40,312 bases of DNA from a virus, in IMG/VR virus record IMGVR_UViG_3300008110_000568, positions 1 to 40,312 of that record. One strand, given 5' to 3'. The notes under the pieces were generated by a model. It saw only the letters and a list, made by a program, of their open reading frames with translations, was not told the DNA's origin and did no database searches. Of the stretch, positions 1 through 40,312 are shown piece by piece. A program made the translations under genes and the position numbers. Each line of letters opens with the position of its first letter. The first letter of the stretch is position 1.

Positions 1-1239
1 GATGCAGGTAGTCTTATACAGGTTTCTGCCGCTAGCACAACTACAATAACTCTGCCTCTTAATTCATCTGTATCGTTAGCAGTTGGAACTAGGGTAGATA
101 TTAGTCAGGCTAGTACCGGGCCAGTAATAGTAGTAGGAGCAGGGGGTGTTACCATACAAGTTCCAGCAGGACAAGGATCTTTCTTATCTAATATATATGC
201 AGTCGGTACATGTGTAAAGGTAGCTACAGATACATGGACTTGGTATGGACCTGCCGGAACTGGTTACACTGGTTCATTAGGCTATACTGGTAGCAAAGGC
301 GTTGACGGTGTTGCAGGGTATACCGGATCAAGGGGAATCCCGGGTGAATTCGCTGGCGTAGGTTATACCGGTAGTTCGGGCAGCGGAGGAGGAGGATACG
401 ATGTCCCAGCATCTAGTACTGGATACTTTGCACTACCGGTAGGTACGACCGCACAACGAACAGCGATAGTTTCAACTGCTACAGGTGCTACTAGGATTAA
501 CAGTGATACTGGATTTATGGAAGTATATTACAATTCAATTTGGAATAATACTCTTATTAATTTTTCGGCAGGAACAACTCAAGCAAATCCTGCAACATCA
601 GCAGCAGCAATCAAAGCAGCCACAGGCACGACCACTGACGGATTTTATTGGATAAATTTGCCCTCTGTAGGATCAACTTATGTATACTGTGATATGAATA
701 CCAACGGTGGTGGTTGGATGTTGGCTGCAAAAATTTATAATGATACAAGTAAATTTAATGGTTATAGTTCAACTGATTGGACAACAGTTAGTGTATTCAA
801 TGCCGCACAAGGACCAACGTATGCAGGCCATATAAAAACTGATGTGTATAATTATTGGCCGGCCGCTACTGGGCAAAGATTATGTATAGGGACTGTTGCA
901 AATAATTTATACGAATCTTGGACTGGATATAGTATGTATGGACTGTTAAATGCAACTACACAAAATTCACAAAATTCTAGAGCTCAATGGTTAGCATGGT
1001 GCGAAGCAGGTGGGGGTACAGCAGCCTCTAACTTTGGCGCACAACCTAATTGCAACCAGGCAGGCACTAATAAGAATTATAGTTATAATGCCAGAATAGG
1101 AATTTCAATGAACAACGAAGGCGACTGTGCCACTAATGATAGCTGTATGGGCTTTGGCGGAAACTTTGGACCTTGTGGATGGTATACGTGGACTCCCACT
1201 GCATCCGGGTTAATGGTTGGATGGATTTGGGTAAAATAA
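1..1239 (+). CDS. Tail fibre with collagen-like repeats and C-terminal fibrinogen/intelectin-like domain (5' partial)
   Basis: The reading frame is open from base 1, so the gene starts upstream and 412 residues are visible. Residues about 84-128 carry collagen-like GYTGS/GxxG repeats, common in phage fibres as trimeric shafts. A short region around residues 135-180 resembles phage tail repeats (GATRINSDTGFMEVYYN). From about residue 205 the protein resembles fibrinogen C-terminal and intelectin lectin domains: DGFYWIN, then VYCDMNTNGGGW, then a cysteine-rich end with CMGFGGNFGPCGW. These domains bind sugars or acetyl groups in animals, so this is probably the receptor-binding tip. The methionine at 517 is internal and is not the real start. 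The next gene begins 2 nt after the stop codon. Confidence 0.8.
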   Translation, partial: DAGSLIQVSAASTTTITLPLNSSVSLAVGTRVDISQASTGPVIVVGAGGVTIQVPAGQGSFLSNIYAVGTCVKVATDTWTWYGPAGTGYTGSLGYTGSKGVDGVAGYTGSRGIPGEFAGVGYTGSSGSGGGGYDVPASSTGYFALPVGTTAQRTAIVSTATGATRINSDTGFMEVYYNSIWNNTLINFSAGTTQANPATSAAAIKAATGTTTDGFYWINLPSVGSTYVYCDMNTNGGGWMLAAKIYNDTSKFNGYSSTDWTTVSVFNAAQGPTYAGHIKTDVYNYWPAATGQRLCIGTVANNLYESWTGYSMYGLLNATTQNSQNSRAQWLAWCEAGGGTAASNFGAQPNCNQAGTNKNYSYNARIGISMNNEGDCATNDSCMGFGGNFGPCGWYTWTPTASGLMVGWIWVK

Positions 1240-1240
1240 T

Positions 1241-1567
1241 ATGACAACAGAACGCAAACAATATCCGGTAGATTATACCGCAGTTTCAATGGAGCAGACT
1301 CAAGAAGAACAAGCATACGATATGCGTATTGACGAGAAAGTGTTGGCCGGAGAATTACATCCTAGATTCGTCCGTTGGTACACTGAAGATCCTAGAAATG
1401 ACGAACCCGTTGATAACGGTAATGTATCTAAAATTAGATATCGCACTTGCAAACTATGCCCCATGTTCGACCCCAATTTAAAAGTATGTGACGAGTGCGG
1501 ATGTTTTATGCCAATTAAAGTACAATTTAAAATATTTACTTGTCCATTAGACAAGTGGCCCAAGTAA
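1241..1567 (+). CDS. Small zinc-binding phage protein (DUF6171-like C-terminus)
   Basis: This 108-residue protein starts just after the fibre gene. Its C-terminal half has the pattern CKLCPMF...CDECGCFMPIK...CPLDKW. The paired cysteines, the CGC and the terminal CP.xKW resemble the DUF6171 family of small phage proteins, which probably bind one zinc ion. The N-terminal half contains HPRFVRWYTEDPRND. The function is unknown. Its position inside the fibre cluster suggests a tail-assembly or virion accessory role, but that is inferred only from neighbours. Confidence 0.65.
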   Translation: MTTERKQYPVDYTAVSMEQTQEEQAYDMRIDEKVLAGELHPRFVRWYTEDPRNDEPVDNGNVSKIRYRTCKLCPMFDPNLKVCDECGCFMPIKVQFKIFTCPLDKWPK

Positions 1568-1588
1568 CATAATACGGAATTTAAACCC

Positions 1589-1596
1589 AATAAATA
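1589..1596 (+). promoter_or_regulatory. T4-type late promoter motif
   Basis: The sequence CAATAAATACT contains the TAAATA core of T4 late promoters. It lies about 27 nt upstream of the glycine-rich gene at 1623, which has its own Shine-Dalgarno (GAGG). Confidence 0.45.
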
Positions 1597-1622
1597 CTGT
1601 ATGTTAATAAGAAAGAGGAATT

Positions 1623-1970
1623 ATGCCATTTGATCTAGGAGTTTTTGCGTCAGGTCTTATACAGACAATGCCACAGTATCCAATTGTGGGCGGAGGCGTT
1701 ATTGTTGACGCCAACGGATATCGTCATCATATTTTTACCGCTACATCTACTTTTCAAATTATAAGAAATGCTCTGGATCCTACAAGACGCTTTGACATGC
1801 TTGTTGTAGCAGGCGGTGGTGGTAGCGGCCCAGGTGCTGGTACTACTGTTACAGGAGCAGCAAGGATCACCGGTTGGCGGGGCTGGCCAAGCCGGAGGGA
1901 GTGGTGGTGGTGGTGGAAGCCCGGGAGTATATATGAACGCGGGTTCAGTTGGAGGTTTAGCAACTGGTAG
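1623..1970 (+). CDS. Glycine-rich tail protein, N-terminal part (frameshifted at about 1863)
   Basis: The start at 1623 follows an AGAGGAATT ribosome binding site. The first ~80 residues (MPFDLGVFASGLIQTMPQYP..., then FDMLVVAGGGGSGPGAG) match the layout of the other glycine-rich tail protein at 2868. After the codons for TGAA at about 1862 this frame turns into implausible residues rich in Trp and Arg and stops at 1970. The glycine-rich continuation is in the next frame from 1864. A single extra base in CAAGGATC (about 1861-1868) would explain this. It could be a real mutation, an assembly error or a +1 frameshift. The product is probably a tail-fibre tip or adhesin-like virion protein. Confidence 0.6.
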   Translation: MPFDLGVFASGLIQTMPQYPIVGGGVIVDANGYRHHIFTATSTFQIIRNALDPTRRFDMLVVAGGGGSGPGAGTTVTGAARITGWRGWPSRREWWWWWKPGSIYERGFSWRFSNW

Positions 1971-2406
1971 TCCCGCTGAAGGTGTTGCCGGCACCTACGG
2001 AAATCCAGGAAGTGGCAGTTTTACATTTAACTGGACATTTGGTGGTGGAGGTGGGGGTTCCGGCGACTGGGCGATGGGTCCAAAAAGTGGACCATATACT
2101 ACTCAGGGTGGATCTGGGGGAACAGGAACATATTTTGCAAAATATGTAGGATTGCCCTTTGGTGATCCTGTGTATCCAGGTCATTATGCCAGTGGGGGAA
2201 GTGCTCTGAGCGATTCTGGCTTCAATTGGAATAGGTCTCCACAGCGCAAACCAGGTGGCGGCGGTAGTGTATATGATGGTAGAGGTTGGCCCGGCACAGG
2301 TGGAGGGGGCGGAGGTGCCCCAGGTGGATCTCCTACAGGCTCTCTCAATCTTAATACAGGAACGGGCGGTGGTGGCGTTATTATTCTTTCATATCCTTTC
2401 CCATAA
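1816..2406 (+). CDS. Glycine-rich tail protein, C-terminal part (continuation after frameshift)
   Basis: The glycine-rich reading resumes at about 1864 (GSPVGGAGQAGGSGGGGG) and runs to the stop at 2406, ending VIILSYPFP. The 2868 protein ends in the same style (GIVMIRYRIR). The ATG at 1816 lies in the wrong frame for the protein family, and the first ~16 residues from it look like a shadow of the upstream frame. I therefore read this as the C-terminal two thirds of the gene that starts at 1623. Together they would give a protein of about 260 residues. Polyglycine loops of this kind form the sandwich-like tips of some tail fibres. Confidence 0.6.
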   Translation: MVVAAQVLVLLLQEQQGSPVGGAGQAGGSGGGGGSPGVYMNAGSVGGLATGSPAEGVAGTYGNPGSGSFTFNWTFGGGGGGSGDWAMGPKSGPYTTQGGSGGTGTYFAKYVGLPFGDPVYPGHYASGGSALSDSGFNWNRSPQRKPGGGGSVYDGRGWPGTGGGGGGAPGGSPTGSLNLNTGTGGGGVIILSYPFP

Positions 2407-2420
2407 TTGGAGTTTTATTA

Positions 2421-2858
2421 ATGAGTCATTTTGCTGAAATAGATGAAAATAACATTGTTTTAAGAGTTCTTATAGTTGAACAAGAATTTATTGATACTGG
2501 ATTGTTAGGCGACCCTGCTAGATGGATAAAAACTAGTTATAATACAAATGCAGGAGTACATCTAGATGGAGGAGTACCACTTCGTAAAAATTTTGCAGGT
2601 GAAGGTTATACCTATGATCCGGTAAGAGATGCGTTTATACCTCCAAAGCCTTTTCCTAGTTTTGTACTTAACGAAGAAACTTGTCAATGGGAGTCTACTG
2701 TGCCTCGTCCAGATGACGTTGCAGATGAATATTGGCATTGGTGGAGTGAAGATGACATGGAATGGAAAAAAGTTGTGTACCTTAAATATCAATACGATGA
2801 AAATGGTAATCCCGTGTTTGACGCAAACGGCGATCCTACTCCTATAAACAATACATGA
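2421..2858 (+). CDS. Conserved phage tail-associated protein (MSHFAEID family)
   Basis: This 145-residue protein has a GGAG Shine-Dalgarno 8 nt upstream. The start MSHFAEIDENNIVLRVLIVEQ and the motifs GDPARWIKTSYN, GVPLRKNFAG and YTYDPVRDAFIPPKPFPSF are characteristic of a small protein found beside tail-fibre genes in many aquatic T4-like phages. Acidic, Trp-rich stretches follow (DEYWHWWSEDD). Its role is not established. Recurrent linkage to fibres suggests a structural or chaperone role at the tail. Confidence 0.7.
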   Translation: MSHFAEIDENNIVLRVLIVEQEFIDTGLLGDPARWIKTSYNTNAGVHLDGGVPLRKNFAGEGYTYDPVRDAFIPPKPFPSFVLNEETCQWESTVPRPDDVADEYWHWWSEDDMEWKKVVYLKYQYDENGNPVFDANGDPTPINNT

Positions 2859-2867
2859 TTAATACAA

Positions 2868-3824
2868 ATGGCAGCAACTAGTTTATTGGGCGTAGTACAA
2901 AGGCAAAAATTTATCCGGCCAACTATAGCAACTGGAGGTACTATAACCTATTATACAGATACATCAACTAACGAATTATATCAAATACATACTTTCACTG
3001 TTGGTGGAAATTTCGCTGTGACAACTGGCGGAATAATGATGGAATACCTTGTTGTTGGTGGTGGGGGTGGTGCTGGTTACACATACACAGGTTCAACGTT
3101 TGGGGGCGGCGGTGGTGCTGGTAGTGTTATTGTAGGTTCTAAATATATATATACCGCAACAACTTATACAGTTTCAATTGGCGGTGGCGGCGCATCGGCC
3201 TCAAGTGGCGGGTCTAACGGAAATTCTACTAGTATAATAGGTACTGGACTTGCTCTTAACGCGGCCGGTGGTGGGGCTGGCGGTGGCACAAATTCAACAC
3301 AATCTACTAATATCCAGGCAAATTCCGGTGGGTCGGGCGGAGGTGGTAGAGGAGGTTACAACGCTACTGATGGTGCTCTAACACCTTTAAATTCAGGTGG
3401 TCTTGGTATAAGTGAGGTTGAAATATATGCTAACGCCGGCGGCGACGGTAGAGCAAGATTTAGATCAGGCGGAGGTGGTGGTGCTGGTTCAGCTGGACAG
3501 CCTGGTTATCCAATAACTCCAACAAGTTCGTGGGGCGGGGATGGTATAAATTGCTTATTTACGGGGACTAGTTACTGGGTTGGTGGAGGTGGAGGTGGAG
3601 TGCAAGTTGGCACCATTAGTTCGCCATATATTGCCGGTGCTACAGCGGGACAAGGCGGACAAGGCGGTGGCGGCCCCGGTGGAGTAGGTGTTGTTGGTAT
3701 AGCAGGTACCCTACGTACCGGCGGTGGTGGTGGCGCCGCGTTTGGATCACCTGCGGTGCCAGGAAATTCCCCAGGTGGAGCAGGTGGCGGTGGCATAGTA
3801 ATGATACGCTATAGAATACGCTAA
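2868..3824 (+). CDS. Glycine-rich tail fibre/adhesin protein
   Basis: This 318-residue protein has an N-terminal beta-rich segment (residues 1-60, ending MMEYLVVGGGGGAG). It then has long polyglycine tracts separated by short polar segments, and ends GGIVMIRYRIR. The design matches the frameshifted protein at 1623-2406, so the two are paralogues. Such glycine-rich domains occur at the distal end of tail fibres and evolve quickly with receptor specificity. No obvious Shine-Dalgarno precedes the ATG. Confidence 0.7.
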   Translation: MAATSLLGVVQRQKFIRPTIATGGTITYYTDTSTNELYQIHTFTVGGNFAVTTGGIMMEYLVVGGGGGAGYTYTGSTFGGGGGAGSVIVGSKYIYTATTYTVSIGGGGASASSGGSNGNSTSIIGTGLALNAAGGGAGGGTNSTQSTNIQANSGGSGGGGRGGYNATDGALTPLNSGGLGISEVEIYANAGGDGRARFRSGGGGGAGSAGQPGYPITPTSSWGGDGINCLFTGTSYWVGGGGGGVQVGTISSPYIAGATAGQGGQGGGGPGGVGVVGIAGTLRTGGGGGAAFGSPAVPGNSPGGAGGGGIVMIRYRIR

Positions 3825-3827
3825 ATA
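3822..3827 (+). promoter_or_regulatory. Late promoter motif, leaderless arrangement
   Basis: TAAATA overlaps the stop of the upstream gene and ends 7 nt before the ATG at 3835, which has no Shine-Dalgarno. By T4 spacing, transcription would start about 2 nt before the ATG. Confidence 0.5.
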
Positions 3828-3834
3828 TTACACT

Positions 3835-4215
3835 ATGCGAGCCAACGAAATAATAAGAAATGTACTCAATCTATTAGACCAAATAGATTGTCAACAAAAT
3901 CAGCCAGCACAAATTGCTATTACAGGCCATATAGTTGCTGAACCGATGCAACTACCAGAAGTTCCTAGAGAAGAACCTGTTGGTCCCGAGATTGAATATG
4001 ACGACGAACATCGTCGTTTTAAGCAAATAATGGATATTCTAGCAACTAAAGATAGAAACACCATGTATAGCAACAGTCCTAACGAAATGATTTCAAATCC
4101 ATCTAGTGTTACTACTGATGCAGGTGGTGGATGGAATGGTCCAAAACACCCTAGCGATATACGAGCAGATTCTATTTCTATGTATCCTAATTATCAGTCA
4201 AAACCGGGGGTGTAA
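3835..4215 (+). CDS. Hypothetical virion-region protein
   Basis: This 126-residue protein is not recognised. The N-terminus (MRANEIIRNVLNLLDQID) looks helical. The middle is acidic and proline-rich, and the C-terminal half is polar with GGGWNGPKHPSDIRADSISMYPNY. The start codon lacks a Shine-Dalgarno and sits directly after a TAAATA late promoter core. Its place between tail genes suggests a virion or assembly protein expressed late. Confidence 0.6.
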   Translation: MRANEIIRNVLNLLDQIDCQQNQPAQIAITGHIVAEPMQLPEVPREEPVGPEIEYDDEHRRFKQIMDILATKDRNTMYSNSPNEMISNPSSVTTDAGGGWNGPKHPSDIRADSISMYPNYQSKPGV

Positions 4216-4218
4216 AAA

Positions 4219-4653
4219 ATGGCCACCGTTTATTACTATGGATTATTAGGAACAAGAAATAGTGCTACAGTTACCTTATCTAGCGTAACATTTAATAGTC
4301 TTATTACAACAATAAGCACTGCTGAAGGACTTTCGTCAGGTTATTATGCGGCTAGCCTAGAAACAAATCCTAGAATCAATAGTGTTACCAGCGGAACAAC
4401 TACATTCAGTGTACTAGGAATTGCAGACAATTCTACAATAATCTGCACTCCTTTACAAACTGGCACTAAAGAAGCAAGACAAATACAAAAATTAACTATT
4501 GCTCAGGCCAAAAGAAAAAGCATAGGCAATACTTCTACAAATTATTATAGAATTTACAACACATTTGATAGAGATCTATTAGCGGCAAAATATGTAGGCA
4601 ATACTGCTACAAATATTAGTAATACATTGACAAATCATAGACCTTGGAATTAA
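4219..4653 (+). CDS. Hypothetical virion protein
   Basis: This 144-residue protein starts 3 nt after the upstream stop. It is rich in Ser, Thr and Asn with alternating hydrophobic residues (SATVTLSSVTFNSLITTIS), as in beta-rich phage structural proteins. A basic stretch (QKLTIAQAKRKS) follows, and the end is NTLTNHRPWN. No family is recognised. Its position upstream of the large structural gene at 4657 supports a virion role. Confidence 0.55.
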   Translation: MATVYYYGLLGTRNSATVTLSSVTFNSLITTISTAEGLSSGYYAASLETNPRINSVTSGTTTFSVLGIADNSTIICTPLQTGTKEARQIQKLTIAQAKRKSIGNTSTNYYRIYNTFDRDLLAAKYVGNTATNISNTLTNHRPWN

Positions 4654-4656
4654 TAA

Positions 4657-5964
4657 ATGGCTGTTGACCGTTATCAAAATAGCACTAATTATGTACATCC
4701 TCAGGAGAGCAATCTCTTAAATGTTCATAAGGCTATGGACTATAGTGCGGCAGGTGAGCCACTATTACGAGTAAACAATGTAGGTGGAGTCAGTTACAAC
4801 GATGCCGGCAACATATCGGCCAGTATGGATGCGTTTGGCCGTATGCGAGTCAGAAATCCGTTTACCCTGTTCGATGGTGCCCTACGCTATAGAGATGATG
4901 AGTTTAGATGGAATCAAGTAGATACTGGAGCAGGCACAAGTGTATTCCTGCCTAATGAAAGCACCATGTTGATGACAGTGTCAAGCAACGGTGATTCAGC
5001 AGTGAGACAAAGCAAGCAGGTGTTTAGTTATCAGCCTGGCAAGAGTTTGTTGACTATGGCCACTTTTGTTATGAACACCCCCACTGCGGGCCTGCGTCAG
5101 CGTGTGGGATACTTTGGCGCACAAAACGGCATATACTTCGAAGTAGACGGCACTGACATCAATCTTGTGATTAGAAAATACACTAGCGGCACAGTGGACG
5201 ACACTACAGAAAAAATCAGCAGGTCTGCATGGAACGGCGATAGAATGGATGGTCAAGGTGGTCAACACAACATCAGCGGTGTTACTTTAGATGTGACTAA
5301 ATCGCATATCTTTTGGTGCGACGGGTTTGTTATCAACGGACAGTTTATTGTTTGTCATATATTCCATCATGCAAATATATTCAACAAAGTTTATATGACC
5401 ACTGCGTCATTGCCAGTTAGATACGAACTAACCAGCACAGGTGCCACAGGTACTATGCGAGCCATATGTAGCACAGTGATATCAGAAGGTGGCTACAGCA
5501 ATCGCAGTCAGAGTAGGGCAATAGGTACAAGTCTTACTGGAAAGAATCTTACTACAACTGTCTATCGCCCGTTAGTTTGTATTAGACTAAAGTCAGCCAA
5601 CATAGACAGCATTGTGGTGCCAACCAAGTTTGACCTCTACGGGTTACAACTGGCAGCGTTTAGTTATCGAGTAATCTTAAATCCCACACTGACCGATGCC
5701 AACTGGACTTCAGCAGGCGACAACAGTTCAGTAGAGTATGATCTATCAGCTACAGCATTGACTGGCGGCACAGTTATTGATCAAGGCGTTTTTGTAGGAA
5801 CCAACAAAGGCGGCTCAACCAGTGTGAGCGGCAGTGATGTAGATTTCAGCAATCAACTGGGACGCACTATAGCAGGAGTAAGTGACATATGGTGTTTGGC
5901 CGCTATTGCCACAACTAACAACGATGATGCCGTAGCTTCAGTATCTTGGCAGGAGCACGGATAA
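4657..5964 (+). CDS. Conserved phage structural protein
   Basis: This 435-residue protein starts 3 nt after the upstream stop. It contains motifs I associate with a structural protein of aquatic T4-like phages: MDYSAAGEPLLRVNNVGG, FGRMRVRNPFTLFD, and GLRQRVGYFGAQNGIYFEVDG. It appears beta-rich with no transmembrane segments. Codon use is slightly more GC-rich than in the preceding genes, as might suit an abundant product. The exact virion location (tail, fibre or decoration) cannot be set from sequence alone. Confidence 0.65.
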   Translation: MAVDRYQNSTNYVHPQESNLLNVHKAMDYSAAGEPLLRVNNVGGVSYNDAGNISASMDAFGRMRVRNPFTLFDGALRYRDDEFRWNQVDTGAGTSVFLPNESTMLMTVSSNGDSAVRQSKQVFSYQPGKSLLTMATFVMNTPTAGLRQRVGYFGAQNGIYFEVDGTDINLVIRKYTSGTVDDTTEKISRSAWNGDRMDGQGGQHNISGVTLDVTKSHIFWCDGFVINGQFIVCHIFHHANIFNKVYMTTASLPVRYELTSTGATGTMRAICSTVISEGGYSNRSQSRAIGTSLTGKNLTTTVYRPLVCIRLKSANIDSIVVPTKFDLYGLQLAAFSYRVILNPTLTDANWTSAGDNSSVEYDLSATALTGGTVIDQGVFVGTNKGGSTSVSGSDVDFSNQLGRTIAGVSDIWCLAAIATTNNDDAVASVSWQEHG

Positions 5965-5967
5965 ATA
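5961..5967 (+). promoter_or_regulatory. T4-type late promoter motif
   Basis: ATAAATA overlaps the stop of the upstream gene, 20 nt before the nuclease ATG at 5988, which has an AAAGG Shine-Dalgarno. Confidence 0.5.
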
Positions 5968-5987
5968 TTAGCACTTAAAGGTATCCT

Positions 5988-6422
5988 ATGAAAAAATTAT
6001 TAGTATTATTAGCCCTGCTACCAGCATTGGCATTCGCACAAAAAACACCAAAAGGTGCAACATATGACGCACAAATCATCCGAGTAAGTGACGGTGACAC
6101 TATTGTTATCTCTGCACCGTTTTTGCCGGCCCCACTAAAACCAGAATTGGCAGTTCGTATTTTCGGTGTTGATACTCCAGAAAAAGGACACAGAGCACAG
6201 TGTCCACAAGAAGATCAACGAGCACAGTTGGCCAGCAAGTTTACCACACAACTAATCCAACAAGGTGGCAAGATTCAAGTTACCTTATATGCTTGGGACA
6301 AATTTGGTGGCCGTGTACTAGGTGACATTATTGTAAATGGACAAAGTGTTCGTGCAGGATTGATTCAAAATGGTTTAGCACGTGAATACTACGGTGACGC
6401 TAAACAAAGTTGGTGTAATTAA
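5988..6422 (+). CDS. Secreted thermonuclease-like (SNase) nuclease
   Basis: This 144-residue protein begins with a signal peptide (MKKLLVLLALLPALAFA, cleavage likely before Gln18), so it should act in the periplasm or outside the cell. The rest is a staphylococcal-nuclease fold. Visible catalytic and Ca-binding residues include the Asp pair in SDGDT (D35, D37), R57, D62 and E65 in VRIFGVDTPEKG, and R109 in KFGGRVLGD. All key positions are present, so the enzyme should be active on DNA or RNA. An AAAGG ribosome binding site precedes the start, and a strong terminator follows the stop. A secreted nuclease is unusual for a phage and could degrade extracellular or competing phage DNA. Confidence 0.85.
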   Translation: MKKLLVLLALLPALAFAQKTPKGATYDAQIIRVSDGDTIVISAPFLPAPLKPELAVRIFGVDTPEKGHRAQCPQEDQRAQLASKFTTQLIQQGGKIQVTLYAWDKFGGRVLGDIIVNGQSVRAGLIQNGLAREYYGDAKQSWCN

Positions 6423-6437
6423 AATTTTTTACCAAAT

Positions 6438-6464
6438 AAAAAGGAGTCGTTGACTCCTTTTTTT
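6438..6464 (+). terminator. Rho-independent terminator after the nuclease gene
   Basis: AAAAAGGAGTC and GACTCCTTTTT form an 11-bp stem with a GTT loop and a seven-T tail. It closes the upstream transcription unit. Confidence 0.85.
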
Positions 6465-6478
6465 GTCTGTGCTATTAT
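6450..6478 (+). promoter_or_regulatory. Possible sigma-70 promoter overlapping the terminator
   Basis: TTGACT, a 17-nt spacer and TATTAT lie upstream of the glycosyltransferase gene. The -35 box sits inside the terminator stem, so it may be chance. Confidence 0.35.
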
Positions 6479-6486
6479 ATACGTAC

Positions 6487-6493
6487 TTAAATA
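6487..6493 (+). promoter_or_regulatory. Late promoter motif, leaderless arrangement
   Basis: TTAAATA ends 6 nt before the ATG at 6500. No Shine-Dalgarno is present, so a transcript from here would be nearly leaderless. Confidence 0.5.
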
Positions 6494-6499
6494 TATCAT

Positions 6500-9400
6500 A
6501 TGAAACAGACCAAAATTGCAATTATTGATGTTATCGGCTTACCCTACGATGGCACCACATTATACAAAAAGGGTATAGGCGGAAGCGAAAGCAGTATCAT
6601 AAGTGTGGCTAGAGAACTAGTACAACTTGGATTTTCCGTTACAATTTTTAATGATAATAACAAAGAAGGCGCTAGCGAAGGCACATACGACGGTGTTGAA
6701 TATTGTGAAATTCGCCGACTTGCTGAAAGAGAATTTAACTTTGATATTGTTATTAGTCAACGTACTGTAGTTCCTTTTACTCCTCCTCATCTGTATGAAC
6801 AGGTTAAACAGCCTGCTCCTAGAGATCACAATGTAAGTTTATTCCGCCAGGTACAACGTCCCGGGCAATTAAAAATACTTTGGTTGCAAGACACGTTCTG
6901 TTGGGGCGATCATATTCTTGAAGAATTGGTCGTTAAGGGTTATATTAATGAACTGTTTACGTTAAGTGATTGGCATACTGCCTACACTACACATAGCATT
7001 CATGGTCCAAGAAGAAACGTTGAAGTTCTTAAGCGACATATTTTCCAGACTAGAAATGCAATGAATCGTTGGATCCCCTGGGTTGATATCAAGGCTAAAG
7101 ATCCTAACATGTTTGTTTACAATGCATCAGTTACCAAGGGTATGGTGCCATTGCTAGATTATATATGGCCTAGAATTAAAGGTCAGTTGCCCCAGGCCAA
7201 ACTTACTATTGTAGGCGGATACTATCAATTCCCCAACGAGCCATTAAATGATCAGGGCAAACAGTTGATGGAATTTCAACAACGTTACAAAGACGATCCT
7301 ACTGTAATTTTTACAGGTATTATTACACAACCAGAAATTGCTAAAATTGTTGCTAATGCAAGTTACATGATCTATCCTGGGGCATTTCCAGAAACATCTG
7401 GTATTGCTACGTTAGAAGCAATTAACTATAACACTCCTGTGCTAGGAACACGATTTGGCGCTATGGAAGAAACTGCTACAGAAGCGGCAAGTTATATGAT
7501 TGACTATGCTGTAGTACCCAATGGCCTGTTTCCTAATATTGATCCTAATAAACAAGCAGATAAATTTATTAATATGGTGCTACGTGCAGTGCATAATCCA
7601 TATCTGCATCAACAAAAGCAATATGCTTGTAACGCAGTTAAAGATGTAAGCACGTGGGATACTGTGGCGTTACAATGGAAACAACATTTCTACAATAAAC
7701 TTAATTTAGAAATGGATCCCGCAGAACTTGCTCGCGTTCAATGGATTAACTATCGAGTACATAAGGTATTTGGTCGCAGGATAATGAATCCTGAAGAAGT
7801 AATTGTACCCGAAATAACAGTACCAACTTACAAAGAATCCAATAAGGTGAGTCTAGCTATTGTAGACATTCCTGGAATGAGTTATGATGGTGGCACATTA
7901 GACCGTCGAGGTCTTGGTGGTAGTGAAAGTGCAGTTATTCTTGTTGCTAAAGAATTATCTCAACTAGGATTTAATGTTACAGTATTCAACGGCTGTAACG
8001 AAGATGACAGCACACCCGGAGTATATGAGGGTGTAACATACAGACCTATAAGTGATATTGAACACGATAACGCTACATATGATGTGGTAATCAGCTCAAG
8101 AACCATTATGCCGTTTGTCACTGAAGAATTTTACAGTCTTGCAATCAATACAGCACGTCAATATCCGTATGACATGTTTAAACGATTAAGAGAAAATGCA
8201 AAATTTAAAGTGTTCTGGATGCATGATACTTTCAGTTGGGGTGATGATACAATTGAAGACTTAATCACTACTGGTGCTGTTGATGAAATATGGTGTTTGA
8301 GTGATTTTCATACCATGTATGTAATGAATTGTAATCACGGTAGAATGCGTAATTACGAAGTGTTGCGTAACCATATGTGGATTACAAGAAATGGCTTAAG
8401 ACGTTATTTTGACAAGGTTGATCTAGATAAGAAAGATCCTAACTTGTTCTTCTTCAATGCTAATATGAGCAAAGGCTTAAGAACACTGCTACATGGTATT
8501 TGGCCTAGACTTAAAAAACAAATTCCAAAAGCTAGACTTAAAGTTATTGGTGGCTACTATAAATTAGGAGCGGCTTTTAATGAAGAACATGATCAAGAAC
8601 GTAGCTTTAGAGAACTAGTAGGAGATGCAATTAATGATCCTAGTATTGAATTTACTGGAGTTATTAGTCAACAGAGAGTTTCTGAAATTGCGGCAGAATC
8701 TACTTACTTCCTATATCCAGCCGAGTTACCAGAGACTTATGGTATAAGCTGTTTAGAAAGTCTATATGCTAATACTCCGTTGCTTACCTGTCGATTTGGT
8801 GCTTTGGAAGAAACTGCAACTGAACATAGTTATATGATAGACTATGCTATTACTCCAAACGGATTATATCCCCATATTGATCCTAATAAACAAGCAGATG
8901 CATTTGTAAAAATGGTAGTTGATGCTTATAAAGATCCTAAAGAACTTCGTAAGCGACAAATTGCTCTCGATGATATAAAAGATCTTGTAGGATGGGATGT
9001 AACAGCACTACAGTGGAAACATCACCTGTACAGTAAACTAGGTCTGTATGTACAACGAGGCGAATTCCAACGTAGTAATTATTTTGCAGCCAAATACAAC
9101 AAAATTTTTGGAAGAAGAACAACTGGTCCCGAATTATGGACATGCCCAAAAATTAATCCAGAACGTCCTATTGCTATAATAAGTCCTTTCTGGAATGCGG
9201 CTCCTTATATTGCAAAATGTATTGAGAGTGTTGCGGCACAGGATTATGACAATTATGTTCATTACCTTATAGACGATTGTTCTAGTGATGATGGTTTTAG
9301 TGTAGCATTAACTGAAATTAATAAATTACCAGAAAATCTACGCAAAAAGTTTGTGCTGATTAAAAATCACACACGTAATGGTAGTGCAGTTGCCAATCAG

Positions 9401-10597
9401 ATTACTACCATTAAACAACAGAATTTTTCCGACGATACAATTATTATGTTGTTAGACGGCGATGACTGTCTTACTAATAGAAACGATACTTTTACCTACT
9501 ATAACGAGTTGCACGAAGATGCTGACTTTGTCTATGGGAGTTGCTGGAGTGTAATTGATAACATTCCGTTAATCAGTCAACCATATCCTCCTGAAATAAA
9601 AGAAGCAGGTGATTATAGAAATTATAAATTTAATTGGAACATGCCTTATACTCATTTAAGGACGTATAAAGCATTCCTTATTAAAGATATACCCGAAGAA
9701 GCATTTAAAGATGAAAATGGAAATTGGTTTAAGGCCGGCGGTGATAACTCAACGTTCTATCTTCCTTTAGAAAATTGTGACCCTGATAGAATTTTTGTCA
9801 ATGCCGACATTATCTATAACTACAATGATGCTAGTCCGTTAAATGATTACAAAGTAAACGGAACAGAACAAAATGTAACAGCAAATAAAATTTTAACAAA
9901 GAAAATGAAACCATTCCAAAATATACCAGATAGAAAAAAGACACAACCAAGTAAACTTGATTTGTCTGTAATGGAACCAGCGCCTCCAGTTGGTCCTAAA
10001 AAACATATTCTTATTGCTATTCCTGCAAAAAATTTAATTGAAGCAGAAACATTTAAGAGTATCTATGATTTAGAAGTTCCAGATGGATATGAAACACATT
10101 TCCAATACTTTTATGGATACCAAGTCGAACAGGTTCGTAATCTAATTGCTGACTGGATGATAAAAGGCCCGTATGATTATCTTTTTGCAGTTGATGCCGA
10201 CATTGCATTTCCAAGAGATACTCTTAAGAAAATGTTAAATCACAATAAAGATATGGTCACTGGATTATACATTCAACGTATTCCAGGAAAGCACTGTATT
10301 GAAGTTATGAAGTCAAATAATTTGGGAGGAGTAACCCATGTACCTTGGGCAGAATTAAAAGGAAAAGGTCTTGTAAAAGTTGATAGCGCAGGATTTGGAT
10401 GTTGCCTTATTAAAAAATATGTTTTCACAGGTATAGAATATCCACATTTTATCTACAAGAGTGCATTAGATCACGCTAACACTATTAGTGAAGATGTATA
10501 TTTCTTCCTTAAGGCAAAAGAAAAAGGATTTGAAATTTGGGCAGACACTTCTATCCTTTGTGATCATATAGGATCTTGGACATTTAGAGTAGAATAA
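6500..10597 (+). CDS. Giant multi-domain glycosyltransferase (two GT4-like, two GT2-like modules)
   Basis: This 1365-residue protein has four glycosyltransferase modules in tandem. Residues ~5-430 and ~450-875 are diverged copies of one GT-B (GT4-like) domain. Each begins with a hydrophobic strand, YDG.TL and a GGSES motif, and each has the donor-site E-x7-E signature (FPETSGIATLEA; LPETYGISCLES) followed by FGA.EETATE. From ~888 a GT-A (GT2) domain begins (IISPFWNAAPYIAKCIESVA) with a DDCSSDDG motif and a DGDD metal site near residue 986. From ~1167 a second GT-A-like domain has VDADIAFP near residue 1230. It could build a glycan on virion proteins, DNA or host surface. The stop overlaps the next start (TAATG). 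Confidence 0.85.
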   Translation: MKQTKIAIIDVIGLPYDGTTLYKKGIGGSESSIISVARELVQLGFSVTIFNDNNKEGASEGTYDGVEYCEIRRLAEREFNFDIVISQRTVVPFTPPHLYEQVKQPAPRDHNVSLFRQVQRPGQLKILWLQDTFCWGDHILEELVVKGYINELFTLSDWHTAYTTHSIHGPRRNVEVLKRHIFQTRNAMNRWIPWVDIKAKDPNMFVYNASVTKGMVPLLDYIWPRIKGQLPQAKLTIVGGYYQFPNEPLNDQGKQLMEFQQRYKDDPTVIFTGIITQPEIAKIVANASYMIYPGAFPETSGIATLEAINYNTPVLGTRFGAMEETATEAASYMIDYAVVPNGLFPNIDPNKQADKFINMVLRAVHNPYLHQQKQYACNAVKDVSTWDTVALQWKQHFYNKLNLEMDPAELARVQWINYRVHKVFGRRIMNPEEVIVPEITVPTYKESNKVSLAIVDIPGMSYDGGTLDRRGLGGSESAVILVAKELSQLGFNVTVFNGCNEDDSTPGVYEGVTYRPISDIEHDNATYDVVISSRTIMPFVTEEFYSLAINTARQYPYDMFKRLRENAKFKVFWMHDTFSWGDDTIEDLITTGAVDEIWCLSDFHTMYVMNCNHGRMRNYEVLRNHMWITRNGLRRYFDKVDLDKKDPNLFFFNANMSKGLRTLLHGIWPRLKKQIPKARLKVIGGYYKLGAAFNEEHDQERSFRELVGDAINDPSIEFTGVISQQRVSEIAAESTYFLYPAELPETYGISCLESLYANTPLLTCRFGALEETATEHSYMIDYAITPNGLYPHIDPNKQADAFVKMVVDAYKDPKELRKRQIALDDIKDLVGWDVTALQWKHHLYSKLGLYVQRGEFQRSNYFAAKYNKIFGRRTTGPELWTCPKINPERPIAIISPFWNAAPYIAKCIESVAAQDYDNYVHYLIDDCSSDDGFSVALTEINKLPENLRKKFVLIKNHTRNGSAVANQITTIKQQNFSDDTIIMLLDGDDCLTNRNDTFTYYNELHEDADFVYGSCWSVIDNIPLISQPYPPEIKEAGDYRNYKFNWNMPYTHLRTYKAFLIKDIPEEAFKDENGNWFKAGGDNSTFYLPLENCDPDRIFVNADIIYNYNDASPLNDYKVNGTEQNVTANKILTKKMKPFQNIPDRKKTQPSKLDLSVMEPAPPVGPKKHILIAIPAKNLIEAETFKSIYDLEVPDGYETHFQYFYGYQVEQVRNLIADWMIKGPYDYLFAVDADIAFPRDTLKKMLNHNKDMVTGLYIQRIPGKHCIEVMKSNNLGGVTHVPWAELKGKGLVKVDSAGFGCCLIKKYVFTGIEYPHFIYKSALDHANTISEDVYFFLKAKEKGFEIWADTSILCDHIGSWTFRVE

Positions 10598-11265
10598 TGG
10601 CACAACAAATTTATCTATCACCTAGAGATACTCAAGAGTGGCCTTGGCATATACGGCACGAAGTAATTCGTGCAGTCGATGAGCTTAAAATTGCTCGCGG
10701 AGAACAATTTAGCCTTATTGATATAGGTGCAAGTCATAACGCATTTAATAGAGAGTATCTCACTCACACATTTGATATTATACCTACAGAAATGGAAGGA
10801 GTTCATGGATTTATAGGTAACATGAACAAGTATGAAGATTGGCTTCCTATTTTAGAATATGTAGAACAACACGGAAAATTTAGTTTTGCAAATTGTACAC
10901 ATACCCTTGAAGATCTAGCAAACCCTATGCTAGTTATAGATATGTTACCAAAAATTGCAGAGCAAGGATTTATTGCAGTTCCGAGCAAATATAACGAATT
11001 ACAAAGACGAGAAGGTCATTTTAGGGGAACAATGCATCATCGTTGGATTTGGAATAATGAAGATGGCAGGTTAATTGCATATCCTAAAATTCCAATAATT
11101 GATCACATGACCTTTTATCCATTGGAAGTAGAAATAGAAAAAAATTCAGAATTAGAACTACGCATGTTCTGGATTTCTGATATTGATTTTGCAATTGCCA
11201 ACAACGACTACCTTGGCCCAACAGCTGAGGCAATTGTTCAATTGTACAAGAGATTATTACCATAA
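10597..11265 (+). CDS. Methyltransferase-like protein linked to glycosyltransferase
   Basis: This 222-residue protein is translationally coupled to the glycosyltransferase by a TAATG overlap. The segment FSLIDIGASHNAFN resembles motif I of class I SAM-dependent methyltransferases. ANCTHTLEDLANP matches the position and style of the motif that follows the acidic loop in Methyltransf_11-type enzymes. The C-terminal half (MHHRWIWN, IDHMTFYPLEVEIE) is not recognised. The likely role is methylation of a sugar or capping of the glycan made by its neighbour. The motif I glycine pattern is incomplete, so the class is uncertain. Confidence 0.5.
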   Translation: MAQQIYLSPRDTQEWPWHIRHEVIRAVDELKIARGEQFSLIDIGASHNAFNREYLTHTFDIIPTEMEGVHGFIGNMNKYEDWLPILEYVEQHGKFSFANCTHTLEDLANPMLVIDMLPKIAEQGFIAVPSKYNELQRREGHFRGTMHHRWIWNNEDGRLIAYPKIPIIDHMTFYPLEVEIEKNSELELRMFWISDIDFAIANNDYLGPTAEAIVQLYKRLLP

Positions 11266-11385
11266 TAAATAATTGAAGAGATTTAAGAACATACCCTGGG
11301 ACCGTTTGGGGTTATGTGGCCGGCTGCTGGCCTGATTAACGGATTCGCTACCCTGAAAATCAAAAGTGAGCACTAAATACAGTTT
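11266..11385 (+). other. Intergenic leader with weak inverted repeats
   Basis: This 120-nt gap begins with a TAAATA motif (11266-11271) and contains a GGCC-ggctgct-GGCC hairpin plus the G-rich tract CCCTGGGACCGTTTGGGG. No ORF or tRNA fits. It may be a short untranslated RNA or leader. Confidence 0.3.
11374..11379 (+). promoter_or_regulatory. Late promoter motif, leaderless arrangement
   Basis: TAAATA ends 6 nt before the ATG at 11386. No Shine-Dalgarno precedes that start. Confidence 0.5.
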
Positions 11386-11808
11386 ATGAAGGTACTAGAA
11401 CTCTTAACAGAATCCACTGACAAAAAATTTAATCTAATCGACATGTTAGAGGATTTTTTACCTTTAGCTAAAGAAGAATTAAAATTAGAAAAATTTCCAG
11501 AAATTAAATTAGTAGTAAAAGTAGATGACAGTGATCAACCTACGTTTGGCCGTTACGATAATAGTAAAAAAAACATTACTCTAGCAATTACAAATAGACA
11601 CCCAATCGATATCTTAAGAACACTTGCTCACGAGTTAGTTCATTATAGACAAGATATGAATAACGAATTAGGTCCGCATAGCGGTGATACAGGTAGCCCA
11701 GAAGAAAATCAAGCACATGAACTAGCTGGCGTTATTATGAGGCATTTTAATAAAAAGAATCCACAATACCTTTCAATTAATGATATTGATTTAGTATTGT
11801 CAAAGTGA
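11386..11808 (+). CDS. Zincin metallopeptidase-like protein with capsid-targeting-like N-terminus
   Basis: This 140-residue protein contains the zinc-peptidase motif HELVHYRQ (H82, E83, H86). A downstream acidic helix (SPEENQAHELAG) could supply the third ligand, probably E107. The N-terminus MKVLELLTES resembles the T4 internal-protein capsid-targeting peptide MKTYQEFIAE, and LTE fits the prohead protease consensus [LI]-x-E. I infer a small zinc peptidase that may be packaged in the head and injected. It has no Shine-Dalgarno and sits behind a late promoter core. A strong terminator begins at its stop codon. Confidence 0.65.
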   Translation: MKVLELLTESTDKKFNLIDMLEDFLPLAKEELKLEKFPEIKLVVKVDDSDQPTFGRYDNSKKNITLAITNRHPIDILRTLAHELVHYRQDMNNELGPHSGDTGSPEENQAHELAGVIMRHFNKKNPQYLSINDIDLVLSK

Positions 11809-11834
11809 AAGGGCGGATAACCGCCCTTTCTTAT
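11807..11834 (+). terminator. Rho-independent terminator after the zincin gene
   Basis: GAAAGGGCGG and CCGCCCTTTC form a 10-bp stem with an ATAA loop and a short T-rich tail. It lies between convergent genes. Confidence 0.8.
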
Positions 11835-11870
11835 ATTATATAATTGTGCTACGCACTAATATTATTATTA

Positions 11871-12164
11871 TTATTTTTTCACCGTAGGTTTTGTAGCAGA
11901 TGCAACGCCTTGATTAACAAAGCCATACATTTTTTCTGCTGTTTCTAGTACTTTTTCAAGTCCTGGAAACTCTGGCATTTGAACTGTACTTACGATCTGA
12001 CCAGTCTTCTCATCACGAGTAGCAGTCAATTCCCATCCTTGGAATTTAGCATGGAAGTCGTCTTGTACTAGACTTTTAGCCATCCCTAGAATGTCAGCAC
12101 GGATTTCATAACCGTTCTTGTTAAATTTTACTTCTGGTAGTTTTGGTGTTTCAAAATTTGACAT
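11871..12164 (-). CDS. Conserved phage hypothetical protein (MSNFETPKLPEV family)
   Basis: This 97-residue minus-strand gene has an AAAGGAG ribosome binding site just upstream. The protein begins MSNFETPKLPEVKFNKNGYE and contains a polar beta-rich middle (GWELTATRDEKTGQIV) and a C-terminal helix with a lysine tail. I associate this start with a small conserved protein of aquatic T4-like phages, but its function is unknown. A good sigma-70 promoter lies 60 nt upstream, so it may be expressed early. It is convergent with the zincin gene. Confidence 0.75.
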   Translation of the reverse strand: MSNFETPKLPEVKFNKNGYEIRADILGMAKSLVQDDFHAKFQGWELTATRDEKTGQIVSTVQMPEFPGLEKVLETAEKMYGFVNQGVASATKPTVKK

Positions 12165-12187
12165 AGTATTCTCCTTTGTGTGTATGT

Positions 12188-12199
12188 CTGTTATAACAG
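12188..12199. promoter_or_regulatory. Perfect palindrome in the leader of the minus-strand gene
   Basis: CTGTTATAACAG is a perfect 12-bp inverted repeat between the promoter at 12224-12252 and the start at 12164. It is a possible operator. Confidence 0.35.
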
Positions 12200-12223
12200 C
12201 TACTTCAATTTCGCTGATATACT

Positions 12224-12252
12224 ATTATATATCTCTTTTAGAAATATATCAA
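12224..12252 (-). promoter_or_regulatory. Sigma-70 promoter for the 12164 gene
   Basis: On the minus strand, TTGATA, a 17-nt spacer and TATAAT form a near-consensus promoter. Confidence 0.7.
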
Positions 12253-12278
12253 GTATTTTTGATTATATCTTTAATAAA

Positions 12279-12371
12279 TTATACCCAATGTTGACCTTTG
12301 ACCACAGCGGCGGCACGTGCCTGCTGTACTTCTTTAATCACTTCGATTAATGTTTTAAAAAATTGTTTCAT
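12279..12371 (-). CDS. 30-residue small protein, coupled to the upstream gene
   Basis: This minus-strand ORF encodes 30 residues beginning MKQFFKTLIEVIKEVQQARA, a predicted amphipathic, basic helix. It has an AAGGAGAAATTTCT ribosome binding site, and its ATG overlaps the stop of the upstream small gene (ATGA). Short proteins with this opening are familiar to me from proteobacterial genomes, so it may be host-derived. The function is unknown. Conserved coupling and a good ribosome binding site argue that it is translated. Confidence 0.55.
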   Translation of the reverse strand: MKQFFKTLIEVIKEVQQARAAAVVKGQHWV

Positions 12372-12547
12372 AGAAATTTCTCCTTATGGGAATAGTTAAA
12401 CTCGCGCAGATAATTTTCGAGTTGTGCGGCATCGGTAATGCCTTTGGTTGCTAGATATGAATCTAGTCGGCTTTGATAAGAACTGCCTGGAAACATTTCA
12501 GCTAGGCGTTCCATAAGCCCTAGCATGAAATTTGATACGATTTTCAT
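12368..12547 (-). CDS. 59-residue small protein, DUF3563-like
   Basis: This minus-strand ORF encodes 59 residues: a hydrophobic N-terminal helix (MKIVSNFMLGLMERLAEMF), then SRLDSYLATKGITDAAQLENYL and a short polar tail. The DSYLA...D...LE.YLR pattern resembles DUF3563, a family of very small proteins in beta- and gammaproteobacteria. An AGAGGA ribosome binding site lies upstream, and the gene is coupled by 4 nt to the 30-residue ORF. It is probably a host-derived regulatory or stress protein, with the role unknown. Confidence 0.55.
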   Translation of the reverse strand: MKIVSNFMLGLMERLAEMFPGSSYQSRLDSYLATKGITDAAQLENYLREFNYSHKEKFL

Positions 12548-12605
12548 TCTGTGTAATCCTCTGTATGTGTGTAGCTACTCATGGTTTCTACTGAGTATTT
12601 ATACT

Positions 12606-12634
12606 AGTATATGCGGCACCGCAACAAAAAACAA
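12606..12634 (-). promoter_or_regulatory. Possible sigma-70 promoter for the small minus-strand operon
   Basis: On the minus strand, TTGTTT, a 17-nt spacer and TATACT lie about 60 nt upstream of the start at 12547. The -35 match is weak. Confidence 0.4.
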
Positions 12635-12680
12635 TCTTTTAATTAATCAAAATATATGTTATACTTGATCTTAATATATA

Positions 12681-12687
12681 ATAAATA
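12681..12687 (+). promoter_or_regulatory. T4-type late promoter motif
   Basis: ATAAATA lies 18 nt before the GTG start at 12706, with an AAAGGA ribosome binding site between them. Confidence 0.5.
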
Positions 12688-12705
12688 TTACAAAGGAATT
12701 CACAG

Positions 12706-13002
12706 GTGCAACGTAAAACTAAAAGCCTTTTAGAAGAGCTAAATTCAATTGCAGTTAAACGAGATAGCGAGTTGGTTATTGAATCTCGTGCTACGCATGT
12801 TATTAACAGTGCAATTAATCTTTTAGAACTTATTAAAGAAAACTTTGATCCTGAAATAGCATACGAACTAGAGCGTAGGTTTGTGAATTCTATCAAATCT
12901 AGTGATCCTACTAAATTTACTCGCAGTATACGTAAACTACGAGATAATAAAGAAACAGCCAAAGGCCTTAAGCTCATAGAAGGCGATCTTAAAGACGACT
13001 AA
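12706..13002 (+). CDS. Conserved hypothetical protein
   Basis: This 98-residue, mostly helical protein starts with GTG, supported by AAAGGA 8 nt upstream. It has charged heptad-like stretches (LLEELNSIAVKRDSELVIES; YELERRFVNSIKS) and basic residues near the C-terminus (SIRKLRDNKETAKG). No transmembrane segment is seen. No family is recognised with confidence. It is a single-gene unit between a late promoter motif and a terminator. Confidence 0.65.
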   Translation: MQRKTKSLLEELNSIAVKRDSELVIESRATHVINSAINLLELIKENFDPEIAYELERRFVNSIKSSDPTKFTRSIRKLRDNKETAKGLKLIEGDLKDD

Positions 13003-13029
13003 TTTTTAGTCGGTATTACCGCTTTTTTT
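12994..13029 (+). terminator. Rho-independent terminator
   Basis: CGACTAA pairs with the following TTAGTCG, and CGGT-att-ACCG forms a second hairpin that runs into a seven-T tract. The two stems may be alternatives. Confidence 0.7.
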
Positions 13030-13039
13030 CTATTTGGAC

Positions 13040-13045
13040 TAAATA
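13040..13045 (+). promoter_or_regulatory. T4-type late promoter motif
   Basis: TAAATA precedes the hairpin leader of the virion gene at 13104. Confidence 0.5.
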
Positions 13046-13057
13046 ATTGCACATTAG

Positions 13058-13081
13058 CCTTGAACAAGAGTTTGTTCAAGG
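13058..13081 (+). other. 5' UTR hairpin of a virion gene
   Basis: CCTTGAACAA, a GAGT loop and TTGTTCAAGG form a perfect 10-bp stem between the late promoter and the AAGGAG site. It may protect the mRNA 5' end. Confidence 0.7.
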
Positions 13082-13103
13082 TGCCAAAACAAGGAGAATT
13101 AAA

Positions 13104-13484
13104 ATGGCTGGAATTTCAAGAGTAAACGGTGGCCCAGTAGCAGAAACACTACACGGCGGATATCAACAAACGTTCCTAAAGATCACTGGTTCTAATATTG
13201 GAACTGCTGACACAGGTGGTAGCGGTACTGCTATCACAGAAGGTAACTGGAGCAAGAGTCTACGTATCATTCAAACAGTTGCTACATTAGTCTACATTGG
13301 CCCACGTGCTGATGGTGGCTTTATTGTTGCAGTTGACGGTGCTACAGCACAACCAACAGGACCTGCTTATGACACAGATGCATCACCAACAGTTGCAGAG
13401 CGTGTTAAGGCTGTTCTAGATGCTGGCACAAGTATCACAACAACTGTTGTTGTACCTGGCATGTTGGCCGCTAACGTATCTTAA
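13104..13484 (+). CDS. Abundant virion protein candidate
   Basis: The start at 13104 is chosen over the upstream in-frame ATG at 13047 because AAGGAG lies 7 nt before it and the upstream stretch overlaps a hairpin. The 126-residue product (MAGISRVNGGPVAETLHGGY...) is Thr/Gly-rich and beta-like, with YIGPRADGGFIVAVDG and PTGPAYDTDASPTVAERV. I associate it with structural proteins of aquatic T4-like phages. It has its own late promoter motif, a stabilising leader hairpin and a strong terminator, which is the arrangement expected for a highly expressed monocistronic capsid or tail gene. Confidence 0.7.
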   Translation: MAGISRVNGGPVAETLHGGYQQTFLKITGSNIGTADTGGSGTAITEGNWSKSLRIIQTVATLVYIGPRADGGFIVAVDGATAQPTGPAYDTDASPTVAERVKAVLDAGTSITTTVVVPGMLAANVS

Positions 13485-13504
13485 TTTTTAATTAAGTTAT
13501 AGAC

Positions 13505-13533
13505 AAGGGAGTTTTTTAACTCCCTTTTCTTTT
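13505..13533 (+). terminator. Rho-independent terminator
   Basis: AAGGGAGTT, a TTTT loop and AACTCCCTT are followed by a T-rich tail. Confidence 0.85.
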
Positions 13534-13537
13534 GACC

Positions 13538-13544
13538 ATAAATA
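13538..13544 (+). promoter_or_regulatory. T4-type late promoter motif
   Basis: ATAAATA lies just after the terminator and 18 nt before the ATG at 13563. Confidence 0.5.
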
Positions 13545-13562
13545 TCGTAAAGTAGGTATATT

Positions 13563-14003
13563 ATGGAAACTATTGAAATTAAAACTCTTATCGACATTAC
13601 TAATACTAATAAAGCTAGGTCATTGGCTGGACAAGAGTTCGAACATAACCAATTTAAAAATTGGACAACACTATTACAATGTCTAGGGTTAAGATCTATC
13701 ATTTATTATGAGAATAACTCAGTAGTAGAAAATATTGATATTAAAGAACTGGGATTTGGTAAAGCATATAAAGGTAAACATAATGTTTGGACCTTTAAAT
13801 TTACCACAGATAGAGTCAACGTGTATCTTCAAGATGATAACCCAGTCGGGTTTCTAGAACAAGATCTGGATAACGTTCCAGTAATTGGAAATTTAACCGA
13901 AACGATAAATATAGCAAAGGCTGTGTTCTTAATACACGACCAACAATTTAAAAATACACTCATCAAGGCACATCAAGGCTCAATTCACGGAGACGAAACC
14001 TAA
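13563..14003 (+). CDS. Conserved hypothetical protein
   Basis: This 146-residue soluble protein has alternating strands and helices and no recognisable domain. Notable segments are EFEHNQFKNWTTLLQCLGLRS, KHNVWTFKFTTDRVNVYLQDD and PVGFLEQDLDNVPVIGN. It follows a late promoter motif and precedes the holin-like gene with a 23-nt gap, so it is probably a late gene. Confidence 0.6.
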   Translation: METIEIKTLIDITNTNKARSLAGQEFEHNQFKNWTTLLQCLGLRSIIYYENNSVVENIDIKELGFGKAYKGKHNVWTFKFTTDRVNVYLQDDNPVGFLEQDLDNVPVIGNLTETINIAKAVFLIHDQQFKNTLIKAHQGSIHGDET

Positions 14004-14026
14004 AAAAAAATAAGGAGATGTGCTTT

Positions 14027-14311
14027 ATGCCTTCAGCGGTAGAACGAATAAGTGTTGTTGAAACACAGGTAATAAATTTAGCCGAAAAGATTGATGATAT
14101 TAAGTCAGACGTGAAGGTAAATCACGAAGATATTAAACTACAGTTAAAAACAATGTATGATGCTAGTTGTTCACAACACGCAGAACTTGCTAAAAAATTA
14201 AGTGAAGTTGAAAAATTTAAAAACAAATGGATCTATCTTGTTACCGGCGGTGCTGTAGCAGTTGCATTTGTGCTCTCTCATCTAGATTCAATTAAAACTT
14301 TCATATCATGA
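14027..14311 (+). CDS. Coiled-coil protein with C-terminal TM segment (holin/XhlA-like candidate)
   Basis: The ATG at 14027 is preferred to the one at 14018 because AAGGAG (14012-14017) directly abuts 14018 but is correctly spaced for 14027. The 94-residue product has a coiled-coil N-terminal region (residues ~5-65, VETQVINLAEKIDDIKSDV) and one hydrophobic segment near residues 68-85 (WIYLVTGGAVAVAFVLSHL). This layout resembles XhlA/holin-associated and other lysis-membrane proteins, but no lysin is adjacent, so the role is tentative. Its stop overlaps the next start (ATGA). Confidence 0.55.
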   Translation: MPSAVERISVVETQVINLAEKIDDIKSDVKVNHEDIKLQLKTMYDASCSQHAELAKKLSEVEKFKNKWIYLVTGGAVAVAFVLSHLDSIKTFIS

Positions 14312-14814
14312 AAATTTACGAGCTACTATCAGAAGCCCCTAGTTTAGGTGCGCCCACCGCACAACAAAATCTTGCCAATTTAGGTGCAATTGGTAGACCA
14401 AAACCAAAACCTAAACTAGCTGGTCCAAACCTATTAGGTGGAATTGCCCAAGGGTTTAAAAAAGGCATGGGGATGGATCCAACTGATAGTCTAGTTAAAG
14501 GCGCCGCCCTTAAAGGATTACAATCAACAGGATTTAATCAAACAGCAAATGCTCTAGCAGGATCAAGTCAACCATCTGATCAAGATCAAGATCCTAATGA
14601 GCCAGTTGATCCTAATCAACCACAACAAAGCCAACAAGGCACACAAACGGTTGCTAAAGGTAAACTTCCATTACCTGGCACCATTATTAAAGATCCTAAA
14701 TATGGAAATATCAAAGTAATGCAAACACCTGCAGGTCAGAAAGGTGTTAAACTTGATACTACACAAATTTTAGGATTTCCTGTCGTTGTAGACCCTAATG
14801 ATTTAACAAGATGA
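14308..14814 (+). CDS. Putative head-internal protein with capsid-targeting-like N-terminus
   Basis: This 168-residue protein starts MKIYELLSEAPS, closely resembling the T4 internal-protein peptide MKTYQEFIAE followed by a prohead protease site. LSE fits [LI]-x-E. The rest is low complexity with Pro, Lys and Gln-rich stretches (RPKPKPKLAGP; QPSDQDQDPNEPVDPNQPQQ) and a C-terminal compact part (LPGTIIKDPKYGNIKV). I infer a protein that enters the capsid and is processed. It is coupled by 4-nt overlaps on both sides. Confidence 0.5.
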   Translation: MKIYELLSEAPSLGAPTAQQNLANLGAIGRPKPKPKLAGPNLLGGIAQGFKKGMGMDPTDSLVKGAALKGLQSTGFNQTANALAGSSQPSDQDQDPNEPVDPNQPQQSQQGTQTVAKGKLPLPGTIIKDPKYGNIKVMQTPAGQKGVKLDTTQILGFPVVVDPNDLTR

Positions 14815-15035
14815 AAATATCACAACTTTTAAACTCTACAGCGATTGCTTTGAATAACGAAGAAAAACATTTCATTCAGTCTCACGGCGAACACGTTAAC
14901 TTATTAAGTCTCGATGAACATGCAGTTTGGCTTGCTCAAAACCTTGTTCGTAAAGGCATTTATGAAATAAGTAACGATGACGGACAAAAGTTAATCAAAG
15001 TAAAAAATGCTTTCTACCTCAGATCACATTTATAA
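14811..15035 (+). CDS. Small hypothetical protein
   Basis: This 74-residue protein is coupled by an ATGA overlap to the upstream gene. It begins MKISQLLNSTAIALNNEEKH and is a mixed alpha/beta soluble protein with no recognised domain. The opening resembles the MKxxELL leaders of neighbours but lacks the glutamate of a protease site. It overlaps the next gene by 29 nt. Confidence 0.55.
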   Translation: MKISQLLNSTAIALNNEEKHFIQSHGEHVNLLSLDEHAVWLAQNLVRKGIYEISNDDGQKLIKVKNAFYLRSHL

Positions 15036-15477
15036 AAATTTTAAATTAGTTGTAAATTCTGTTAAAGCAGAATTGGCTAAAAAGGGAGTTGCCATCCCTA
15101 GACAAAATAAAGACGGATCAATTAATATTGATCGATTTAAAATTTTAAAAGCAAGTAATGGATTTTATAAAATTGTTGATTTTAAAGGAGACATCCTTGC
15201 AGATAAAATCAATCTTCCACAAACTGCGGCAGTGTTGGCTAATGGATTAGCATTGGGAAAATGGCTAGACCTTGAAATTTACAATGCGGATCGAGAGTAC
15301 GGATTTAAGTTATTTGAAGAACAACTCTACAAGAAAAATGCTGTACGTAGTTTAAAAAATAACAACATAGATAGAGCAGACATGTTGTTTACACGCAGTA
15401 AGATAGCACATTTTAAAGTTGAGACTGCAAAGAAGACCATCATGTCTAGCTTTGAAAAACTTCGTAGACTAAACTAA
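15007..15477 (+). CDS. Conserved hypothetical protein
   Basis: This 156-residue basic protein has a middle segment (GFYKIVDFKGDILADKINLPQ) followed by helices (AAVLANGLALGKWLDLEIYN) and a lysine/arginine-rich C-terminus (SKIAHFKVETAKKTIMSS). No family is recognised. Co-occurrence with head-region genes suggests a virion or assembly function. It overlaps the previous gene by 29 nt, and its stop lies within the next late promoter motif. Confidence 0.6.
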   Translation: MLSTSDHIYKNFKLVVNSVKAELAKKGVAIPRQNKDGSINIDRFKILKASNGFYKIVDFKGDILADKINLPQTAAVLANGLALGKWLDLEIYNADREYGFKLFEEQLYKKNAVRSLKNNNIDRADMLFTRSKIAHFKVETAKKTIMSSFEKLRRLN

Positions 15478-15480
15478 ATA
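15475..15480 (+). promoter_or_regulatory. T4-type late promoter motif
   Basis: TAAATA overlaps the stop of the upstream gene and lies 25 nt before the ATG at 15506. Confidence 0.45.
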
Positions 15481-15505
15481 ATAACATTATATCTTTGGAA
15501 CTGAC

Positions 15506-16762
15506 ATGAAAACACAAGATTTTACCATTAGTTTAACATCTGAACAACTTAACGAAAGGCTCTATAAGACCTTTGGTACTAAAGTAAGATTAGAAAACTA
15601 TGACCGAGAAGAATTAGAAAAGTATCGTAATCTATTACGTACTAAAATTCATCAAACTGAAAGCACTGCAAGATTTAACGATCTTCTTAACGATGAAAAC
15701 CATCAAAAAGATAAGCAAATGCTTGAGCTTTTAAATACAAAAATAAAAGAAATGCTAGGCGAGGGTGCAAAAGTTGATAGGCAGGCTGCACACATCACCA
15801 AGAGTATGATGAAGAAGGGTAAGTCTAAAGACGATGCAGAAGCCATTGCATGGGCCCATATCAAACATCCAAAGAAAAAGAAAAAAGCCGAAGAAGGCAT
15901 TGAGGAAACCAACATGAATAAAACAAACGAAGCTAAAAAAGGCGACGGCAATCTAGCAAACAATGCCAAGCCATACGATAAGGTTACCAGGGGTGACGTT
16001 ATTGCTGGGCGACTAGGCAAGGACGCTAAAGGTGGCAAGGTTAAAGAAGAAACAGGCAAGTTTGATAAAACATCAACAACCTGGACTGACAAAAGTGGAA
16101 AGAAACATCCGGCACAACGTGTCACACGTAAGACTGATCAACTGTCAGGTCCTAGCGATGATGCCGCAGAAAAGAAAGCAAAGAAAAAAGTTAAAGAAGA
16201 TATTTTCCGTTTACATGTTCGTCTAGTAAATGAAAGCCTACGTTACTTGATCACTGAAGACGAAGAAGGTAAAGCAAAAGCAATTACTGCCGCAAGTGAT
16301 ATGGTAAATGATTATACAACATGGATGCAACGTATTGGTCAATATCAAACAAAGAGCATGATTGAACTAGCCGATAGTATCCGTGGAGAATTTGGTCAAG
16401 CAGAAAGCGAAGCATTTAAAAATGCAGTTGCTCCGGCACTAGCTGCCTCGTTAGAAACACTAACAACACAACGTGAAGCAATTAGCCACGCGGTTGCTGT
16501 ACTAGCCGGTGAAGCTACAGATACCGCCACAATGGGAATGGATCCAAACGCAGGTATGGATCAGGGTATGGAGCCAGGCATGGATGTCGACACTGGTGCA
16601 GAAGTTCCAGGTGAAGTTGCTCCTGATACTATGAATGCTGGAGATGGGTTGGATGCTAGTGATGCTGCCTCAGGTGGACGTCTTACTAGAGAAAGCCGTC
16701 AGTTTGCAAAAATTCGTAAGATTGCTGAAAGCCACAGCATCATGAGCAAACTAGCAAGATGA
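15506..16762 (+). CDS. Charged head-region protein
   Basis: This 418-residue, highly charged protein lies in the head/virion gene cluster. Residues 1-95 are helical. Residues ~98-130 carry KVDRQAAHITKSMMKKGKSK and EAIAWAHIKHPKKKKK, a motif shared among many T4-like phage proteins. A long Lys/Asp/Gly-rich linker follows, then a helical region (~235-340), a Met/Asp/Gly-rich acidic stretch (MGMDPNAGMDQGMEPGMDVD) and a basic C-terminus. Scaffold or head-core roles are possible, but no homologue can be named. The stop overlaps the next start (ATGA). Confidence 0.55.
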   Translation: MKTQDFTISLTSEQLNERLYKTFGTKVRLENYDREELEKYRNLLRTKIHQTESTARFNDLLNDENHQKDKQMLELLNTKIKEMLGEGAKVDRQAAHITKSMMKKGKSKDDAEAIAWAHIKHPKKKKKAEEGIEETNMNKTNEAKKGDGNLANNAKPYDKVTRGDVIAGRLGKDAKGGKVKEETGKFDKTSTTWTDKSGKKHPAQRVTRKTDQLSGPSDDAAEKKAKKKVKEDIFRLHVRLVNESLRYLITEDEEGKAKAITAASDMVNDYTTWMQRIGQYQTKSMIELADSIRGEFGQAESEAFKNAVAPALAASLETLTTQREAISHAVAVLAGEATDTATMGMDPNAGMDQGMEPGMDVDTGAEVPGEVAPDTMNAGDGLDASDAASGGRLTRESRQFAKIRKIAESHSIMSKLAR

Positions 16763-17109
16763 GATTGTTTGAAGTAGCAAGTCATTTTGAAGATGACCTT
16801 GTAACAGTAATAAGAAACCTTGTGGGGCAAGGTGACGCAGGTCACACCTCACAAGTGTATTCGTACGAAGCATTAAGTAATTTGTTAGATTTTGTCAAAA
16901 TTGATTATTCAGTATTTGACGAGATATATCAACGCAATGAAGAATTACAGGCATTGGTTAGAAATTATAACGAAGACGAAGTAGTTTTAGGAACACGCAA
17001 AGAGCCGGAACCAAAAGAACAAGAACCTATAGATGTTCCAAACGGTAAAAGTGTTGATCAAATGGCACAACGAGCTGCCAATTATAAATCCAAATTTAAT
17101 CCACAATAA
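16759..17109 (+). CDS. Small hypothetical protein
   Basis: This 116-residue acidic protein is coupled by 4 nt to the charged head-region gene. The N-terminal 75 residues look helical (LLDFVKIDYSVFDEIYQRNEELQALVRNY). The tail is Pro/Glu-rich and ends with a basic KSKFNPQ. No domain is recognised. It probably works with the upstream product. Confidence 0.55.
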   Translation: MRLFEVASHFEDDLVTVIRNLVGQGDAGHTSQVYSYEALSNLLDFVKIDYSVFDEIYQRNEELQALVRNYNEDEVVLGTRKEPEPKEQEPIDVPNGKSVDQMAQRAANYKSKFNPQ

Positions 17110-17119
17110 GTATCAGAGT

Positions 17120-17148
17120 TTGCTTTTGCAAATTTAAGACTGTATAAT
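17120..17148 (+). promoter_or_regulatory. Sigma-70 promoter with overlapping inverted repeat, leaderless arrangement
   Basis: TTGCTT, a 17-nt spacer and TATAAT end 7 nt before the ATG at 17156, so the mRNA would start at or next to the start codon. CTGTATAATTACAG (17140-17153) forms an inverted repeat over the -10 box and is a possible operator. No Shine-Dalgarno is present. Confidence 0.5.
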
Positions 17149-17155
17149 TACAGTT

Positions 17156-17857
17156 ATGATTGAACTCTTACCACCACCATTTGTTGAAAAAATACAATAT
17201 AAAAACTGTCAACAGGTTAACGACCCTGTAACTCGTAAACGAGTTTATCTTACTCCAGACGGAGAAAAAACACCTAGCGTTACAACTATCCTTTCAGCAA
17301 CAAAGGATATGACCCATTTAAATGAATGGAAGAAACGAGTCGGTGAAGAAAAGGCACGCCAAATTACTACTGAGGCAGCAGGCGTTGGAACAGCAATGCA
17401 TGCCAATCTTGAAAGATTTATTGCAGGTCTACAAAGACAACCAGGTAACAATCCTGTGCATGTCCAAGCAAACAAGATGGCAGACATTATTATTCAGCAT
17501 GGACTAGTAGACGTCGACGAAGTTTGGGCAATGGAACAAAGTCTGTATTTTCCTGGATTATATAGTGGCACTACAGACCTGGTTGCGGTGTACAAAGGTA
17601 ACCCTAGTGTATGCGATTATAAACAGACCAATAAACCAAAGAAAGAAGAGTGGATTGATGACTATAAACTGCAATTAGTGGCCTATATTATGGCTCATAA
17701 TGAGGTTTATGGCACCAATATTCAAGAAGGACATGTCTTTATGTGTTCTCGAGATTTACAGTATCAACAGTTCGATTTATGGCCCACCGAATTTAACAAA
17801 TACACTGACTTGTGGTTAAACAAGGTCGAAGACTACTACCTTAACTATCATAAGTAA
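17156..17857 (+). CDS. RecB/MGME1-like PD-(D/E)XK exonuclease
   Basis: This 233-residue protein matches phage RecB-like nucleases of the PD-(D/E)XK superfamily. Visible elements are PSVTTIL near residue 40, GVGTAMHANLERF (77-88), the acidic YSGTTDLVAVY with D141, the catalytic core SVCDYKQTNK with D154 and K156, and KLQLVAYIMA with Q173 in the usual QLxxY helix. All core residues are present. It may process recombination intermediates or degrade host DNA. Its own promoter, without a ribosome binding site, separates it from the upstream cluster. Confidence 0.8.
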   Translation: MIELLPPPFVEKIQYKNCQQVNDPVTRKRVYLTPDGEKTPSVTTILSATKDMTHLNEWKKRVGEEKARQITTEAAGVGTAMHANLERFIAGLQRQPGNNPVHVQANKMADIIIQHGLVDVDEVWAMEQSLYFPGLYSGTTDLVAVYKGNPSVCDYKQTNKPKKEEWIDDYKLQLVAYIMAHNEVYGTNIQEGHVFMCSRDLQYQQFDLWPTEFNKYTDLWLNKVEDYYLNYHK

Positions 17858-17860
17858 CGG

Positions 17861-17887
17861 ATAAATATCCCATAATAGGGGATATTT
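17861..17887 (+). promoter_or_regulatory. Late promoter motif plus hairpin that can hide the ribosome binding site
   Basis: ATAAATA (17861-17867) is followed by a 9-bp stem, AAATATCCC (17863-17871) with GGGATATTT (17879-17887). The stem includes the AGGGGA Shine-Dalgarno of the gene at 17889, so folding could limit translation. Confidence 0.5.
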
Positions 17888-17888
17888 T

Positions 17889-19601
17889 ATGGCCGTTGTA
17901 GAGATTGCAAAAATTCAGGTGCGTCGAGGTGATGCACGATATACTGGTATGCCTACTTTAGATACCGGTGAATTTGGCTGGGCAATAGCAGGAACTGATC
18001 CTGATAAAATTACACCCGAGCTTTATATCGGTAACCAACTTAATGATGGGGCAACTCTAGCTGGGAACACTCGAGTTCTTACAGAGTTAGATATTCCTAA
18101 TATTTTTCAAGCCAGCGTAACAACAAGTACATATACCTATACAGGCAACAAATCATTAACTACTAACGTTACTGTTTATACAGGTTTTGGTAATTCTGAT
18201 GTAGTACGTACAGTTCAAAAGAAACTGGACGAATCCGTAAGTATTATGGATTTTGGAATTATCAGTGGTGCTACTACTGTAGTTACTACCGCCGGGTTAC
18301 AACGTGCCCTTGATCAACTATATCTTAATTCAGATAAGACCAACCCTGTTGCTAGAGTAAAACTAAAAATTCCAGCAGGCACTTATCAAGTTACTGCAAC
18401 AATCTATGTTCCACCTTATGCTTCTATTGTTGGAGAAGGTAAAGATAAAACAATTATTGAATATACAGGTGATGCCGGTAAAGCAGTATTTCAATTTGTT
18501 GACTTAACAAGCACCCCTGGTGCTCCTGTTATGGTGGCCAATTTTAATAGCAACACAAGTCCTCGTTATATTGAGATGTCCGGAATGACTATTCAATACG
18601 GGTCAACCGTATTACCGGATACAGCATATCCATTATTACGTGCAGACGCCGCAGTTGATACAATCATTGATGATGTTAAATTTAAAGGTAACTATTTTGA
18701 TAGCGGCAACCCTAGTTATATGTCCGGCCTTAACAAAAATCATGTAGGCATTGACATACGAGGAACTGGCGCAATTACCAGTAAAAATTTAAGAATTACA
18801 AATTGTCTATTTGAGACTTTATCGTATGGTATTAAATCTAATTACGATATTGAAGATACTGTTATTGACAATAACAAATTTGAAAATTTATACAGAGGAA
18901 TTGTTTACGGAGAAGAACTGGCTGCGGCTCAACAGACAGGACCAAAGCGTTCTAGAATTACAAGAAATGTATTCAGTATAATTTCAAAAGAAGCAGTATA
19001 CATTACAACTGGCACATATATTAATGTAAACACTGATCACATTCTTTCACAAAATTTTTACACCAATGTAGGCAACAACTCTTCTAAAGTATCTCCCGGC
19101 AATGGCGATGTTAATCCTACTACGGCAACATCTATAATAAGATTTGATTCGTACGGCAATGTATCAGAGAATGATACTTTCTCTAGATTTATAAACATAA
19201 ACAATACAACTACACAATCATTATTCATATTGCCTATAAACGGTCATGCAAGTATTATTGATAATAAAGTAAAAGTATTATCGTTAGCATCGGGCACTGC
19301 ATCCGGAACGTTCCTTAAATTAGCAAAGGCTCCGCTGATTACTAACGTAAAAATACAATATCATTTCACTGGCCCGGGCATAAGTCGATGGGGTGATTTA
19401 TACGTAGTAGTTGCCCAAGATATAGTGGCTGACATCACCGATAACTATAAATTTAGTGGAGGAGATGGTAATCTTGTTTTTAGCGCCGCACTAGATAACA
19501 CCCCAAATTCTGCAGGATATCCTTCTAATACAATTAGGATAACCTATAGCGGTAATTCGGCCAACGGCCAAATAACATATCAGATTAATCAATATTATTA
19601 A
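17889..19601 (+). CDS. Beta-helix tail spike/fibre protein
   Basis: This 570-residue protein opens with EIAKIQVRRGDARYTGMPTLDTGEFGWA, typical of phage tail proteins of the tropism-determinant N-terminal type. From about residue 115 the motif SVSIMDFGIISGATT, with a helix and KIPAGTYQVTATIYVPPYASIVGEG, marks a pectate-lyase-like right-handed beta-helix. It continues with repeated N/I/F-rich rungs (ITNCLFETLSYGI, DNNKFENLYRGI). A C-terminal beta domain follows from ~460. It probably binds or cuts surface polysaccharide, but no catalytic residues can be assigned. The stop overlaps the next start (TAATG). Confidence 0.75.
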   Translation: MAVVEIAKIQVRRGDARYTGMPTLDTGEFGWAIAGTDPDKITPELYIGNQLNDGATLAGNTRVLTELDIPNIFQASVTTSTYTYTGNKSLTTNVTVYTGFGNSDVVRTVQKKLDESVSIMDFGIISGATTVVTTAGLQRALDQLYLNSDKTNPVARVKLKIPAGTYQVTATIYVPPYASIVGEGKDKTIIEYTGDAGKAVFQFVDLTSTPGAPVMVANFNSNTSPRYIEMSGMTIQYGSTVLPDTAYPLLRADAAVDTIIDDVKFKGNYFDSGNPSYMSGLNKNHVGIDIRGTGAITSKNLRITNCLFETLSYGIKSNYDIEDTVIDNNKFENLYRGIVYGEELAAAQQTGPKRSRITRNVFSIISKEAVYITTGTYINVNTDHILSQNFYTNVGNNSSKVSPGNGDVNPTTATSIIRFDSYGNVSENDTFSRFININNTTTQSLFILPINGHASIIDNKVKVLSLASGTASGTFLKLAKAPLITNVKIQYHFTGPGISRWGDLYVVVAQDIVADITDNYKFSGGDGNLVFSAALDNTPNSAGYPSNTIRITYSGNSANGQITYQINQYY

Positions 19602-20035
19602 TGTTCAACAAACCACCCGACGAAAGACTGTCGGAATGGAAATCTTTAAGAGACAGCATAAACCATTCTGATAACCCGTTACCGATGGTTGCGGAATTTT
19701 GGAGCAAGGCTCCTGTTATTCCTTATAACCATCGTATAGATCAATATAATCGTAAGAGCTGGCCAACGCCATGGGAAATCATAGTAGATAACAAATATGA
19801 TGATTTCACATTAGGTCTTATGATCGGTTATACCTTAAAGCTCACAGAAAAATTCGCCAATAGTAAAGTCGAATTGCGTACACTGGTTGATCAAGAAAGG
19901 ACAAAGTTGTATAATTTAGTCTACATCGACGATGAAACAGTACTCAATTACGACAAATGGAACAGTATAAAAGCCCAAGATATCCCCGATTCATTTTTAT
20001 TAGAAAACCTTATAGACATTGGAAGTCCCAGGTAA
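19601..20035 (+). CDS. Conserved phage hypothetical protein coupled to the tail spike
   Basis: This 144-residue protein overlaps the tail spike stop by one base. It contains KSWPTPWEIIVDNKYDDFTL, a sequence I associate with a small conserved protein of aquatic T4-like phages, and an N-terminal PPDERLSEWKSLRDS. It has no transmembrane segment. Coupling to the spike suggests a tail assembly or chaperone role. Confidence 0.6.
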   Translation: MFNKPPDERLSEWKSLRDSINHSDNPLPMVAEFWSKAPVIPYNHRIDQYNRKSWPTPWEIIVDNKYDDFTLGLMIGYTLKLTEKFANSKVELRTLVDQERTKLYNLVYIDDETVLNYDKWNSIKAQDIPDSFLLENLIDIGSPR

Positions 20036-20058
20036 ATATCATCCTAATAGCGATATTT
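20033..20058 (+). promoter_or_regulatory. Late promoter motif with inverted repeat
   Basis: TAAATA (20033-20038) overlaps an inverted repeat, AAATATC (20034-20040) with GATATTT (20052-20058). This echoes the arrangement at 17861. Confidence 0.4.
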
Positions 20059-20084
20059 TCCCCTTTAACTTATAAGGTTGACAC

Positions 20085-20918
20085 ATGATCACAGTGGTAA
20101 AAAGAAACGGTAAGAGAGTCCCCCTAGACATAGCAAAAATACAAAGGCAAGTAGCATATGATTGCCGCGGTATTGATGGTGTGAGCCCATCAATGATCGA
20201 AATCAAGGCTCAAATAGAATTGCACGATGGTATGACTACCAAGACTATCGATGAGTTATTACTCAAAGCTATGGTAGACTTGATTGACGAAACAGAAAAT
20301 CCAGAAATTAATAATGTCAATTATCAATATGTAGCAGGCAGACAAAAAGTTAGTATGTTACGTAAAGAGGTATATGGCGAATACGAGCCTCCCCGCCTAT
20401 ATGATATTGTAACTAAAAATATAAAAGAGGGAATGTATACACATGAACTTTTAGAATGGTATACTGAAGAAGAATGGAATATAATTGACTTGTTTATTGA
20501 TCATGCCAAGGACGAAAATTATACCTATGCCGCTATTGCACAACTAGCTGAAAAATATCTAGTACAAAATCGAGCTACCGGGCAGATTTATGAAACTCCC
20601 CAAGTACGTTACGCCGTAGCCGCCGCAACAGCATTTCATAACGAACCAAAGGAGGCGAGATTAAAATATGTTAAAGAATATTACGAATGTGCAAGCGACG
20701 GTCATTTCACTCTTGCTACCCCTGTGTTGGCTGGCCTCGGCACTACTACAAAGCAGTTTTCTTCTTGTGTGCTCAAATTGGAAGAATCCGCCCCCTGGGA
20801 GCACCGATCCGTAACGGAGAAATCAAGCACACTGGAATGGTCCCATTCCTTAAAAAATGGTTCTCCGATTTACGTAGTTGTTCCCAGGGTGGCATCCGTA
20901 ATGCATCGTGTACTGTAA
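20085..20918 (+). CDS. nrdA: Ribonucleotide reductase alpha subunit, N-terminal part (disrupted)
   Basis: Class I ribonucleotide reductase large subunit, which reduces NDPs to dNDPs. Residues 1-90 form the ATP-cone (MITVVKRNGKRVPLDIAKIQ). The barrel begins and reaches FTLATPVLAGLGTTTKQFSSCVL, where C228 corresponds to E. coli C225. After codon 230 (20774) the frame no longer encodes NrdA and stops at 20918. The family sequence resumes in another frame at 20780 (GRIRPLGAPIR). Compared with E. coli about 31 residues are missing, that is roughly 88 nt, a deletion not divisible by three. Otherwise conservation is excellent, so an assembly collapse or a very recent deletion is likely. AAGG lies upstream of the start. 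Confidence 0.85.
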   Translation: MITVVKRNGKRVPLDIAKIQRQVAYDCRGIDGVSPSMIEIKAQIELHDGMTTKTIDELLLKAMVDLIDETENPEINNVNYQYVAGRQKVSMLRKEVYGEYEPPRLYDIVTKNIKEGMYTHELLEWYTEEEWNIIDLFIDHAKDENYTYAAIAQLAEKYLVQNRATGQIYETPQVRYAVAAATAFHNEPKEARLKYVKEYYECASDGHFTLATPVLAGLGTTTKQFSSCVLKLEESAPWEHRSVTEKSSTLEWSHSLKNGSPIYVVVPRVASVMHRVL

Positions 20919-22354
20919 CCTACCCTATCTGGCATGCACAATTTGAAGACCTCATTGTTCTAAAGAACAACCAGGGTACTGAAGAAACACGGGTAAGGCA
21001 GATGGATTATTCTGTAGTTGTTAGTGCGTTATTTTGGCGCCGTTACAAAAATGGCGAGAACATTACATTGTTTAACCCGGCAGAAGTTCCAGATCTGTAC
21101 GAAGCATATTATAGAGACAGCGCTGAGTTTGAAAAGTTATATCTAAATTACGAAAAGCATCCAACAATTAAAAAGAAGGTCTTATCAGCTGTTGAAATAT
21201 TTAAAAACGGCATCCTTAAAGAAAGAACTGATACTGGACGTATATATCTTGTTAACATCGATAATGTTATCAATCAGGGACCGTTTGATACAACAGTTGA
21301 CCCTATATATCAAAGTAATCTTTGCCAAGAAATCCTTCTTCCAACAAAGCCTTTCCAGCGCATTGAAGACCCTACAGGCAGAATTGCATTATGTACTCTC
21401 GGTTCTATTAATTGGGGAGCATTCCGCAACCCACAAGAAATGCGGAAAGCGTGTCGTGTTCTTGTAAGATCATTATCAAATCTCTTAAATTATCAAGACT
21501 TCTTATCAATACAGAGCAAGTTGGCTAATCAAGACTTTGAACCATTGGGTGTTGGCATTACAAATTTAGCCTACTGGCATGCACGTAAAAGTTTTAAGTA
21601 CGGTGAGCCCGAAGCACTGGCCGAAGTTAAACGCTGGATTGAACATCAATCATTCTATCTTACAGAAACAAGTGTTGAACTTGCAAAAGAAAGAGGAGCA
21701 TGTGAACGTAGCCAATATACTTACTATGGTAAGGGTATATTTCCATGGGAACGTCGAGCCGCAGGCGTAGACGAATTAACAGATTTTACTCCTAGTGGAA
21801 ATTTAGATTGGGAAGGACTACGTGCAAATCTAAAACAATACGGTATTCGTAATGCTACACTTATGGCCGTGGCACCGGTTGAGTCTAGCTCAGTTGTGTT
21901 AAACTCCACCAACGGAATCGAATTGCCGATGGAATTGATTTCTGTAAAGGAATCAAAAGCTGGATCGTTTGTACAGGTCGTGCCAGAGTACAAACGTCTT
22001 AAGAATCGTTATCAGTTAATGTGGGATCAAAAGGACTGTGTCGAATATCTAAAAACTGCCTGTGTATTGGCCGCCTATATCGATCAAAGTTTATCAACTA
22101 ACACATTTTATAATCCTGCACATTTTGCTGAAGGTAAAGTACCGGGTACCCTTGTTGCTAAAAATTTAATGTTGGCATATAAGTGGGGCCTTAAAACTGT
22201 CTACTATAGTTTAATTAATAAAGTCGGTGCAAAGGTAAGTGTTACTGCAACTAATACTGTTCAGGTTAACGGAAACAATACAGCAATCACAACGTACGAT
22301 AATGCTATACTATATGAACCATTAGACGATGATTGTGAGGCCTGTAAACTATGA
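20687..22354 (+). CDS. nrdA: Ribonucleotide reductase alpha subunit, C-terminal part (disrupted)
   Basis: NrdA homology begins at about 20771 (AQIGRIRPLGAPIRNGEIKH). The first ~28 codons from the ATG at 20687 are a shadow of the N-terminal frame. The rest of the active site is intact: SNLCQE supplies the Asn, Cys and Glu of the barrel, IALCTLG the second redox cysteine, KTVYYS the paired radical-path tyrosines, and the C-terminal CEACKL the thioredoxin/glutaredoxin-accepting cysteines. The stop overlaps the superoxide dismutase start by 4 nt. If the deletion is real, the cell-free product would be inactive and the phage would depend on host NrdA. Confidence 0.85.
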   Translation: MCKRRSFHSCYPCVGWPRHYYKAVFFLCAQIGRIRPLGAPIRNGEIKHTGMVPFLKKWFSDLRSCSQGGIRNASCTVTYPIWHAQFEDLIVLKNNQGTEETRVRQMDYSVVVSALFWRRYKNGENITLFNPAEVPDLYEAYYRDSAEFEKLYLNYEKHPTIKKKVLSAVEIFKNGILKERTDTGRIYLVNIDNVINQGPFDTTVDPIYQSNLCQEILLPTKPFQRIEDPTGRIALCTLGSINWGAFRNPQEMRKACRVLVRSLSNLLNYQDFLSIQSKLANQDFEPLGVGITNLAYWHARKSFKYGEPEALAEVKRWIEHQSFYLTETSVELAKERGACERSQYTYYGKGIFPWERRAAGVDELTDFTPSGNLDWEGLRANLKQYGIRNATLMAVAPVESSSVVLNSTNGIELPMELISVKESKAGSFVQVVPEYKRLKNRYQLMWDQKDCVEYLKTACVLAAYIDQSLSTNTFYNPAHFAEGKVPGTLVAKNLMLAYKWGLKTVYYSLINKVGAKVSVTATNTVQVNGNNTAITTYDNAILYEPLDDDCEACKL

Positions 22355-22890
22355 CAATGAATTTTATTAAAAGAGTAATTCTAGAAGGCAAAAAAGAAAA
22401 ATTAGAAATACTTCCTTTGCCTTATGATGCAGATGACCTGGATCCTTCTATCTCAGAGGCCACCATTAATTACCATTACGGAAAGTTAGCTAAAACTTAC
22501 GCTAAAAGATATAATGCTAATGAGGGTGATCCAGATTTTAATGAAGCTGGTGTGTTCTTACATAACATTCTTTTTCAACAGTATCAAAGTCCTAAATCTA
22601 GTAACAAGCCTACAGGCGAGATTTTAGAATTTATCGAGAAACACTATACATCTTTCGATAAGTTTAAAGCAGAGTTTGAAAAGATAGCTATGAGCATCCA
22701 AGGCAGCGGCTGGGTGTATCTTGCCAAAGATGGCAAAATTAAAACTATAAAAAATCACGAAGTAAAAAATAATATAGTATTATTAATTGATTGGTGGGAA
22801 CATGCTTGGGCACTTGATTATCAACACGATAAGGCAAGGTACCTCGAAAATCAATGGAAAATTATAAATTGGGAAAAATGTAAATTATGA
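22351..22890 (+). CDS. Fe/Mn superoxide dismutase
   Basis: This 179-residue protein is inserted between nrdA and nrdB with 4-nt overlaps on both sides. Metal ligands are present: H42 (NYHYGK), H71 (FLHNILF), D147 and H151 (IDWWEHAWALDY). Y50 matches the gateway tyrosine, but the second-shell His of E. coli SodA (H30) is Leu46. The usual active-site glutamine is not evident in either position. His136 (KNHE) may take its place, as in some SOD subfamilies. The enzyme should convert superoxide to peroxide and oxygen in the cytoplasm. Its place in the RNR operon suggests protection or assembly of the R2 metal-radical cofactor. Phage-encoded SOD is uncommon. Confidence 0.85.
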   Translation: MTMNFIKRVILEGKKEKLEILPLPYDADDLDPSISEATINYHYGKLAKTYAKRYNANEGDPDFNEAGVFLHNILFQQYQSPKSSNKPTGEILEFIEKHYTSFDKFKAEFEKIAMSIQGSGWVYLAKDGKIKTIKNHEVKNNIVLLIDWWEHAWALDYQHDKARYLENQWKIINWEKCKL

Positions 22891-23990
22891 GCAAAGCACA
22901 ATACAACCTATCAAAACAAACCAACTACCTCAAGCGTAAAATGTTTTTGGATCCAGAAGGTCCGGTAACTGTACAGAGATTTGAAGAAGTAAAGTATCCA
23001 AAGATTGCCAAGTACGAAGAACTAGCACGTGGTTTCTTTTGGGTGCCGGAAGAAATAAGTCTTACCAAAGACAAAATGGATCACAAAGATTCTAGCGATG
23101 CAGTTAAACATATCTTTACCAGTAATCTACTTCGACAGACTGCTCTAGATAGTATCCAGGGTCGTGCGCCTAGTCAAGTATTTTCGCCAGTTATTTCAAT
23201 TCCAGAACTCGAGGCACTTGTTAGCAACTGGAGTTTCTTTGAAACTAATATTCATAGTAAATCTTACAGTCATATTATTCGTAACGTATACGGTGTGCCA
23301 AAAGAGGAATTTAACAAAATCCATGACACAGCCGAAATTGTTGGCATGGCAGCAAACATTGGTAGACACTACGAAAATCTACATAAATTAAACTGCCAAC
23401 AACAGTTGTTACCAATGGGTGTTCCAGAAGACGAACACATTAAAGCAATTTGGCTGGCATTGAACGCTAGCTATGCTCTTGAAGCCTTACGCTTCATGGT
23501 ATCATTTGCAACAAGCCTAGCAATGGTAGAAAATAAAATCTATATCGGTAACGGTAACATTATTAGTTTAATTTTACAAGATGAATTGTTGCATACAGAA
23601 TGGACTGCTTGGTTAATTAATAATGTAGTTAAAGACGACGAACGATTTGTTAAAGCAAAAATAGAATGTGAAGCTGAAGTGTACCAAATGTACTTGGATG
23701 TTATTCAAGAAGAAAAAGAATGGGCAGATTATTTGTTTAAGCTAGGACCAGTGATTGGTCTTAATGCTACAATTTTAAAAGACTTTGTAGACTTTACAGC
23801 GTTTAATCGTCTTAAGGATATTGGAATTAAGTATGCAGACGAGCATCCTAGATCTAGTCCTATCCCTTGGTTTAATAAACACATCAATATTAATAAAAAA
23901 CAAACAGCTTTACAAGAAAGTGAAAGCACCAATTATGTTATTGGTGTAATGAGCGACAATGTGAGCTACGAAGAATTACCAGATCTATAA
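22887..23990 (+). CDS. nrdB: Ribonucleotide reductase beta subunit (R2)
   Basis: This 367-residue protein is the radical-generating partner of NrdA. The di-iron ligands and radical tyrosine of class Ia R2 are recognisable: LLRQTALDSIQGR (first Asp), FFETNIHSKSYSHIIRN (Glu, His and radical Tyr), ASYALEALRF (Glu) and LQDELLHTEW (Glu, His). The first helix reads E-T-N-I-H, one residue longer than the E-x-x-H of E. coli. The C-terminal acidic tail (NVSYEELPDL) is the usual NrdA docking peptide. The ATG overlaps the SOD stop by 4 nt, and glutaredoxin follows after 11 nt. Confidence 0.92.
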   Translation: MSKAQYNLSKQTNYLKRKMFLDPEGPVTVQRFEEVKYPKIAKYEELARGFFWVPEEISLTKDKMDHKDSSDAVKHIFTSNLLRQTALDSIQGRAPSQVFSPVISIPELEALVSNWSFFETNIHSKSYSHIIRNVYGVPKEEFNKIHDTAEIVGMAANIGRHYENLHKLNCQQQLLPMGVPEDEHIKAIWLALNASYALEALRFMVSFATSLAMVENKIYIGNGNIISLILQDELLHTEWTAWLINNVVKDDERFVKAKIECEAEVYQMYLDVIQEEKEWADYLFKLGPVIGLNATILKDFVDFTAFNRLKDIGIKYADEHPRSSPIPWFNKHININKKQTALQESESTNYVIGVMSDNVSYEELPDL

Positions 23991-24001
23991 GGAAATAAAT
24001 T

Positions 24002-24226
24002 ATGAAAGCTATTGTATGGAGTAAGTATCACTGCCCCTATTGTGATCAGGCTAAAGCATTGCTAAAGCAAAAAGGTATCCCATTTGAAGAAAAGAAAATT
24101 GGTGATGGATATACTAAAGAAGAATTACTAGAGGCTGTTCCTACCGCTCGAACAGTTCCACAAATCTTTATTAACGAACAATTGATTGGCGGTTTTAATG
24201 AACTGAAGGCACACTTAAATGGCTAA
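24002..24226 (+). CDS. Glutaredoxin
   Basis: This 74-residue thioredoxin-fold protein has the active site CPYC (C11, C14), the cis-proline motif RTVPQIFI and the glutathione-site GGFNEL. It is the likely electron donor for the phage ribonucleotide reductase and completes the nrdA-sod-nrdB-grx operon. A TAAGGAAATAA ribosome binding site precedes the start. It overlaps the next gene by 8 nt. Confidence 0.93.
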   Translation: MKAIVWSKYHCPYCDQAKALLKQKGIPFEEKKIGDGYTKEELLEAVPTARTVPQIFINEQLIGGFNELKAHLNG

Positions 24227-24692
24227 CAACACATATACATCAGAATGGGATGTTAAAGATATCCCTCCGATATCTATTGATGATTTAGCATTAGGCTCAA
24301 CTATCGATTTATCCAGCATTGCAGGTGCTACCGGCAATTATACTATTGGTACTAGCATGGGGTCAAACGGAACTTTCTATACTAACAATACTGCAAACAA
24401 TTACACGTGGGCCACTAATAATACTAATCCATATGTAACAATCGGCAGCACGGGTTTGACAGGGTCAACTGGACTTAAAGTTACGTCAGACGCAGAGTTT
24501 GACGGTGATATCAAATGGAAAGGTCGTAGTCTAGGTAAGATGCTTGAGACTATTGAAGATAGGCTTGCTATTATTCAAGATCCAGATCCAGAGAAACTTA
24601 AAAAATTTGCGGCTCTTAAAAAAGCCTATGACAATTATAAATTGTTAGAAAAACTTATCGGCGACGATTATGACGATAAAGAAGACAAGTGA
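24219..24692 (+). CDS. Conserved phage hypothetical protein
   Basis: This 157-residue protein has a Ser/Thr/Asn-rich N-terminal part (residues 1-85), the segment GLKVTSDAEFDGDIKWKGRS, and a C-terminal coiled-coil (LGKMLETIEDRLAIIQ...KLLEKLIG). The middle motif followed by a coiled coil is familiar from many T4-like aquatic phage proteins of unknown function, possibly virion-associated. The start overlaps the glutaredoxin stop, and a 54-residue ORF overlaps its end. Confidence 0.6.
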   Translation: MANNTYTSEWDVKDIPPISIDDLALGSTIDLSSIAGATGNYTIGTSMGSNGTFYTNNTANNYTWATNNTNPYVTIGSTGLTGSTGLKVTSDAEFDGDIKWKGRSLGKMLETIEDRLAIIQDPDPEKLKKFAALKKAYDNYKLLEKLIGDDYDDKEDK

Positions 24693-24834
24693 AGTCGAAA
24701 AGTTAGAACAACAATTGACCCTGTTAACTAGACAGGTACTTGATATGGCTAAACGAATTCAATACCTCGAAAGAGAAAATTCTCGCCGACGCGGAGAAGT
24801 GGGGCAAATTGCAGGACACTTAAATAGAAAATAA
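24670..24834 (+). CDS. 54-residue coiled-coil protein
   Basis: This short ORF starts inside the end of the upstream gene in another frame. It encodes a clear coiled coil: residues 8-38 have Leu/Ile at heptad positions (VEKLEQQLTLLTRQVLDMAK, then RIQYLEREN), followed by a basic SRRRGE stretch. Similar short coiled-coil ORFs occur after this gene in related phages. Its ATG lies 23 nt before the upstream stop. Confidence 0.6.
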   Translation: MTIKKTSEVEKLEQQLTLLTRQVLDMAKRIQYLERENSRRRGEVGQIAGHLNRK

Positions 24835-24848
24835 TACAAAGGAAAAAT

Positions 24849-25136
24849 ATGTTATTAAGTAAACCGATGGCAACAGGTGATGTTGTAAGTATTAAATTAA
24901 TCAACGGTGATGAACTCATTGCACGTTTAGAATCAGACGATCAACATGGTATTACTATTGATCGTCCATTAGCTCTTACTATGCAAGGTGGTGGACTCGG
25001 TATGGTACCATGGGTATTACTCGGAGATAAAAATTCTATCACTCTACAAAGAGAGCACATTTTTGCCATGGTACCTAGCAAAAAAGATGCCGCTGATCAA
25101 TATGTAGCCGGTACCACCGGAATTGCATTAAGTTAA
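24849..25136 (+). CDS. Sm/Hfq-like fold candidate protein
   Basis: This 95-residue protein follows an AAAGGAAAAAT ribosome binding site. The segment DVVSIKLINGDELIARLESDDQHGI followed by TIDRPLAL has the strand pattern of Sm/Hfq-like domains (hydrophobic strand, G-[DE]-E turn, strand). The end is DQYVAGTTGIALS. I associate it with a small conserved protein of T4-like phages. RNA binding or a ring assembly is possible but unproven. Confidence 0.55.
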   Translation: MLLSKPMATGDVVSIKLINGDELIARLESDDQHGITIDRPLALTMQGGGLGMVPWVLLGDKNSITLQREHIFAMVPSKKDAADQYVAGTTGIALS

Positions 25137-25144
25137 GGAGTCCT

Positions 25145-26239
25145 ATGCCAGTAGAATACCCAGTAGTAATTGCAGCCATTAAGGAGTGGATCGGTAAGCA
25201 TAAAACTATGCCCGACCCAGGAGTTGAGATTGGCGATCAACCTGCGGTACGTAAGGCTAGTGGGTCTGAAATGTTGTCCGCGGCATTTAAAGAATTAGGT
25301 ACATTAGCAGTCACTGGAGGGTTTAATTTTGCAACAGGCGGCACTGAAGGTTTTAATAAATTTTTTGATTCCTTACCGCCAGCCCTAAAAGAACCATTAG
25401 GTGCATTAAAAGACACATTTGGAAATCTTACTTCGTCTATTCCTGGAAGTGGTACATTTACTGATGCCCTTTCATCAATAAAAGAAAATTTTATTAATCC
25501 TATCGGAGATTCGTTGACATCATTTAAAACTGCTGTGCTAGGTGATTCATCGAGTTTAACGTCATTGGCACAAACTTATGAAACAACTGATCCAAGTGTT
25601 TCAAGTTGGTTAACATCAGCTTCTACAACGTTAGGAACAACTGTAAAAAATGCAATCGACTCTGCTAAAAGTTGGAGTGACAATTTGTCGCTAGGCGGCA
25701 CCTACGTCAATGGAGTTTGGGAACCTAGCAGTTTTACATTAACTGATGCAATAAGTGCAACTAATAATGCTGGCCGTGACTTCTTATCAAAATATGCAGG
25801 CATTACAGAAGCTCCTACTCTTACCGACCTTACAGGTACACTGGTTAAAGACAACTTGATAAATGATTTAAGTAGCAAATTATCCATCGAAAGATTAGCA
25901 AGAGAAAAAGATTTGTCGGACCCAACTATCAATGTCGACACAGGAAAAACTAATTTACAAGAACACCAGCAGGCAGTTGCCGAAGTCGAAGAAGCGGCAA
26001 TTGCACTACAGGATGAAGTTGACAGAAATAAAGAAAACGTAGCACGAATGTTGCAACAAGATTCAGCATTGGACGGAATTGCCAGCGTAACAAATACTCT
26101 TAACGGCATTCAAGATGAAGAGGCAATTGCTCTTTATAAGAAAACAATAAACCCAAATTTATTAAACACAGCTGAAAAGCTACAACCTTTAATGGCAGTA
26201 ACTGTAGATACACCGAATGCGGGCGAAGCACCAACTTAA
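25145..26239 (+). CDS. Putative virion protein with C-terminal coiled coil
   Basis: This 364-residue protein has an AAGGAG site 5 nt upstream. It is rich in Ser, Thr and Gly in the middle (GTLAVTGGFNFATGGTEGF; TSLAQTYETTDPSVSSWLTSA). From ~residue 245 it becomes helical, with a coiled-coil stretch (EHQQAVAEVEEAAIALQDEV) and a polar tail. No domain is recognised. Composition suggests a virion component such as a tail-length or internal protein. Confidence 0.5.
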   Translation: MPVEYPVVIAAIKEWIGKHKTMPDPGVEIGDQPAVRKASGSEMLSAAFKELGTLAVTGGFNFATGGTEGFNKFFDSLPPALKEPLGALKDTFGNLTSSIPGSGTFTDALSSIKENFINPIGDSLTSFKTAVLGDSSSLTSLAQTYETTDPSVSSWLTSASTTLGTTVKNAIDSAKSWSDNLSLGGTYVNGVWEPSSFTLTDAISATNNAGRDFLSKYAGITEAPTLTDLTGTLVKDNLINDLSSKLSIERLAREKDLSDPTINVDTGKTNLQEHQQAVAEVEEAAIALQDEVDRNKENVARMLQQDSALDGIASVTNTLNGIQDEEAIALYKKTINPNLLNTAEKLQPLMAVTVDTPNAGEAPT

Positions 26240-26255
26240 TTGGTAAAATCAACAG

Positions 26256-26291
26256 TTGACATAGCCTCCAATTTATTGTATTATAATACAA
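26256..26291 (+). promoter_or_regulatory. Sigma-70 promoter with 16-bp palindrome
   Basis: TTGACA, 17 nt and TATTAT form a promoter for the gene at 26304. TTGTATTATAATACAA (26276-26291) is a perfect palindrome across the -10 region and abuts the AAGGAG ribosome binding site, so it is a possible operator. Confidence 0.6.
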
Positions 26292-26303
26292 AGGAGATTA
26301 GCT

Positions 26304-26639
26304 ATGTCAGCACAAAACACCCTCAATAACCTAGAATCTTTTTGTCAAACTAACAGTGGTAACCCATTTATTTGGCAAGGTAAAAGTGGAACCTATCAGT
26401 GGAAACGTGGCAAAGATACTGCTACTGGATTAGTAAATGGTGTAGTACGAAAGTTAGCAGGGATCGATGCTTCCGGTCTACAAATTTGGGTAGTAGCAGG
26501 ATCTTTTAAAATTGATCCTAACGGTAATATTTTGCGCTTCACTGGATTGTCCAAAAGTGATCAAAAAACATTAAACTCTATTATTACAATTCCTGCCACT
26601 GTATTAACACATGATCTACTTCAACCTGAACATTCGTAA
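26304..26639 (+). CDS. Hypothetical protein
   Basis: This 111-residue protein follows an AAGGAG site and its own promoter. It contains NPFIWQGKSGTYQWKRGKDTA, ASGLQIWVVAGSFKIDPNG and a Ser/Lys-rich C-terminal helix. It appears small, soluble and beta-rich. No family is recognised. It overlaps the next gene by 29 nt. Confidence 0.6.
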   Translation: MSAQNTLNNLESFCQTNSGNPFIWQGKSGTYQWKRGKDTATGLVNGVVRKLAGIDASGLQIWVVAGSFKIDPNGNILRFTGLSKSDQKTLNSIITIPATVLTHDLLQPEHS

Positions 26640-26907
26640 TCCTAGATGGGTCAATCGTTTTAAAGCCATTAAATGGTGGGCAGGTAAAACTCCATTTGAA
26701 CACAAGTACTGGGAAGTACAAGTTATTAAAAACGATAATCTAGCTCGTCTAGAGTTTGAAATTACAACTCAACAAGATCATGCAGGTTGTAATTTAGAAC
26801 TAGGATTGTTTGGATACGAAATACATTTTACATTCTATGACAATCGTCATTGGAATTACGACGAACACCGTTGGATGTTTTACACAGAAGAAAAAGGATT
26901 GCACTAA
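26611..26907 (+). CDS. Conserved phage hypothetical protein
   Basis: This 98-residue protein is rich in Trp, His and Tyr (NPRWVNRFKAIKWWAGKTPF; FYDNRHWNYDEHRWMFYTEE). It has an antiparallel-beta look and no transmembrane segment. I recognise it as a small conserved protein type in T4-like phages, with function unknown. The stop overlaps the next start (TAATG). Confidence 0.6.
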   Translation: MIYFNLNIRNPRWVNRFKAIKWWAGKTPFEHKYWEVQVIKNDNLARLEFEITTQQDHAGCNLELGLFGYEIHFTFYDNRHWNYDEHRWMFYTEEKGLH

Positions 26908-27296
26908 TGACTATGCATCTCGAAGGCCCTTGGCTCAGCACCACAGGCAAGAAAAAAGGTAAGGTTAAGTTCCGCAATGCCGAAGAAGCACGTAAGAGTC
27001 GTGAACTAGACGAGTCTTGGAAAGAACTTCAAAAGAAGTGGGCAGTAGAAGAGGAAGATAAGAAACGCAGACGTGCTCTTACAGCAGAACCACTTTCTTA
27101 TAAACTTTCAGTTCCTGCAGGTCGTAGCACTTCTCATATCAAGAGTCGAGGTGACTTCACTGGTAATGCAACTCTAGCACCTGCCAAAGTCTACACAGGT
27201 ACTAAAGTAAAAGGTATTGCTACAATGCATAAGAGCAATGCCGTTCCAGTTTTTAGTGACGAAGAGGCTGTAGACATCAGCCGTATGCGCCGATAA
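26907..27296 (+). CDS. Conserved phage hypothetical protein
   Basis: The start at 26907 is chosen because its ATG overlaps the upstream stop and the family reading MTMHLEGPWLSTTGKKKGK begins there. The upstream in-frame ATG at 26850 would add 19 unrelated residues. The 129-residue product is very basic with helical charged stretches (AEEARKSRELDESWKELQKKW) and ends in SNAVPVFSDEEAVDISRMRR. Function unknown. Confidence 0.65.
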   Translation: MTMHLEGPWLSTTGKKKGKVKFRNAEEARKSRELDESWKELQKKWAVEEEDKKRRRALTAEPLSYKLSVPAGRSTSHIKSRGDFTGNATLAPAKVYTGTKVKGIATMHKSNAVPVFSDEEAVDISRMRR

Positions 27297-27299
27297 ATA
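27293..27299 (+). promoter_or_regulatory. Late promoter motif, leaderless arrangement
   Basis: ATAAATA ends 6 nt before the ATG at 27306 and overlaps the upstream stop. No Shine-Dalgarno precedes that start. Confidence 0.5.
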
Positions 27300-27305
27300 T
27301 TATCT

Positions 27306-28679
27306 ATGAACCCTACATTTAATGACAAACTATTTGCATATCTGGTACTATTAAGCGGACTATTAATTTCCGGAGTAGCAGAGTATTACTCTATTATGGG
27401 GTTAATTGCTATCTATCCAGCGGCTGTGATACCTGTTGTAATAATGGGAGTTGTACTTGGACTAGGTAAAATTAGTGCCACTATCTGGCTTAAACAAAAT
27501 TGGAGTTGGAGTCCGTTCTTTGTCAAGGCCTATGTATTGCCTGCTATTGTTGTACTAATGCTAATTACCAGTTTAGGTGTGTTTGGATTTTTGAGTAAAG
27601 CACACTCTGATCAAAGTCTAGTGTCGGGCGATGTTCAAAGTAAAATTGCTGTATATGATGAAAAGATTAAAACTTCGAAGGATAATATAGATGCTAATCG
27701 TAAAGCACTCAAACAGATGGATGAAGCTGTGGATCAAGTCATGGGTCGCAGTAACGATGAAAAGGGTGCCGACAAAGCTGTACAAATACGTCGGGCCCAA
27801 CTCAAAGAACGTGCTCGTTTACAAGCAGAAATCCAAGCCGAACAGAAAACAATTAGTAACCTTACTGAAGAACGGGCGCCTATTGCGGCTGAAGTCCGAA
27901 AGGTAGAAGCAGAAGTTGGTCCGATAAAATATATAGCACACTTGATCTATGGTGAGAACCCAGATGCTAATCTTCTAGAAAAAGCCGTTATATGGGTAAC
28001 CATACTAATCGTTGTTGTGCTAGATCCCCTTGCAGTTATCTTGTTACTAGCAAGTCAATACAGTTTCCAAAGATTTCGAGAACAACAAGAAGAACAAGAT
28101 GTTAAAGATTGGTTTACCGCCGGAAGAGAGAGAGCTCGCCAGTTAGACAAAGAAACCCCTGATCCTTATGTTGCGGATGTAGGAGAGAAACCTACAGAAG
28201 AAGAAAAACAAGAGATTGAACTTCATCAGCCCGAAACAAATAACGTTACAACTGTTACCTCTACAGTTAAAGAAATTACACCGCAATCAGAAAGACCTAT
28301 AGCAGAATCCCACCCATATCTAAATAAACCGTTTATACATTTTACTGATATGAAACCGCTGGCTTACAGAGCAGAAATGCCTTCTAAAGAAGAACTAAAA
28401 TCTGTAGGAATCGATGTTGCTGATCCTGTTAAAGAAACATTAGAAGATAAAGTAAAAAAATATGGATATAGTGCAGACGGTAGCACTATTCGTATAGGCA
28501 ACGGCGATATCTATACAAAAGAAGAATTTGACAAGTTAATGAATACTAGTTACGTTCAAAACGAAGAACAAGACCAAAGCGGTGTTTGGAATAAAGTAAT
28601 TTCTGAACAAGAATATAGACAAAAAGCAGAAGAAAAATTAAAAAATGAGTTTAACAATAACCCTAATAACGCCACCTGA
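27306..28679 (+). CDS. Membrane protein with coiled coil
   Basis: This 457-residue protein has hydrophobic segments near residues 8-30, 35-55, 75-97 and 225-255, the last being AVIWVTILIVVVLDPLAVILLLASQ. A long coiled coil (residues ~105-200) lies between the third and fourth segments. The C-terminal 200 residues are polar and charged, probably cytoplasmic. I associate this architecture with a conserved membrane protein of T4-like aquatic phages. Possible roles are membrane anchoring of replication, superinfection exclusion or lysis control. It is preceded by a late promoter core with no ribosome binding site. Confidence 0.65.
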   Translation: MNPTFNDKLFAYLVLLSGLLISGVAEYYSIMGLIAIYPAAVIPVVIMGVVLGLGKISATIWLKQNWSWSPFFVKAYVLPAIVVLMLITSLGVFGFLSKAHSDQSLVSGDVQSKIAVYDEKIKTSKDNIDANRKALKQMDEAVDQVMGRSNDEKGADKAVQIRRAQLKERARLQAEIQAEQKTISNLTEERAPIAAEVRKVEAEVGPIKYIAHLIYGENPDANLLEKAVIWVTILIVVVLDPLAVILLLASQYSFQRFREQQEEQDVKDWFTAGRERARQLDKETPDPYVADVGEKPTEEEKQEIELHQPETNNVTTVTSTVKEITPQSERPIAESHPYLNKPFIHFTDMKPLAYRAEMPSKEELKSVGIDVADPVKETLEDKVKKYGYSADGSTIRIGNGDIYTKEEFDKLMNTSYVQNEEQDQSGVWNKVISEQEYRQKAEEKLKNEFNNNPNNAT

Positions 28680-29049
28680 TATCTTCGAAAATGACAGTAC
28701 TGGAATCTTTCTTATAAATCTCACAGAAGAAGAGCAAGACGAAGCGACTAAATGGCTTGGAGAGTCTACTTTAGATCTAGACGTTAACATTTATTTCTCA
28801 CAAAATGAACCATACCCTGTATGGTTTTTGCATGCCTTGGCCTCTTCAAAACATAAGTATATTAACCTTGATAACACACACGGTATGGTGGAACTTTTAG
28901 CCAGTTATATATTAAGCAAAACATCTACTTATTATTCACTAACTGATAAAAATAAACAAGCCGTACTGGATCACATTAATGTAAACAGAGTCGAAAGTGT
29001 CAAGGACTTTTTAGAAAGAGTGTTAAGTGACAGTCAACAAAAACAATGA
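28645..29049 (+). CDS. Conserved phage hypothetical protein
   Basis: This 134-residue protein overlaps the membrane-protein gene by 35 nt and clpX by 23 nt. It begins MSLTITLITPPDIFENDSTGI and contains EEEQDEATKWLGE, PYPVWFLHALASSKHKYINLDNT and a helical C-terminus. I recognise it as a small conserved protein of T4-like phages with no assigned function. Confidence 0.6.
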   Translation: MSLTITLITPPDIFENDSTGIFLINLTEEEQDEATKWLGESTLDLDVNIYFSQNEPYPVWFLHALASSKHKYINLDNTHGMVELLASYILSKTSTYYSLTDKNKQAVLDHINVNRVESVKDFLERVLSDSQQKQ

Positions 29050-30268
29050 ACACCATTGCGATTTCTGTGGAAAAAGCAAGCAGGACGTAGAAAAACTCAT
29101 TGTGAGTGAAAACAGCGCAATCTGTAATGATTGTGTTGATCTTTGTGTCGATATACTCAAAGATGAAAAAATTAAAAAATTTCCGTTAGATGATTATAAA
29201 ACAGTATATAATCCTGTAAAGATTAAAGACTATCTAGACGAGTATATTATTGGCCAAGATGAAGCAAAGATAAGTTTAAGTGTTGCAGTATGTCAACATT
29301 TCAAGCGAATTACGCATCATAGGTCTGATATTGAATTAGAAAAGACTAACGTTCTTTTGCTTGGTCCTACTGGTTGTGGGAAAACATTTCTTGCAAAAAA
29401 ACTTGCCGATTATTTGCAAATTCCGTTTGCCATATGCGATGCAACTGGAATTACAGAAGCTGGTTATGTGGGTGATGATGTGGAAAGTGTTCTTATAAGA
29501 TTGCTAGCCAACGCTGACGGCGATATAGAAAAAGCCCAACGAGGTATTGTTTATATAGATGAAATTGATAAACTTGCTCGTAAGGGCGAGAGTATGAGCA
29601 TTACCCGAGATGTAAGTGGAGAAGGAGTCCAACAAGGTCTGCTCAAAATGATCGAAGGTACAGTTATGCGATTGCCTTCTAGCGATAAACGTAAAAATCC
29701 CAAAGGGGATATGTTAGAAATGGATACTACTAGTATCCTTTTTATTTGCGGCGGAGCATTTGTTGGGCTTGACAAAATAATCCAAAAACGTAAAGATGCT
29801 AACAGTATCGGGTTTAATAGTAAGGTAACAAGTAATAACGAATCTAGTACATACTATAATCAAGTTACAACTAAAGATCTTATTACATTTGGAATGATTC
29901 CCGAATTTATTGGACGATTTGGAATTATTACCAATGTAGAAGAGCTTAAAACTGAACAACTTGTACAAATTCTTAAAGAACCTAAAAACAGTCTAGTAAG
30001 ACAATACCAATATCTTTTTGAAATTGACGAAATTGAACTAGACTTCGAAGACGATGCATTTGAACAAATTGCCATTAAATCTAAAGAACTTAAAACCAAT
30101 GCTCGTGGTCTTAAAAATATTTTGGAAAAAGTCCTATTACCCTATCAATTTGATTCAATTAATCTAGTTGAAAGAGGTTTAACCAAAATTATTATAAGTA
30201 AAGAGTCTGTAGATGGAAATCCAGCCAAGCTAGTGTTTAATAAAAAGAATGACAAAAAATCCACGTAA
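29027..30268 (+). CDS. clpX: ClpX ATPase (AAA+ unfoldase)
   Basis: This 413-residue protein is a complete ClpX. The N-terminal zinc domain has C11, C14, C33 and C36. Walker A is GPTGCGKT (113-120), pore loop 1 is GYVG (146-149) and Walker B is VYIDEIDK (175-182). The IGF loop that docks ClpP is present (261-263, SIGFNSK), followed by PEFIGRFG and a sensor-2 NARGL. It should unfold tagged proteins and can couple to host ClpP. No clpP is seen in the window. The start is GTG, overlapping the upstream gene. A phage-encoded ClpX is unusual and suggests redirection of host proteolysis. Confidence 0.93.
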   Translation: MTVNKNNEHHCDFCGKSKQDVEKLIVSENSAICNDCVDLCVDILKDEKIKKFPLDDYKTVYNPVKIKDYLDEYIIGQDEAKISLSVAVCQHFKRITHHRSDIELEKTNVLLLGPTGCGKTFLAKKLADYLQIPFAICDATGITEAGYVGDDVESVLIRLLANADGDIEKAQRGIVYIDEIDKLARKGESMSITRDVSGEGVQQGLLKMIEGTVMRLPSSDKRKNPKGDMLEMDTTSILFICGGAFVGLDKIIQKRKDANSIGFNSKVTSNNESSTYYNQVTTKDLITFGMIPEFIGRFGIITNVEELKTEQLVQILKEPKNSLVRQYQYLFEIDEIELDFEDDAFEQIAIKSKELKTNARGLKNILEKVLLPYQFDSINLVERGLTKIIISKESVDGNPAKLVFNKKNDKKST

Positions 30269-30482
30269 AAAAGGTGTAGTTGTAGAAGTGAAAGATGGGA
30301 ACATCAATTCTGCCCTTAAAAAATTCAAGAGAAAAATGGACGACAGTAACAAACTAGTCGACCTTCTGAGAAAAACAGCTTACGAAAAACCTACAGAGGA
30401 ACGTAAACGTAAAAAAAGTGCCGCACGTAATAGGTGGCTTAAAAAGTTATCATCTGATAGTTTACCAAAGAAATTGTTTTGA
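30249..30482 (+). CDS. rpsU: Ribosomal protein bS21
   Basis: This 77-residue protein matches bS21: VVVEVKDGNINSALKKFKRK, then YEKPTEERKRKKSAA, then a basic tail. Length and basic composition agree with cellular bS21 (about 70). bS21 sits at the 30S platform near the anti-Shine-Dalgarno and affects initiation. Phage-encoded bS21 is known from large phages and may bias ribosomes toward phage mRNAs. It overlaps clpX by 20 nt and is followed by a gene whose TTG start overlaps its stop. Confidence 0.92.
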   Translation: MTKNPRKKGVVVEVKDGNINSALKKFKRKMDDSNKLVDLLRKTAYEKPTEERKRKKSAARNRWLKKLSSDSLPKKLF

Positions 30483-31237
30483 AAACTTGTTTTATATACC
30501 AACCCCAAGGTGTTGGGGATATTATATTCATTCAAAAAGTTGTACACCACTATAAATCTTTAGGGTACAAGATTGTTTTCCCATTGTATCCTTATTTTAT
30601 TTGGCTTAAGACTTATCTAGCTCAAGACGGAGTAGAGTTTCCTATGCTAGGCGGAGATAGGAAAATTTTAGAACCTTTCGATAACAGTGATAAATTTTTC
30701 TATCTTATGGGCAGTACATATGCCCTATTTAGAAAACCAGTTCATGCTGTAGATTTTGTTTATCTATCTTGCGGTCCGGCAACATTAGATGACGAAGAAA
30801 TGATGACAGCAAAATACAGCGTAGCCGACATCGATTATGAAGGTTGGCAAGACTATGTTAAAATTAATAGAAATAAAGAAAAAGAAGACGAGTTATTTTA
30901 TAATGTTCTAGGACTTCGTGATGACTCCGTTTTCACGCTGGTTAATGAATATTGTAGTAGCCATAAGATTGATATAGAACCGGTAGGCAACACTGTCTAT
31001 ATGAAAACTATCACCGGATATACTTCTTTCGATTGGATCAAAGTAATTGAGCGGTGCAGTCGACTTATTACAATTGATACAAGTATTCCAATCCTAGCCG
31101 AAGTCTATCTACCCAAACATGTACCCTGTCATCTCATCAATCGATATACTCCGGCCACTTTTGTAGATCTTCCAAAAATCTTTACTAGATTAAATTGGCA
31201 ATATTGTATTACTCCTGCAGATATAAAGATTGACTAA
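30479..31237 (+). CDS. GT-B/GT9-like glycosyltransferase-type protein
   Basis: This 252-residue protein starts with TTG overlapping the bS21 stop. The N-terminal QPQGVGDIIFIQKVVHHYKS has the GxGD loop and following helix of ADP-heptose:LPS heptosyltransferase (GT9)-like GT-B folds. Later, CSRLITIDTSIPILAEVY resembles the acceptor of the sugar-nucleotide in that family. The gene at 31791 is a diverged paralogue. It is shorter than true heptosyltransferases (~320-350), so the substrate is uncertain. Link to the HldE-like kinase at 37735 is an inference. Confidence 0.5.
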   Translation: MKTCFIYQPQGVGDIIFIQKVVHHYKSLGYKIVFPLYPYFIWLKTYLAQDGVEFPMLGGDRKILEPFDNSDKFFYLMGSTYALFRKPVHAVDFVYLSCGPATLDDEEMMTAKYSVADIDYEGWQDYVKINRNKEKEDELFYNVLGLRDDSVFTLVNEYCSSHKIDIEPVGNTVYMKTITGYTSFDWIKVIERCSRLITIDTSIPILAEVYLPKHVPCHLINRYTPATFVDLPKIFTRLNWQYCITPADIKID

Positions 31238-31258
31238 CCTTAAATAATTTGCTATAAT
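31230..31258 (+). promoter_or_regulatory. Sigma-70 promoter, leaderless arrangement
   Basis: TTGACT, 17 nt and TATAAT end 5 nt before the ATG at 31264. No Shine-Dalgarno is present. A TAAATA late core lies inside the spacer (31241-31246). Confidence 0.6.
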
Positions 31259-31263
31259 AGTTT

Positions 31264-31794
31264 ATGGCAAAACATTTAATGATCGACATGGAGACTATGG
31301 CTGTCTCCCCAAGCGCAGTTGTCCTTTCTTTGGGCGCTGTACATTTTAATCCCTACGGCAATGGATACGGAGATAAAATTTATTTCCGTATTGACCTTGA
31401 CGATCAAGATAAGTTGGGTAGAGAAATTGATCCCAATACTCTAGAATGGTGGGCTAAACAAGATCCTGCTATTATGGAAGAAGCATTTAGCCCGGACAAT
31501 CGTGTTCCTCTAGCAGATGCAATGGATCAGTTCCATAAGTTTGCTTGGGGATGTGATGCATTTTGGTCACATGGCGCAACTTTTGACCTAGTTATTATCG
31601 AGAACATTTACAGACAATTAAATAAACCACTTCCGTGGAGTTATTGGCAATTGCGTGATACTCGCACTATCTTTGATCTAGGATATGATCCAGATATGCC
31701 TCAAGGCGGGAAGCACGATGCCCTGCAGGATGCTATTCGGCAGGCAGTAGGTGTTCAAAACATCTACTCTAAACTTAAAATTAGACCGAGATGA
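31264..31794 (+). CDS. DEDDh 3'-5' exonuclease-like protein
   Basis: This 176-residue protein has the DEDDh exonuclease pattern: MIDMETM (D8, E10), WSHGATFDLVIIE (D108) and GGKHDALQDAIRQ (H151, D156). RDTRTIFDLG sits between them. It resembles the Rv2179c/DUF5051-type and T4 DexA-like phage exonucleases. It should remove nucleotides from 3' ends of DNA or RNA. The promoter upstream has a -10 box 5 nt before the ATG and no Shine-Dalgarno. The stop overlaps the next start (ATGA). Confidence 0.8.
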   Translation: MAKHLMIDMETMAVSPSAVVLSLGAVHFNPYGNGYGDKIYFRIDLDDQDKLGREIDPNTLEWWAKQDPAIMEEAFSPDNRVPLADAMDQFHKFAWGCDAFWSHGATFDLVIIENIYRQLNKPLPWSYWQLRDTRTIFDLGYDPDMPQGGKHDALQDAIRQAVGVQNIYSKLKIRPR

Positions 31795-32558
31795 AACCTT
31801 TTGAAAAATTATTTTTTGATAGTGCAGTTGGATTAGGCGATGCATTTGTAATGAATGGCATTGTCCATCATTATGGTAGACTTTGCACTACCCTTTATTA
31901 TCCTGCTCGTGCAGAGTTTTTTGATACGTTGACGTACCTATATAAAGATTATCCAAATATCGAAGTTTGGCGATTTTACGACAACGAACAAGAAGATTTC
32001 TTTGTAGAAAACAACAAGTTACTACGTGTAAGAAGCACACCGCTTATTACAAGTGAAATACATCGAGTTGGTTGTGAACCGGAACGGATTCATGTACACT
32101 GGCCACAACAAATATATGATAACTTTGATATCCCATTTAAAATGAGATATTTAGATTTTCATATGCCCGATCATGTTGAGGGGTCTGAAGAATTGTACCA
32201 GCAACTCACTGGAGGCGAAACTGATTATGTTCTAGTACATAGATATGCTAGCGATCGTCCAGATGGCATTCATTTTGAATTAGATGCCTTAAGAAAAGCC
32301 AAAGGACTTCCGGACAGAAAAATTATTGAAATCCGTGAAGGGCAGACTAAAAATATGTTACAATATAAGACGTTAATAGAAAGAGCTAGTGAAATACATT
32401 GTATTCCTAGTAGCTTCTTTAATTTTGTAGACAGTTTAATAACCAAAATTAATGCAACGTGTTTCTTTCACGATATACGGAAAAATTCGTTAATGAAAGT
32501 TAACAGTCGATGGAACGATCATAAGTGGAATGTAGTAACTTATGGAATACGGTTATAA
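31791..32558 (+). CDS. GT-B/GT9-like protein, paralogue of the 30479 gene
   Basis: This 255-residue protein begins with FDSAVGLGDAFVMNGIVHHY, the same GxGD plus VHHY opening as the 30479 protein. It continues with RVGCEPERIHVHWPQQIYD and ends in ERASEIHCIPSSFFNFVDSL, parallel to the CSRLITIDTS region of the paralogue. Both look like shortened GT-B sugar-nucleotide-binding proteins. It is coupled by 4 nt to the DEDD exonuclease. No gene follows for 565 nt. Confidence 0.5.
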   Translation: MKPFEKLFFDSAVGLGDAFVMNGIVHHYGRLCTTLYYPARAEFFDTLTYLYKDYPNIEVWRFYDNEQEDFFVENNKLLRVRSTPLITSEIHRVGCEPERIHVHWPQQIYDNFDIPFKMRYLDFHMPDHVEGSEELYQQLTGGETDYVLVHRYASDRPDGIHFELDALRKAKGLPDRKIIEIREGQTKNMLQYKTLIERASEIHCIPSSFFNFVDSLITKINATCFFHDIRKNSLMKVNSRWNDHKWNVVTYGIRL

Positions 32559-32596
32559 ATTGTTAGTTTTTTGGCTATTTTAGTACCATATAATTG

Positions 32597-32625
32597 TTGA
32601 CAAGATAATTAAATGACACTATAAT
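32597..32625 (+). promoter_or_regulatory. Consensus sigma-70 promoter for the noncoding RNA region
   Basis: TTGACA, a 17-nt spacer and TATAAT form a perfect consensus promoter. Transcription would start near 32632, about 490 nt before the next protein gene. Confidence 0.85.
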
Positions 32626-32654
32626 AATAACATAGAAAGCAAATTGTAAGGTTA

Positions 32655-32730
32655 GGTACAGCAATATTCATAATACTATGAATCGTTAGACCCTATGGTA
32701 GTTCGCTGGAGCGAAGCAGGTAACACTGTC
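32655..32730 (+). repeat. RNA module copy A
   Basis: TAGG-TACAGCAAT (TACAGCAAT at 32657-32665) is followed by a hairpin and then GCAGGTAACACTG starting at 32716. Offset from motif to GCAG is 59 nt. Confidence 0.55.
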
Positions 32731-32831
32731 TAGCATTGAAGGTGGCTATTGAAATAGACTAACAAGCTCAGAGTGATGGCCTGAGTAAAATAAAAGCAGT
32801 CAACAACTAGCCTGTTGAAGTATTCTAGGAT

Positions 32832-32910
32832 GGATACAGCAATTTTTAACATTAAAGACGCACTTGATGCAGTAGACGGTGACCCGCAAGGTTGCAGTAG
32901 GTAAGACAGA
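32832..32910 (+). repeat. RNA module copy B
   Basis: GGATACAGCAAT (TACAGCAAT at 32835-32843) is followed by ACC-cgcaa-GGT and then GCAGTAGGTAAGACAG starting at 32894. The offset is again 59 nt, as in copy A, although the intervening bases have diverged. Confidence 0.55.
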
Positions 32911-33061
32911 AATGTTTAAGCCTACACGCTAACGGAACTGACGACATGATGGAAAGACATCTATGTTATCTAACGCAGAATAAGTTAGGTTATGCTTGCG
33001 GAACTGAACCAATATACTGGGGATGGGGGTAAGCAGAAAATAAAAATCCGTTCCACCCATC

Positions 33062-33095
33062 CTGTTGTTTATAAGGTTATAGACAGCATTTTTTT
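33062..33095 (+). terminator. Possible terminator of the noncoding RNA
   Basis: CTGT pairs with ACAG around an inner TATA/TATA stem, followed by seven T. The stem is weak, so read-through into the DUF2828 gene is likely. Confidence 0.35.
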
Positions 33096-33123
33096 ATAAA
33101 TGTAACCTGAAAGGAAAAAGAGA

Positions 33124-34521
33124 ATGAACTCTTTCGTTGAAGCAGTCTCCACTGTACAAATGGAAACTCGTACCGAAAACGGTATGAAGACTTTTGATTC
33201 TAGCAAGAACTCTCTTGTGGACTTGTTCTTCACTATTGGTGCAAGCCGTGGTAAGGATCTTTCAAAGCAATTTATCACTGCCCTGAAGCAGGACGAAACT
33301 CTGGCTCTACGTCTATTGATGTGGGCTCGTGACGTTCGAGGCGGAGCGGGCGAACGTGATGTTGTGCGTACTATTTTGTTGGCCCTTGAAAAGAACTATC
33401 CAGAAGCCCTGGATCGTATCTTGCCACACTTGGCAGAATTCGGTCGTTGGGATGACTTGCTCATCTTCAAGACCAAGGATGTAAAGGCCAAGGCCTTTAC
33501 CCTAATCGGTAACGCTCTTCGTGAACGTAACGGTTTGGCGGCCAAGTGGATGCCTCGTCAAGGTCCACTTGCGGTAGAAATCCGCACCTTCTTCGGTATG
33601 AGCCCAAAGTTCTACCGTAAGAGCCTTGTTGAAATGAGCAAGACTGTTGAACAGAACATGTGTGCAAACACTTGGGACGAAATCAACTACAGCCACGTAC
33701 CATCGTTGGCGGCTGCTCGTTACCAAAAGGCTTTCAAGAAGCACGATCCAGTTGGATACGAAGCCTACAAGGCCAAGTTGACTACTGGTGAAGCAAAGGT
33801 AAACGCTTCGGCTGTTTACCCATACGATGTAATCAAGAGCCGCAAGTTCGGTGGAGATGACAAGGTAATACAAGCCCAATGGGATGCATTGCCTAACTAC
33901 ATCGGCGACGAGTTGGTCCTACCAGTGTGTGACGTTAGTGGGTCCATGTCGACTCCAGTTGGCGGAAACGCTAACTTGACCTGCATGGATGTTTGCGTAA
34001 GCCTTGGCTTGTACTTGGCTGACAAGAACAAGGGACCGTTCAAGGACATGTTCCTAACTTTCTCTACCAAGAGCAAGTTGCAAGTCTTGAAGGGCAACCT
34101 GATTGACAAGCTGAACCAACTGCAAAGTGCAGATTGGGACATGAGCACTAACCTTCACAGCGCCTTCGAAGCAATTCTGGGCTACGCTGTTAAGGGTAAT
34201 GTTTCGGCAAACGACATGCCAAAGTACATCCTTGTGATGTCTGACATGCAGTTTAACCAATGTGCCAAGCACGATGACTCGGCTATGCAAATGATCGAAA
34301 GAAAGTTTGCAGAAGCAGGATACACTGTTCCAAACATTGTATTCTGGAACTTGAACGCCAAGGCGGATCAAGTGCCTGTTAAGTTTGACAAGAAGGGTGT
34401 TGCGCTAGTCTCCGGATTTAGCCCAGCAATCATGCAGTCAATCTTGGCGGCAGAGGATCTAGATCCTACATCAGTAATGATGCAGACTCTTAACAGTCCT
34501 CGTTACGCAGTAATTGCGTAA
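33124..34521 (+). CDS. DUF2828 protein: Ro60/TROVE-like helical region plus vWA domain
   Basis: This 465-residue protein matches DUF2828. Residues ~18-235 are helical repeat-like with NGMKTFDSSKNSLVDLFF, MWARDVRGGAGERD, LAEFGRWDDL and KWMPRQGP, similar in layout to the RNA-binding ring of TROVE/Ro60. From ~265 a von Willebrand A domain follows with the MIDAS motif DVSGSMS (D270, S272, S274), DWDMSTNLHSAF and VMSDMQFN. Ro60 proteins bind Y RNAs and misfolded RNAs. An AAAGGA ribosome binding site precedes the start. Codons are unusually C/G-ending (AAG, TTC, GAC) versus neighbours, suggesting high expression or transfer. It is preceded by a promoter-driven RNA and followed by a strong terminator. 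Confidence 0.85.
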   Translation: MNSFVEAVSTVQMETRTENGMKTFDSSKNSLVDLFFTIGASRGKDLSKQFITALKQDETLALRLLMWARDVRGGAGERDVVRTILLALEKNYPEALDRILPHLAEFGRWDDLLIFKTKDVKAKAFTLIGNALRERNGLAAKWMPRQGPLAVEIRTFFGMSPKFYRKSLVEMSKTVEQNMCANTWDEINYSHVPSLAAARYQKAFKKHDPVGYEAYKAKLTTGEAKVNASAVYPYDVIKSRKFGGDDKVIQAQWDALPNYIGDELVLPVCDVSGSMSTPVGGNANLTCMDVCVSLGLYLADKNKGPFKDMFLTFSTKSKLQVLKGNLIDKLNQLQSADWDMSTNLHSAFEAILGYAVKGNVSANDMPKYILVMSDMQFNQCAKHDDSAMQMIERKFAEAGYTVPNIVFWNLNAKADQVPVKFDKKGVALVSGFSPAIMQSILAAEDLDPTSVMMQTLNSPRYAVIA

Positions 34522-34529
34522 GTTGTGGG

Positions 34530-34562
34530 TAGGGCATGCCGTGAGGCATTGCCCTATTTTTT
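34530..34562 (+). terminator. Rho-independent terminator after the DUF2828 gene
   Basis: TAGGGCATGCC, a GTGA loop and GGCATTGCCCTA are followed by six T. Confidence 0.9.
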
Positions 34563-34578
34563 AAATTGAAAGGAGTTT

Positions 34579-34791
34579 ATGTACAAAGTAATTTGGAAAA
34601 TAAACGACGACCAATTTGAACGAGAATTTGATAACCTAGAACCAGCAATGGAATGGGCAAAGTCACTAGCATTATTCGTAACCATAACAGGTGGAGAATT
34701 TGAAATAGTGGGCAAATTTGGAGTTGACAGTATTAAAGATGGACTATGTCCAGATGGTATTGATTACAGTTGGAAAAAACGTCGAATATAA
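34579..34791 (+). CDS. Small hypothetical protein
   Basis: This 70-residue protein follows a GAAAGGAG site. It begins MYKVIWKINDDQFEREFDNLE, then a helix (AMEWAKSLALFV), then a beta region and a basic end (SWKKRRI), suggesting a small alpha/beta fold. It is a single-gene unit between two terminators. Function unknown. Confidence 0.6.
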   Translation: MYKVIWKINDDQFEREFDNLEPAMEWAKSLALFVTITGGEFEIVGKFGVDSIKDGLCPDGIDYSWKKRRI

Positions 34792-34793
34792 AT

Positions 34794-34813
34794 GGGCCGC
34801 AAGGCCTTTTTTT
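34794..34813 (+). terminator. Short terminator
   Basis: GGCC, a GCAA tetraloop and GGCC are followed by seven T. Confidence 0.75.
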
Positions 34814-34818
34814 ATTTC

Positions 34819-34847
34819 TTGACATACTGGTAAAAATATTGTATAAT
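34819..34847 (+). promoter_or_regulatory. Consensus sigma-70 promoter
   Basis: TTGACA, 17 nt and TATAAT match the consensus perfectly. It drives the metallophosphoesterase and probably the small-paralogue operon downstream. Confidence 0.85.
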
Positions 34848-34872
34848 TAAGTTTCTCAATGAAAGAAATAAA

Positions 34873-35685
34873 ATGAACATTTCCCTCGTAAGTGATTTAC
34901 ATTTAGAATTTGGATATCAAGAACTGCCCGGCGGTGATGTTCTCATTCTTGCAGGTGATATTTGTGAAGCACGTACTCTTAAGAATGAATTTCACAAAAC
35001 CAAACTCTTGGACAGAGTGCCAGGTGCATTCAAATCCTACGACTTTTTCTACAGTGAATGTGCAAAGTATGACAAAGTGTTTTATGTTATGGGCAACCAC
35101 GAACACTATCACGGTCGCTTTGACAAGACCTATAACGAACTCAAAAGTATTCTTCCTGAAAACGTTACCTTACTTGAAAACGAAGTTGTTGAATATAATG
35201 GAGTTATGTTTTTAGGTGCTACATTATGGACTGACTTGAATAAGGGCGATCCTATTACTGTCTACACGATTAAAGGCTTTATGAACGACTACAAATGCGT
35301 TCAAAACTTTTATCCAGAAAAGAGTCTTTACCATAAATTGACTCCGGAGCATACTGCGGGTGTACATCGTAAGACTAAAGAATATTTTTCCAAGGTACTT
35401 ACTGAAAACAAAGATAAACCATTTGTTGTTGTTACACATATGGCTCCTAGTTTTCAAAGTGTAAACGAAAAGTTTATTCGTGAGACAACTACTAATGGCG
35501 GCTATGCCAGTTCTATGGACGAGTTTGTACTAGACCACGATAACATCAAAGTTTGGGTGCATGGTCACATGCACGATCCTGTAGACTATAAGATCGGTGA
35601 TACTCGTGTTCTTGCAAACCCTAGAGGTTATACTCCATGGGAAGACGGAAACGGGTTTGAACCTGGACTTTACTTTGAGGTTTAA
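34873..35685 (+). CDS. Calcineurin-like metallophosphoesterase
   Basis: This 270-residue protein carries the five metal-site motifs of the family in order: SDLHLEF (D8, H10), LAGDI (D29), GNHEHY (N75, H76), VVTHMAPS (H189) and VHGHMHDP (H232, H234). It should hydrolyse a phosphomonoester or phosphodiester, perhaps a nucleotide or nucleic acid end. The substrate cannot be told. It heads an operon with a perfect sigma-70 promoter, and its stop directly abuts the next start. Confidence 0.9.
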   Translation: MNISLVSDLHLEFGYQELPGGDVLILAGDICEARTLKNEFHKTKLLDRVPGAFKSYDFFYSECAKYDKVFYVMGNHEHYHGRFDKTYNELKSILPENVTLLENEVVEYNGVMFLGATLWTDLNKGDPITVYTIKGFMNDYKCVQNFYPEKSLYHKLTPEHTAGVHRKTKEYFSKVLTENKDKPFVVVTHMAPSFQSVNEKFIRETTTNGGYASSMDEFVLDHDNIKVWVHGHMHDPVDYKIGDTRVLANPRGYTPWEDGNGFEPGLYFEV

Positions 35686-35937
35686 ATGAGCTCAACTGTA
35701 CGCATACCTTGGTCAAAAGATTTTGACAACGAGTATAAATGGAATGAAGTCTGTGCCTGGACAATTGAAAGATTTGGATTGCCAGGAGACAGATTTCAAA
35801 CCAGTGCAAATGTTAACTATATGGACTTTGTTTTTAAAAGTAATAAAGATGCCTTACTGATGGCATTGATGTGGAACGGACAAATTGTGCCCGATAACGA
35901 TCTTACTGTAGAATTTGTAGGTTCAATGTTGTGGTAA
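35686..35937 (+). CDS. Small paralogue-array protein 1
   Basis: This 83-residue protein starts immediately after the metallophosphoesterase stop. The core NEVCAWTIERFGLPGDRFQTS...MDFVFKSNKDALLMALMWN fits the array template: a W-C-x(3)-F-G helix, a short variable loop, an F-x-F/K-D strand and a helix ending in LxW. Its C-terminus extends past that motif. Function unknown. Confidence 0.6.
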   Translation: MSSTVRIPWSKDFDNEYKWNEVCAWTIERFGLPGDRFQTSANVNYMDFVFKSNKDALLMALMWNGQIVPDNDLTVEFVGSMLW

Positions 35938-36161
35938 CAAGAGTTAAAATCAAAGACAAAAATCCAAACGAAGTAATGGACATTGTCAAAGATTTACGTG
36001 ACCAACGTCTTATACAAGGAACTGATTTTGATTTTGCATATTTCCAATCTCAATATGATCCTATATCCGGGCATTTCATAGAGGGAAAACATACTGTGTT
36101 TACATTTTACATAGAAAAATATGCAACTTGGTTTGCATTAAAATACAGCGAATATCTATGA
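35931..36161 (+). CDS. Small paralogue-array protein 2
   Basis: This 76-residue protein starts with GTG overlapping the previous stop. It has a D-I-V-K-D-L-R helix and ends FTFYIEKYATWFALKYSEYL, a diverged form of the terminal helix seen in the array. The WC motif is missing, so membership is weaker. Function unknown. Confidence 0.5.
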   Translation: MVTRVKIKDKNPNEVMDIVKDLRDQRLIQGTDFDFAYFQSQYDPISGHFIEGKHTVFTFYIEKYATWFALKYSEYL

Positions 36162-36454
36162 AAAAGAAAAGGGCACTGGCTAATAGTAGATGGGACGGAT
36201 CTTTAGAAGATTCTGTAACTTACAGTATGGCCGAAGAAATAACACGTGAGATTGATAGAAGCATTGTATGGGGTGTTTTGGAGACTGACGGCTGGGTGCA
36301 GGTAAACCTTGAAAGATTCCAAAACAATCATCATGCTATCGACATCCGGGAGTGGATAGAAGACAAATGTCAAGGAAAGCATCTTTCAAGTGGTAGTAAC
36401 TTTATATTTAAAGACCCTAGAGATGCTACAATGTTTATATTGAGGTGGTCATGA
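36158..36454 (+). CDS. Small paralogue-array protein 3
   Basis: The start at 36158 is chosen because its ATG overlaps the upstream stop, while the in-frame TTG at 36128 would read 10 residues through the upstream gene. The 98-residue product ends SNFIFKDPRDATMFILRWS, the clearest form of the shared C-terminus. The last codons (TTGAGGTGGTCATGA) also supply a Shine-Dalgarno and the overlapping start of the next gene. Confidence 0.6.
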   Translation: MKKKRALANSRWDGSLEDSVTYSMAEEITREIDRSIVWGVLETDGWVQVNLERFQNNHHAIDIREWIEDKCQGKHLSSGSNFIFKDPRDATMFILRWS

Positions 36455-36702
36455 ACTCATTGCAAAGACGCAAAGGTCGTAGATTATTTAGAAAGCTACA
36501 ACATAGTATTCTAATTGATGCTAAAAAACATAGGGACGCGGGTGAATGGTGTTTGGAAAATTTTGGTAAACGCTGGCAAGCTATAGACGGAACTGACGGT
36601 GCGTGGGCAATGTTTTGGGCAGGATCAAAACATCACAACAAATACATATTTCATTTTGTTGAAGAAAAGGACATGATGTGGTTTATATTGAAATGGGCAT
36701 AA
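36451..36702 (+). CDS. Small paralogue-array protein 4
   Basis: The start at 36451 overlaps the upstream stop (ATGA) with GAGGTGG as ribosome binding site. The 83-residue product has a very basic N-terminus (QRRKGRRLFRKLQHS), then AGEWCLENFGKRWQAIDG and ends EKDMMWFILKWA. This is the array template with an Arg-rich head. Confidence 0.6.
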   Translation: MNSLQRRKGRRLFRKLQHSILIDAKKHRDAGEWCLENFGKRWQAIDGTDGAWAMFWAGSKHHNKYIFHFVEEKDMMWFILKWA

Positions 36703-36705
36703 CAA

Positions 36706-36903
36706 ATGATTCCAAGTAATGCAGTATTAGATCACGAATATCATATAGTAGAGTTATATAGATTTTCTCAAAATGCAATTGATTGGTGTATTGAAAAGTT
36801 TGGTCCTGAAGGCTATCGATGGTTCACTACTTCGTCTAACAATAGAAAAATATATTTTGCAGATCCTAAAGATCACTTAATGTTTACTTTGAGGTGGTCA
36901 TGA
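36706..36903 (+). CDS. Small paralogue-array protein 5
   Basis: This 65-residue protein is the most compact member: NAIDWCIEKFGPEGYRWFTTS, then KIYFADPKDHLMFTLRWS. It shows the WC-x3-FG-x2-G-x-RW helix-loop and D-x-M-F-x-LRW end directly. The end again codes for GAGGTGGTCATGA, giving the next gene its ribosome binding site and start. Confidence 0.6.
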   Translation: MIPSNAVLDHEYHIVELYRFSQNAIDWCIEKFGPEGYRWFTTSSNNRKIYFADPKDHLMFTLRWS

Positions 36904-37151
36904 CATTAATAATAGGCGATGAAAAAGAACGAGCTAAACGTAATCAATATTGGCAAATGCTTCGTAGAGCTAACGCAGATTATCGTAAACAAGGGTTTAC
37001 AGATGAGAGGATAGGCGACGATGCTTATGTCTATTATCTAAAACAAAAATACGGTATAGAGATTGAATTAATTGATGGTAAGATTACTTCAAACTATATT
37101 ATAAGAGATGAAAAAAAGTATACAATATTTTTATTAAAGTATGGATCTTAA
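36900..37151 (+). CDS. Small paralogue-array protein 6
   Basis: The start at 36900 overlaps the upstream stop. The 83-residue product is basic at the N-terminus (DEKERAKRNQYWQMLRRA), then YVYYLKQKYGIEIELIDGK, and ends EKKYTIFLLKYGS, a diverged LRW end. Function unknown. Confidence 0.55.
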   Translation: MTLIIGDEKERAKRNQYWQMLRRANADYRKQGFTDERIGDDAYVYYLKQKYGIEIELIDGKITSNYIIRDEKKYTIFLLKYGS

Positions 37152-37152
37152 C

Positions 37153-37458
37153 ATGGCAACAACAATACCTCAACCAAGCGTTCCAAATATCAGTAGTATT
37201 ATAGGCGGTCTTAACATAGGATCTGATCATAAGTTGCGCCCTATGAAAACAGGAAAATCTAAAAGTTGGATAGGGGAATACTATTGGGTGCAGACTCCAG
37301 TAACTGAAAAGAATAAAGATGACAATATTACTGAGCAGGCAACAGAGTGGTGCAGTAAACAATTTGGAAAAAGTGGCAGTAGATGGTATGAAAATTTAGG
37401 TAAATTCTTTTTTAAAGATGACAGAGATATGACTCTGTTTATCTTAAGATGGTCTTAA
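37153..37458 (+). CDS. Small paralogue-array protein 7
   Basis: The ATG at 37153 is preferred to 37141 because it follows the previous stop and has a GGA about 7 nt upstream. The 101-residue product has an extra low-complexity N-terminus and then the template EQATEWCSKQFGKSGSRWYEN...FFFKDDRDMTLFILRWS. Homology to proteins 3 and 5 is plain. Function unknown. Confidence 0.6.
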   Translation: MATTIPQPSVPNISSIIGGLNIGSDHKLRPMKTGKSKSWIGEYYWVQTPVTEKNKDDNITEQATEWCSKQFGKSGSRWYENLGKFFFKDDRDMTLFILRWS

Positions 37459-37733
37459 TAGTGCTACGAATTGAAGAAAACGAAAGTTATGAACAATGGC
37501 TTAATAGAGCGTGTGCTTATGAACACGCCCTTGCCCTCAAACGAATCGAAAAGGGTGAAGATATTAATCTAGTATTAGAAGAACTATCAAAAAATATTAT
37601 GAAGAAATCCTTACATCCAATTCTTAAAGCTATAAAAGATATTCCTAATAACTATGATGCAGAGGCCAGTAGACGAGACTATAAAGAAAAAATGGGCGGT
37701 CGGACAGGCGTTGCAGATCATGTAGACGATTAA
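37449..37733 (+). CDS. Conserved phage hypothetical protein
   Basis: This 94-residue helical protein overlaps the previous gene by 10 nt. Sequence ESYEQWLNRACAYEHALALKR, then VLEELSKNIMKKSLHPILKAI is a conserved phage type I associate with T4-like aquatic phages. The tail KMGGRTGVADHVDD is acidic. Function unknown. Translation could instead start at GTG 37461. Confidence 0.55.
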   Translation: MVLIVLRIEENESYEQWLNRACAYEHALALKRIEKGEDINLVLEELSKNIMKKSLHPILKAIKDIPNNYDAEASRRDYKEKMGGRTGVADHVDD

Positions 37734-37734
37734 T

Positions 37735-38490
37735 ATGACAAGAGTGTTACTTATTGGAGATACCTGTATAGATGAGTACCGTTACGGGACTGTGGATAGA
37801 ATAAGTCCAGAAGCGCCTGTTCCTATATTCAAATTAAATGATGTGGAATGTAGGCCCGGGATGGGCGGCAATGTACAGAAGAATTTAGAAGCGTTTGGTC
37901 TTTCAGTCCATACACTATTTGGGAGTGAATCTAGAAAAACTAGGCTCATTGACCAACGAAGCAAACAACATGTATTGCGGATAGATAACGACATAGAATC
38001 TGTTCCTATTAATATAGGCGAACTCAAAAATGATCTCAAGGTAGATGCTATAGTAATTTCTGACTATTGCAAAGGCTATATAACCTACGAGTTCGTTGAA
38101 GAATTAAGGAAAAAATACAAAGGTCCGATCTTTATAGATACAAAAAAACGTGATCTAGCAAGATTTGATGGTTGTATTGTTAAAGTTAACGAACACGAAT
38201 TTTCTCAAAGGTACAGTATTTGTAAAGACATTATTGTAACTTTAGGATCAAATGGGGCAATGTTAAAATCTTTTAAGAAAGAAGATGAATATTTCCCGCC
38301 ATACCCTGCCGAAGTAGTAGACGTATGCGGTGCAGGCGATACATTTATTTCTGCACTAGTATACAGATACTTAATTTCTGGCAATCTTAACATAGCCATA
38401 GATTATGCCAATCAGGCTAGTTCTATCGCTGTCCAACATAGCGGTGTTTATACCTTAAAACCGGAAGATATTGAATTAATAAAAATTTGA
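37735..38490 (+). CDS. PfkB-family sugar kinase, HldE kinase-domain-like
   Basis: This 251-residue protein resembles the N-terminal kinase domain of HldE (D-glycero-beta-D-manno-heptose-7-phosphate kinase): LLIGDTCIDEYRYG, DRISPEAPVPIFKLN, RPGMGGNVQKN, VISDYCKGYI and the PfkB catalytic motif VVDVCGAGDTF with D202 in GAGDT. It is shorter than the HldE kinase (~320), with the lid region reduced. Substrate is probably a heptose or hexose phosphate. It links to the GT9-like genes at 30479 and 31791 as part of a surface-sugar pathway. Confidence 0.75.
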   Translation: MTRVLLIGDTCIDEYRYGTVDRISPEAPVPIFKLNDVECRPGMGGNVQKNLEAFGLSVHTLFGSESRKTRLIDQRSKQHVLRIDNDIESVPINIGELKNDLKVDAIVISDYCKGYITYEFVEELRKKYKGPIFIDTKKRDLARFDGCIVKVNEHEFSQRYSICKDIIVTLGSNGAMLKSFKKEDEYFPPYPAEVVDVCGAGDTFISALVYRYLISGNLNIAIDYANQASSIAVQHSGVYTLKPEDIELIKI

Positions 38491-38515
38491 CAATCTCGAT
38501 TTTATAATGTATAAA
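38487..38515 (+). promoter_or_regulatory. Sigma-70 promoter for dnaK with overlapping late motif
   Basis: TTGACA, 17 nt and TATAAA precede dnaK by about 80 nt. ATAAATA (38511-38517) overlaps the -10 box, so early and late use are both possible. Confidence 0.6.
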
Positions 38516-38519
38516 TATA

Positions 38520-38557
38520 TATAGCTTCGATACTTTAAAGGTTGAAGCAGGGCTATA
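38520..38557 (+). other. 5' UTR hairpin of dnaK
   Basis: TATAGC (38520-38525) pairs with GCTATA (38552-38557), with TTC/GAA extending the stem. It lies between promoter and the AAGGAG site and may tune mRNA stability or translation. Confidence 0.45.
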
Positions 38558-38594
38558 AGTGGCCAAAAATCTTGCTTAATATAAGGAGAAAATT

Positions 38595-40312
38595 ATGAGC
38601 AAAGTCATCGGTATCGATTTAGGTACAACAAATTCATGCGTAGCCGTTATTGAAAACGGTGTCACAAAAGTAATCGAAAATGCAGAAGGCGCACGTACTA
38701 CCCCTAGTATTGTTGCTTATGCTAACGACGAAATCCTAGTAGGTGCAAGCGCAAAACGCCAAGCAGTTACAAATCCTAAAAATACAATATATGCATCAAA
38801 GCGTTTAATTGGACGTAAGTTTACAGAACAAGCAGTCCAAAAAGACATTGATCTAATGCCTTACAAAATTATCCAAGCAGACAATGGTGATGCTTGGGTA
38901 GAAGCTAACGGTGAAAAGTTAGCACCTCCGCAAATTTCGGCGGAAGTTCTGCGTAAAATGAAGAAGACTGCCGAGGATTATTTAGGACATGATGTTACAC
39001 AGGCCGTCATTACGGTGCCTGCATACTTTAATGACCAACAACGTCAGGCAACTAAAGATGCTGGACGTATTGCAGGATTAGAAGTTTTACGTATTATTAA
39101 CGAACCAACTGCGGCTGCATTGGCCTACGGTGTTGATAAACAAGATAAGAAGGACCGCAAGATTGCAGTATACGACCTAGGTGGCGGTACATTTGATGTT
39201 TCAATTATTGAACTTGCTAATATTGACGGCGACAAACAAATTGAGGTCTTGTCAACAAACGGTGATACGTTCCTAGGCGGTGAAGACTTTGACCAACGCA
39301 TTATGGACTTTCTAGTTGATGAGTTTAAGAAAGACAATGGTATCGATCTTAAGAAAGACATGTTAGCTCTACAACGTCTTAAGGACGCCGCTGAAAAAGC
39401 TAAAATTGAATTGTCTAGTTCTGCACAAACAGATGTTAACCTACCATACATCACAGCAGACACAAGCGGTCCTAAACACATGAATGTTAAGATTACTCGA
39501 AGTAAGCTAGAGCAACTAGTTGAAGATCTTATTCAACGTTCTATTGAACCCTGCCGTATAGCCATGCAGGATGCAGGTGTAAGTGCCAATGACATCGACG
39601 AAGTCATCCTAGTTGGTGGGCAAACACGTATGCCTAAAGTACAAGAAGCAGTTGAGAAGTTGTTTGGCAAGGCTCCACGCAAGGATGTTAATCCAGACGA
39701 GGCAGTTGCCGCAGGTGCCGCAATTCAAGGCTCGGTATTAGCTGGTGATCGCACTGACGTTCTATTGTTAGACGTTACTCCGTTAAGCCTAGGTATTGAA
39801 ACACAAGGTGGTATTATGACCAAGTTGATTCAGAAGAATACAACTATTCCTACTAAAGCATCTCAAGTGTTTTCAACAGCAGAAGATAATCAACCTGCCG
39901 TTACAATTAAAGTTCTACAAGGCGAACGCGAGTTTGTACAGTACAACAAACTACTAGGAGAATTTAATCTAGAAGGTATTGCTCCTGCCCGTAGAGGACA
40001 ACCACAGATTGAAGTTACGTTTGACATTGATGCAAATGGTATTATGAAAATCAGTGCCAAAGACAAAGGTACAGGTAAAGCTAATAACATTACTATCAAG
40101 AGTGATAGCGGTTTAAGTAAAGAAGAAATTGAAAAGATGATTCAGGATGCCGAGGCCAATGCAGAATCAGATAAAACCCGTCGTGAACTTATTGACCGTA
40201 GAAACACAGCAGAAAGTTTTATGAACGAAGCAAAAACTGATCTAGAAAAATATGGTGATAAAATTACTGAAGAAGAGAAAACAAAGCTCGAACAAGCTCT
40301 TAAAACTCTCGA
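38595..40312 (+). CDS. dnaK: DnaK (Hsp70) chaperone, 3' partial
   Basis: The visible 572 residues cover the whole nucleotide-binding domain and most of the substrate-binding domain, and the frame is open at the window edge. Motifs: [14 protein letters not shown] (phosphate 1), [37 protein letters not shown] (phosphate 2), [14 protein letters not shown], the linker [16 protein letters not shown] and the beta-domain GEREFVQYN. Sequence is strongly betaproteobacterial-like, suggesting acquisition from such a host. The start has an AAGGAG site. No dnaJ or grpE is seen in the window. A phage-encoded DnaK is rare and would assist folding or assembly of phage proteins or disassemble host complexes. 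Confidence 0.95.

What the first reader, a model, noticed from the sequence alone, without database searches (positions are those of the whole stretch)
32597..34562. Possible phage Y-RNA-like RNP: promoter-driven structured RNA next to a Ro60-like DUF2828 gene
A perfect sigma-70 promoter fires into about 460 nt without a long ORF. That region is followed by a gene for a DUF2828 protein with a TROVE/Ro60-like helical region and a vWA MIDAS site. In bacteria, Ro60 homologues are encoded beside Y RNAs (for example YrlA with rsr). I see no tRNA-like T-loop of the YrlA type, so this would be a different RNA class. The RNA may gate Ro60-like binding or direct it to host or phage RNAs.
Basis: partly seen in the sequence, partly recalled or inferred. 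Interest (0 to 1): 0.8.

Follow-up and report, generated by a model that had tools for sequence, protein, structure and literature searches.

The report
Phage Ro60-like protein with Y-like RNAs
This phage carries a relative of the RNA-quality-control protein Ro60 next to two promoter-driven structured RNAs, and all three share a small RNA "clamp" that recurs across many phages on tRNA-mimicking RNAs, inside interrupted tRNA genes and in front of the protein's own gene, pointing to an overlooked phage RNA-protein machine tied to tRNAs.

Summary
A perfect sigma-70 promoter, conserved in 40 of 42 related loci, drives not one RNA but two structured RNAs (32649-32814 and 32827-33064). A third, short copy of the same element (33074-33109) lies just before the start codon of a DUF2828/DUF7788 gene. 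That protein's predicted fold is best matched in the PDB by TROVE/Ro60 proteins, including Ro60 of Thermus phage phiLo. The shared element ("clamp") is a covarying 7-8 bp helix AGRNNNN...NNNNYCU-G followed on its 5' strand by NNC(A/N)GCAA. Outside the window it occurs in DUF2828 leaders (59 of 62 complementary; 0 of 281 other leaders), as ~60-nt units in tRNA arrays, around circularly permuted tRNA-like bodies with YrlA architecture, and as 36-48 nt inserts in the anticodon arm of tRNAs long annotated as pseudo (KVP40, Aeh1, S13). Contigs chosen by one clamp pattern alone carry DUF7788 in 25 of 39 cases, against 0 of 20 tRNA-bearing controls. Best reading: a phage Ro60/Y-RNA-like RNP with an autoregulatory leader site. 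Protein binding is inferred, not shown. Rival: the tRNA inserts are a new class of mini-intron.

The parts
32597..32625 (+). sigma-70 promoter TTGACA-17-TATAAT for the RNA/DUF2828 unit
   Evidence: 12/12 consensus; conserved in 40/42 loci
32649..32814 (+). structured RNA 1, closed by clamp arms 32649-32655 (AGGTTAG) and 32807-32813 (CTAGCCT)+G; core TACAGCAA 32657-32664
   Evidence: alignment of 27 loci, all 7 clamp pairs kept in 27/27, 20 of 34 pairs with compensatory changes
32827..33064 (+). structured RNA 2, closed by clamp arms 32827-32833 (AGGATGG) and 33057-33063 (CCATCCT)+G; core TACAGCAA 32835-32842; 3' domain probably a pseudoknot (GGAAC/GTTCC)
   Evidence: alignment of 33 loci, 10 of 21 pairs with compensatory changes; pseudoknot inferred from sequence
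33074..33109 (+). leader clamp (AGGTTATA...GACAGCA...TGTAACCT-G) just upstream of the ribosome-binding site
   Evidence: element present and self-complementary in 59 of 62 DUF2828 leaders with a core, 0 of 281 other leaders
33110..33117 (+). ribosome-binding site AAAGGAAA
   Evidence: read from the sequence
33124..34521 (+). DUF2828/DUF7788 protein, 465 aa, Ro60-like (helical TROVE-like part + vWA with MIDAS)
   Evidence: Pfam; AlphaFold2 pLDDT 80.4, pTM 0.77; PDB fold hits 9kop and 9l5y
34530..34562 (+). terminator-like hairpin TAGGGCATGCC-GTGA-GGCATTGCCCTA with T tract
   Evidence: read from the sequence

Best explanation
This is a phage Ro60/Y-RNA-like ribonucleoprotein system. SHOWN: a TROVE-like protein gene is preceded by two promoter-driven structured RNAs, each closed by the same clamp helix and core. 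The clamp also lies in the protein's own mRNA leader, in small RNAs of tRNA arrays, in permuted tRNA-like RNAs and in interrupted tRNAs of related phages, and it co-occurs with the protein. INFERRED: the DUF2828 protein binds the clamp. The two RNAs are its resident Y-like RNAs, whose different inner modules (pseudoknotted here, tRNA-like in relatives) gate the protein or link it to other factors. Free protein binds the leader clamp next to the ribosome-binding site and limits its own translation, so protein and RNA stay in balance. The likely task is handling of phage or host tRNAs during infection.
For: Fold: the best PDB matches of the predicted structure are the TROVE domain 9kop (E 3.3e-9) and Ro60 of Thermus phage phiLo 9l5y (E 4.9e-9). 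Leader site: core in 62 of 73 distinct leaders, 59 of 62 hold the exact complement of their own arm against 1.3% when arms are swapped between leaders, 0 of 281 leaders of other ORFs. Covariation of the clamp and inner stems. Unbiased co-occurrence: contigs picked by a clamp pattern alone carry PF25043 in 25/39 (second pattern 14/30) against 0/20 tRNA-picked controls. Position: 40 of 62 pattern-picked units start 4-15 nt after a tRNA 3' end. Y-RNA architecture: 38 of 204 long clamp inserts hold a permuted tRNA body, against 0.05 in shuffles and 2.9 in random windows; one matches Rfam YrlA at 49.1 bits, E 1.2e-10. Conserved promoter in 40/42 loci. In relatives (L025, L028) the RNAs lie downstream of the DUF2828 gene while the leader copy stays, so they are not mere leaders.
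Against: No binding or expression data. The YrlA match is below Rfam's gathering score of 69 bits, and tandem tRNAs alone gave up to 38.7 bits in controls. The clamp sequence differs from the terminal stem of the Rfam YrlA model. No clamp was found near DUF2828 in mycobacteriophage Gabriela or Pseudomonas phage Milchi, nor in the leaders of S13, Ci1 and Ahp1. The anticodon arms of clamp-bearing tRNAs look selected, which pure RNP scaffolds would not need. About a third of contigs picked with the first pattern had no DUF7788 match, though these are fragments. TM-scores to Ro60 are modest (0.53-0.56).
Confidence: 0.66

Rival explanations
1. The clamp is a mini-intron or circularisation element. 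In tRNA genes it is cut out and the exons are joined; in the permuted form (as in the window) splicing would circularise the inner RNA. DUF2828 with a phage RNA ligase would be the splicing or repair machinery.
For: Excising 36-48 nt gives a perfect 5-bp anticodon stem and a 7-nt loop with U33 and a purine at 37 in 16 of 23 distinct interrupted tRNAs, with one or two solutions at or next to nt 29|30 for Asn, Met and Glu genes. Acceptor, D and T arms are intact. S13 has a permuted tRNA with CCA and a linker. Rnl2-type RNA ligase is present in all the T4-like phages with such tRNAs; RtcB and an RNA ligase lie close to DUF2828 in Listeria phage LP-124.
Against: Most permuted bodies have acceptors closed by 2-12 nt without CCA and cannot yield a tRNA. 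7 of 23 genes give no perfect solution. The leader and ~60-nt copies enclose nothing worth joining. RNA ligases are common in these phages anyway, and APT65 has no PF09414 hit.
Confidence: 0.2
2. The region is only a cis-acting 5' leader of the DUF2828 mRNA (riboswitch or attenuator); the upstream RNAs have no separate function.
For: The short third copy sits at the ribosome-binding site in most leaders.
Against: The large RNAs lie downstream of the gene in L025 and L028 and far from it in tRNA arrays.
Confidence: 0.08
3. The clamp is a selfish repeat that inserts near tRNAs and has no function for the phage.
For: Near-identical inserts in two different tRNAs within BUCT-ZZ01 and within S13.
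Against: Compensatory changes, linkage to one protein family, constant position before one gene, conserved promoter.
Confidence: 0.04

Closest known systems
Bacterial YrlA Y RNA with Rsr (Ro60), rsr-yrlBA-rtcBA type loci
   Same: A Ro60-like protein is encoded beside RNAs with a terminal stem; relatives carry a permuted tRNA-like body (T arm, closed acceptor, D arm), one matching Rfam YrlA at 49.1 bits.
   Different: The protein is DUF2828/DUF7788. The terminal stem has a different conserved sequence. The window RNAs have no tRNA-like body. Many RNAs per phage, and the clamp also stands in the mRNA leader and inside tRNAs.
Ro60 of Thermus phage phiLo (PDB 9l5y) and phage TROVE/'Ro-like' proteins
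   Same: Closest solved structures by fold; phage origin.
   Different: About 17% identity in the aligned part. I found no held paper that describes partner RNAs of that protein.
Phage 'tRNA-Pseudo' genes (KVP40, phi-pp2, Aeh1)
   Same: Several of these published pseudo-tRNAs are tRNAs with a clamp insert (PMC3468402 and PMC5107563 mention the pseudo-forms).
   Different: The published accounts I could read do not describe the shared insert or its link to DUF2828.
T4 RNA C and RNA D
   Same: Small stable RNAs of unknown function in a phage tRNA cluster.
   Different: No clamp found in them.

Membership tests
Ro60/TROVE proteins | TROVE helical-repeat ring plus vWA domain fold | tested here: met
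   AlphaFold2 model; PDB best hits 9kop and 9l5y, E about 4e-9, TM 0.53-0.56
Ro60/TROVE proteins | significant sequence match to the TROVE family | tested here: not met
   Pfam gave DUF2828 and DUF7788 only; the PDB sequence profile reached a TROVE chain only at E 0.035
Ro60/TROVE proteins | MIDAS motif DxSxS in the vWA domain | tested here: met
   D270, S272, S274 invariant in 29 homologues
Ro60/TROVE proteins | binds Y RNA stem and misfolded RNA ends | not testable with these tools
   needs a binding assay
Y RNA / YrlA (Rfam RF00019, RF02553), window RNAs | match to the covariance model | tested here: not met
   no match in 32500-33200 up to E 5
YrlA (RF02553), clamp RNAs of relatives | match at or above gathering score 69 | tested here: not met
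   best 49.1-49.9 bits, E 1.2e-10 and 4.1e-11; tRNA-bearing controls reach 38.7 bits
YrlA (RF02553), clamp RNAs of relatives | permuted tRNA-like body closed by a terminal stem, beside a Ro60-like gene | tested here: met
   38 of 204 inserts against 2.9 in random windows
GOLLD, ROOL, group I/II introns and other Rfam families | Rfam match in the region | tested here: not met
tRNA introns | removal of the insert restores a canonical tRNA | tested here: inconclusive
   16 of 23 give a perfect anticodon arm; no RNA data

The most novel reading that the evidence does not exclude
The clamp inserts in phage tRNAs are a new class of about 36-48 nt introns, and DUF2828 (a Ro60 relative) with phage RNA ligases is the machine that removes them; bacterial Y RNAs and the Ro60-RtcB operon would then be offshoots of a tRNA-splicing or repair system.
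Probability: 0.2. Interest if true: 0.95.

Novelty: new variant of a known kind. Interest (0 to 1): 0.82.

Why it matters
DUF2828 proteins are in at least 682 phage records, including Felix-O1-type coliphages and Listeria, Campylobacter, Staphylococcus and Vibrio phages, mostly annotated as hypothetical or RNA-binding. The clamp gives these proteins a concrete RNA partner, gives a use to long-dismissed pseudo-tRNAs, and offers an evolutionary bridge between tRNAs and tRNA-mimicking Y RNAs that can be tested in ordinary laboratory phages. What bacterial Ro60/Y RNPs do with tRNA mimics is an open question that this would make directly testable.

Tried and rejected
Known Rfam RNA: no match in the region. 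Decayed gene: a 24-codon ORF from the ATG at 32831 overlaps the clamp core and is not conserved in the alignment. T4 RNA C/D as relatives: no clamp. RtcB as a regular partner: found in only 1 of 34 records. YrlA model hits across whole genomes as proof: weak hits also arise from tandem tRNAs (7 of 20 controls), so only hits above about 40 bits inside a clamp count. ARAGORN on circularised inserts found just the S13 permuted tRNA, because most bodies have closed acceptors. A first own-motif genome scan with a strict pattern gave nothing in the window's record. Literature searches found no paper linking DUF2828 to an RNA; the library is open-access only.

Full report
What is there. The region begins with a perfect sigma-70 promoter (32597-32625) and ends with the DUF2828/DUF7788 gene (33124-34521). 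The 460 nt between them fold better than shuffles (z = -3.71) and match no Rfam family, even at E 5 beyond chance-level hits. Comparison with 80 IMG/VR loci that encode the same protein showed that the stretch is not one RNA. A short element recurs three times in tandem: a helix AGRNNNN...NNNNYCU followed by G, with the conserved core NNCAGCAA directly after the 5' arm. I call it the clamp. Copy 1 (32649-32814) and copy 2 (32827-33064) each close a structured RNA. Copy 3 (33074-33109) is short and lies just before the ribosome-binding site.

Is it more than chance? The clamp helix of RNA 1 is kept in 27 of 27 aligned sequences while its letters change (AU, UA, CG, GC at one position), and 20 of 34 predicted pairs show compensatory change; RNA 2 has 10 of 21. 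I tested the leader copy without choosing for complementarity. In 73 distinct DUF2828 leaders the core stands at the fixed offset in 62; 59 of these hold the exact complement of their own 6-nt arm, against 1.3% when arms are swapped between leaders, and 0 of 281 leaders of other ORFs in the same loci have the element. A promoter of at least 10/12 lies just upstream of the first RNA in 40 of 42 loci (2.7% of random windows).

The protein. Its AlphaFold2 model (pLDDT 80.4, pTM 0.77) is matched best in the PDB by the TROVE domain 9kop and by Ro60 of Thermus phage phiLo 9l5y (E 3.3e-9 and 4.9e-9, TM 0.53-0.56), then by vWA domains. The MIDAS motif is invariant. Sequence profiles alone reach TROVE only marginally. 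So it is Ro60-like by fold, in a separate sequence family. The family is in at least 682 phage records and in giant viruses.

Where else the clamp occurs. (i) As ~60-nt units in tRNA arrays: of 62 distinct units found by pattern, 40 start 4-15 nt after a tRNA 3' end and 52 lie within 100 nt of a tRNA; reversed-sequence controls were near zero. (ii) Beside DUF2828 in other phages: five copies after the gene in a Felix-O1-sized coliphage (about 89 kb), and leader copies in Campylobacter and Listeria phages; none found in mycobacteriophage Gabriela or in Milchi. (iii) Around circularly permuted tRNA bodies (T arm, acceptor closed by a short loop, D arm): 38 of 204 long inserts against 0.05 in shuffles and 2.9 in random windows. 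One of these matches Rfam YrlA at 49.1 bits, E 1.2e-10, below the gathering score; tandem tRNAs give weaker hits in controls, up to 38.7 bits. (iv) As hairpin inserts in the anticodon arm of otherwise canonical tRNAs in S13, BUCT-ZZ01, APT65, Ci1, KVP40, nt-1, V07, F86, Ahp1, Aeh1 and the 735-kb record LR756501. KVP40 annotates three of these as pseudo-tRNAs. Excision restores a perfect anticodon arm in 16 of 23 distinct genes.

Link between RNA and protein. Contigs of at least 30 kb chosen only by the pattern AGGATNNNTACAGCAA..ATCCTGTT carry PF25043 in 25 of 39 cases (20 of 24 of those over 70 kb); a second clamp pattern gave 14 of 30; contigs chosen by a tRNA pattern gave 0 of 20. In 85,000 bacterial and archaeal genomes the first pattern has only six hits, so the element is essentially viral. 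The T4 tRNA region has no clamp.

How it most likely works. Shown: protein family, RNA element, promoter and leader site evolve together. Inferred: the protein binds the clamp, the clamp RNAs are its Y-like partners with exchangeable inner modules, and the leader clamp lets excess protein repress its own mRNA. A tRNA body with a clamp at its anticodon end can be written in two orders, permuted (ends at the clamp) or normal (ends at the acceptor); both exist and would look alike in three dimensions. That favours a common RNP role. The neat restoration of anticodon arms keeps splicing alive as a rival, but most permuted bodies could not yield a tRNA.

Comparison with known systems. It works like bacterial Ro60/Y RNA and is nearest to Rsr-YrlA (that comparison rests partly on general knowledge of those systems; the main reviews were not held). 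The window RNAs are not members of the YrlA family (tested, not met). The permuted tRNA RNAs of relatives share its architecture but score below the curated cut-off. Hence a new variant of a known kind, with one aspect, the clamp inside tRNA genes, that may prove to be new altogether.

Limits. Everything is comparative. The 'phages' collection and IMG/VR hold fragments; co-occurrence figures are lower bounds. The clamp scan demands AG at the start of the helix and can miss variants. Open-access literature only was searched; work on phage Ro60 RNPs may exist elsewhere.

Noticed in passing
L190:3882-3994, 4005-4128, 5679-5794 (KVP40); L196:3060-3300 (Aeh1): tRNA genes annotated as pseudo or with odd anticodons are tRNAs interrupted by a clamp hairpin; reannotation would change the tRNA count of classic phages.
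   Followed up: yes
L081:5154-5289 (S13); L194:3249-3380 (Ci1): Circularly permuted tRNA genes between clamp arms beside intron-like tRNAs; the S13 copy has an encoded CCA and a 7-nt linker.
   Followed up: partly
L200:5962-12530 (Listeria phage LP-124): DUF2828, an RtcB-like ligase and an RNA ligase lie within 7 kb, next to a tRNA array.
   Followed up: no
window:31264-31794: Rv2179c-like 3'-5' exoribonuclease gene just upstream of the RNA unit, possibly related to RNA handling.
   Followed up: no
window:34819-34847: A second perfect sigma-70 promoter precedes a metallophosphoesterase gene (34873-35685).
   Followed up: no
window:6500-10597: A 1365-aa protein with two family-1/4-type glycosyltransferase stretches and one family-2 glycosyltransferase domain.
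   Followed up: no
L304, L313, L315, L319, L321, L322 and others: Many short contigs match the AGACC clamp pattern with the same match span (65 nt); contigs under 30 kb were not tested for DUF7788, so their nature is unexplained.
   Followed up: no
L496:10909-11047: T4 RNA C ends in a T-arm-like sequence (CCGGGTTCGAATCCCGG), so it may be a tRNA-like RNA too, though without a clamp.
   Followed up: no
BFVD hits: DUF2828/DUF7788 proteins also occur in giant viruses (Pithovirus, Marseillevirus, Cafeteria roenbergensis virus).
   Followed up: no
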